Shown here in pieces: positions 1-37,229 of a stretch of DNA of 37,229 nt. The translations under genes were made by a program, and so were the position numbers. Numbering within the stretch: the stretch's first letter is position 1; every line of letters starts with the position of its first letter. The stretch is from Bacillota bacterium (GTDB lineage: Bacteria > Bacillota > Sulfobacillia > JAJZYS01 > JAJZLH01): NCBI GenBank assembly GCA_021803575.1, contig JAJZLH010000073.1, positions 1-37,229 on the forward strand, written 5' to 3'. The notes below the pieces were generated by a model. That model had not been told where the DNA came from, ran no database searches, and saw nothing but the letters and a program-made list of their open reading frames with translations.

Positions 1-674
1 CTCAGTACCAGCGCTATGGCGTTCGCCAGCCGCTCATCCTCCATGTTGGCAAATAGCAGAGTCGTGGGTGCGAGCAGGCGATCGCGGGCGAGCAAGAGGA
101 GCCCGGCTAGATCGTCAGCTCCAAGACGCGGTGAACGCCCAAAGCTTCCAAGAGCGTCGGCGCCGTGAGCGACGGCATGCAGCCAGCCGAGACGGTCGTC
201 CCAACCTCTCAGATCCTGTTCCGCACGAAACCAAGCGGCGAAGAGATCCCGCCAGCGCAATACAGCAGGCTCACCCGCACCGCCCGTGATTCGATCACGG
301 TCGACAACCTCTGCGAGGACAAGCGCAGCGAAGGTGCGTGCCTGGATCTCAGGGTCTGAGAACATGTCCGTCATCTGCTCGCCCAGATTCACTAGATTCT
401 CGTCCTCTGCGCCACAGCTGATCCTGCGGGCCAGCTCGCTGAAGGCGACCTCATCTCGTACATCGGGATCCGGCGCATGTAACAATTCTACGAGCGTGGC
501 GCTCGGCAGTCCGCGCACGAAGTGAAGAAGGCCGGCCGCTTCGACGGCGGACCAATCAATGGAGGGTCCGATTCTGGGAGCCCTGTCCAGCATGCCGTGG
601 AGCACTTGGAAGTCTATCTCCTCACCACGCCTCAGATAGGCGTCCTCCTCGTCCAACTCTTGCCACCAGCTCAA
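1..674 (-). CDS. DUF2785 family protein, partial (C-terminus off the left edge)
   Basis: Translating the minus strand gives one open frame that runs off position 1, about 224 codons, so the C-terminus is missing. It shows the pattern I associate with DUF2785 proteins of Firmicutes: an N-terminal segment containing RDEVAFSELARRI, a middle stretch EDENLVNLGEQMTDMF, then EQDLRGWDDRLGWLHAVAHG followed by ADALGSF, a GWxHAxAHGADALG-type signature. Function of the family is unknown. An in-frame TGA lies just upstream and the first usable start is TTG at 674; the ribosome site there is weak, so the start is uncertain. The protein looks soluble, with no signal peptide or membrane span. It sits in an accessory-looking stretch with a toxin-antitoxin set and a recombinase remnant. 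Confidence 0.75.
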   Translation of the reverse strand, partial: MSWWQELDEEDAYLRRGEEIDFQVLHGMLDRAPRIGPSIDWSAVEAAGLLHFVRGLPSATLVELLHAPDPDVRDEVAFSELARRISCGAEDENLVNLGEQMTDMFSDPEIQARTFAALVLAEVVDRDRITGGAGEPAVLRWRDLFAAWFRAEQDLRGWDDRLGWLHAVAHGADALGSFGRSPRLGADDLAGLLLLARDRLLAPTTLLFANMEDERLANAIALVL

Positions 675-1147
675 CTGCCAGGCCGCACGTCACGCTTTCA
701 CTCTACCCCTGTCGTGACACGACTTCTCGCCGTATCCGCTCAGACAACCAGTTCATAGCGTTCATCTGGGCTCGGGGCGTATCGGTCTTCATGCGGGCCA
801 GTTCACTGATAATTGGCTCGGCAAAGGCGTAGCTCAGGGGACGCACGCCTTGGTAGAGGATCCTACTGAGCCCAAGATCTCCTTTCGGCACACCATTCAG
901 TGCCCACTGGGAATGCGGGTTTGCGGGCCGTTTCAAGAGGGGGCCTTTCGGGACACCCGTCGAGCAGACGGTATCGGTCATCGGGCGCAACCGATGGTCG
1001 GCCGCTGGGCCCGAAGATCTCCGTCAGGCCGACGCTGTTGACCGCCTTGCAGACGCTCGTGGCGTTCACCACAGGGCAGGCTCGGTGAACGAGGCAACCG
1101 ATTTCGAGTCACAGCGGGGTGGCTGCATCGCTCCTTCTCTTTGATCC
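675..1147. other. Stretch without a convincing gene
   Basis: About 470 bases separate the DUF2785 gene from hicA. Short minus-strand frames exist. One of 95 codons (703-990) ends in a protein-like tail containing LSYAFAEPIISELARMK, and an overlapping 69-codon frame lies at 863-1072. None has a ribosome binding site or a family signature I recognise. The overlapping, mutually exclusive frames suggest decayed coding sequence rather than a live gene. No tRNA, repeat array or strong terminator is seen. Confidence 0.35.
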
Positions 1148-1378
1148 CTACTTCCCGCGCCATTTCCAAAACTCTGCCGGTGTAAGACCGAGATAGCGGA
1201 TCACATGGCGGAGCTGGTCCGGGCGAACTGAATGGCCGGGATGGGCATGAAACGAGAACGGATCACCCTGGCGATTTAGCCCTCTGATGCGGGGTGATCC
1301 GATGCCTTTTACCGACAGAGAATAAGCTTCAACAAACCGGCAAAACTCGGGGTAGCTCAATTCCGGGAGCGACGGCAT
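1148..1378 (-). CDS. hicA: HicA-like toxin (YcfA family), 76 aa
   Basis: Small dsRBD-fold HicA-like protein; family members are mRNA interferases neutralised by HicB. The C-terminal half (FHAHPGHSVRPDQLRHVIR, then LGLTPAEFW) matches the usual HicA ending, where a V-P-x-H segment leads into a helix and an L-x-x-x-E-F close. The start overlaps the stop of the upstream HicB-like gene by one base (TGATG), the usual coupling of such pairs, although many systems place hicA first. The conserved G-S-H motif that carries the catalytic histidine reads G-S-P here (residues 27-29), so the toxin may be inactive or use another histidine. The assignment is from the C-terminal pattern, length and neighbour. 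Confidence 0.7.
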   Translation of the reverse strand: MPSLPELSYPEFCRFVEAYSLSVKGIGSPRIRGLNRQGDPFSFHAHPGHSVRPDQLRHVIRYLGLTPAEFWKWRGK

Positions 1379-1602
1379 CAGACCTCAAGCACACGGTATG
1401 ATTTGCCCGCAAGCTTCGCTCGAACCTCATCCCCGTAGTCGCTCATCAGGCTGACGATGGCTTCCCGAAGATGGGTCAACGCCTCCGCCTCCGTGTGTCC
1501 GCTGGCAACCGACTGAAGGGCGTCACAGTACGCCGTGAACTGTCCGTCGGCCCCTCGTTCCACAACGACTGCGACAGTCACGGGACCATCACCCCGGCGC
1601 AT
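1378..1602 (-). CDS. hicB: HicB-like antitoxin, second copy, 74 aa
   Basis: HicB/UPF0150-type domain: VTVAVVVERGADGQFTAYC is the first beta-hairpin and SGHTEAEALTHLREAI is the helix that follows in this family. There is no C-terminal DNA-binding domain, so autoregulation would depend on another protein or be absent. ATG at 1602 lies 8 bases after the stop of the first HicB-like gene. A GTG at 1578 behind GGGGTGATG is an alternative start and would give 66 residues. The stop codon overlaps the hicA start, so the two are translationally coupled and this copy is the likely direct partner of the toxin. Confidence 0.7.
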   Translation of the reverse strand: MRRGDGPVTVAVVVERGADGQFTAYCDALQSVASGHTEAEALTHLREAIVSLMSDYGDEVRAKLAGKSYRVLEV

Positions 1603-1610
1603 CGTGTCCG

Positions 1611-1790
1611 TCAGTGCTGGCACCCGCTTTCGCTCCCTCGCAAAACATCCATCCACAGCCGGATCGCTTCCTGGATGTTGGTCAGGGCCTCGTCCTCGGT
1701 TCGCCCTTGCGAGACGCATCCGGGAAGTGAGGGGCACTCGGCGACGATCCAGCCGCCTTCTCCAGGCTCGATAACCACGCGTACCTTCAT
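1611..1790 (-). CDS. hicB: HicB-like antitoxin, first copy, 59 aa
   Basis: A short frame reading MKVRVVIEPGEGGWIVAEC, then PSLPGCVSQGRTEDEALTNI, then QEAIRLWMDVL. This is a textbook HicB N-terminal domain, closer to consensus (LPGC-SQG-T--EAL-NI-EAI) than the second copy. GGAGG precedes the ATG by about 10 bases. The protein ends soon after the helix, in GSESGCQH, without the RHH or HTH domain of longer HicB proteins. It is the first gene of a three-gene set (HicB-HicB-HicA). Either both copies act as antitoxins or one is a leftover of an earlier pair. Confidence 0.75.
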   Translation of the reverse strand: MKVRVVIEPGEGGWIVAECPSLPGCVSQGRTEDEALTNIQEAIRLWMDVLRGSESGCQH

Positions 1791-1812
1791 GTCTCACCAT
1801 CCTCCGCTCATG

Positions 1813-1818
1813 AGTATA
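1813..1818 (-). promoter_or_regulatory. Possible -10 box of the hic operon
   Basis: The minus strand reads TATACT, 22 bases before the first HicB start, a five-of-six match to TATAAT. No good -35 box is present 16-18 bases upstream, so this is a weak call based on the hexamer and its position. Confidence 0.3.
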
Positions 1819-1878
1819 GCGCGCCGCCGAAAGAACCGCGAAGATGGGCTTCTTGTCAGCCCTGTCGCAGGACCCAGC

Positions 1879-2123
1879 CTACCCCCGGCCTTGGATGCGC
1901 AGTCCGTACACAGTCGCCGTGCCCACTCCCAACCGCCTTGAAGCCTGAGCACGCCGATCCTTCCCTGCTCGATCAATGGTCTCACCACCTCCCACTCCTG
2001 CTCCAGGCCTGGCCTGTGCAAGGCCGGGGGCCTGCCGGCCCTCCTTCCCTGCCGCTTGGCCCGCTCCATGCCGGCCATCACCCACTCCCGGATTAGCTCC
2101 GGCTCGAACTCAGCCAGGTCTCT
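1879..2123 (-). pseudogene. Serine recombinase/resolvase C-terminal remnant, frameshifted
   Basis: The minus strand reads LAEFEPELIREWVMAGMERA, then KRQGRRAGRP, the end of a resolvase catalytic domain and its linker (family pattern LAEFERELIRERVxAGLxxAR-xGRxxGRP). A helix-turn-helix follows, but only after switching frame near 1940: SRRLGVGTATVYGLRIQ, matching the usual S-x-x-x-L-G-V-S-x-x-T-V-Y motif. The N-terminal catalytic domain with the active serine is absent. This is a dead fragment, consistent with past mobile-element activity next to the hic genes and tRNA-Leu. Confidence 0.7.
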
Positions 2124-2249
2124 TGATCCAGATGCCCAGCGGCGAATTTGCTGAGGTCGAAGTCATGGCCCACCCCCACGACTGACCCCTTCCCCTAAAG
2201 GCCCGGCGCGCCTAGTCTCGCCATCTGCCAACAATCTGCCGCTGAACGG

Positions 2250-2279
2250 AAGGACCCCGGATCATCTCCGGAGGTCCTT
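2250..2279 (-). terminator. Hairpin downstream of tRNA-Leu
   Basis: AAGGACC and GGTCCTT form a 7-bp outer stem, and CCGGA with TCCGG a 5-bp inner stem, with one bulged A and loop TCATC. It lies 35 bases past the tRNA-Leu CCA end in the direction of transcription. The U-tract is poor, so termination is likely but not certain. Confidence 0.5.
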
Positions 2280-2314
2280 GGTCTGCAAATCCTTGCGGCT
2301 ATTGGTTCTCAGTT

Positions 2315-2398
2315 TGGTGCGGGCGGAGAGATTCGAACTCTCACGAGTTTCCTCATGGGATCCTAAGTCCCACGCGTCTGCCATTTCGCCACGCCCGC
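2315..2398 (-). tRNA. tRNA-Leu (anticodon UAG)
   Basis: A full cloverleaf can be drawn on the minus strand: acceptor GCGGGCG with CGCCCGC, discriminator A, encoded CCA, T-loop TTCGAAT, and a long variable arm typical of a class II tRNA. The anticodon loop is CTTAGGA on a TGGGA/TCCCA stem, giving UAG, which reads CUA-type leucine codons. Its 3' end faces the accessory region at 1-2.3 kb, a common integration-site layout. Confidence 0.95.
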
Positions 2399-2448
2399 CA
2401 CACCCGCCCGACCGGGGCAGCCCTCTGCCGGCCTAGGCCAGAGCAGTC

Positions 2449-3624
2449 CTACTGGACACCGTTCGGAAACTCCTGCTGGAACCGCTTGTACATGGCCAGG
2501 ATCGACGCCACATAGTTCTGCGTCTGCTCATAGGGCGGGATGCCGCCGTAGCGCAGCACACTGCCGGCCCCGGCGTTGTAGGCGGCGAGCGCCAGCGACA
2601 CGTTGCCGCCGAACTCGCGGAGCAGCCCGGCCAAATCGCGGATGCCGCCCTGCAGGTTCTGGATCGGGTTGAAGGGGTTGGTGACGCTCAGCCCTGCGGC
2701 CGTCGACGGCATCAGCTGCATCAGCCCGAGCGCCCCCGCATAGCTCTTGGCGTTGGGGTTGCCGCCTGACTCTTGCATGATCACCGCCATCACCAGGTAG
2801 GGGTCGACGCCGTAGGTCTGGGCGATGCCGTAGAGTGCCGTCCAGAGCTGCGCCTTAGTCAGCCGCCCGGAGGCGTACTCGCCCTCCAGGGCCATGATCT
2901 TCTCGGTCAGGCTGTTCTTCTGGAGCAGGAGGGCGTGCTCGACGGACAGCACCGCTGAGCGCTTGGAGAGCAAGGCCGCCAGTTCGGCCCGGCGCTGGTT
3001 GTTCTCCGAAAGTAGCTGATTCTCGACGGACAGGGCCGCCTGCTGCGCCGCGGCCAGCGACTGGCGCTCCTGGTTGATCAGCGCGATCTCGTGTGCCAGC
3101 TGCACCTTTTCAGTGGCCAGGCGCTGGGACGCCTTCAGCTCGAAGGCGGAGACGTTGGAGATCTCGGCCAGACGGGCCGTGAACTCTTGGAAGCTGTTCA
3201 CCTGCAGCAGCACGGCCAGGTAGCCGATCGGGCCGTGCTCCTCGGTCCAGCGCAGGACGGAGGTGAGGGCGGCCCACGTCTGGTTGTAGGATGCGACTGT
3301 GGCGTTGTACTGGGACTGGGTGCGATTCAGCATCTCGGTGGCGACCACTTCCTCCGCCTGCAGGACCAGGAGCTTCTCCCTGGTCACGGCGATCTGCTGG
3401 TCGATCTGGTCCAGGGCCACCACCGTGGCGTGTGTCTGGTAGTTGAGGGCGCCGAGGAAGGCGTTCTCGGCCTGGACCTGACTTTCCACTGTGTTCAGCT
3501 GCCTGGTCAGCTGCGAGACGTTCGAGCCGCCCGAGGCAGACGCCAGAGCAGGCCCCAGGGTCAGGGCCCCGATCCAGATTCCGATCATCAGGACCCCAAG
3601 CAGCCGGCGTCGAGGACGCAACAA
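2449..3624 (-). CDS. Secreted lytic transglycosylase with N-terminal coiled coil
   Basis: Peptidoglycan hydrolase of the SLT (goose-lysozyme-like) family, which cleaves the MurNAc-GlcNAc bond outside the membrane. From the start chosen here, a signal peptide (MLRPRRRLLG plus a hydrophobic core to about residue 30) is followed by a long coiled coil (about 37-250) rich in Gln, Ala and Leu. The SLT domain is at about 260-380: catalytic Glu285 in MQESGG, then GLMQLMPSTA and LAAYNAGAGSV. The coiled coil resembles those of PcsB/RipA-like hydrolases that are held inactive by FtsEX-type partners, but here it is joined to an SLT rather than a CHAP or NlpC domain. TTG at 3624 follows AAGGTGG and gives a clean signal peptide; an upstream ATG at 3657 lacks a ribosome site. 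The gene is monocistronic. Confidence 0.88.
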   Translation of the reverse strand: MLRPRRRLLGVLMIGIWIGALTLGPALASASGGSNVSQLTRQLNTVESQVQAENAFLGALNYQTHATVVALDQIDQQIAVTREKLLVLQAEEVVATEMLNRTQSQYNATVASYNQTWAALTSVLRWTEEHGPIGYLAVLLQVNSFQEFTARLAEISNVSAFELKASQRLATEKVQLAHEIALINQERQSLAAAQQAALSVENQLLSENNQRRAELAALLSKRSAVLSVEHALLLQKNSLTEKIMALEGEYASGRLTKAQLWTALYGIAQTYGVDPYLVMAVIMQESGGNPNAKSYAGALGLMQLMPSTAAGLSVTNPFNPIQNLQGGIRDLAGLLREFGGNVSLALAAYNAGAGSVLRYGGIPPYEQTQNYVASILAMYKRFQQEFPNGVQ

Positions 3625-3856
3625 GCGAAAACCCCCACCTTCGCATGATATGGGCATGCGGCGTTATGTCGTTCGTGATCCTGTTGAACCTTCCTGCTTG
3701 CCCCTTAGGGGAGATTGGGAATCTTCTGTCTCCTTGCCGGGTCCCATTGCCGCCGCTGTCGGTCCTGGCGGGCCATGCAGGATCACCCGTGGCCGTGAAC
3801 GGGCCGAGGCGGGGTTTGGCTGCAGAGCTAGATCTCCCAGCCGACCACCCAACCAA
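3625..3856 (-). promoter_or_regulatory. Long structured 5' leader of the transglycosylase gene
   Basis: More than 200 bases separate the predicted promoter from the start codon. Several stems can be drawn on the minus strand: GGCTG with CAGCC around an AGA/TCT pair, GGAGA with TCTCC, and the compact CCCCTAAGGGG. Cell-wall hydrolase genes in Gram-positive bacteria often carry c-di-AMP riboswitches. I compared this leader with that consensus and with c-di-GMP-I, and found only a loose GGGTGATCC element, so no class is assigned. Confidence 0.35.
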
Positions 3857-3886
3857 AGCCTAGCGACGGCGGTGACAGGCTGTCAA
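3857..3886 (-). promoter_or_regulatory. Promoter of the transglycosylase gene
   Basis: On the minus strand a perfect TTGACA (3881-3886) is followed after 18 bases by TAGGCT (3857-3862). It lies in the gap between the transglycosylase and the divergent hydrolase, pointing at the former. The perfect -35 box makes it the most convincing sigma-A-type promoter in the window. Confidence 0.6.
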
Positions 3887-3971
3887 TAAACCGCACGGCG
3901 TGCCAAGATGGCCAGGCCAGGTCGCTCTCCGGGCGCTGGCCACGCTCTGGGCAGACCGAGGGGGCACATCT

Positions 3972-4670
3972 ATGCCGATGCTGCAGGTAAACGGCGTCCG
4001 ACTTCACGTCGAGGATGCGGGGTCAGGTGAGGCCGTCCTCTTCCTGCCCGGGCTTGGCCTCAAGGTCTCCGAGTGCCACCGCCTCCTGGCGCCGTTTCGC
4101 ACCGCCAGGCGCGTGCTCGCCATCGACAATCGCGGCGCGGGGCTGTCGGACAGGCCCGAGCAACCTTACACCATCCACACCATGGCCGAGGACGCCGCGC
4201 AGGTGCTTGGCGCCTGCGGCGTGCGTCGGGCCCACGTCGTCGGTGTCTCGATGGGCGGGAAGATCGCCCTCTCTCTTGCCCTCGTCCACCCCGAGATGGT
4301 GCGCAGTCTCGTGCTCGCCTCAACCCAGGCTGGTCCCCCATCGCCGGCGCAGAGACGGCGGCTTGGGCAACTGTCGTTGCTGGCCCGTCTCTTTGACCCT
4401 GCGGCCGACCGCATCGGCCGTGAGCACCAGCGGGCGGCCTCCCTTGCCTTCGACTGCTGGGCGGATCTGCCGAACGTCCGAGTGCCCACCCTCATCATCC
4501 ATGGCCGCGCTGACCGCGTGGCCTCGTACTCCCTGGCCAGGGAGATGCAGCAGCGCATCCCCGTGTCTCGGTTGGTGGCGGTTCCCGGCGGCCACATGTT
4601 CTTCATCTTCCGGCCCAAGGCACTGGCGGACCCGGCGCTCCAGTTCTGGGCCGGCCTCCCGACAGAGTGA
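3972..4670 (+). CDS. Alpha/beta hydrolase, 232 aa
   Basis: Soluble alpha/beta-hydrolase-fold protein. The nucleophile elbow is GVSMGG with Ser93, the acid is Asp181 in HGRADRV and the base is His208 in PGGHMFF, so the triad is complete. The oxyanion segment is LPGLG near residue 25, and DNRGAGLSD (52-60) matches the D-x-R-G-x-G-x-S motif of the family. The cap domain is small, between about 120 and 165. ATG at 3972 follows GAGGGGG by about 8 bases; an upstream in-frame GTG at 3900 has no ribosome site. It stands alone between two minus-strand units, so the substrate cannot be inferred; esterase, lactonase or C-C hydrolase are all possible. Confidence 0.88.
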   Translation: MPMLQVNGVRLHVEDAGSGEAVLFLPGLGLKVSECHRLLAPFRTARRVLAIDNRGAGLSDRPEQPYTIHTMAEDAAQVLGACGVRRAHVVGVSMGGKIALSLALVHPEMVRSLVLASTQAGPPSPAQRRRLGQLSLLARLFDPAADRIGREHQRAASLAFDCWADLPNVRVPTLIIHGRADRVASYSLAREMQQRIPVSRLVAVPGGHMFFIFRPKALADPALQFWAGLPTE

Positions 4671-4715
4671 CGGTGGGACGGGTCGCGTCCGGACTCGTGG
4701 CAGAAGATGCGCAGA

Positions 4716-4733
4716 GGAGCCCCCTGGGGCTCC
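4716..4733. terminator. Symmetric hairpin between convergent units
   Basis: GGAGCCCC and GGGGCTCC form a very stable stem with a tight loop. It sits between the end of the plus-strand hydrolase (4670) and the end of the minus-strand tRNA cluster (4750), so it could stop transcription from both sides. Neither side has a long U-tract. Confidence 0.5.
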
Positions 4734-4749
4734 CCTCGACACCGGTCAG

Positions 4750-4825
4750 TGGTGGGCCATGCAGGACTCGAACCTGCGACACTCCGCTTAAAAGGCGGGC
4801 GCTCTACCAGCTGAGCTAATGGCCC
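4750..4825 (-). tRNA. tRNA-Lys (anticodon UUU)
   Basis: Acceptor GGGCCAT with ATGGCCC, discriminator A, encoded CCA, D-arm GCTC/GAGC, T-arm GCAGG-TTCGAGT-CCTGC. The anticodon loop is CTTTTAA. The anticodon stem CCCGC/GCGGA has a C27-A43 mismatch at its top. Third in the cluster His-Gln-Lys. Confidence 0.95.
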
Positions 4826-4836
4826 GAAACCGGATC

Positions 4837-4911
4837 TGGTTGGGGCGGTAGGACTCGAACCTACGATGCGGGATCCAAAGTCCCGTGCCTTACCAGCTTG
4901 GCGACGCCCCA
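4837..4911 (-). tRNA. tRNA-Gln (anticodon UUG)
   Basis: Acceptor TGGGGCG with CGCCCCA, discriminator A, encoded CCA, T-arm GTAGG-TTCGAGT-CCTAC and anticodon loop CTTTGGA on a CGGGA/TCCCG stem. It is separated by 11 bases from tRNA-Lys and is probably cut from the same precursor. Confidence 0.95.
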
Positions 4912-4916
4912 AACTT

Positions 4917-4994
4917 TGGGGTGAATGAGGGGACTTGAACCCCCGGCCTCCAGGGCCACAACCTGGCGCTCTAACCACCTGAGCTACATCCACC
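4917..4994 (-). tRNA. tRNA-His (anticodon GUG)
   Basis: Acceptor GTGGATG with CATTCAC (one G-U pair), an extra 5' G-1 opposite C73 as required for HisRS recognition, encoded CCA and anticodon loop TTGTGGC. First gene of the three-tRNA cluster in the direction of transcription. Confidence 0.95.
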
Positions 4995-5077
4995 ACGCCA
5001 AGCCTCACGGTAGCATCCGCCGGAAAGAAGCGTCAAGGCGTCCGCGGCCGCTATCAGGAGCGAGGAACCGGCCCCGC

Positions 5078-7021
5078 TCACCCCACGCTGCGCCTGGCCG
5101 GCTGATAGGTGACCAGCGCCTGCACCAACGGCCACATCATCAGCAGCAAGAAGGGGGCATTGCTGAGGAGCCGCCACCACTCCGCCGCCCACGCCCGAAG
5201 GCCGTGCGGCCGCTGGCGGAGGTCGATCCACGGCTGGTAGCGGGCACTCCAGGACGGGAGCAGCACCAGGAAGGGCAGGTTGACCACCACCACAGCGGCC
5301 GCCAACAGGGAGAGACCGCCAGCCATGGGCATCAGGCCGGTCAAGATGAGAAGCAACGCGCCTGGGCCCGCCAGGAACAGCCCGAAGCCGAGCAGCCACT
5401 GGAATGGCCCTTCCGCCAGCATCAGGCCGAGCGTCCACCACCGCCGCTGATGCCACACCAGGCGCAGGGCGTCCAGATAGCCGAATGCCCACTGCTCGCG
5501 CTGGCGCATGGTCGCCGCCACCGTGGGCGGGGACCCCTCGCTGGCGGCCGAGGGCAGGAAGGAAGGCCTGATGCCCGTGCGCTGCCAGACCCGGAGCGCA
5601 AAGTCCCCCTTCTCCGCTCCGCCCTCTGGTGCGAAGCCGCCGAGCGACTCCACCAGCTGCGGGGCGATGAACAGATTGCTGTCGGCGGGCAGCGGGAAGA
5701 GCGTCATCCAGGCCGGGTAGAAGACATCGTGAACGATGGTCTGGTAGAGGGCCGCCGAGCGGGGCGCCGGATCGAGGCGGTAGAAGTTCTGTATCGGGAA
5801 GAGTGGCCCCCGCGTGAAGAACGTCTGCCGCTCCTGGTCCGACCGGCACCTCGACCACTGTCTGGCCACCAGCTGCAGGGCATCGCGCGGGGGACGGCAG
5901 GCGGCATCGTAGATGCCGATCAGGTCACACTGGCTGAACCGCCGGCGCGCCCAGTTGAGGGTCCTGCCCTTGGACGGCTTGGACACCAGCCGGCTGCCGG
6001 CGCAGGCAGCCGGCCCAGGGCAGGAGGCCTCACCGCCGAGGCAGCTCTCCCCGTAGCAGGCTGGCACCACCATGATGCGCAGGTTGGCAGGCAGGGAACC
6101 GCCGCCCACACCAGCTGCCACCTGGCCCACGGCCGCCTTGCCGCCGGGCGGCGGTACAGACGGCTCAGACGATCGCGGCCGGGCCCGGATCGCCAGGTAC
6201 AGCTCGTCCAGGGTGAGGGCGGGCAGGCGCGCCTCCGCCCGGCGGCCGGCCAAGAGCCGGAAGGCCTGCAGGGACCGGCCGTGCCGGTTCATGATCTCAT
6301 CCAGAAAGCCCGGTACCTGGCGCTCCTGGTCAAAGCTGTAGCTGGCCAGGGCGCCGCGAGCCGCCGCCCGCAGGTGCCCGTCCGAAACCGCCCGGGCGGC
6401 CATCGTCTCGTAGACGAAGCGGATGGTGAGGTCCTCGGGTTCATCGAACAGGCGCTGCAGCCAGCCCACCAGCGCCTGGCGGTCCGCAGGCAGGCGGGGG
6501 TGCCGGCTTGCCGCCTCGGCCATCGCCGAAAGCGTCTCCGTCAGCGCCCGCTGGCGCTGCTCCACAAGACGCCGCTCGCTGCCATCAATCAGGAGGAGAG
6601 CCTCAAGGCGCTGGCGGGGGTAGTCCAGGAAGGCCAGCCTGCGCACGGTCTGGGCGATCAGCTCGGGGTCGTCCGGGGTCAGCACCAGGAGCCCGATGCT
6701 CGGCAGCTCAGAGCCGGGCGCCGCGTTGGGCCGGCGCCACCAGAGGTCTCGGCTGAGCAGCCAGAGGCCAGTGCGGGCGAAGAACCCGACGTAGAGGCTC
6801 AGCAGCACGACGCCCTGCCACTCCACGGCCGGCAGGCCCCGCCCCAGCCGGATGCCAATGGCGGCAATGGCCGCCAGCACCGCCCAGCTCAGGATGATGA
6901 GGGCATTGGCGGCAAGCCGGCCCGCACCGCCGCGCTGGGCGCGCCCCAGGCGCCTTTGCTCTGGCCGGGCCGGTCCGCGGCCCGGCGGAGCCAGTTGTGC
7001 CGCCGGTGCCGTCCTACCCAT
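5078..7021 (-). CDS. Membrane GT2-like glycosyltransferase, divergent
   Basis: A membrane protein of about 647 residues with the layout of processive or cellulose-synthase-like GT2 enzymes: two N-terminal membrane spans (about 36-58 and 69-90), a cytosolic domain opening with LPSIGLLVLTPDDPELI, then KGRTLNW (351-357), and several C-terminal spans (about 535-590 and 620-640). The catalytic landmarks are altered. The D-x-D position reads DAA (372-374), the TED position reads EKGD (470-473) and QxxRW reads QREQW (507-511). About 140 extra residues separate the first strand region from KGxxLN. ATG at 7021 follows GGGGGAGGG; the GTG at 7060 has no such site. It follows the SDR gene by 55 bases and may share its mRNA. 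Substrate and activity are unknown. Confidence 0.65.
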   Translation of the reverse strand: MGRTAPAAQLAPPGRGPARPEQRRLGRAQRGGAGRLAANALIILSWAVLAAIAAIGIRLGRGLPAVEWQGVVLLSLYVGFFARTGLWLLSRDLWWRRPNAAPGSELPSIGLLVLTPDDPELIAQTVRRLAFLDYPRQRLEALLLIDGSERRLVEQRQRALTETLSAMAEAASRHPRLPADRQALVGWLQRLFDEPEDLTIRFVYETMAARAVSDGHLRAAARGALASYSFDQERQVPGFLDEIMNRHGRSLQAFRLLAGRRAEARLPALTLDELYLAIRARPRSSEPSVPPPGGKAAVGQVAAGVGGGSLPANLRIMVVPACYGESCLGGEASCPGPAACAGSRLVSKPSKGRTLNWARRRFSQCDLIGIYDAACRPPRDALQLVARQWSRCRSDQERQTFFTRGPLFPIQNFYRLDPAPRSAALYQTIVHDVFYPAWMTLFPLPADSNLFIAPQLVESLGGFAPEGGAEKGDFALRVWQRTGIRPSFLPSAASEGSPPTVAATMRQREQWAFGYLDALRLVWHQRRWWTLGLMLAEGPFQWLLGFGLFLAGPGALLLILTGLMPMAGGLSLLAAAVVVVNLPFLVLLPSWSARYQPWIDLRQRPHGLRAWAAEWWRLLSNAPFLLLMMWPLVQALVTYQPARRSVG

Positions 7022-7076
7022 GCGCTGGCCCTCCCCCACCCTCGGACTGGCACCATCCACGCCGGCGGCAGAGCGC

Positions 7077-7748
7077 CTAGAGGCGCCCCCTGACCGCGAT
7101 CTCCGCGCCGTTCAGCTCAGAGCCGGCTTCTTTGAGCAGATCTGCGATCAGCTGGGCGAGGCGGGGCGTCTTCACCCAGCGGCCGGCATCGGCGTCTGGC
7201 ATGGCCCTGCGATTGGCCGGCGTGTCGAGGGTGGTCGGCAACAGCGTGATCACGCTCACGCCGGCACCCTTCACCTCTTCGGCCAGGGACCTCAGGTAGC
7301 TGGTCAGCGCCGCCTTGCTGGCGTTATAGGCGGCCTGATTGGCCGAGGCCTTCACCGCGGCGAAGGCGCCGATGCCGATGATCCGCCCGCTCTTCGCCCT
7401 GAGCATGTCAGGCAAGACCTGCCGCACCATCTCGGCGGCAAGGAACAGGTTCAGCCGCACCATGCCCTCCAACTCGGCAGCCGAAGTCTCGAGTACACTG
7501 CCGGCGCGGTAGCCGCCCGCCAGGTGGACCAGCCCAAACACGTCTCCGTGCCGGGCCCGGGCCGCCGCCAGCGCCGCCTCTACCTGGCCAGGGTCCGAGA
7601 GGTCGACCGAGAACTCTCCCCCGGTGCGGCCAAGGCCGCTGACATTGGCGCCTTCAGCCCTGAGCGCCGGCACCACGGCCCGGCCCAGGGCGCCGTCGGC
7701 GCCGGTCACCACCACGTGCCTGCCTGCCAGTTGCCCCTGCTCTGTCAT
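7077..7748 (-). CDS. Short-chain dehydrogenase/reductase family protein, 223 aa
   Basis: Classical SDR fold: TGADGALG cofactor loop (15-22), the D-L-S-D strand near 49-52, LAGG (77-80, for NNAG), Asn100 and YNASK (Tyr141, Lys145). The catalytic serine that normally sits 13 residues before the tyrosine is alanine (Ala128, in GIGAFAA). This suggests weak or altered redox chemistry, or a non-catalytic role. Acidic Asp49 at the adenosine strand would favour NAD over NADP, although the glycine-rich loop is not decisive. ATG at 7748 follows AGGGGGA by 5 bases. The gene is divergent from the PfkB kinase with only 24 bases between starts. Confidence 0.85.
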   Translation of the reverse strand: MTEQGQLAGRHVVVTGADGALGRAVVPALRAEGANVSGLGRTGGEFSVDLSDPGQVEAALAAARARHGDVFGLVHLAGGYRAGSVLETSAAELEGMVRLNLFLAAEMVRQVLPDMLRAKSGRIIGIGAFAAVKASANQAAYNASKAALTSYLRSLAEEVKGAGVSVITLLPTTLDTPANRRAMPDADAGRWVKTPRLAQLIADLLKEAGSELNGAEIAVRGRL

Positions 7749-7772
7749 GCCGGTCCCCCTGTCAGGAGCGTG

Positions 7773-8618
7773 ATGCCAATGGAGATCGCGGTGCTGGGCA
7801 TGGCCGTCGAGGAGACCGCTCAGCTGCCCTCCGGCCAGACCCTCACCACGGTGGGCGGCTCGGCCGTCAACGTGGCGATCGGCCTTCGCCTGTGGGGACT
7901 TCACCCCACCCTGGTGGTGGGCGGCAGCCCGGCAGCTCTGTCGGCACTCCAGGCCAGCGGCCTGTTCGGCCCAGACCTGATCGCCGTGAGCGGGCCGCCT
8001 GCCCGCTCCCTGGTCGAGGTCGGAGCAGATGGCGCCAGTCATGTCGCCTTCGCCGCCACACCGCCGCCTCCCTTCGCCGCGCTGGTGCCCGCCCCCCTGG
8101 TGCTGCTCTCCGGCTTCGACCTGACGGCGGATCCAGAAGGCTTCATGGCCACTGCCCACCGCCTGCGACGGGCCGGATCGGCACTCTGGCTGGACCTGGG
8201 CCCAGCCGCCCGCCAGGGCGAGCTGCTCACGCCCTGCCTGCCGCTCCTGGATGCCCTGTTCATGAACCAGGAGGAAGCGGCCGCCTGGACCGGGCTGAAG
8301 ACTCCCGGCCGCATGCTGGGCCGGATCGCCGTGCCTGAGGTGCACATCAAGCTGGGCCAGGCCGGCTCTCTCGCCCGCCGCATGAGCGAGCGGCGGCGGG
8401 CGCCCGCGCCGCCGGCCCGGGCGGTCGACTCCACCGGTGCCGGCGACTTCTACCTGGCCGGCGCCGCCGCCACCAGACACCTGCCGCTAAGGGCCACCCT
8501 GGCCGCGGCCAACTGGATGGGGTCCCGCGCCACCGAGGTGCCGGGAGCTGGCCTTCACCTGGCGCGGCTGCTCGGCCCCCCTGTCACCTCCAGCGGCTCC
8601 TCCACCACCTGGCCCTGA
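7773..8618 (+). CDS. PfkB-family carbohydrate/nucleoside kinase
   Basis: Ribokinase-like fold. VGGSAVNVAIGL (27-38) is the N-terminal sugar-binding motif and DSTGAGDF (219-226) is the anion hole with catalytic Asp225. At about 281 residues it is slightly short for the family, with a reduced lid, so the phosphorylated substrate cannot be named. AGGAG precedes ATG 7773 by 4 bases and ATG 7779 by 10, so either could be used. Its last 64 bases overlap the end of the convergent mec gene. It is one of only three plus-strand protein genes in the window, and its promoter must lie inside the SDR gene. Confidence 0.85.
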   Translation: MPMEIAVLGMAVEETAQLPSGQTLTTVGGSAVNVAIGLRLWGLHPTLVVGGSPAALSALQASGLFGPDLIAVSGPPARSLVEVGADGASHVAFAATPPPPFAALVPAPLVLLSGFDLTADPEGFMATAHRLRRAGSALWLDLGPAARQGELLTPCLPLLDALFMNQEEAAAWTGLKTPGRMLGRIAVPEVHIKLGQAGSLARRMSERRRAPAPPARAVDSTGAGDFYLAGAAATRHLPLRATLAAANWMGSRATEVPGAGLHLARLLGPPVTSSGSSTTWP

Positions 8619-8971
8619 TCGATCCAGAAGCCGCGCACCTCCGGTGTCTCGGCCCGCAGCGACGCGATCAGGTAGAGGCACCCCGGATAGTGCGCCTCCC
8701 GCACGTCGGTCTGGGACGGCACCGCCGGAGTGGTGGGATGGGAGTGGCCAATCGCCACCAGGCTCTGGCCCGCCGCCTCCATCTGGCGCAGCACAGACAG
8801 GATGCGGGCCGGATCGATGCGATAGGTGAAGGGGCTCTGGTCCACATTGGCACAGGCGTAGAAGCTCATGATCCGCCCCGGCCGGCCGCCGAACAGCCCG
8901 CAGGCCTCGTTCGGCTGCCGCCGCCTTGCCTCGGCCAGAAAGAGGGCGAGCGGCCGGGCCAGCACGATCAC
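8555..8971 (-). CDS. mec: Mec-type JAMM metallopeptidase (CysO-cysteine hydrolase)
   Basis: MPN+/JAMM zinc peptidase. Glu22 in NEACGLFGG, His76 and His78 in GHSHPTT, Ser86 and Asp89 in VPSQTDV give the full E-HxH-x(7)-S-x2-D site. In Mycobacterium, Mec frees cysteine from the C-terminus of the carrier CysO after cysteine synthase has loaded it. Here it directly follows the cysteine synthase, with GTG overlapping its TGA (GTGA), and two genes follow the CysO fusion, so the same role is very likely. It could also process the fused CysO precursor. The 3' end overlaps the convergent kinase gene by 64 bases. Confidence 0.88.
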   Translation of the reverse strand: MIVLARPLALFLAEARRRQPNEACGLFGGRPGRIMSFYACANVDQSPFTYRIDPARILSVLRQMEAAGQSLVAIGHSHPTTPAVPSQTDVREAHYPGCLYLIASLRAETPEVRGFWIDQGQVVEEPLEVTGGPSSRAR

Positions 8972-9879
8972 GCCGGCCCATCCTCCATCAGGCTGAGGTA
9001 GCGCTCGCCGGAGTCCGGGAAGACGGTCACCACCACCGCCCCAGCCGGCAGCTTAAGGCACTCCCGGCGCGCCGCCCAGGCGGCGGCGCCGGAGGACGGC
9101 CCGGCCAGGATGCCCTCCTGCCGGGCCAGCTGGCGGGCGCTCTCCACGGCATCCTGGTCGGAGACGGCCACCACCCGGTCGATCAGGGAACGGTCGAGGA
9201 CCTTCGGCTCGAAGCCGGCGCCGAGTCCGTCGATGCGGTGCAGGCCCGGCCTGCCGCCGGACAGCACCGGAGACCTGGCCGGCTCCACGGCCACGATCCG
9301 AAGGCTGGGCCGGCGCTGGCGGAGGGTGCGGCCGACGCCGGTCAGGGTGCCGCCCGTGCCCACGCCCAGCACCAGGCAGTCCAGTTCCCCGCCGGTGTCC
9401 CGCCAGATCTCCTCGGCGGTGGTGTCCTGGTGGGCCTGGGGGTTGGCCGGGTTTTCGAACTGCCCGACCAGGAAGGCGCCCTCGGCCTGGGCGATCTCCT
9501 GGGCCGCCCATACGGCGCCGCTCATCCCCTCTCTGGCCGGCGTCAGCCGCACCTCGGCGCCCAGCCAGGAGAGCAGGCGGACCCGCTCCGGTGTCATGTT
9601 CTCGGGCATGGTCAGAACCAGCCGGTAGCCGAGCGCCGCTGCCGCCACAGCCAGGCCGATGCCCGTATTGCCGGAGGTGGCCTCCACGATGGTGGCGCCC
9701 GCCTGGAGCCGACCCTCCCGCTCCGCCTGTCGGATCATGGCCACCGCCGGCCGGTCCTTGACGCTGCCGCCCGGATTCAAAAACTCGAGTTTGGCATAGA
9801 GGCGCCCCGCCGGCGCCCAGCGCCCCAGCCGCACCAGGGGTGTGTCGCCGACCGCATCCAGGATGCCCTGCTCCCTCAT
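8968..9879 (-). CDS. cysK: Cysteine synthase, CysK/CysM family
   Basis: PLP fold-type II enzyme that swaps the activated hydroxyl of serine for sulfur. Lys41 in GGSVKDRP binds PLP, TSGNTG (68-73) binds the substrate carboxylate, GTGGT (174-178) binds phosphate and GPSSGA near residue 270 faces the pyridine nitrogen. The loop HRIDGLGAGF and the stretch FENPANPQAH match O-acetylserine CysK types rather than the O-phosphoserine CysM of Mycobacterium. Its place between the CysO fusion and mec nevertheless suggests it can take sulfur from the protein thiocarboxylate. ATG overlaps the stop of the fusion gene (ATGA). Serine donor preference is not decided by sequence alone. Confidence 0.9.
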   Translation of the reverse strand: MREQGILDAVGDTPLVRLGRWAPAGRLYAKLEFLNPGGSVKDRPAVAMIRQAEREGRLQAGATIVEATSGNTGIGLAVAAAALGYRLVLTMPENMTPERVRLLSWLGAEVRLTPAREGMSGAVWAAQEIAQAEGAFLVGQFENPANPQAHQDTTAEEIWRDTGGELDCLVLGVGTGGTLTGVGRTLRQRRPSLRIVAVEPARSPVLSGGRPGLHRIDGLGAGFEPKVLDRSLIDRVVAVSDQDAVESARQLARQEGILAGPSSGAAAWAARRECLKLPAGAVVVTVFPDSGERYLSLMEDGPA

Positions 9880-11300
9880 GCCCTGTCCTGCCAGGCCAGA
9901 TTGCGGTCGCGCCAGGCCAGGAGGCCGCCCTTCAGGTTGGCGGCTCGGATTCCCGCATCGGCGGCCACCAGGGCAGCCACCTGGGACTTCTGGCCGATCT
10001 CGCAGAAAAAGACCACCCGCTTCGCCTCTCGCAGCTGCTCGAGCCGGCCGGAGAGCTCTTCGATCGGCAGGGACACGGCGCCGGGGATGGTGCCGGCGGC
10101 GAAGGCGGCCGCCGGGCGGAGGTCGACCCAGAGGGCTCCCGGCGCAGCCAGGAGAGCTCTCGCCTCTTCGATGTCCACCTCCTCCGCACCGGGGGCGTCG
10201 ACGCCGCGCCGGGGCGGACCGGAGCCGCAGAAGGCGACATAATCTATGAGGCCCTCCTGGCTGGGGTGGTCCCCGCAGAGGGCGCAGTCCGGGCGGCGCT
10301 GCCAGCGGAAGGTGCGGCTCTGGCCGGTGAGGGCGTCCACCACCAACAGCCGGTTGGCCAGAGTCTCGCCGACGCCGAGCAGCACCTTCAGCGCCTCCAG
10401 CGCCTGGATCGAGCCCATCTGGCCGGCCAGTGCTCCGATCACGCCGGCCTCGGCGCAGGAGGGGACGGTACCGGCCTCCGGCGGCGTCGGGAAGAGGCAG
10501 CGGTAGCAGCCCTGGCCCGGCATGAACACCGTGGCCTGTCCCTCAAAGCGGAGGATGGAGGCATCGATCAGAGGCTTTTCGAGCAAGACGCAGGCGTCGT
10601 TGACCAGATAACGGGTCGGGAAGTTGTCCGAGCCGTTCACCACCAGATCGTAGCCGCCGATCACAGTGAGGGCGTTGGTGCTGTCCAGCACCACCGGGTG
10701 GGCGATCACCGCCACGTCGGGGTTGAGCTCCCGGATGAAGCGGCTGGCCGACTCCACCTTCGATCCACCCACGTCTTGGTCGCGGTGCACCGGCTGGCGG
10801 TGCAGGTTGGAGCGCTCCACCAGGTCGCCGTCGACCACGCCGATGGTGCCCACGCCGGCCGCCGCCAGGTAGGTGATGACAGGAGCGCCCAGGCCGCCGG
10901 CGCCCACCACCAGCACCTTGGCCGCCAGCAGCTTGCGCTGCCCGGCCATGCCCAGTTCGGGCAGGATGATCTGGCGCGAGTAGCGCTCCACCTGATCCGG
11001 GCTGAGCAGCCGCATCCCCATGCTGCCGCCGGCCATGGCCGGGATCAGGGCCAGCTCCTCCCCGCCCGCCAGCGGCGCAGCGAGGCCGCCCAGGGTGCGC
11101 ACCTCGGCGTCGTCCACGTAGACGTTGAGGTAGTCCTTGAGCTGGCCGGTGGCGGTAAACAGCTCGTCGCCGAGACCAGGCCTAAGCCGGCACAGTTCGG
11201 CCAGGGCCTCACCGACGGTGGCCCCCTCCACGCTGAGCACGGTCTGGCCGCCGGTGTGCTTGCGGTAGGGCGTGGGCACATAGACGGACACGGTGGGCAT
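9876..11300 (-). CDS. moeZ: CysO-MoeZ fusion: ubiquitin-like carrier, E1-like enzyme, rhodanese
   Basis: One 474-residue chain holds three parts that are usually two proteins. Residues 1-92 are a MoaD/CysO-type beta-grasp sulfur carrier ending in LIPAMAGG. Residues about 100-345 are a ThiF/MoeB adenylating domain, with VGAGGLGAP (132-140), ERSNLHRQ, NGSDNFPTRYLVND, zinc cysteines 265/268 and 339/342, and conserved Cys282. Residues about 375-474 are a rhodanese domain with Cys433 in CEIGQKS. The E1 would adenylate the carrier's C-terminal glycine and the rhodanese would supply sulfur. Because the Gly-Gly is internal (91-92, followed by SMGMRLLS), cleavage must precede that chemistry. The frame is continuous, and GAGGAGG sits 7 bases before the ATG. 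Next genes: cysteine synthase and mec. Confidence 0.9.
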   Translation of the reverse strand: MPTVSVYVPTPYRKHTGGQTVLSVEGATVGEALAELCRLRPGLGDELFTATGQLKDYLNVYVDDAEVRTLGGLAAPLAGGEELALIPAMAGGSMGMRLLSPDQVERYSRQIILPELGMAGQRKLLAAKVLVVGAGGLGAPVITYLAAAGVGTIGVVDGDLVERSNLHRQPVHRDQDVGGSKVESASRFIRELNPDVAVIAHPVVLDSTNALTVIGGYDLVVNGSDNFPTRYLVNDACVLLEKPLIDASILRFEGQATVFMPGQGCYRCLFPTPPEAGTVPSCAEAGVIGALAGQMGSIQALEALKVLLGVGETLANRLLVVDALTGQSRTFRWQRRPDCALCGDHPSQEGLIDYVAFCGSGPPRRGVDAPGAEEVDIEEARALLAAPGALWVDLRPAAAFAAGTIPGAVSLPIEELSGRLEQLREAKRVVFFCEIGQKSQVAALVAADAGIRAANLKGGLLAWRDRNLAWQDRA

Positions 11301-11302
11301 GG

Positions 11303-11692
11303 CTAGACCTCCTCGAAGTAGGGGCGGATCGGACCGTCGTCAAAGCAGCTGCCGGCGGCCAGCTGCATCTGGGCGAACTTCTGGCTGACGCCGGGCATGA
11401 CCAGGTAGTCCAGCCAGCGCACCCGCTCCGTTTCCGGGAGCTGGGCGAGGGCCCCGATGGCGAGGTGGATGGCATCGCCCCCAGGAGCGATGCCGAAGTC
11501 CAGCCGGAACCGGCCCTCGGCCACCAGGCGGCCGGCGGAGTCGGTGCGGTGGGCGCTGACCGCAGGGTCCTGCCGGTAGGCGTCCAGCACCTGGGGGTGA
11601 AACCAGACCGGGAACTGGTGGTAGTTCTCTGGCCCCAGGGCGCGCTTCAGATAGGCGCGCACGAAGGGGTCAAGCGGCACCCTGGCCGCCAT
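11303..11692 (-). CDS. Uncharacterised 129-aa protein in the sulfur operon
   Basis: I do not recognise the family. The protein is soluble, without signal peptide or membrane span. Visible features are an N-terminal helix (DPFVRAYLKRALG), an aromatic-rich turn (ENYHQFPVWFHP), a strand-like RFRLDFGIAPGGDAIHLAI, and a C-terminal GSCFDDGPIRPYFEEV with the only cysteine. ATG at 11692 lies 2 bases past the sulfurtransferase stop, and the gene ends 2 bases before the fusion start, so it is translated as part of the operon. The position between two sulfur-transfer proteins suggests a role as a sulfur-relay adaptor or a sulfur-compound handling protein; this is inference from context only. Confidence 0.8.
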   Translation of the reverse strand: MAARVPLDPFVRAYLKRALGPENYHQFPVWFHPQVLDAYRQDPAVSAHRTDSAGRLVAEGRFRLDFGIAPGGDAIHLAIGALAQLPETERVRWLDYLVMPGVSQKFAQMQLAAGSCFDDGPIRPYFEEV

Positions 11693-11694
11693 CC

Positions 11695-12537
11695 TCAGCT
11701 CTCCAGCCCGCGCTTCACCGCGGTGCCGACCATGCTCCCCCACTCCGTCCATGACCCGTCGTAGCTCTTCACGTCCGGGTAGCCGAGCAGCTCGTGCAGC
11801 ACGAACCAGGTGTGGGCCGAGCGCTCCCCGATCCGGCAGTAGGCGATCACCGGCCCATCGGGCCGGACGCCGTGGCTGGCGTAGAGCTGGCGGAGTGCCG
11901 GCTCCGGCTTGAAGCGGCCGTCCGGCCCGACCGCCTGGGACCAGGGAATATTGACCGCGCCCGGAATGTGGCCGCCCCTTTGCGCCGTCTCGCTGAGCCC
12001 GGGCGGGGCCAGCACCTCCCCGCTGAACTCCTTCTCGCTGCGCACGTCGACCAGGGCGGCTTGGCCCAAGCTGGCGGCCACCTCCGCCTGCAGCGCCCGC
12101 ACGCTCGAATCGGCCGTCGGCACCGGGTAGGTGATTGCGGCCGGGGCCGGAGTCTCGGTGCTGTAAGGCCGGCCTTCCGCCTCCCAGGCCTGGCGGCCGC
12201 CGTCCATCAGCGCGACCTGCCTGTGCCCGTACAGGGTGAGCAGCCAGTAGGCGTAGGCGGCGAACCAGTTGGAGGCGTCGCCGTACAGCACCACCCGGTC
12301 GTCCGGGCCGATACCGGAGCCTCCCATCAGGCGGGCGAAGTCCTCGCTACTGATGATGTCCCGCCGCACCTGGTCCTGCAGGTCAGTGGTCCAGTTCCAG
12401 CCCACGGCACCCTGCAGGTGCCCCGCCGGGTAGAGCGTGGGGTCGACGTCCACCTCCACCAGGCGCACACCCTTGTCCCTGCCGTGTGCCGCCACCCAGT
12501 CGGTCGACACCAGCACCGATGAGCGATCCCTCTGCAC
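11695..12537 (-). CDS. Thiosulfate sulfurtransferase (two-domain rhodanese)
   Basis: A 280-residue tandem rhodanese. The N-terminal domain (about 8-125) is inactive: the active-site position reads YGDASNW. The C-terminal domain (about 145-275) carries Cys234 in CRIGERSAHTW, a loop typical of thiosulfate sulfurtransferases such as mycobacterial CysA-type rhodaneses (SseA/CysA2). It moves sulfane sulfur from thiosulfate to an acceptor thiol. As first gene of the operon it would generate the persulfide used downstream by the CysO-MoeZ fusion. The start is GTG at 12537, a few bases after AGGCGGGG. An AT-rich dyad just upstream may be the operon's control site. Confidence 0.92.
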   Translation of the reverse strand: MQRDRSSVLVSTDWVAAHGRDKGVRLVEVDVDPTLYPAGHLQGAVGWNWTTDLQDQVRRDIISSEDFARLMGGSGIGPDDRVVLYGDASNWFAAYAYWLLTLYGHRQVALMDGGRQAWEAEGRPYSTETPAPAAITYPVPTADSSVRALQAEVAASLGQAALVDVRSEKEFSGEVLAPPGLSETAQRGGHIPGAVNIPWSQAVGPDGRFKPEPALRQLYASHGVRPDGPVIAYCRIGERSAHTWFVLHELLGYPDVKSYDGSWTEWGSMVGTAVKRGLES

Positions 12538-12556
12538 AGCCCCGCCTCTTTTCCTA

Positions 12557-12572
12557 TATTCCGATCCGGATA
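12557..12572 (-). promoter_or_regulatory. Dyad in the promoter region of the sulfur operon
   Basis: TATTCCGATCCGGATA is an imperfect palindrome (6 of 8 positions per half-site) centred on GATC, 20 bases before the start of the sulfurtransferase gene. It lies in the only AT-rich patch of a GC-rich gap, close to a TATAGG hexamer. Size and composition fit an Rrf2-family (CymR/IscR-like) operator, but no regulator gene is nearby, so this is a guess. Confidence 0.3.
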
Positions 12573-12608
12573 CTCAATATTAAGCGCAGGCGGCACCTTC
12601 TGGCAATG

Positions 12609-12623
12609 GCCCGGGTCCCGGGC
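12609..12623 (-). terminator. Hairpin downstream of the RidA-like gene
   Basis: GCCCGG and CCGGGC surround a 3-base loop, 60 bases past the RidA-like stop and just before the AT-rich promoter patch of the sulfur operon. There is no U-tract; it is a plausible separator between the two units. Confidence 0.35.
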
Positions 12624-12681
12624 GCCGGCCACACGGCCCGGTCCGCCCCGGGCCCAGGCGGCGGCGGGCACTGGGCTCATC

Positions 12682-13065
12682 TCAGCAGACGGCTGTAGCC
12701 TCGATCTCCACCAGGAGCCTGGGGTCGATCAGGGCGCTGACCTGCACCATGGTCGTGGCTGGACGGGTGCCCCGGAAGAACTGGGCGTGGGCCTGGCCGA
12801 TCTCCTGCCAGTGGGCGATGTCGGTCACGAACAGCCGGGTGCGCACCACCTGGCTTGGCTTTGCCCCCAGTTCGGCCAGGGCTTGGCCGATGATCTCAAG
12901 GGCCCGCATCGTCTGGGCGTAGGGATCGCCCTCGGCGACCACCTGGTCGCCGGCCATGGCGGTGGTGCCGGACACCTCGATCCTGTCCCCGACCCGGACC
13001 GCCCGGCTGTAGCCGACCAATCCCTCCCAGGGCGAACCGCTCGACACCTCGGTGCGCCTGTCCAT
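12682..13065 (-). CDS. RidA/YjgF family protein, 127 aa
   Basis: Small trimeric-fold protein of the RidA (YjgF/YER057c/UK114) family, some of which hydrolyse reactive enamine/imine intermediates from PLP enzymes. The closing segment TRPATTMVQVSAL, then LVEIEATAV, is the family hallmark. The arginine that binds the substrate carboxylate in canonical RidA (P-A-R-S) is threonine here (P-A-T-T, residues 102-105), which points to one of the subfamilies without imine deaminase activity. ATG at 13065 follows AGGAGGTGG by 6 bases. It is third in the mutY-mazG-ridA run and next to a PLP-dependent cysteine synthase operon, which may or may not be meaningful. Confidence 0.88.
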   Translation of the reverse strand: MDRRTEVSSGSPWEGLVGYSRAVRVGDRIEVSGTTAMAGDQVVAEGDPYAQTMRALEIIGQALAELGAKPSQVVRTRLFVTDIAHWQEIGQAHAQFFRGTRPATTMVQVSALIDPRLLVEIEATAVC

Positions 13066-13107
13066 TCTTCCACCTCCTGGCCAGCTTGGGCGCTTCGGAT
13101 CCCCGGC

Positions 13108-13407
13108 TCAGAAGCGATGGCGGTCGCGGCGCTCCGCCTTTAGGAGTGCCGCCTCGCCAGCCGCCTGCAGGTCGACGCCCAACTGTCCGGCCAGCACCGC
13201 CAGCACGAATAGGACGTCGCCGATCTCTTCGGCCACACCGGCCGCCTGCTCCCCCGGCTTGGGCGCCTTCGGCCCCACCTCGGCGTTCAGGGCCCGGGCC
13301 AGCTCACCGACCTCCTCAGCCAGCCGGGCCAGGTTGGCCAGGGGCGGCCAGGTGCCGCCGTGGGCCTCCACCCAGCGGCCGACCCGGGACTGGTAGTCAT
13401 CAGCCAT
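13108..13407 (-). CDS. MazG-like nucleotide pyrophosphohydrolase, 99 aa
   Basis: All-alpha NTP pyrophosphohydrolase of the short MazG type. The metal-binding acids are in EEVGE (31-35) and EEIGD (60-64), followed by VLFVLAVLAGQLGVD, the usual E-x2-E ... E-E-x2-D pattern. Such enzymes remove aberrant nucleotides or tune the NTP pool. ATG at 13407 follows AGGAGG by 9 bases and overlaps the end of mutY by 8 bases. Pairing with mutY fits a nucleotide-pool and DNA-repair theme. The exact substrate is unknown. Confidence 0.88.
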   Translation of the reverse strand: MADDYQSRVGRWVEAHGGTWPPLANLARLAEEVGELARALNAEVGPKAPKPGEQAAGVAEEIGDVLFVLAVLAGQLGVDLQAAGEAALLKAERRDRHRF

Positions 13408-14398
13408 CGAGATATCCTCCTGCCACCAGCTTTCCGACCGCCCGCCGGTCCGGGCCGGCCAGCGCCACGTCCGGGCTCAACGGATCGATCCAGCGCCCGA
13501 CTCCGTCGCCGTCCACGACGCTCAAGCGCACCCGCCAGCGGCGGTGGGTGAAGGCGTGGGTGAAGCGAAGCGGGGGGTCAGGGATGGCCCGGCCCTCGAC
13601 CCCTGGCGGCAGGCCGTCCTTGCCGCCTGCCACCTCGGGTAGCCCCCACAGGCCCTCCAGTAGCCTGGTGGTGCGCTGGCGAACCAAGAGGCGTCCGGCC
13701 CGCCGCACCGCCACCAGGTGCACCGCCACCTCCTGGACAGGAGGTCTCTGCAGCGCTCTGCCATAGGCCTGGGGCTGGTGGCGGCCGGCACAGGCCGTCG
13801 CCACCGGGCAAGAGGCGCAGTCGGGGCGGCTGGGCCGGCAGATCAGGGCACCCAGTTCGATCAGGGCCTGGTTGAGCTCTCCGCTGTTCATAGGCAACCT
13901 TGGCGCCACCGCCTGCCGGATGGCTCGGTCGAGGCCCCTTCCGCCGGGCAGGGCGAGCATCCTGGCCAGCACCCTCCGTACGTTGACGTCGATGGCAAGC
14001 GCCCGTCCGCCCTCGGCAAAGGCGACGATGGCGGCGGCGGTATAGGGCCCCACTCCGGGCAGCGCCTGCCAGCCCGTCTCGCCCGAGGGCAGGCCGTGCG
14101 CTGATACCTGGCGGGCCAGGCGGCTGAGGTGGCGGGCCCGCTGGTAGTAGCCGAGGCCGGCCCACTCGGCCACCACCTCGTCCTCACTGGCGGCGGCCAG
14201 GGTGCCGAAGTCAGGGAAGACCTGGAGAAAGTGCGGATAACGCACCAGGGCGGTGGCGACGGTGGTCTGCTGCAGCATCAGCTCGCTGACCACCACCTGG
14301 TAGGGGGTGGGCTGGTGGCGCCAGGGCAGGTCACGGCCCGCCTGGCGGTACCAGGCGACGAGGCGGGGGATCACCGATCCGTCCCATTGCGCGGGCAT
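13400..14398 (-). CDS. mutY: A/G-specific adenine DNA glycosylase MutY
   Basis: Removes adenine mispaired with 8-oxoguanine. Numbered from ATG 14398: catalytic Glu39 in SELMLQQTTV, helix-hairpin-helix LPGVGPYTAAA (113-123), catalytic Asp137 in AIDVNVRR, and a 4Fe-4S cluster on Cys187, Cys194, Cys197 and Cys203. The C-terminal NUDIX-like domain (about 215-332), which reads 8-oxoG, is present, with FTHAFTHRRW. The first in-frame ATG (14422) lies in a perfect hairpin. ATG 14398 is also in its arm, and GTG 14374 behind GGGACGG is a realistic alternative that still leaves the whole catalytic domain. It overlaps mazG by 8 bases. Confidence 0.93.
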   Translation of the reverse strand: MPAQWDGSVIPRLVAWYRQAGRDLPWRHQPTPYQVVVSELMLQQTTVATALVRYPHFLQVFPDFGTLAAASEDEVVAEWAGLGYYQRARHLSRLARQVSAHGLPSGETGWQALPGVGPYTAAAIVAFAEGGRALAIDVNVRRVLARMLALPGGRGLDRAIRQAVAPRLPMNSGELNQALIELGALICRPSRPDCASCPVATACAGRHQPQAYGRALQRPPVQEVAVHLVAVRRAGRLLVRQRTTRLLEGLWGLPEVAGGKDGLPPGVEGRAIPDPPLRFTHAFTHRRWRVRLSVVDGDGVGRWIDPLSPDVALAGPDRRAVGKLVAGGYLDG

Positions 14399-14423
14399 GC
14401 GGGGGACGTTCGTCCCCCGCATG
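14396..14423. repeat. Perfect 12-bp inverted repeat at the mutY start
   Basis: CATGCGGGGGAC and GTCCCCCGCATG flank a GTTC loop. The hairpin covers both upstream ATG candidates of mutY and lies 42 bases past the stop of the secreted-protein gene. No U-tract follows on either strand. It could be an mRNA hairpin limiting mutY translation, a rho-independent-like barrier or a protein-binding site. Confidence 0.7.
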
Positions 14424-14464
14424 CTGTCACCTGCGCTGCCCAGGCTCTGGGCCGGTCAGACTCT

Positions 14465-15067
14465 TTAGCCGGCGCTGGCGCCGCCAGCAGCCGGAGTGAT
14501 GCCGGCCAGGTGGTCGTAGAAGGTGGTAAGGCGAGAGGTGACGCTGGCCAGGTTGAGAGTGTGGCCGTGGCTCTGGGCGGCGGCGACCAGCCTGCTGGCC
14601 ATGGCCGCGAGCAGCTGCTGGGAGGTCATGTGGTGTGCGGCCAGCACGCTGTTCATGCCGCTTGAGAAGACGTCGTGGAGCAAGGTAGCGGGTGCCATGC
14701 CAAGCGCCCCGGCGGCCAGGCGGATGAAGGCGCTGATGTCGCCCTTGTGAGCCAGCGGCGGCAGGCAGAGCGGCGAGTCCTTGGCCAAGGCGGCGGCCAC
14801 GGCCGCTTTGAACTGGGTCATGGTCATGCCCTTAGCGGCCACCAGCTGGCTGATGGTCTCCTTGGCCCGGTGGTCCTGGCGCAGCGTCTTCAGGCTGGTG
14901 CCGAGCACCTGGGCGACCGCATGCTCCCTGGCCAGCCAGCAGGCGTGCACCCCGCCCTGGCTGGACGAGTGAGGCTGAGAGCCGCTGGCGGCGAAGGCGG
15001 CGGCCGGCAGGGCCACTACGGCCACGGCCACCGCCATGATCAGAAACGGCTTCTTGGTCCATCGCAC
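14465..15067 (-). CDS. Secreted helical protein of unknown function, 200 aa
   Basis: No family is recognised. An N-terminal signal peptide (RWTKK, then a hydrophobic run ending AAAFAA, about residue 27) is followed by an alanine-rich, almost all-helical mature domain. Two helical units resemble each other in the spacing of a G-M-x-x-x-x-x-x-A-A-x-A motif: GMTMTQFKAAVAAALA and HMTSQQLLAAMASRLVAA. Only two cysteines occur (about residues 43 and 100), which could form a disulfide outside the cell. GTG at 15067 follows a near-perfect AGGAGGTGA by 6 bases. It lies 55 bases after the histidine kinase gene, with a hairpin between them, so it may be the output or a sensor partner of that system. Confidence 0.75.
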   Translation of the reverse strand: MRWTKKPFLIMAVAVAVVALPAAAFAASGSQPHSSSQGGVHACWLAREHAVAQVLGTSLKTLRQDHRAKETISQLVAAKGMTMTQFKAAVAAALAKDSPLCLPPLAHKGDISAFIRLAAGALGMAPATLLHDVFSSGMNSVLAAHHMTSQQLLAAMASRLVAAAQSHGHTLNLASVTSRLTTFYDHLAGITPAAGGASAG

Positions 15068-15096
15068 GAAGATTCACCTCCTCTCCTCGCCCAGTC

Positions 15097-15126
15097 TGAC
15101 CGAGGCGGCTTTGCGCCGCCTGTCAG
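15097..15126 (-). terminator. Hairpin between the kinase and secreted-protein genes
   Basis: GGCGGC and GCCGCC around TTTGC, extended by CTGAC and GTCAG, form a two-part stem that includes the kinase stop codon. It may attenuate or process the mRNA between the two genes; no U-tract is present. Confidence 0.4.
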
Positions 15127-16463
15127 TCGGCTGAGAGTCGGCTGATAGCGCCAGGGGCGTCGCCCGAGCGCATGGGCAGGCGCAGGATGAAGCGGCTGCC
15201 GCCTCCCTCCTCGCTCTCCACGGTCAGGTCGCCGTCGTGGGCTCGGGCGATCGCCCTGGCGATGGCCAGGCCCAGGCCGATGCCGCCGTCCTGGCGGCTG
15301 GGGTCAAGGCGCGCAAAGCGCTCAAAGACGCGCTGCTGCCACTCCTTGGGAATGCCTGGCCCGTTGTCGCTGACGGTGAGCTCACACCAGGGTCCCTGCT
15401 CCCGGCAGCCGAGCGTGATCTGGCCCTCCCTCTCGTCGGTGTAGCGGATGGCGTTGTCGACCAGCACGTCCAGAGCGCGCCTCAACTCTTCGGGATCACC
15501 CGGCACCACCAGGTCCATCTCGCCCGCCACGCTGAGGAGCCGCCTGCCGGCGGCGGCACGGAAGGAGTCTGAAACCTCGGCCAAGAGCCTGCCCACGTCC
15601 ACCGGCCGCCGCCGCACCGACTGGGCCAGCTCGCCGCGCGCTGCCTCCAGCAGGCGGTCGACCAGGCCGCTCATCCGCCGCACTGCGCTCTGGGCCTCCC
15701 TGAGAGCCAGGCTTCGCCCCTCCTCGCTCTGGTCGGGGCGGGCCATCAGTTCCAGGTTGCCGCGGATCACGGTGAGCGGTGTCTTCAGATCGTGACCGGC
15801 ATCGGCGACGAAGGTCTGCTCCCGCTCCCGGGCCATCTCCAGCTCGGCAAAGGCAGCGCCCAGGCTGTCCAGGAGCCGGTTCACCGCCCGCACGAAGACG
15901 CCCACCTCGTCTTTGCTGTCGGCGCCGGGCAGATGGCCGCTGGGACGGCCGCTCCCTCCCAGGCGTTCGGCCGCCCGGGCCGCCCGCCGCAAGGTGGCAA
16001 GCGCCCGGTCGGCCAGGGGCCGGGCCATCAGCACGGCTGCCCCCAGCACCAGAGCGTCCACCAGGGCGATCGCCGCCATCAGCTGCCAGAAGGGCCGCAC
16101 CGCCGCTGCCGTCGACTCGGCCACCACCAGTTCGCTGCCGCGGCGCTGGAGCCGGGTCCAGATGAAGCCGTGGGCGGAGGTCACACCCAGGGTGTCGAGG
16201 TGGAGCGGCGTCGGCGGCAGAGGGGCGCCGCCGGACTCTGTCGCCGTCAGGGTCACAAGCCGCCAGCCCTCCCCAGGCGGCAGCACCGGCGTCTGGCCGC
16301 GGCTGAGGGCGCGGCTCACGATCAGCAGTTCACCGTGCAGCCTGGCCCCAATGGTCGCCCGGTCGGCGCGCCAGGCAGCCAGGCCGACGGCCAGGCCGGA
16401 CAGCACCATGCCGGCGACCAGGGTGCCGAGCGTCAGCACCATGATGCGCCGCCTGAGCGTCAC
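15123..16463 (-). CDS. Sensor histidine kinase
   Basis: Inner-membrane kinase of the OmpR-partner class, 446 residues. Two membrane spans (about 6-30 and 126-147) enclose an extracytoplasmic sensor of about 95 residues with no recognised fold. A HAMP-like linker follows (about 150-205), then the H-box with His224 in AGHDLKTPL, N-box Asn337 in DNAIRYTDE, G1 DNGPGIP and G2 GGIGLGLAIA. GTG at 16463 overlaps the regulator's stop (GTGA). An upstream frame extension would run into the regulator gene and is a shadow. The signal is unknown; the neighbouring secreted protein is a candidate partner. Confidence 0.92.
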   Translation of the reverse strand: MTLRRRIMVLTLGTLVAGMVLSGLAVGLAAWRADRATIGARLHGELLIVSRALSRGQTPVLPPGEGWRLVTLTATESGGAPLPPTPLHLDTLGVTSAHGFIWTRLQRRGSELVVAESTAAAVRPFWQLMAAIALVDALVLGAAVLMARPLADRALATLRRAARAAERLGGSGRPSGHLPGADSKDEVGVFVRAVNRLLDSLGAAFAELEMAREREQTFVADAGHDLKTPLTVIRGNLELMARPDQSEEGRSLALREAQSAVRRMSGLVDRLLEAARGELAQSVRRRPVDVGRLLAEVSDSFRAAAGRRLLSVAGEMDLVVPGDPEELRRALDVLVDNAIRYTDEREGQITLGCREQGPWCELTVSDNGPGIPKEWQQRVFERFARLDPSRQDGGIGLGLAIARAIARAHDGDLTVESEEGGGSRFILRLPMRSGDAPGAISRLSAD

Positions 16464-17128
16464 GCCCGCCTCAGGGCGTAGCCGTAGCCGCGCACGGTCT
16501 GGATCAGGCGCGCCTCTCCTCCTTGCTCGGTCTTCCGCCGCAGGTAGCCGATGTACACCTCCAGCACGTTGTCCTCGCCGCCGAAGTCGTAACTCCACAC
16601 CGCCTCCAGGATCTGGGCCCGGGACAGGGCCTGGCGCGGGTGGCGCAGGAAGTAGGTGAGCAGATTGCGCTCGGTGGGGGAGAGCTCAAGCAGGCGCTCA
16701 CCCCGGCGCGCCTCCAGGGTGAGGGGATCGAATACCAGGTCCTCGTAGACCAGGGGCTCAACCGCCTCTTCGCCGTGTCTGCGGCCCAGGGCGTGCAGGC
16801 GAGCGGACAGCTCTTCGATGGCGAACGGCTTGCCCAGGTAGTCGTCGGCGCCGGCCTCCAGTCCGAGGACGCGGTCGGCCACGGCGTCCTTGGCCGTCAG
16901 CATCAGGATGCCGCGCCGTCCCCTCCGCCTCAGTTCCTTGACCAGGGCCAGCCCGCTCATGCCAGGCAGCATCTGGTCCACCACGTAGAGGTCGAAGTCC
17001 TCGCCCTCGACCCGCTCCAGCGCCTCCTCGGCCGAGGCGGCGAGCGCCACATCGAAGCCGCTGGCGGAGAGGGCGCGGGCCAAGAGGGACCGGATCGCCT
17101 CCTGGTCGTCGATCACCAACACCCGCAT
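16460..17128 (-). CDS. OmpR/PhoB-family response regulator
   Basis: A 222-residue DNA-binding regulator. The receiver domain (1-115) has the acidic pair Asp7/Asp8, phosphoacceptor Asp51 in VVDQMLPG, Thr78 and Lys100 in LGKPF. The winged-helix domain (about 128-222) ends in VRGYGYAL, as in PhoB-like proteins. ATG at 17128 is chosen because the receiver starts at once (MRVLVIDDQ); longer versions add a basic, unconserved tail. It is the first gene of the regulator-kinase-secreted protein unit and is divergent from pckA, so the 196-base gap probably holds control sites for both. Confidence 0.93.
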   Translation of the reverse strand: MRVLVIDDQEAIRSLLARALSASGFDVALAASAEEALERVEGEDFDLYVVDQMLPGMSGLALVKELRRRGRRGILMLTAKDAVADRVLGLEAGADDYLGKPFAIEELSARLHALGRRHGEEAVEPLVYEDLVFDPLTLEARRGERLLELSPTERNLLTYFLRHPRQALSRAQILEAVWSYDFGGEDNVLEVYIGYLRRKTEQGGEARLIQTVRGYGYALRRA

Positions 17129-17207
17129 CGGGCCGCCCCTTCCCCCAGCCACTTTTCTCCACCATACAGGACCTCCCGCCAGCGGGCCACCAGGGGCTGG
17201 GCGGCGG

Positions 17208-17237
17208 CTGACAGGCCGGGCCGGGTTGTGATACAAG
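17208..17237 (+). promoter_or_regulatory. Probable pckA promoter
   Basis: CTGACA (17208-17213) and TACAAG (17232-17237) are 18 bases apart in the gap between the response regulator and pckA. Matches to consensus are five and four of six. The leader to the TTG start would be about 80 bases. Confidence 0.4.
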
Positions 17238-17324
17238 AGAGGCAGAGTCCGCGCTCACATGAGATCAATCCGAAGGCCCCGGCCCGACCGCCCAGACGCC
17301 CTGCGAGTCCGAGGAGGGTCACCG

Positions 17325-18902
17325 TTGCTGGATAGCCGTCACTTCTCCGAACTCGGCATCGACCTCACCGGGACCATGACCGCTGACATCCCGGCCGCCC
17401 AGCTGGTCGAGGCCGCCCTCGGCCAAGGCGAGGGCTGGCTGAGCGAGGAGGGCGCGCTGGTCACGGAGACGGGGGCGTTCACCGGCCGCTCCCCGGACGA
17501 CCGCTTCATCGTCCAGGACGAGGCGGCCCGCCAGGTGGCCTGGGGCAAGGTCAACCAGCCCCTGCCCGAGGCCGCCTTCAAGAAGCTGCACGCCCGCATC
17601 GCCGCCCACCTGGCGGCCAGGCCGCACTACGTGTTCAACGGCTTCGCCGGCGCCGACCCCCGCCACCGCCTGCCGGTGCGGGTGGTGACTGAGCTGGCCT
17701 GGCACAGCCTGTTCGCCCGCCAGCTCCTGATCCGCCCCAGCGAGGACGAGCTCCGCCAGCACGAACCCGCCTTCACCGTGCTGTCGGCGCCCAGCCTTCG
17801 GGCCGACCCCCGCCGCGACCACACCCATAGCGGAACCGTGATCGCCATCTCGTTCAGCCAGCGGGTGGTGCTGATCGCCGGCACTGCCTACGCCGGCGAG
17901 ATCAAGAAGTCGATCTTCTCGGTGCTGAACTACCTCTTGCCAGCCGCGGGCGTACTGCCCATGCACTGCTCCGCCAACGTCGGCCCCGGCGGCGATGTGG
18001 CGCTCTTCTTCGGCCTCTCCGGCACCGGCAAGACCACGCTCTCCGCCGACCCGGAGCGGCGCCTCGTCGGCGACGACGAGCACGGCTGGTCTGATCAGGG
18101 CATCTTCAACCTGGAGGGCGGCTGCTATGCCAAGTGCATCGGCCTCAGCGCCGAGAAGGAGCCGCAGATCTACCAGGCGGTGCGCTTCGGCACCGTCCTG
18201 GAGAACGTGCGCATGGACCCCGCCACCAGGCGTCTCGACTACCTGAGCGACGAACTGACCGAGAACACCCGGGCCGCCTACCCCCTGGACTACATCCCGG
18301 GTGCGGTGATCCCAAGTGTGGCCGGCCATCCCCGCGTCATCATCTTCTTGACCGCTGACGCCTCGGGGGTGCTGCCGCCGGTGCTCCGCCTCAACGAGGA
18401 GGAGGCCATGTACCACTTTCTCTCCGGCTACACCTCGAAGCTGGCCGGCACCGAGCGCGGCATCGACGCACCGGAGCCCACCTTCTCCGCCTGCTTCGGC
18501 GAGCCGTTCATGCCGCGGCCGGCCGAGGAGTACGCCCAGCTGCTTGGCGAGCTGATCACCCGCCATCGGGTCGGCGTCTACCTGGTCAACACCGGCTGGA
18601 CGGGCGGACCCTACGGCGTCGGCCGGCGCATCGACCTCGCCGTCACCAGGCAGATCGTGCGCTGCGCCCTCGCAGGCGACCTGGACCGGGTCTCGGTCCG
18701 CCGCCACCCCGTGTTCGGCGGCTCGGTGGTGGAGGAATGCCCGGGTTGTGAGCCCGGCCTGCTCGACCCCAAGTCCACCTGGCAGGACAAGGCCGCCTAC
18801 GACCAGGCGGCGTCTGCTCTGGCCAAGGCCTTTCAGGCCAATTTCATGAAGAAGTTCCCGAATGCGCCGGCCCGCATCCGGCAGGCGGGCCCTAGGGCCT
18901 AG
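17325..18902 (+). CDS. pckA: Phosphoenolpyruvate carboxykinase (ATP)
   Basis: Converts oxaloacetate plus ATP to PEP plus CO2, the entry step of gluconeogenesis. At 525 residues it is of family length. Visible motifs are TGRSPDDRF (53-61), the kinase-1a P-loop GLSGTGKTTLSAD (230-242), GDDEHGW (249-255, kinase-2) and the substrate lysine region EIKKS near 192. The ATP rather than GTP type is clear from this P-loop. TTG at 17325 is chosen because GAGGAGG lies exactly 7 bases upstream and the protein then begins like other family members. The frame can be extended to 17259 but without a ribosome site. The 3' end overlaps the convergent mog/moaB-type gene by 11 bases. Confidence 0.96.
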   Translation: MLDSRHFSELGIDLTGTMTADIPAAQLVEAALGQGEGWLSEEGALVTETGAFTGRSPDDRFIVQDEAARQVAWGKVNQPLPEAAFKKLHARIAAHLAARPHYVFNGFAGADPRHRLPVRVVTELAWHSLFARQLLIRPSEDELRQHEPAFTVLSAPSLRADPRRDHTHSGTVIAISFSQRVVLIAGTAYAGEIKKSIFSVLNYLLPAAGVLPMHCSANVGPGGDVALFFGLSGTGKTTLSADPERRLVGDDEHGWSDQGIFNLEGGCYAKCIGLSAEKEPQIYQAVRFGTVLENVRMDPATRRLDYLSDELTENTRAAYPLDYIPGAVIPSVAGHPRVIIFLTADASGVLPPVLRLNEEEAMYHFLSGYTSKLAGTERGIDAPEPTFSACFGEPFMPRPAEEYAQLLGELITRHRVGVYLVNTGWTGGPYGVGRRIDLAVTRQIVRCALAGDLDRVSVRRHPVFGGSVVEECPGCEPGLLDPKSTWQDKAAYDQAASALAKAFQANFMKKFPNAPARIRQAGPRA

Positions 18903-19401
18903 GCGGCTCCTCCCGGCCGGAGTGGTCGGTGGGGCGGTCCTGGATGATGGCCACCGCGTGCTCCAGCAGGCTGCCCACGGCGTGAAGGCCGCTTCTCACC
19001 GCCGCCGGCGACCCGGCCAGATTGACGATCAACGTGCGGCCGCGCACGCCCGCCACCGCCCGGGAGAGGGCGGCCCGCTCGGTCTCCCGCCAGCCCTCCC
19101 GCCGGATCGCCTCGGCCAGGCCCTCCACCTGCCGCTCCACCACGGCCAACGTCGCCTCCGGCGTCACGTCGCGGGGCGAGAGGCCGGTGCCGCCGGTGGT
19201 CAGCACCAGGTCGAGCCCGAGCTCGTCGGCGGCATGGCGGAGCATGCCCTCGATCGTGCCCTGATCGTCCGGGACCAGCTCTCTCCACACCACCTGGTGC
19301 CCCATTTCCTCCAAGAGCGACTGGGCGATGGCGCCGCTCTGGTCGGCGCGCCGGCCCCGGGCGCCCTCGGTGCTGGCGGTCAGCACCCCCGCCCGCAGCA
19401 C
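18892..19401 (-). CDS. MogA/MoaB-family molybdopterin adenylyltransferase
   Basis: Activates molybdopterin for metal insertion by forming MPT-AMP. The signature TTGGTGLSPRDVTPEAT lies at 68-84 of 169 residues, and the fold begins with the VLTAST strand at 6-11. It is the last gene of the molybdenum hydroxylase operon: GTG at 19401 is one base past the large-subunit stop. A cofactor-synthesis gene in this position supports the view that the operon makes a working molybdoenzyme. The assignment to MogA versus MoaB is not settled by sequence; both names are used for this family. Its end overlaps pckA's end by 11 bases. Confidence 0.9.
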   Translation of the reverse strand: MLRAGVLTASTEGARGRRADQSGAIAQSLLEEMGHQVVWRELVPDDQGTIEGMLRHAADELGLDLVLTTGGTGLSPRDVTPEATLAVVERQVEGLAEAIRREGWRETERAALSRAVAGVRGRTLIVNLAGSPAAVRSGLHAVGSLLEHAVAIIQDRPTDHSGREEPPRP

Positions 19402-19402
19402 G

Positions 19403-21667
19403 TCAGTCCCCGACGAGGTGCTGGGGGCGGATCGGCAGCGCCGTGAGGCGCGGCCCGCCGGCGTCGCGGATGGCGTTGGCCAGGGCGGCGGCGCCGGGGA
19501 TGGCGGGAGGTTCGCCGACGCCCTTGGCGCCGAAGGGCCCTTGCGGTGAGGGCACCTCCACCATCTCCACCCGGATCGGCGGCAGGTCAGAGGCGAGCGG
19601 CAGGTCGTAGTCAGCCAGGCTGGCGTCCTGCAACTGGCCCGACTGGTAGACCATCTGCTCGAACAGGGCCCGGCCCACCCCCTGGGCGGTGCCGCCCCGC
19701 ATCTGGCCCGCCACCGCAGCCCGGTTCAGGGCCCGGCCCACGTCCTGGACAGCCAGATAGTCGACGATCTTGACCCAGCCGTGGCGACGGTCCAGGCGGA
19801 CCTTGGCCACGTGCACAGCGAAGCCGGGTGAGCTCTTGGTGATGGCGTTTCGGCCCTGACCGCTGATCGGCGGCCGGGCGGCCCCGAAGCCGGTGGTGAG
19901 GGCGGCCAGCTCGGCGACCGGCCTGCCGCTACCCGGCACGCCCTTGACCCGCACCTGGCCATCGGCCAGCTCCAGGTCGGAGGCATCCGCCTCCATCTCA
20001 CCGGCTGCCAGCTCCAGCACCTGCCGCCTGGCGTCCTCGGCCGCCAGCAGCACCGCTGCCCCGACCGTGGCCGTGGTCTTGCTGCCGCCGGCGAAGCCGC
20101 CGTACGGCATCTGGTCGGTGTCGCCGCCCACCACCCGGATTCTGGCCGGATCGATGCCGAAGGCCTGGGCGGCGATCAGCGCGAAGGTGGTGTGGGTGCC
20201 CGTGATGTCAACCGAGCCCACCTGCACGGTCAGGGTGCCGTCGCCGTTCACCTTGCAGACGGCCGCCGCCGGCTCGGTGCCGCCCGGCCAGCCGCCGGCC
20301 GCCACGCCGATGCCCTCGTCTGCTCCCTTCTGCCGCTCTTTCCACAGGGGGTCGGCGGCGGCGCGCTCCAGACACTCCAAGAGGCCGATGCGCGGCCAGG
20401 GCCGGCCGTTGGCCTGGGGGTCACCCTCCACCGAGGCGTTCTTCTGGCGGAAGACGATCGGGTCCAGGTCCAGCCTGCGTGCCAGCTCGTCCAGGGTGGA
20501 CTCCAGGGCGAAGAAGGCCTGCGGCGCCCCAGGCGCCCGATAGGCACCGACCGGCACCTTGTGGGTCACCACCTCCACGCCCTTCACCGCCAGGTTGGGC
20601 ACCCGGTAGGTGCCGCCCAGCAGCATGCCGGCGATGCCGACCGGGCTGCCCGGGGCGGCGCCGCTGTCAAAGAGCAGATCGGCGTAGATGCCGGTCAGCG
20701 TACCGTCCCGGGTGGCACCAAGCCGCACCGTGATCTCGGCAGCCGGGCCCGGGTTCGACACCAGAAAGTCCTGCAGCCGGTCCAGCACCAGCTTGACCGG
20801 CCGGCCGGTGACCATGGCCAGGGCGGCGACCAAGGGTTCGAGCAGTCCGCCCTTGCCGCCGAAGGCGCCGCCCACGGTCAGCGGCACGATCTTGACCTGC
20901 TCCTCGCTGAGGCCAAGGCAGCGGGCGGCGTAGCTCCGGGAGTAGAAGGCGCCCTGGGTGGACGCCCAGATCGTGACCGACCCGTCCGGGTGGGCCTCGG
21001 CCGCTGCCGCCTGCGGCTCCAGGTAGGCCTGATGCACGCCGGCGATGGTATAGGTGGCTTCGACCACCTGATCGGCCTGCCGCCAGCCCCGTTCGATGTC
21101 GCCGCGCTCGAAGGCGATCTGGCGGGTGACGTTGGGCGGCCGCTTGGCTTTGGTCTCGCCGCCCACCGCCGCGCCGTGCGCCGCCTCCTCGTCCTCGCCG
21201 CCGTGCAGCTCCTCCTCGCTGCGCACCAAGGGCGCATCCTCGGCCATGGCCTGGCGGGGGTCGGTCACAGCCAAGAGGCGGGTGTAGCTCACCTCCACCG
21301 CCTCGGCGCCGTCCTCGGCGGCGCCCTCGCTCTCGGCCAGCACCACTGCCACCGGCTCTCCGGCGAAGAAGACCTCCCGGTGCGCCAGGAGCACGTCCAG
21401 CATCCTGTCGGCGCCACCAGCCGGGGCGCGCCCGATCCGGGCCATGGTCAGATCCTGGGCGGAAAAGGCGGCCACCACACCCGGGGTGTGGAGGGCGCCG
21501 GCCAGGTCCACCCGCTCGATGCGGGCATGGGCATACGGCGACAGCACCAGCCTGGCGTGCAGCCAGCGGCTGCCGCCCAGGTCGGAGACGTAGCGAGCCT
21601 GGCCGGTCAGCTTGTGGGCACCCTCCCGCCGCGGCAGGGAGGTACCGATGTAACTGGACTCACTCAC
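19403..21667 (-). CDS. Molybdenum hydroxylase large (Mo-binding) subunit, xanthine dehydrogenase family
   Basis: The 754-residue subunit binds the molybdopterin cytosine dinucleotide cofactor and carries the active site. GGAFGGK (266-272) binds the cofactor, AYRAPGAPQ (375-383) is the active-site loop and Glu719 in GVGEPPAIP is the conserved catalytic glutamate. The loop lacks the cysteine of form-I CO dehydrogenase (AYxCSFR), so this is not a classical CODH; it fits the broad xanthine/aldehyde dehydrogenase type. Substrate is unknown. GTG at 21667 follows GGAGGTGG; the frame extends further upstream only as shadow of xdhC. A charged loop (about 150-178) is rich in Glu. It overlaps xdhC by 8 bases. 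Confidence 0.92.
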   Translation of the reverse strand: MSESSYIGTSLPRREGAHKLTGQARYVSDLGGSRWLHARLVLSPYAHARIERVDLAGALHTPGVVAAFSAQDLTMARIGRAPAGGADRMLDVLLAHREVFFAGEPVAVVLAESEGAAEDGAEAVEVSYTRLLAVTDPRQAMAEDAPLVRSEEELHGGEDEEAAHGAAVGGETKAKRPPNVTRQIAFERGDIERGWRQADQVVEATYTIAGVHQAYLEPQAAAAEAHPDGSVTIWASTQGAFYSRSYAARCLGLSEEQVKIVPLTVGGAFGGKGGLLEPLVAALAMVTGRPVKLVLDRLQDFLVSNPGPAAEITVRLGATRDGTLTGIYADLLFDSGAAPGSPVGIAGMLLGGTYRVPNLAVKGVEVVTHKVPVGAYRAPGAPQAFFALESTLDELARRLDLDPIVFRQKNASVEGDPQANGRPWPRIGLLECLERAAADPLWKERQKGADEGIGVAAGGWPGGTEPAAAVCKVNGDGTLTVQVGSVDITGTHTTFALIAAQAFGIDPARIRVVGGDTDQMPYGGFAGGSKTTATVGAAVLLAAEDARRQVLELAAGEMEADASDLELADGQVRVKGVPGSGRPVAELAALTTGFGAARPPISGQGRNAITKSSPGFAVHVAKVRLDRRHGWVKIVDYLAVQDVGRALNRAAVAGQMRGGTAQGVGRALFEQMVYQSGQLQDASLADYDLPLASDLPPIRVEMVEVPSPQGPFGAKGVGEPPAIPGAAALANAIRDAGGPRLTALPIRPQHLVGD

Positions 21668-22781
21668 GAGCGTCCACCTCCGTGGCAAGAATCGGCTGGG
21701 GGGCGTGGTGCAGAGGCCCGCGCTGGCCGGCCAAGGGGATGCCGGGCCGCCGCTCACGGCTGGCCACGATCTCGGCCAGGACGGCGAGGGCGATCTCCTC
21801 CGGGGTGCGGGCGCCGATGTCGAGCCCGGCCGGCGTGTGCACCCGGGCCCGCTGGGATCTGGTCAGCGGCCTGCCCTCCTCGGCCAAAAGCTGGAAGGTG
21901 CGGTCGCTCCGTCCGATCGGTCCGAGGAGGGCGACATAGGCGGCCGGCGAGGCAAGGGCCAGTCTGAGCGCCTTGGCATCCCACTCCAGATGGTGATTCA
22001 TCACCACCACCGCTGCTCCTGGCCGGATCAAGCGGGGCGACCAGGTCTGGCGCAGCAGGTCTAAGCGGCGGGCGCCGGCCAGCCTCCGCCCGCCGAGGAG
22101 CGCCGGCCGGTGGTCGGCGACCAGGACCACAAGACCCATCTGGCGGGCGAAGGCCACCAGCGGCAGGGCGTCGTCGCCGGCGCCGAACACCACCAGCTGC
22201 TGGCTGGGCGCGCTGACATCGAGCAGCACCCAGGCGCCGTCCCTGGCCCGGAAGGATCGGGCGAGCGGCCGCTCCTCGGCCAAAAGCCGCTCACAGGCCT
22301 GCCGGTAGGCGCTGGCCGCACCCTGCCAACTGCCGGCCGGGTTGCCGTAGAGGCGGTGCACCGGGCCCTGGCCATCACCTGGCACCACGGTCGCCAGGAC
22401 CGCCCGCCGGTGGGCGACCAGATCGGCCAGGAAGCGGCCGAGCGGGTCTGGGGCCGGACCGGGCGGCAGGAGGCGCTCCAGCAGGATGCGCACCGTGCCG
22501 GGGCAGCCGGCGCCCATCCCGAACAGGCCCTCGTCGTCGAGGGCGTAGGTGAGGAGACGGCTGGGCGGCCCGTCGGCCATGGCGGCCAGCGCCACGTCGT
22601 CCTCCAGGCAGCCGCCGGAGACCAGTCCCACCGGCCGGCCGCCGGGACCGACAAGGAGCTTGGCCCCCTCGTGGCGGTAGGCGGAGCCCTCCACCGCCAG
22701 CACGGTGGCCAGCCAGCCCTGCTCGCCCCGCCGCCACATGGTGCGAAGCGCTCGGGTCAGGCCCTCGTCCACCGGCCTCAA
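21660..22781 (-). CDS. xdhC: XdhC/CoxI-family maturation factor
   Basis: XdhC-type proteins bind the molybdenum cofactor, protect or sulfurate it and hand it to the large subunit. The N-terminal XdhC domain has EGSAYRHEGAKLLV (31-44) and SGGCLED with Cys58 (55-61). The C-terminal half is a Rossmann domain starting VVFGAGDDALPL near residue 210 and including VMNHHLEWD. Length is 373 residues, usual for the two-domain form. TTG at 22781 overlaps the coxE stop (TTGA) and follows AAGGAGG by 8 bases. Its position directly before the large subunit fits co-translational or early delivery of the cofactor. Confidence 0.92.
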   Translation of the reverse strand: MRPVDEGLTRALRTMWRRGEQGWLATVLAVEGSAYRHEGAKLLVGPGGRPVGLVSGGCLEDDVALAAMADGPPSRLLTYALDDEGLFGMGAGCPGTVRILLERLLPPGPAPDPLGRFLADLVAHRRAVLATVVPGDGQGPVHRLYGNPAGSWQGAASAYRQACERLLAEERPLARSFRARDGAWVLLDVSAPSQQLVVFGAGDDALPLVAFARQMGLVVLVADHRPALLGGRRLAGARRLDLLRQTWSPRLIRPGAAVVVMNHHLEWDAKALRLALASPAAYVALLGPIGRSDRTFQLLAEEGRPLTRSQRARVHTPAGLDIGARTPEEIALAVLAEIVASRERRPGIPLAGQRGPLHHAPQPILATEVDARE

Positions 22782-23824
22782 CTGGCCCGCCTCCTTGGGC
22801 CCTGGGTGAGGGCGGCCAGGCCCTGGTAGCGGTCAGCCGCCCGCACCACCAGCCGGGCGGCGTCGGTCAGGGCCTGGTAACCGGCGCTGTCGGCCAGGGG
22901 GTTGGCCCAGGTCACCACCGCCGAGCGCCGGCGCAGTTCGGCCAGGGCGCCGGCCAAGGGTGTGAGCGAGCCAGCTTCCAGCGCGTCGCTGACGATCAGG
23001 GTGCTGAGCCGGCGAGGCGGGGCCAGCGGCGCTCCTCGGAGCACCGCCCGGATCGCCTCGCCGATGCGGGTGCCGCTGCCCCAGGCCGCCGCCGGCAAGG
23101 TGAGGGCACCGTCGCCCAGGCGGCGGCTCAGCCGGCTGACCTGGGCCGAGAAGGCGTACACCTCCGTGTCGGCGCGGCGGCGGGCCATGGCCCTCGCCAG
23201 CTGGAGCCCCGACTCCGCCCAGGGCCGCATGGAGCGGGAGGCATCGAGCAATACCAGCGACTGGCGCCGCACCGGACGCCGCTTCCAGACCAGTGTCACC
23301 GGGTCGCCGCCGGTGGCGAGGCTGTGTCGGAGCGTCCTTCTCAGATCGAGGCGGCGGCCCACCTCGGCCCGGCCGCCGCCGAAGCGGTCGGCCCAGGCCA
23401 GGAAGGAGGCGGCCCAGGCGTGGTAGCGCCAGTCTCCCTCCTGCTGCGGCACGGACTCGGTGCCCGCCGCCGTGAGATCGCTGGCCGCCGGGATGAACTC
23501 AGGCAACGCCTCTCCTCTGTCCCGGCCACCCTGGCTTGGTACCTGCCCTCCTTGGCCGGCCGGGAGCACCTCGGCCCCTGGGTCAGCCGGAAGCTCGCTG
23601 CCGGCGGCGAACAGCCACGGAAACAGCTGGTCGAAGAGGCTCTGCGCCCTCGGGTCGCGGGCCAGGGTGGCGCGCAGCGCCAGCCGCTGCGGCTCCAGCT
23701 CGGCTGTCACTAGCTGACTGGCGAGGAGGGCGTCGGCCAGCTCCGCCACGCCGATGGCCACGCCAGCCTGGCGCATGCCGGCGGCGAGCCGCCTCACCCG
23801 CGCCGCAAGCTCCCCGTGCGTCAT
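22778..23824 (-). CDS. coxE: CoxE-like VWA-domain protein
   Basis: A 348-residue CoxE/VWA-containing protein that works with the MoxR-type ATPase CoxD in maturation of molybdenum hydroxylases; in CO dehydrogenase these help build the metal centre. The MIDAS motif is D-A-S-R-S (Asp194, Ser196, Ser198), with the threonine of GSGTRIG and the aspartate of VSDALEAG completing it. The N-terminal 110 residues are helical, followed by a low-complexity linker rich in Gly, Gln and Pro. ATG at 23824 is one base past the coxD stop. The gene name is by family; the enzyme served here need not be a CO dehydrogenase. Confidence 0.9.
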   Translation of the reverse strand: MTHGELAARVRRLAAGMRQAGVAIGVAELADALLASQLVTAELEPQRLALRATLARDPRAQSLFDQLFPWLFAAGSELPADPGAEVLPAGQGGQVPSQGGRDRGEALPEFIPAASDLTAAGTESVPQQEGDWRYHAWAASFLAWADRFGGGRAEVGRRLDLRRTLRHSLATGGDPVTLVWKRRPVRRQSLVLLDASRSMRPWAESGLQLARAMARRRADTEVYAFSAQVSRLSRRLGDGALTLPAAAWGSGTRIGEAIRAVLRGAPLAPPRRLSTLIVSDALEAGSLTPLAGALAELRRRSAVVTWANPLADSAGYQALTDAARLVVRAADRYQGLAALTQGPRRRAS

Positions 23825-23825
23825 C

Positions 23826-24728
23826 TCAGCCCTGCTCCCCCTCGGCTCGCTGGAGGGCAGCACTGAGTCGGGCCCCGTTGTCGCCGAGGAGCCGCTCCCG
23901 GTCGGCCGCCGACTTGACCACGGTGCCGAGCGCCCGCCCAAGGAGGAAGGGGTCCAGTCTGTCCTCTCCCAGCCCCTGGGTGGCCGCGACCAGGTCGAGC
24001 GCCTCCGACACGCCTGGCGGCTTCTCCATCTGCTCCTGGCGCAAGGCCGCCATCAGGCGGGCCACCTGGGCCGTGAGCTGGGGGGCCGCCTGGGGCAGGT
24101 GGTGGCTCAGGATCTCCGTCTCCTGGCGGACCGTCGGGTAGTCGATCCAGCTGTAGAGGCAGCGCCGGCGCAGGGCGTCCGACAGCTCCCGGGTCCGGTT
24201 CGAGGTCACCACCACGTGCGGCATGGTCTGGGCCCGGAGCGTGCCCAGCTCGGGGATGGTGACCTGGCCCTCGCCCAACAGTTCGAGCAGAAGCGCCTCC
24301 AGCGCTTCGTCGGCCCGGTCGATCTCGTCGATCAGGAGCACCACCGGCCCGTCCTCGGCCAAGAGGGCGTCCAGCAGCGGCCGCTTCAGCAAAAAGCGCT
24401 CGGAGAACAGCTCGACCTCGGCCCCCTTGGCCTCGGCCTGGCGCAGCGCCAGCATCTGGCGCGGGTAGTCCCACTCGTAGAGGGCCTGGCCGCTGTCCAG
24501 CCCCTCAAAGCACTGCAGCCGCACCAGTCGCCTGCCCAGCATGCGAGAGATGGCGCCGGCCAAGGCCGTCTTGCCCACGCCGGCCGGCCCCTCCACCAGG
24601 AGCGGGCGGGGCAGGGTGAGGGCCAGATGCACAGCGGTGGCGAGGTCAGGGGCGGCCACATAGCCGGCCCTGACCAGGTCGGCCCGCACCTGGGCCACAG
24701 CGTCTGGGCCCCGGTCGGACACGCTCAC
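23826..24728 (-). CDS. coxD: CoxD-like MoxR-family AAA+ ATPase
   Basis: A MoxR-type chaperone ATPase of 300 residues. Walker A GPAGVGKT (47-54), Walker B VVLLIDEID (129-137), sensor 1 TSNRTRE (175-181), and arginines in LRRRCLY. Works with a VWA protein to mature a partner enzyme, here most likely the molybdenum hydroxylase encoded around it. GTG at 24728 overlaps the small-subunit stop (GTGA). A second GTG two codons later lies at better distance from GAGGGGG, so the start may shift by six bases. The longer in-frame extension upstream is shadow of the small-subunit gene. Confidence 0.92.
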   Translation of the reverse strand: MSVSDRGPDAVAQVRADLVRAGYVAAPDLATAVHLALTLPRPLLVEGPAGVGKTALAGAISRMLGRRLVRLQCFEGLDSGQALYEWDYPRQMLALRQAEAKGAEVELFSERFLLKRPLLDALLAEDGPVVLLIDEIDRADEALEALLLELLGEGQVTIPELGTLRAQTMPHVVVTSNRTRELSDALRRRCLYSWIDYPTVRQETEILSHHLPQAAPQLTAQVARLMAALRQEQMEKPPGVSEALDLVAATQGLGEDRLDPFLLGRALGTVVKSAADRERLLGDNGARLSAALQRAEGEQG

Positions 24729-25213
24729 TGGCCCCCTCGGGCTGCCAGAATGGCGTCCACGATGTCGGTGTAGCCGGTGCAGCGGCAGATCACTCCGGAG
24801 ATGGCGTGGACCACCTCGTCCCGGCTGGGCTTCGGGTTCTCCCTGAGCAGGGCTTCGGCCGCCAGCAGCATGCCAGGGGTGCAGAAGCCGCACTGCAGCC
24901 CGTGCTGATCCAAGAACGCCTGCTGCAGCCGGCTGAGCTGGCCGCCTGGGCCGCCGATGCCCTCCACCGTCACCACCTCGAGGCCGTCCGCCTGCGCGGC
25001 CAGAAGCAGGCAGCTGCGCACCAGCTGGCCGTCCAGGAGCACGTTGCAGGCGCCGCACACCCCCTGCTCGCAGCCGAGGTGGGTGCCGGTGAGCTCAAGG
25101 TGCTGGCGCAGAAAGTCGGCCAGAGAGAGCCTCGGCTCCACCTCGGCCACAACCGGCCGGCCGTTCACCTGGCAGCGGAGCGAGACCAGTTCAGACCTCT
25201 CAGGCACGCTCAT
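24725..25213 (-). CDS. coxS: Molybdenum hydroxylase small subunit, 2x[2Fe-2S]
   Basis: Electron-transfer subunit of 162 residues. The N-terminal plant-ferredoxin-type cluster uses Cys48, Cys53, Cys56 and Cys68 (GCEQGVCGAC). The C-terminal helical cluster uses Cys108, Cys111, Cys143 and Cys145 (CGFCTPG, then VICRCTGY). Both sets are complete, so electrons can pass from the Mo site to the FAD subunit. AAGGAGG lies only two bases before ATG 25213 but eight before GTG 25207, so the protein may begin two residues later. It overlaps the FAD-subunit gene and CoxD on either side. Confidence 0.95.
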   Translation of the reverse strand: MSVPERSELVSLRCQVNGRPVVAEVEPRLSLADFLRQHLELTGTHLGCEQGVCGACNVLLDGQLVRSCLLLAAQADGLEVVTVEGIGGPGGQLSRLQQAFLDQHGLQCGFCTPGMLLAAEALLRENPKPSRDEVVHAISGVICRCTGYTDIVDAILAARGGQ

Positions 25214-26087
25214 GACCTCCTTCAGCAGTGCGCTGGAGCGACGCGGTGAGGGCCTCCACGATCAATTCTCTGGCCAGTCTAGACCTGTAGTCGGCCGTGG
25301 CTCTGAGGTCGTCGGCCGGCTCCGCCTCGGCCAGGACGGCGGCGGCAAACTCCAAAAGCGTCCCTTCCGTCGGCTTCCGGCCGATCAGCTCTGCCTCTGC
25401 CTTGCGGCTTCTGACCGGCCCTGTCCCCATCCCGGCCAGGGCCACGCCCACCTCTGAAACGGCACCGTCGGCGCCCACCACGAGGCCAGCCGCCACCGCC
25501 GCCAGAGCAAAGTCGCCGTCGCGCAGGCTGAACTCCCGGAAGGTCCCCGCCCGGCCGAGGGCCCCAAGCGGCCAGCGGCAGGAAACGAGCAGCTCGCCCG
25601 GGGCGAGGGCGGTGGTGAAGAAGCCGAGGAAAAACTCCTCCGCCGGCACCACCCGCTGGCTGCCCGCCTTGGCCAGGACCAGCTCGGCGCCGAAGGCCAC
25701 CGCCACCGCCGGCAGCTCGGCTGCCGGATCGGCGTGCGCCAGGCTGCCCAGGATGGTGCCCCGATTCCGGATCTCCCGGTGTCCGATCCAGGCAGCGGCT
25801 TCGGCCAGGGCCGGCATCTCCTGTCGCAGCGCCGCCGACTCCACCGCAGCCTGGTGGCGGACCAGCGGCCCGACCACGACCCGGCCGTCTCCCACCTCCA
25901 GCCGAGCCATGCCCTCCAGCCGATTCAGGTCGACCAGCACGGCGGGCCGCACCATGCGCAGCGCCAGCATCGGCAAGAGACTCTGGCCGCCGGCCAGCGG
26001 CTTCGCCTCCGGGCCGTGACGGTCGAGGAGCAATAGGGCCTGGTCCAGATCGGTCGGCCGCTCGTAGGCAAATGGGGCCGGCTTCAT
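25200..26087 (-). CDS. coxM: Molybdenum hydroxylase medium (FAD-binding) subunit
   Basis: A 295-residue VAO/CoxM-type flavoprotein that passes electrons from the iron-sulfur clusters to an external acceptor. FAD motifs are AGGQSLLP (32-39) and IRNRGTILGSLAHADPAAE (106-124); the C-terminal CO-dehydrogenase flavoprotein domain is complete. No 4Fe-4S insertion is seen, which separates it from 4-hydroxybenzoyl-CoA reductases. ATG at 26087 overlaps the coxG-like stop (ATGA) and follows GGGAGG by 9 bases. The physiological electron acceptor is unknown; menaquinone is possible because a full men cluster lies just upstream. Confidence 0.94.
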   Translation of the reverse strand: MKPAPFAYERPTDLDQALLLLDRHGPEAKPLAGGQSLLPMLALRMVRPAVLVDLNRLEGMARLEVGDGRVVVGPLVRHQAAVESAALRQEMPALAEAAAWIGHREIRNRGTILGSLAHADPAAELPAVAVAFGAELVLAKAGSQRVVPAEEFFLGFFTTALAPGELLVSCRWPLGALGRAGTFREFSLRDGDFALAAVAAGLVVGADGAVSEVGVALAGMGTGPVRSRKAEAELIGRKPTEGTLLEFAAAVLAEAEPADDLRATADYRSRLARELIVEALTASLQRTAEGGHERA

Positions 26088-26557
26088 GACGACGTCCTCC
26101 CTTGGTCTCTGTCCCTGACCCAGCCGGCCAGTTCCGTGCTGAGCCGGGCCATGAACTGGCGCTCGAGCGTTCTGGCCACACCATCGAGGAGGCGCTGGCC
26201 GATGCCGGCCAGCTTGCCGCCGACCTCGCTCTGTCCCTGGTAGCTGAGCTCGGAGCCCGCGTTGTCCGCCGCCAGCGTGACGGCGATGGTGGCCGAGACC
26301 GAGCCCGGCCCGCCGGTCAGTTCGAGCACAAGCCGCATCGACTCGGGCGGCTTCGCCTCCACCACCTCGAGGGTACCCTGATAGCGGCCGCCCACGCCGG
26401 CCACACCCAGCTCGGTCACCAGCTGGTAGCGCCCCTCGCCCAGGGCGGTGAACGACTTCAGGCCGGGGATGGAGCGAGAGAGCACGCCCGGGTCGAGCAG
26501 GCCAGAAAAGGCGAGGCCCGGCGACACCGCGAGGTGCATCTCACCTGAGATCTCCAT
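26084..26557 (-). CDS. coxG: CoxG-like SRPBCC-domain protein
   Basis: CoxG family, START/SRPBCC fold, 157 residues. It opens with MEISGEMHLAVSPGLAF and has the D-P-x-x-L-x-x-x-I-P-G-L motif near 22-32 (PGVLSRSIPGLKSF) that marks the family. In carboxydotrophs CoxG anchors CO dehydrogenase to the membrane, and recent work on mycobacterial-type systems links it to quinone handling. That would let this enzyme feed electrons to menaquinone. No membrane span is present in the protein. ATG follows GGAGGG by about 8 bases, and the stop overlaps the FAD-subunit start. Confidence 0.9.
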   Translation of the reverse strand: MEISGEMHLAVSPGLAFSGLLDPGVLSRSIPGLKSFTALGEGRYQLVTELGVAGVGGRYQGTLEVVEAKPPESMRLVLELTGGPGSVSATIAVTLAADNAGSELSYQGQSEVGGKLAGIGQRLLDGVARTLERQFMARLSTELAGWVRDRDQGRTSS

Positions 26558-26558
26558 T

Positions 26559-27647
26559 TCAGTGCCCTCCCGCCGCCGGATAGGTGAGGCCAGGGTCCAG
26601 GTGCCCGCCCCGGCCCAGCCAGGCGTCCACCTCTTCGGCGCAGAGGTTTGGATCCTCTGCCGGTCCCTCCTCAGCCCGCTCGACGACCACCTTGGCGATG
26701 ACCAGGTTGCCCTGCTCGATCAGCACGCTGGCGCGGCCCTGGAAGGTGGCCAGAGCCTGCTTTGACCGGTAGAGGCCGCCGTCCGTCGGCACGGCGCCGA
26801 GAGGGACCTGGCCGGCATGCGCCGCCGCCAGGTCCTCCACCAGCGGGCGATCCTGGGCGGAGAGAAAGCTGAGCAGGACCTCGGCCCCCGGCTCACGCCA
26901 CAGGGATACGACCGGGCTCGCGGCTCTGGCCGCCAGGACCAGGGAGGCCGGCTGGTGCGAGGCCTGGATGCCCCAGCCGGAGATCATCAGGTGGGTCACG
27001 CCCCCGGCGGCGGTGGCGGCCAGGTAGACGCCCCAGTGCCGGCGGCCGACGACGTCGAGGAAGGCCCGATCGTCAAACGGGCTGGGCGTACTTCTGGCTG
27101 GCGGCAGGAGCTGGGGATGGTAGGGGAAGGCGGCGAAGGGGAGCACCGTCTCCTCCCTTCCCCTCGGGTCCTCCTCGGCCACGATCTCGTTGACGGTCAG
27201 GTTCTGGGCGCCGGGGTTGAGCAGACCGCCGGAGACCGCCTCCCCGACCACCAGCAGGAAATCGCCCAGATCGGCCCTGGCGATCAGGCGAAAGTCCACA
27301 TAGCCGACCGCCCTGGCCGGCACCGGCGCCCCCGCCGGCGAGCGGGCGAACAGCCCAGAGTCGTTCACCACCGCAAGGTCCCCATGGTAGAAGCGCCCCT
27401 GCCACTCCTGATCCTCCCTGGAGGCGACGGCGACCGTGAAGCGGCCCAGCTGTTCGATCATGGCGGCGGCACGAAACTCCTTGGGAATGGCCGCCATGAG
27501 GCGCGCCGGTCGGAGCCCGGCCACGGCCAGCCAGCAGCCGCCGTGGATGTGCGCATTCTGGCCATCGGCCACCGAGACGATGAGGGCACCCCGCACCCGC
27601 CGGTCGTAGATCAGCTCCACCGGATCTGCCAGCGACTGGCTGTCCAT
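26559..27647 (-). CDS. Tandem flavin-reductase-like (FMN split-barrel) protein
   Basis: A 362-residue chain that looks like two flavin-reductase-type split barrels in a row. The first (about 10-165) has ALIVSVADGQNAHIHGGCW, then AAIPKEFRAAAMIEQLGRF and VGYVDFRL. The second (about 200-345) repeats the order with WGVYLAATAAGGVTHLMIS, LVLAARAASPVVSLW, AVPTDGGLYRSKQALATF and LVIAKVVVE. Such barrels bind FMN and use NAD(P)H or an F420-like partner. The doubling within one chain is unusual and the two halves are clearly diverged. ATG follows GAGGGG; the gene ends one base before coxG. A role as electron partner of the molybdenum enzyme is inference from position. Confidence 0.72.
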   Translation of the reverse strand: MDSQSLADPVELIYDRRVRGALIVSVADGQNAHIHGGCWLAVAGLRPARLMAAIPKEFRAAAMIEQLGRFTVAVASREDQEWQGRFYHGDLAVVNDSGLFARSPAGAPVPARAVGYVDFRLIARADLGDFLLVVGEAVSGGLLNPGAQNLTVNEIVAEEDPRGREETVLPFAAFPYHPQLLPPARSTPSPFDDRAFLDVVGRRHWGVYLAATAAGGVTHLMISGWGIQASHQPASLVLAARAASPVVSLWREPGAEVLLSFLSAQDRPLVEDLAAAHAGQVPLGAVPTDGGLYRSKQALATFQGRASVLIEQGNLVIAKVVVERAEEGPAEDPNLCAEEVDAWLGRGGHLDPGLTYPAAGGH

Positions 27648-27662
27648 GTCGTCCCCCCTCTC

Positions 27663-29123
27663 TTAGGCCCCGGCCCCGATGCGGTCGTCGGCCAGCTCGG
27701 CCTCGGCCGGCTTCAGGCACCAGGTGGCAGCCTCAGCCCGCCGTCTGAGCGCCGGGGCCTCAAAGCCCGGTGCGAAGATGGGCCAGTCCCAGTGTAGCGC
27801 CTCCGCCGGCTTCACGAAGCGCCGGCTGGTGAGGGCCACCCTGGGCAGGGGCACCCGGTCGGGGAGGGCACCGGCCCGAAGCACCTGCAGCGCGGCGCGG
27901 GCCCCGCCGGCCGCCACCGCCAGGGGCGACCACAGCTCCCCCGCCGCCGCCACCGCCGCCGGCAGCTGGCCCTGGTCCAATGCCGAAGCCAGCTGGCCGA
28001 GCGCCTCCACCAGCACGGGTCCCGGGATCTCGTCTGCCTGGCGGCCTGTGTCCGCTTCGCTCTCGTCCCAGGGCGGGGCCAGACTCCTGACCGGCAAGGG
28101 GCGCGGAAAGGTGCCGCCCTGGATGGCCCGCACCGCCTGGACCGCCACGCCCAGCACCTCGGCCGCCGTGAGCGTGGCCTCCCCCACCGCCACGCTGCCC
28201 AGGCGGCCGCCTGAAACCAGGCGCAGGAGCGCCACCTGCGCCTCAGCCTTGACCGTGAGGCCGACTGCCCGGTCGGGGAAGGCTGCCACCAGGTCCTCAC
28301 CGGTCCAGAACTCCACGTCCTCCGCCATCTGGCGGAGCGACAGGAGCCAGGCGGAGAAAGCGTCCAGCGCCGCCTCCACCGCCTGCCTCGGGCGCTGGGG
28401 CGCACTCTCCCAGCTCGCCTCTGGCTGGTTCTGGCCGCCGCCGAATGGCACCAGGTCCCAAAAGCGCTCACTGACCAGTTCGGTGGGGTGGCTGACCACA
28501 TTCACCAATCCCAGCTGCCCGGCTCCCGCCGCCTCGTCGATCGCCGCCCGGGCGGTGGCCACCGCCTCATCCAGGATGCCTGGCAGCCGGTTCAGAAACG
28601 GCTTGGGCGCCCGCACCGGAGCGGCCCAGTGGTGGAGCCCGGCCAGGAGCATCGGCCGCCCCTGGATGTCCAGGTAGCCGTTCCAGTCCTCGCTGTAAAA
28701 GAGCTTCACACCCCAGGCGGCGAGTGCCGGTATCGCCTCCGCCGTCCAGTTGCCGCCGGGCTGGGTGTAGACCTGGGGGGCCTCACCGAAGGCGTCGGCC
28801 ACCCGCCTGAAACCGGCCTCCTCCCGTTCCCGGAAGCGCGCCGCCGCCTCAGCACCGGAGAGCTGGGCCAGCTCCTCGGCGATGGTGGGGTGCAGGCTGT
28901 GCGAGGTGGAGTGGAAGCCGACCTGGTGGCGGGAGAGCGCCCGAAAGACGTCCTGGCGGCCGCGCTGGAAGAGGGCATCCACCTTCATGGCGGTGATCGG
29001 GAAGGTCGCCCGCACGCCGTGCCTGGTCAGAAGCTCGGCCAGCCGGCAGGCGGCGTCGTCGCTGGCCGGGGTGAGGATGTCCTCGGTGTCGAATCGGATC
29101 AGGATGCGCACCGCACCCGTCAT
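27663..29123 (-). CDS. NodB-type polysaccharide deacetylase with unknown C-terminal half
   Basis: 486 residues. The N-terminal half is a NodB-like metal-dependent deacetylase: Asp12 and Asp15 in RFDTEDI, His71 and His75 in FHSTSHSLH, and YTQPGGNW further on, which corresponds to the R-x-P-x-G-x-W motif with Gln for Arg. The C-terminal half (about 255-486) has repeated units of a helix followed by L-P-x-x-V/L-P (GGTFPRPLPV, QGQLPAAVAA, AGALPDRVPLP), a spacing that recalls pseudomurein-binding repeats. I cannot assign it with confidence. There is no signal peptide, so it acts in the cytosol or is an activity on a small glycan or amide. ATG overlaps the GT4 stop (ATGA). Confidence 0.7.
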   Translation of the reverse strand: MTGAVRILIRFDTEDILTPASDDAACRLAELLTRHGVRATFPITAMKVDALFQRGRQDVFRALSRHQVGFHSTSHSLHPTIAEELAQLSGAEAAARFREREEAGFRRVADAFGEAPQVYTQPGGNWTAEAIPALAAWGVKLFYSEDWNGYLDIQGRPMLLAGLHHWAAPVRAPKPFLNRLPGILDEAVATARAAIDEAAGAGQLGLVNVVSHPTELVSERFWDLVPFGGGQNQPEASWESAPQRPRQAVEAALDAFSAWLLSLRQMAEDVEFWTGEDLVAAFPDRAVGLTVKAEAQVALLRLVSGGRLGSVAVGEATLTAAEVLGVAVQAVRAIQGGTFPRPLPVRSLAPPWDESEADTGRQADEIPGPVLVEALGQLASALDQGQLPAAVAAAGELWSPLAVAAGGARAALQVLRAGALPDRVPLPRVALTSRRFVKPAEALHWDWPIFAPGFEAPALRRRAEAATWCLKPAEAELADDRIGAGA

Positions 29124-30166
29124 TGGGCGAGGTCCTCCCGGTCGGCGCCCGCCTCGTCCAGGGCCTGCCCATAGAGCTGGCGGTAGCCCCGGGCCTCCTC
29201 GAGGGCGTCGTAGAACTGGCGGGCGCGGCGGGCGGCCGCCTCACCCAGCGCCAGGCGCAGGGGCTGGTTCAGGGCCAGCTGGCGGGCCTTGGCGACGGCC
29301 TCCTCCAGGTCGTTGAAGAGAAGCCCGACCGCCTCCTCGCCCTGGCCCTGGCCAAGCGCCGCCCGGTTGCCCATGATGTCCGAGGCCAGAATCGGCTTGC
29401 CCAGTGCCATCGCCTCCAAGAGGCTGTTGGCCAGTCCCTCGGCCAGAGAGGTGTTGAGCACCACGTCGGCGGCGCGGTAGAGGCCGCCGACCTGGTCGTA
29501 GGGGACGGGGCCCAGCCAGCTGAGCCAGGGCCGGCTCTTCGCCGCCTCCACCAGCCGGGCGACCAGGGCGGCGTCCATCTCGGCGCCGGCCATCACCAAC
29601 CGGGCCGCCGGCACCGTCCGACGCAGCGCCTCCACGATCTCCAGGGCGAGCAGCGGGCGCTTCACCGCCCGCATGCCAGCCGGCAGGAAGAACAGCACCG
29701 CTTCCGGCTCCAGCCGGAGCCTCCTTCGCCAGCTCGCTCCCGGCGGCGGCACGGCACCCGGCCGGATGGCGTAGAGAGGGGACGTGAGGTCGGGCAGCAG
29801 GCGGCGAAGCTCCGTCCCCTCCGCCCGGTCGAAGACGACGATCGCCGCCGCGTCGGCCAGCACCGGTTCCAGCTCGAGACGGGTGACGGGGTCGGCCAGG
29901 TCGGAGCTGAGGTCGGTGCCGGTGAGCGTGATGGCGTAGGGGATGCCATGCACCTGGGCCAAGCGGCGAACGTGCGGCCCGGTGCGCCGGGCGTGCAGGC
30001 CGTGCAGCAGGCGGACACCTGACCAGTCCGTCTTGGCCACCAGCTCGGACAGGCGCACCGGTTCGGCCGGCAGTCCGCTGCCCCTCATCTCTGCCGCCAT
30101 CCGCCTGGCGGTGACGGCGTTGCCGCTGCCTGGCCACAGCTCGTCGGCCACCACGATGTGAATCAC
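29120..30166 (-). CDS. GT4-family glycosyltransferase
   Basis: GT-B fold retaining glycosyltransferase of 348 residues. N-terminal HIVVADELWPGSGNAVTA gives the acceptor-side glycine loop. LTGTDLSSDL is at about 81-90. The donor-binding half has GMRAVKRPLL (Arg166, Lys169) and the E-x7-E motif (Glu243, Glu251) in AEGLANSLLEAMALGKP. Sugar and acceptor are unknown. GTG at 30166 follows AAGGAG by 7 bases; an upstream frame extension to 30241 is unlikely because it crosses the predicted promoter. First gene of the 11-gene unit, coupled to the deacetylase, so the two likely modify the same glycan or small molecule. Confidence 0.9.
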   Translation of the reverse strand: MIHIVVADELWPGSGNAVTARRMAAEMRGSGLPAEPVRLSELVAKTDWSGVRLLHGLHARRTGPHVRRLAQVHGIPYAITLTGTDLSSDLADPVTRLELEPVLADAAAIVVFDRAEGTELRRLLPDLTSPLYAIRPGAVPPPGASWRRRLRLEPEAVLFFLPAGMRAVKRPLLALEIVEALRRTVPAARLVMAGAEMDAALVARLVEAAKSRPWLSWLGPVPYDQVGGLYRAADVVLNTSLAEGLANSLLEAMALGKPILASDIMGNRAALGQGQGEEAVGLLFNDLEEAVAKARQLALNQPLRLALGEAAARRARQFYDALEEARGYRQLYGQALDEAGADREDLAQ

Positions 30167-30223
30167 TGACTTGCTCCTTAGCTCGGACGCCGGGCGAGGC
30201 AGAGCCCTCCGGTGCCGCGTCAA

Positions 30224-30246
30224 ACTTTGGACTGATTCCAAGTCTA
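30224..30246 (-). promoter_or_regulatory. Extended -10 promoter and dyad before the GT4/molybdenum operon
   Basis: The minus strand reads TGTTAGACT, an extended -10 element (TAGACT at 30241-30246), with no clear -35 box. Overlapping its downstream side is a dyad, ACTTTGGA (30224-30231) and TCCAAGT (30237-30243), perfect except for one extra T. A repressor bound there would cover the start of transcription. Confidence 0.4.
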
Positions 30247-30298
30247 ACAGAACGCCGCCGCCAGAGCTACGGAAAACATAGCAACGGAATCAACCGCG

Positions 30299-30327
30299 CC
30301 TGGCCGAGGGCTCGGGCGCGGGCCAGG
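30299..30327 (-). terminator. Hairpin after menA
   Basis: Outer CCTGG/CCAGG and inner CCGAG/CTCGG stems start right after the menA stop. No U-tract. With the promoter-like element that follows, it suggests that the men genes and the GT4/molybdenum genes are separate transcripts. Confidence 0.35.
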
Positions 30328-31185
30328 TCAGCGGCCGAGCAGGAGGGCGAGGGCGAGCAAGGCGCCGGCCAGAAGGTCGTTCTGAGCGGCCAGCGGCAGG
30401 AGCCGGGAGGGGCTCTCTTCGCGCCAGAGGCGTAGGGTGACCGGCAGGGCGAGGAGCGTGAGGAGGCACCACAGGGGCAGGGCGCCCAAAACGGCCAGGA
30501 AGGGGGCCAGCACCACCCCGCCCGCCGCCAGTGCAACGAGCAGCCGCCTGCCCAGCCGCTCGCCCAGGAGTCCGACCAGGGTGCGGCGGCCGCTGGCTAG
30601 GTCCTGGCTGCGGTCGCGCAGGTGATTGGCGACCAGGATGGCGGCGGTGAGGAGCCCCACCGCCAAGCCCACCCAGACGGCCTGGCCGGTGATGCGGCCG
30701 CTGGCCGCCAACTGGACGGCCACCACCTCCAACGGACCCATCAGCAAAAAGACCCAGGCCTCGCCCACCGGCGTGGCCGAGAGCGGCCTGGGCCCCAGGC
30801 TGTACAGCAGGTTGCCGGCTGCGGCGAAGAGGCCGAGCGCCAACAGCACCCAGCCCCTGGCCAGGACCAGCACCACCCCGCCGGCCAAAGCCAGGAGGAA
30901 GACCGCCGCCGCCGCCTCGCCCACCCGCCGGGGTGTGAGCTCGCCCCTGACCAGGACGCCGGCGATGCCGGTGGAGCTTAGGCGGTCCACCCCGCCCGCG
31001 AAGTCGGCGTATTCGTTGATCACGTTGGCGCCAATCTGCAGGAGGAGCGCCACCAGAGCGACCAGGAGCCACAGGCCCGGCGAGAAGGCAGGGCCGCTGG
31101 AGAGTGCGCCGCCGGTGAGGACCGGCGCCAAGGTGGCGGCCAAGGTCGGCGGCCGGGAGAGGCGGATCAGCTGGCCGATGGTCAC
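30328..31185 (-). CDS. menA: 1,4-dihydroxy-2-naphthoate polyprenyltransferase
   Basis: UbiA-superfamily membrane prenyltransferase that joins DHNA to a polyprenyl diphosphate, giving demethylmenaquinone. Eight to nine hydrophobic spans cover its 285 residues. The first aspartate motif is N57-EYA-D61-FAGGVDR and the second is NHLRDRSQD near 193-201. Both are required for Mg-diphosphate binding. GTG at 31185 overlaps the menE stop (GTGA). It is the last gene of the cluster. The following methyltransferase step (MenG/UbiE) is not encoded in the window. Confidence 0.92.
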   Translation of the reverse strand: MTIGQLIRLSRPPTLAATLAPVLTGGALSSGPAFSPGLWLLVALVALLLQIGANVINEYADFAGGVDRLSSTGIAGVLVRGELTPRRVGEAAAAVFLLALAGGVVLVLARGWVLLALGLFAAAGNLLYSLGPRPLSATPVGEAWVFLLMGPLEVVAVQLAASGRITGQAVWVGLAVGLLTAAILVANHLRDRSQDLASGRRTLVGLLGERLGRRLLVALAAGGVVLAPFLAVLGALPLWCLLTLLALPVTLRLWREESPSRLLPLAAQNDLLAGALLALALLLGR

Positions 31186-32591
31186 GGCGCCGCTCCCGCC
31201 GCCTCGGCCAGGGCGGGCAGCTCGGCGCGGCGGATCTTGCCCAGAGCTCCCTTCGGCAGCTCCGGCACCACGCGCACCACCCGCGGCAGCTGATAGGGCG
31301 TGAGGCGATCCTGGCAATAGGCGATCACGGCCCTGGGGTCACACGCCCCCTCTGCGACCACCAGAGCCCACGGCACCTGGCCCCAGGTGGGATCGGCGTG
31401 GCCGAAGACGGCGGCCTCCCGCACACCCGGGCAGCCGACCATCACCTCCTCCACCTCCCGGGGGCTGACCTTCTCACCGCCGGAGATGATCAGGTCGTCC
31501 TGGCGGGATTCCACCCACAGCTCACCGTCGTCCCCGAGGCGGCCGATGTCGCCGGTCAGGAGCCAGCCGTCCCTGAGCACCTGCCGGCTCGCCGCCTCGT
31601 CCTGCCAGTAGCCGGAGAAGAGGGTGCGGCCCCTCACCCAGATCCGGCCGTCGCCGTCCACCCGCAGCTGGCTCAAGGAGAGCGGCCAGCCGGCGCTGCC
31701 GGTGAGGTGAGGAGGTGAGCCAGGCGGCAGGACGGCCACCTGGGAGGCGGTCTCGGTCAGTCCGTAGGTGGTGGCCACGGGCAACCCGCGACGGGTCGCC
31801 TCGGCGAGCAGGCCGAGGGGCGTCGGCCCGCCCCCGACCAGGGCCAGGCGCAGGCTTGGGAAGCCATCCTCCGGCCCCCTGAGCAGACGGTCCAGAGTCT
31901 GGGCGACCAGGGAGATGTGGCTCGGGCGGTGGCGCCGGATGGCATCAGCCATGACCTCGGCCGAGAAGTCCTCCGGCAGGGCGGCGGGGATGGCGGCCAT
32001 GGCCGAGCGCACCAGAATGCCCAGCCCGCCGACGTGAAAGAGGGGCAACGAGGCGAGCCAGGCGTCAGGCTCCTCCACGCCGCTGAGAGCCAGGTGCTGC
32101 CTGGCGCTGGCCAGGAGGGCGCCATGGCTGAGCACTGCCCCCTTGGCCGAGCCGGTCGTTCCCGAGGTGAAGATGATCACGGCTGGATCGGCGGACCGGG
32201 CTCTTTGCCGGACCGGCTCCCCTGCCTTCGCCCCCTGGCAGAGAACCTGGGCGTCAGCCGGAGCTGGGCCGGTGAGAAGGCATCTGGCAGCGACCGCCTC
32301 GATCCGCCGCCTCTGTTCCGCCTGCGGCAGCCTGGGGTCGAGCGGCACCGCCACCGCCCCCAGCCACCAGATCGCCCACAGGGTCTCCACCGTCTCCGGG
32401 CGGTGCGGCATCACCACCGCCACCCGGTCGCCCGGGCCCACACCGAGCGCCGCCAACAGCCGGGCCCGCTCCTGGACGCGCCCCTTAAGCTGTCGCCAGG
32501 TCAGGTACGACCCCTCGGCCCATAGCGCCGGGCGGTCGCTCTCACGGCGGGCCGCCCGGCTAAGGAGGCCGCCCAGATGCAAGGCCGGCAC
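31182..32591 (-). CDS. menE: o-Succinylbenzoate-CoA ligase
   Basis: ANL-superfamily acyl-CoA synthetase of about 469 residues that activates o-succinylbenzoate with ATP and CoA. P-loop FTSGTTGSAKGA (141-152), adenine motif TTYGLTETAS, TGDIGRLGDDGELWVESRQD in the hinge region and the catalytic lysine in LPKGALGKIRR close to the C-terminus. GTG at 32591 begins 2 bases past the menB stop; a TTG three codons later is also possible. The longer frame upstream runs through menB and is not used. Placement between menB and menA identifies it as MenE rather than another ligase. Confidence 0.93.
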   Translation of the reverse strand: MPALHLGGLLSRAARRESDRPALWAEGSYLTWRQLKGRVQERARLLAALGVGPGDRVAVVMPHRPETVETLWAIWWLGAVAVPLDPRLPQAEQRRRIEAVAARCLLTGPAPADAQVLCQGAKAGEPVRQRARSADPAVIIFTSGTTGSAKGAVLSHGALLASARQHLALSGVEEPDAWLASLPLFHVGGLGILVRSAMAAIPAALPEDFSAEVMADAIRRHRPSHISLVAQTLDRLLRGPEDGFPSLRLALVGGGPTPLGLLAEATRRGLPVATTYGLTETASQVAVLPPGSPPHLTGSAGWPLSLSQLRVDGDGRIWVRGRTLFSGYWQDEAASRQVLRDGWLLTGDIGRLGDDGELWVESRQDDLIISGGEKVSPREVEEVMVGCPGVREAAVFGHADPTWGQVPWALVVAEGACDPRAVIAYCQDRLTPYQLPRVVRVVPELPKGALGKIRRAELPALAEAAGAAP

Positions 32592-32593
32592 GC

Positions 32594-33430
32594 TCAGGGC
32601 AGCCGCGGGAATTTCTTGAAGTCGGGCGGCCGCTTCTCCAGATAGGCGTTTCGCCCCTCCTGGCCCTCGGCCGACATGTAGTACAGCATGGTGGCGTCGC
32701 CGGCCAGCTGCTGCAGGCCGGCCAGGCCGTCGGTGTCGGCGTTGAAGGCCGCCTTCAGGAAGCGCAGGGCGATCGGGCTCTTGGCCAGGATCTCGCGGCA
32801 CCATGCCACCGTCTCCGCCTCCAGCTCGGCCAGCGGCACCACCCGGTTGACCAGCCCCATCTGGAAGGCCTCCTCGGCGCCGTACTGGCGGCACAGGTAC
32901 CAGATCTCGCGGGCCCGCTTGTGTCCGACCATGCGGGCCAGCATGGTCGCCCCGTAGCCGGCGTCGAAGCTGCCCACCTTCGGCCCGGTCTGGCCGAAGC
33001 GGGCGTTGTCGGCGGCGATGGTCAGGTCGCAGACCACATGCAACACGTGGCCGCCGCCGATCGCATAGCCGGCCACCATGGCGATCACCGGCTTGGGCAA
33101 AAGCCGGATCTGGCGCTGCAGGGCGAGTACGTTCAGCCTGGGCACGCCGTCCTTGCCCACATACCCGGCGTCGCCCCGGATCCTCTGATCGCCGCCTGAG
33201 CAGAAGGCCTGGTCTCCCTTGCCGGTGAGGATGATCACCCCGACCAGGGGGTCCTCGTGCGCTCGCCGGAAGGCGTCGGACAGCTCATCCACGGTCTCGG
33301 GGCGAAAGGCGTTTCGCACCTCGGGCCGGTTGATCGTGATCTTGGCGATGCCCTCGGCCGTCTCGTAGATCACGTCCTGGTAACTGCCCTGCCCCTGCCA
33401 GTCTGGGAGCCGCCGCATCTCGTCCACCAT
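32594..33430 (-). CDS. menB: 1,4-dihydroxy-2-naphthoyl-CoA synthase
   Basis: Crotonase-fold enzyme of 278 residues that closes the second ring of DHNA-CoA. Family marks are [17 protein letters not shown] near 35-49, [17 protein letters not shown] (oxyanion and bicarbonate site), [19 protein letters not shown] and [13 protein letters not shown], with the closing [14 protein letters not shown]. The G-G-D-Q segment and G-S-F-D-x-G are typical of MenB rather than general enoyl-CoA hydratases. ATG at 33430 is 8 bases after AAAGGAGG and shares a base with the menH stop (TGATG). Confidence 0.96.
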
Positions 33431-34275
33431 CACGAATGCCTCCTTTGACCTCTTGCCCTCTCTTCCGGTTCCCCAGCGCCCGGCCCCGCTCGGCTGAGAA
33501 AGGCCAGGATGCGGGATGCCGTCTCTTCCTCCGCCTCCAGCTGGAGGTTGTGCCCGGCGCCGCTCACCACCGCCTGTTCGGCGCCAGCGATCGACTCGCC
33601 CAGCCTCTTCAGGTGTGCAGCGTAGGGGGCATCCCGCTCCCCGGCCAGGAGCAGGGTCGGCACCCGGAGCCCGGCCAGCTGGTCCGGGCCGAGCGCATTC
33701 ACCGCCTGGCCGCCGCCGGCCAGAGCCGCCGCCAGGCCGGATGGGTCCTGGGCCAGGCGCATCCGCCGCTGGCCGGCCAGGGCCGCCCTTGACAGCTGCC
33801 GCTGGCTCGAGAACACCGGCTGATCCTCCCAGCGCGCCACGAAGTCACTCACCGGCTGGCTCAGGATGCTCTCGGCGAGACGGGTGTCTGCCGCCAGCCG
33901 GGCCGCCCGTTCGGCATCGGCGAGGCGTGGCGCCATGCTTTCCAGCACCAGCGCCCAGCACCGCTCGGGTCTGGCCAGCGCCGCCCAGGCAGCCAGGCGG
34001 GCGCCGAACGAGTAGCCGACCAGGGCCGCCTGGCCAGCTCCCAGCCGATCCGCCAGATCCCACAGCGCCTGAACCGTGCCCGCACAGTAGTTCTCTGAGC
34101 CAAGCAGCGGGCTTCGGCCGTGGCCGGGGAGGTCGACCGCCACCGCCCGAAAGTGCGCTCTGAGTGCGTCCTGCAAGCCGTCCATCGCCCGGCCGTCCTG
34201 GGCGAAGCCGTGCAAGAGGAGCACGGTCGGCCCCTGGCCCCGCACGGTGGCGGCCAGCACCGTGGCCTCAGGCAT
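33430..34275 (-). CDS. menH: SHCHC synthase MenH (alpha/beta hydrolase fold)
   Basis: Eliminates pyruvate from SEPHCHC to give 2-succinyl-6-hydroxy-2,4-cyclohexadiene-1-carboxylate. The triad is Ser89 in GYSFGAR, Asp215 in GERDAPY and His242 in [18 protein letters not shown] (20-28) and DLPGHGRS (48-55) are family motifs, and the G-Y-S-x-G-x-R-x-A nucleophile region is the one seen in MenH. A basic, low-complexity tail of about 20 residues follows the last helix. The start overlaps the menD end by 8 bases, and the stop overlaps the menB start. Confidence 0.9.
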
Positions 34276-35998
34276 GGCCTCGCTCGCCGACGGCGGCCAG
34301 GGCGCCCTCCCCGGCCGCCTGCCACAGTGCCTGGTGGCTCAGGAGGTTGGCCTGGCGGTCGCTTCCCACTTCGATCACGTCCACCCCGCCCTTGCCTTCG
34401 GCCAGGCGAAGGGCCCGGCGGAGGGCGGCGGCGGTGCCGGCCCGTTGCCAGCGGCCGCCCCAGGCTGAAACAAGGTCCTGAACCGGCTGGCCGTGCGGCG
34501 TCCCGAACACCGCCTCGAACTCGGGTGCCTGGGCCTGGGGCAGCAGGGAGAAGATACCGCCGCCGTCGTTGTGAATCAGCACCACGGTCAGAGGCAGGCC
34601 CAGCCGGCGGGCCGTGAGCAGCCCAGACTGGTCATGGAGGAAGGAGAGGTCACCGATCAGGAGCACGGGGTGGACGCCGCTGCTGGCCACGCCCAGGGCC
34701 ATGGAGGTCACCCCGTCGATGCCGCTGGCCCCGCGGTTGGCATGCAGCACCACCCTGGCCCCGCCCGCCGGCCAGGTGGCATCCAGGTCGCGGATCGGCA
34801 TCGAGTTCCCGACCACCAGCGGCCGGCCGGCTCCCAGCCCCGCCCTGACCGCCAGCGCCGCCGAGAGCTCGCCGAGCGGCCCCTGGATGTGACGGCGCAC
34901 CGCCTGCCAGGCCGCCCGGTCAGCCGCCTGCCAGCGGCCCGGCCAGTCCTCGGCCGCCCGCTGCCGCACCCGCCGGGCCAGGGCCGAAGCGGCCAGGCCC
35001 AACTCGCCTGGCACCACCAGGCCCTCGCCCAGGGTGGGGTCGGGCCAGGCCGGCGCATTGGCCAGCCAGACCCGGGGTACGTCCTGCCAGTCGGTCAAGG
35101 TGCGGAGCAGGGCAGCCGAGACCGGGGCCTGACCGGCCAAGAGCAGGAGATCAGGGCGGAGCCGTGCTCGCACTCTGTCCTGGCGCAGGAAGAGATCGTA
35201 GTGGGCGATGCGGCAGGCACCCCTGGCCGGCCCGGTGCGCAGCTGCGAGAGCGGATCGACCAGGATCGGCCAGCCCAGCCGGGCGGCCAGATGGAGCAGC
35301 GGGCGGCCGTCGCTGTGGGCAGGCAGGGGTCCCGCCACCACCACGCCTCTTTGCCCGGCCAGGCGGGCAGACGCCGCCAACACGGTGGCACCGGTCGGTG
35401 CCGTGGCGGTGGCCCCCCAGGCGAGACGCGGGGCGCGGGCGGGCGGAGGAGCCAGCTCGGGCGAAAACAGCGGCTCCCGGAGCGGCAGATTGATGTGCAC
35501 TGGCCCCATCGGTGCGCCAGTGGCCATAGCCAACGCCCGGGCCGTGACAAAGGCGGCGAACAGGCCGGCTCTGCCCTCCTCCAGGCCGTCCGGGAAGAGC
35601 TCCCATGCGCCGAGCACCTGGCCCTGGAACAGGCCGTGCTGTGAGATGGTCTGCGGTGCCCCTACGCCGTGCAGCTCCGGCGGCCGGTCGGCGGTGAGGA
35701 CGATCAGGGGCACCTGGGCGTGTCTCGCCTCCACCACGGCCGGCAAGAGGTTGGCGGCGGCCGTGCCGGAGGTGGTCAGCACCGCTACCGGACGCCGGCT
35801 GGCCCTGGCCCGGCCCAGGGCGAAGTAGGCCATCGACCGCTCGTCGAGGTGGACGGTGGCCTCCAGGCCGGGGTGACGGGAGAGGGCGAGGGCGACCGGA
35901 CCGGAGCGAGAGCCCGGGGCCAGGCAGACCGCCTCCACGCCGCCTGCCGCCAGGGTTTCGGCCAGGGCCCTCAGAGCCGGATGATCAGCGCCCGCCAT
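34268..35998 (-). CDS. menD: SEPHCHC synthase MenD
   Basis: Thiamine-diphosphate enzyme of 576 residues that adds decarboxylated 2-oxoglutarate to isochorismate. CLAPGSRSGPVALAL (26-40) and HLDERSMAYFALG contain the substrate-binding and catalytic glutamate region; LTTSGTAAANLLPAVVEA follows. The ThDP/Mg motif is LLIGDLSFLHDQSGL, then IHNDGGGIFSLLPQ near 450-465. ATG at 35998 follows GGAGG by 8 bases and lies inside the end of menF; a GTG one codon earlier is also open. All landmarks are intact. Confidence 0.95.
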   Translation of the reverse strand: MAGADHPALRALAETLAAGGVEAVCLAPGSRSGPVALALSRHPGLEATVHLDERSMAYFALGRARASRRPVAVLTTSGTAAANLLPAVVEARHAQVPLIVLTADRPPELHGVGAPQTISQHGLFQGQVLGAWELFPDGLEEGRAGLFAAFVTARALAMATGAPMGPVHINLPLREPLFSPELAPPPARAPRLAWGATATAPTGATVLAASARLAGQRGVVVAGPLPAHSDGRPLLHLAARLGWPILVDPLSQLRTGPARGACRIAHYDLFLRQDRVRARLRPDLLLLAGQAPVSAALLRTLTDWQDVPRVWLANAPAWPDPTLGEGLVVPGELGLAASALARRVRQRAAEDWPGRWQAADRAAWQAVRRHIQGPLGELSAALAVRAGLGAGRPLVVGNSMPIRDLDATWPAGGARVVLHANRGASGIDGVTSMALGVASSGVHPVLLIGDLSFLHDQSGLLTARRLGLPLTVVLIHNDGGGIFSLLPQAQAPEFEAVFGTPHGQPVQDLVSAWGGRWQRAGTAAALRRALRLAEGKGGVDVIEVGSDRQANLLSHQALWQAAGEGALAAVGERGHA

Positions 35999-37178
35999 CA
36001 CCGTCGCCTCCCCCCAGCGCCCGCTGCACCACGTTCAGTTTGGCGCCGGTCTCCCGCCACTCGGCGGCTGGTTCCGACCCCAGCACCAGGCCAGCGCCGG
36101 CGAAGAGGTGGGCGCGGGACCCCACCACCCAGGCGGAGCGAATGGCCACCACCGCCTCCGCCTCGCCGTCTGGCTCCGCCCATCCCACCACGCCGCCGTA
36201 GTAGCCACGGCCGAAAGGCTCCTCACGGCGGATCCAGGCCAGGGCCTGGTCCTGAGGTTCACCGGCCAGGGCCGGCGTGGGATGCAGCCCCTTCAGCAGC
36301 CGATAAAAGGCCGAGGGATCGGGGGCGGCGGCCTCCACGGTGGCCACCAGGTGGGTGAACGAACCCTGGCGCAGCTCACCGATCTCGGTGTGACGCGGCA
36401 CCAGGCCCAGCGCTCGGAAGGCGCGGTCGACATAATCCTCGACCACAGCCTGCTCGCGGCGTTCCTTATCCCGCCACGGGACGGCGGCGCCGTCCAGACG
36501 GGTACCGGCCAGGCAGGCTGTAGAGAGCCGGCCCTGGCGGTACGACACCAGAAGCTCTGGGCTGGCGCCCACAAAGTCGCCGCCGGCCAGCCGCCAAGAC
36601 CAGACGGCGGCGCCTGGATTTTGCTGTGCCAGCCTCGCCACCGTGCCTGGCACGTCCACTGGCCGATCGAAGCTGAGGTCGAGGCGGCGGGCCAGCACGG
36701 CCTTCTCGATCCGTCCAGCCGAAATCGCCTCGGTGGTGCGCCGCACCTGCTCGCTCCAGGACCGCCTGCCCGGCACGCTTCGCCGATGCAGAAGCCGGGT
36801 GCTGGACGGGAGGGTGCCATCGGGCTCGGGCCATCCGGCGGGAGCCGGCAACCAGCGCTGGGGCACCAGGACCACCCCCGGCGGCAGGCCGGACCACAGG
36901 TCCTGGCAGGCATCCGGCTGAAAGGCGAGCGAAAAGGCTGCCCGCTGGCCCGGCGCCGCCAGCATCGCCTCGCTGCAGGCGGCCTCAAGGTCCTCAAACC
37001 GCTTGAGCCAACGCAACTCCCGAACGCCCAGACCGAGCGCCCCGCCGCCTCGGCCAGGCCGCAGGAAGACCGCTGAGGACGCCTCCTGATGGGCGCGCCA
37101 GGCCGCCTGCCAGCTTTGCTGACTGGTGCTGACAGGGGGAGGCGCCAGGGCCGGGGCCGCTAGTGAATGGCCGTTCAC
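35985..37178 (-). CDS. menF: Isochorismate synthase MenF
   Basis: Chorismate-utilising enzyme of 397 residues that makes isochorismate, the committed step to menaquinone. RIEKAVLARR, then DFVGASPELLVSY, CLAGTRLDGA, KERREQAVVEDYV, GLHPTPALAGEP and EEPFGRGYYGGVVGW appear in the family order. The acid-base lysine (EKAV) and Mg-binding glutamates (E in SPELL-type and EDYV regions) are present. GTG at 37178 is only 6 bases past a TAGGAT -10-like box, so the mRNA may be leaderless or the true promoter lies outside the window. First gene of the men block. Confidence 0.94.
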   Translation of the reverse strand: MNGHSLAAPALAPPPVSTSQQSWQAAWRAHQEASSAVFLRPGRGGGALGLGVRELRWLKRFEDLEAACSEAMLAAPGQRAAFSLAFQPDACQDLWSGLPPGVVLVPQRWLPAPAGWPEPDGTLPSSTRLLHRRSVPGRRSWSEQVRRTTEAISAGRIEKAVLARRLDLSFDRPVDVPGTVARLAQQNPGAAVWSWRLAGGDFVGASPELLVSYRQGRLSTACLAGTRLDGAAVPWRDKERREQAVVEDYVDRAFRALGLVPRHTEIGELRQGSFTHLVATVEAAAPDPSAFYRLLKGLHPTPALAGEPQDQALAWIRREEPFGRGYYGGVVGWAEPDGEAEAVVAIRSAWVVGSRAHLFAGAGLVLGSEPAAEWRETGAKLNVVQRALGGGDGDGGR

Positions 37179-37184
37179 GCACCC

Positions 37185-37213
37185 ATCCTAGCGTCTGGCT
37201 GGCAGGGCCGCAA
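37185..37213 (-). promoter_or_regulatory. Possible menF promoter
   Basis: On the minus strand TTGCGG (37208-37213) and TAGGAT (37185-37190) are exactly 17 bases apart. Transcription would begin at or next to the GTG start codon of menF, giving a leaderless mRNA. Matches are moderate and the window ends 16 bases upstream. Confidence 0.35.
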
Positions 37214-37229
37214 CCGAGGCGCAGCCTAG

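Follow-up and report, generated by a model that had tools for sequence, protein, structure and literature searches.

A 129-residue protein with one invariant cysteine is encoded directly behind a subtype of tandem rhodanese in one bacterial phylum

In a 37,229-nucleotide stretch of DNA from a member of the Bacillota (contig JAJZLH010000073.1, hereafter the window), a gene for a 129-residue protein lies between the genes for a tandem rhodanese and a MoaD-E1-rhodanese fusion. By gene order within one phylum, the partner of this protein is the rhodanese, and specifically one sequence subtype of it. Every stand-alone homologue that we found is encoded directly behind such a rhodanese, and all of them share a cysteine at the position of Cys116. 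We propose, at a probability of roughly 45%, that the 129-residue protein is a dedicated rhodanese accessory in which Cys116 would accept sulfane sulfur and pass it to an acceptor that depends on the lineage. Synthesis of the protein would follow that of the rhodanese immediately, probably through translational coupling, and the two proteins most likely bind each other. Cys116, in the C-terminal tail, may then take over the sulfane sulfur of the persulfide formed on the rhodanese, possibly helped by R55 and H76, and could deliver it to different acceptors in different lineages, the direction and the target of this transfer both being presumptive. In the lineage of the window, the operon suggests that the sulfur would end in a route to cysteine through the CysO-like MoaD, a cysteine synthase and a JAB peptidase.

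The gene and its compact unit

The 129-residue reading frame is a real gene. Homologues are present in two congeneric genomes at 78% and 74% identity, the start position agrees in the alignment of the homologous proteins, and comparison of the window with the two congeneric genomes (NG86) gave dN values of 0.12–0.20 against dS values of 0.73–0.96, indicating purifying selection. The gene belongs to a five-gene unit (Table 1) that runs, from right to left, through the tandem rhodanese, the 129-residue protein, the MoaD-E1-rhodanese fusion, the cysteine synthase and the JAB peptidase. As first described, its start and stop fall within 3 bases of both neighbours: 2 nt separate the end of the rhodanese gene (11695) from its ATG (11692), and another 2 nt separate its stop codon (11303–11305) from the ATG of the fusion (11300). 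Genes are packed throughout the five-gene unit, so this tight spacing is little proof of a special link; the cysteine synthase and JAB genes each overlap their upstream neighbour by 4 nt. A RidA-family gene lies 144 nt upstream of the rhodanese, at which distance a common transcript is not a given, and among the nine other homologue loci a RidA gene was present only in the two congeneric ones.

Table 1. Features of the window, followed by the larger proteins that contain a related embedded domain (positions given for the locus named).
Feature	Position	Strand	Evidence
129-residue protein gene (stand-alone, single-domain)	11303..11692	minus	ORF and translation, homologues, purifying selection
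Tandem rhodanese of the CysA2 type (by sequence a thiosulfate sulfurtransferase) with active loop CRIGERS	11695..12537	minus	Pfam Rhodanese, two stretches
MoaD/ThiS-E1(ThiF/MoeB)-rhodanese fusion	9876..11300	minus	Pfam ThiS, ThiF, Rhodanese
Cysteine synthase family protein (CysK/CysM), PLP enzyme	8968..9879	minus	Pfam PALP; NCBIfam TIGR01139 (cysK) above cut-off
Mec-like peptidase with a JAB domain; final gene in the compact unit	8555..8971	minus	Pfam Prok-JAB
RidA-family protein	12682..13065	minus	Pfam Ribonuc_L-PSP
Cys116 codon of the 129-residue gene	11345..11347	minus	Alignment, 10 stand-alone homologues
Larger-protein family member, L007	7149-8792		
Larger-protein family member, L008	7167-8795		
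Larger-protein family member, L009	7149-8771		
Larger-protein family member, L019	3068-4780		
Larger-protein family member, L021	3185-4765		
Larger-protein family member, L117 (G216)			

The original prediction gave the protein no recognisable family, which holds for curated families and gives way in profile comparison, where remote relatives emerge (below). Searches of Pfam and NCBIfam to E 1 with the 129-residue protein were empty, as were those of PADLOC and of PDB sequences to E 10, and its only PHROGs match (E 0.09 over 8 residues) was not credible. The viral contigs and phages searched contained no relatives. We took as chance a DUF6213 match in three of the ten family members (best E 0.059), SnoaL and DUF7770 matches in one member each (E 0.22), and matches to the proteasome activator BLM10 in profile and sequence searches of the PDB (E 0.1 and above). 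An AlphaFold model computed with three close sequences was unusable, with a mean pLDDT of 46.3. Neither the 129-residue protein nor its pairing with a rhodanese subtype was found described in the literature and family libraries searched. The core of the operon is already known as type 4c (see last section).

Homologues and the rhodanese subtype

The ten stand-alone homologues, the window's own counted, come from one phylum and from two of its classes. Six belong to the window's own class (genomes G000, G001, G002, G021, G459 and G460) and four to a second class (G252, G364, G591 and G592); the G genomes belong to the window's phylum, as far as they are listed. The gene was found in 4 of 41 relatives and in 5 of 398 genomes of the phylum. 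A later draw of 399 relatives yielded matches in eight genomes, seven of which were already known; the eighth (G216, E 9.8e-5) carries an embedded form of the domain and not a stand-alone protein. Scoring in the 398- and 399-genome searches covered the 10 top candidate places of each genome, so that weak matches may be missed. Searches by class returned 6 of 154 genomes in the window's own class, with the best 27 candidate places scored per genome, where weak matches may likewise be missed, and 4 of 72 genomes in the second class, with every listed candidate scored. Identity to the window protein falls to 29–30% among the homologues.

All ten genes have the same type of tandem rhodanese directly upstream on the same strand; the two genes overlap in some loci and are otherwise separated by no more than 72 nt (the value for G364, taking its ATG as the start), and no stand-alone homologue was found away from the rhodanese. 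The original prediction had asked whether homologues always sit beside the fusion or the rhodanese genes, and only the rhodanese proved to be a constant neighbour. Genes for the MoaD-E1-rhodanese fusion, cysteine synthase and JAB protein lie downstream in six of the ten loci, all from the window's own class, and none of the three was found on the fetched stretch of the four second-class loci. There, the next gene encodes a thiolase in G252, G591 and G592, as judged by Pfam for G252 and G592 and by a similar translation for G591.

The window's rhodanese is of the CysA2/CysA3 type by sequence (PDB 3aax, E 2.7e-91; 3hwi, E 3e-91) and resembles the rhodanese 1uar (E 6.7e-90). A survey at E 1e-60 or better returned 34 rhodanese loci, 21 in the 154-genome class and 13 in the 72-genome class. 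The 129-residue gene follows ten of them; four are cut by the end of the contig, with 53–146 nt left after the rhodanese stop, and the other 20 have downstream DNA without the gene, as judged from the downstream translations and from profile searches. The profile searches also found no copy elsewhere in the genomes with an unpartnered rhodanese except in G364, where the gene stands behind the other rhodanese of that genome.

Partnered and unpartnered rhodaneses differ in sequence. The partnered enzymes are at least 60% identical to that of the window, and the unpartnered ones with downstream DNA are all below 59%. Eleven alignment positions, a one-residue deletion included, separate the 10 partnered from 15 unpartnered CysA2-type rhodaneses when a residue is required in at least 9 of the 10 and in at most 2 of the 15. 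V31, N48, D80, L100, T184 and the one-residue deletion near position 181 are common to all ten and absent from all 15. Left out of this comparison were the partial G463, G003, the distant G587b, G228b, G364b and G540, and the contig-cut G461, G466 and G526. Within the genomes compared, the partnered subtype differs from the CysA2/CysA3 type by a residue signature of its own. We do not claim this signature as a binding interface, as common ancestry explains it equally well. In a rhodanese tree, drawn without the partial G463 row and with a label count that set partnered rows against contig-cut rows only, the fork supports were 91/25 and 87/76. The tree does not settle one origin of the partnered rhodaneses. 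Both signature and pairing could be explained by shared ancestry alone.

Two side observations concern other rhodaneses. The contig of G003 (L040) ends 53 nt after the stop of a rhodanese that is 66% identical to the window's and agrees with the partnered subtype at 10 of the 11 signature positions, including V31, N48, D80, L100, T184 and the deletion. Its last 53 bases can be read from a GTG as MPHAAASLLRRALDGRPQ, which resembles the first helix of the family and is suggestive only. Behind several related, unpartnered rhodaneses (L061, L062, L065; L066–L069) lie genes that are NifU_N/SufU-like or encode sulfur transport (YeeE-like), identified by Pfam for the neighbours of L061 and L066 and by the look of the translation for the others. 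By these neighbours, the rhodanese type is combined with different sulfur modules.

Cys116 and the embedded relatives

As originally noted, the 129-residue protein contains a single, C-terminal cysteine; this is residue 116, within GSCFDDGPIRPYF. Conservation of this residue, on which the sulfur-relay idea leaned, was borne out: Cys116 is one of 17 positions invariant in the ten stand-alone homologues, where it lies in the motif [GA]-x-C-x-[DE]-[DE]-G. Additional cysteines occur in the proteins from G460, G252, G591 and G592, and C116 alone is common to all ten. To our knowledge, this motif matches no known sulfur carrier, and we know of no carrier's cysteine motif that is present in the 129-residue protein.

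Remote relatives were found inside larger proteins. A tblastn search of plasmids gave weak matches (E 7e-4 to 5e-2) within Rhodococcus proteins of about 540 residues. A six-row profile, built without these proteins, scored 41.0 bits against L008 and 36.9 bits against both L007 and L009 in hmmsearch, with weaker scores for L019 (19.3), L021 (13.8), L022 (8.2) and L018 (7.3). Alignment of the ten stand-alone rows with five embedded rows by hhalign, L022 left out, gave a probability of 98.7% (E 1.5e-15, 117 aligned columns, score 84), while 100 column shuffles scored at most 14.2 and the reversed profile 0.8. These comparisons indicate that the 129-residue protein is remotely homologous, over most of its length, to an internal domain of larger proteins. 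The profile search that the original prediction had named among its checks retrieves no curated family and does retrieve distant kin.

The embedded domain forms the middle part of proteins of 526–570 residues in five plasmid records from Rhodococcus and Pseudomonas (Table 1), for example A3L23_RS24170 in NZ_CP015236.1 and PMA4326_RS28835 in NZ_CP047261.1. Further larger-protein relatives are encoded on Streptomyces and Pseudomonas plasmids and in one genome of the window's phylum (G216); the embedded form was sought in plasmids, phages and the G genomes, and the apparent plasmid bias reflects this scope. An annotated form of 276 residues occurs in Streptomyces longwoodensis. Beside the conserved middle domain, the larger proteins have a C-terminal part, which in most contains R-S-x-G-x-A-H-x-K-G. 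No credible model was found for the larger proteins scanned (three members against Pfam and PADLOC, two against NCBIfam). Many neighbours of their genes are hypothetical, and none is annotated as a sulfur-relay gene. In R. fascians, a thiamine pyridinylase gene is among the neighbours; one larger-protein gene lies two genes before a SAVED-domain gene, and another adjoins gmtX.

These relatives touch on the refuting outcome that the original prediction had set for itself, a family unrelated to sulfur, in a mild form: the distant fold relatives are internal domains without a clear sulfur context. They also give a foothold to the idea that the fold was acquired from an unrelated larger protein and serves a role outside sulfur chemistry, for instance as a regulator or stress protein, since the nearest fold relatives found are of this kind. 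We consider such a role very improbable, as the pairing with the rhodanese persists in both classes despite changes elsewhere in the operon.

A joint alignment of the ten stand-alone proteins with six embedded domains, from which L018 and L022 were left out, divides the conserved residues into two groups. F31, V35, I75 (valine in the embedded domains) and E89 make up the common fold. R55, H76, F106, C116 and G120 hold without exception among the stand-alone proteins but not in the six embedded domains, and for this reason we assign them to the rhodanese-linked form. The residues aligned to Cys116 in the embedded domains are V, V, V, C, Y and A. One embedded row each has Cys, His or Phe at the corresponding column, and the alignment is uncertain at the tail; as a conserved set, the Cys, His and Arg residues are absent from the embedded domains.

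For Cys116 as an acceptor of sulfur speak the position of all ten homologues behind the subtype rhodanese, in two classes, and the invariance of the cysteine, in a sample of ten sequences from one phylum. Against it stand the embedded relatives, which do without the cysteine, and the four loci without an E1, where the gene that follows encodes in three cases a thiolase and not a sulfur enzyme. An invariant cysteine can be structural or metal-binding, and in a reading that we hold to be somewhat less probable the 129-residue protein transfers nothing. It could instead bind the rhodanese and stabilise it, shield its persulfide or tune its substrates, with Cys116 as a structural residue, a redox switch or a metal ligand. 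Constant pairing requires binding only, the downstream genes vary between lineages, and the fold is generally independent of the cysteine, given that this position is not conserved as cysteine in the embedded relatives. However, Cys116, R55 and H76 are invariant together down to 29–30% identity, which is more than binding by itself would demand. A stronger version of the acceptor reading, which we regard as rather unlikely, holds that the protein is a new sulfane-sulfur carrier: an embedded domain that turned stand-alone, gained the Arg/His/Cys set and became the dedicated acceptor of one rhodanese subtype. If this were true, it would help, in the window's lineage, to supply sulfur to the route to cysteine that runs through MoaD, cysteine synthase and JAB.

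The MoaD-E1 fusion and known sulfur systems

The original prediction saw in the 129-residue protein a sulfur-relay adaptor, or a subunit that channels persulfide from the rhodanese to the E1. Its first half, the tie to the rhodanese and the invariant cysteine, has stood; delivery specifically to the MoaD-E1 fusion has become improbable. The gene does lie exactly between the rhodanese and fusion genes in six of the ten loci, and an invariant Cys116 would suit an adaptor. However, the four second-class loci have no E1 nearby. The E1 matches in these genomes (E 1e-50 or better) are found elsewhere and have no MoaD part, and in three of the four genomes they also have no rhodanese part.

A survey from the side of the fusion points the same way. 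Among 30 loci for MoaD-fused E1 proteins, which are the best places of an E1 search with more matches, 24 have no 129-residue gene and six have one. Neither the tandem rhodanese nor the 129-residue gene was found in 23 of the 30 within flanks of at most 1.5 kb, some of them cut by the contig end; five of these 23 gave weak rhodanese matches (24–31% identity) in or just behind the E1 frame, which we read as the fusion's own rhodanese domain. A class-wide profile search found no 129-residue gene in any of the 24 genomes whose MoaD-fused E1 is without it. The remaining locus, in G525 (L119), has the tandem rhodanese and no 129-residue gene. Its operon is complete, with the rhodanese at 2478–3347, the MoaD-E1-rhodanese fusion at 3372–4901, the cysteine synthase at 4856–5803 and the JAB gene at 5689–6216, and the rhodanese and fusion are adjacent, 24 nt apart. 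This operon is a natural control.

A rhodanese domain is built into the window's fusion itself, with a cysteine in the segment FCEIGQKS, so there is no a priori need for a further adaptor to the E1. The E1 protein MoeZR of M. tuberculosis, which likewise has a rhodanese domain, sulfurates CysO on co-expression in E. coli, according to passages of PMC3227635.

Known small partners of sulfurtransferases give points of comparison with the 129-residue protein. In mycobacteria, SseC (DUF1416) is a small neighbour of cysA2 and cysA3, and TusA/SirA, DsrE, DsrC and SoxY are persulfide carriers that work with sulfurtransferases. The 129-residue protein would resemble these carriers in its manner of working only, being small, with one conserved cysteine and a genetic pairing with a sulfurtransferase. 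None of the ten members, the window's own protein included, had a Pfam match to SseC/DUF1416, to TusA/SirA, DsrE, DsrC or SoxY, or to ThiS/MoaD/CysO.

The operon as a whole is of a described kind. Type 4c of Iyer et al. (2006) comprises ThiS/MoaD, an E1 fused to a rhodanese, JAB and a cysteine synthase, as set out in the relevant passages of PMC1779556, and the window operon encodes a MoaD-like protein, an E1 with a rhodanese domain, a cysteine synthase and a JAB protein together (Pfam), as does that type. Its core genes are alike to those of type 4c in the same passages (PMC1779556) and to CysO, MoeZR, CysM and Mec of M. tuberculosis. The window's unit departs from the CysO pathway and type 4c in that its MoaD and E1 form one fusion, its first gene encodes a separate rhodanese of the CysA2 type, and it includes the 129-residue protein as an addition; among 12 of the 16 matching passages of PMC1779556, none mentions such a protein. 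SirA is proposed there to replace the rhodanese in type 4e operons (PMC1779556), and cysA2 and cysA3 are placed in operons with molybdenum-metabolism genes in a passage of PMC6856128. With 24 of the 30 fused E1 loci lacking the gene, and with the operon of G525, the 129-residue protein is not a regular component of the CysO/CysM/Mec-type operon.

With a thiosulfate-sulfurtransferase-like enzyme and its constant neighbour encoded directly ahead of a carrier/E1 fusion, the operon points to a sulfane donor, thiosulfate or a related compound, as a source of sulfur; for the mycobacterial CysO route to cysteine, the source was stated to be unknown in 2011 in a passage of PMC3227635. The rhodanese and the 129-residue protein make up an expressible two-protein system, and the latter is a compact natural version of a domain that had no curated model in the libraries searched.

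A last observation concerns the carrier part of the fusions. The MoaD part keeps its C-terminal AMAGG at the internal junction in 18 loci, and one more has AMSGG, which by pattern makes 19 of the 32 E1 loci (L070–L101). The pattern misses variants, AMAGG also being present in G459, from which L091 comes, and the length of the linker varies. A free GG end of MoaD would need a cut at this junction, which the operon's own JAB peptidase might make.
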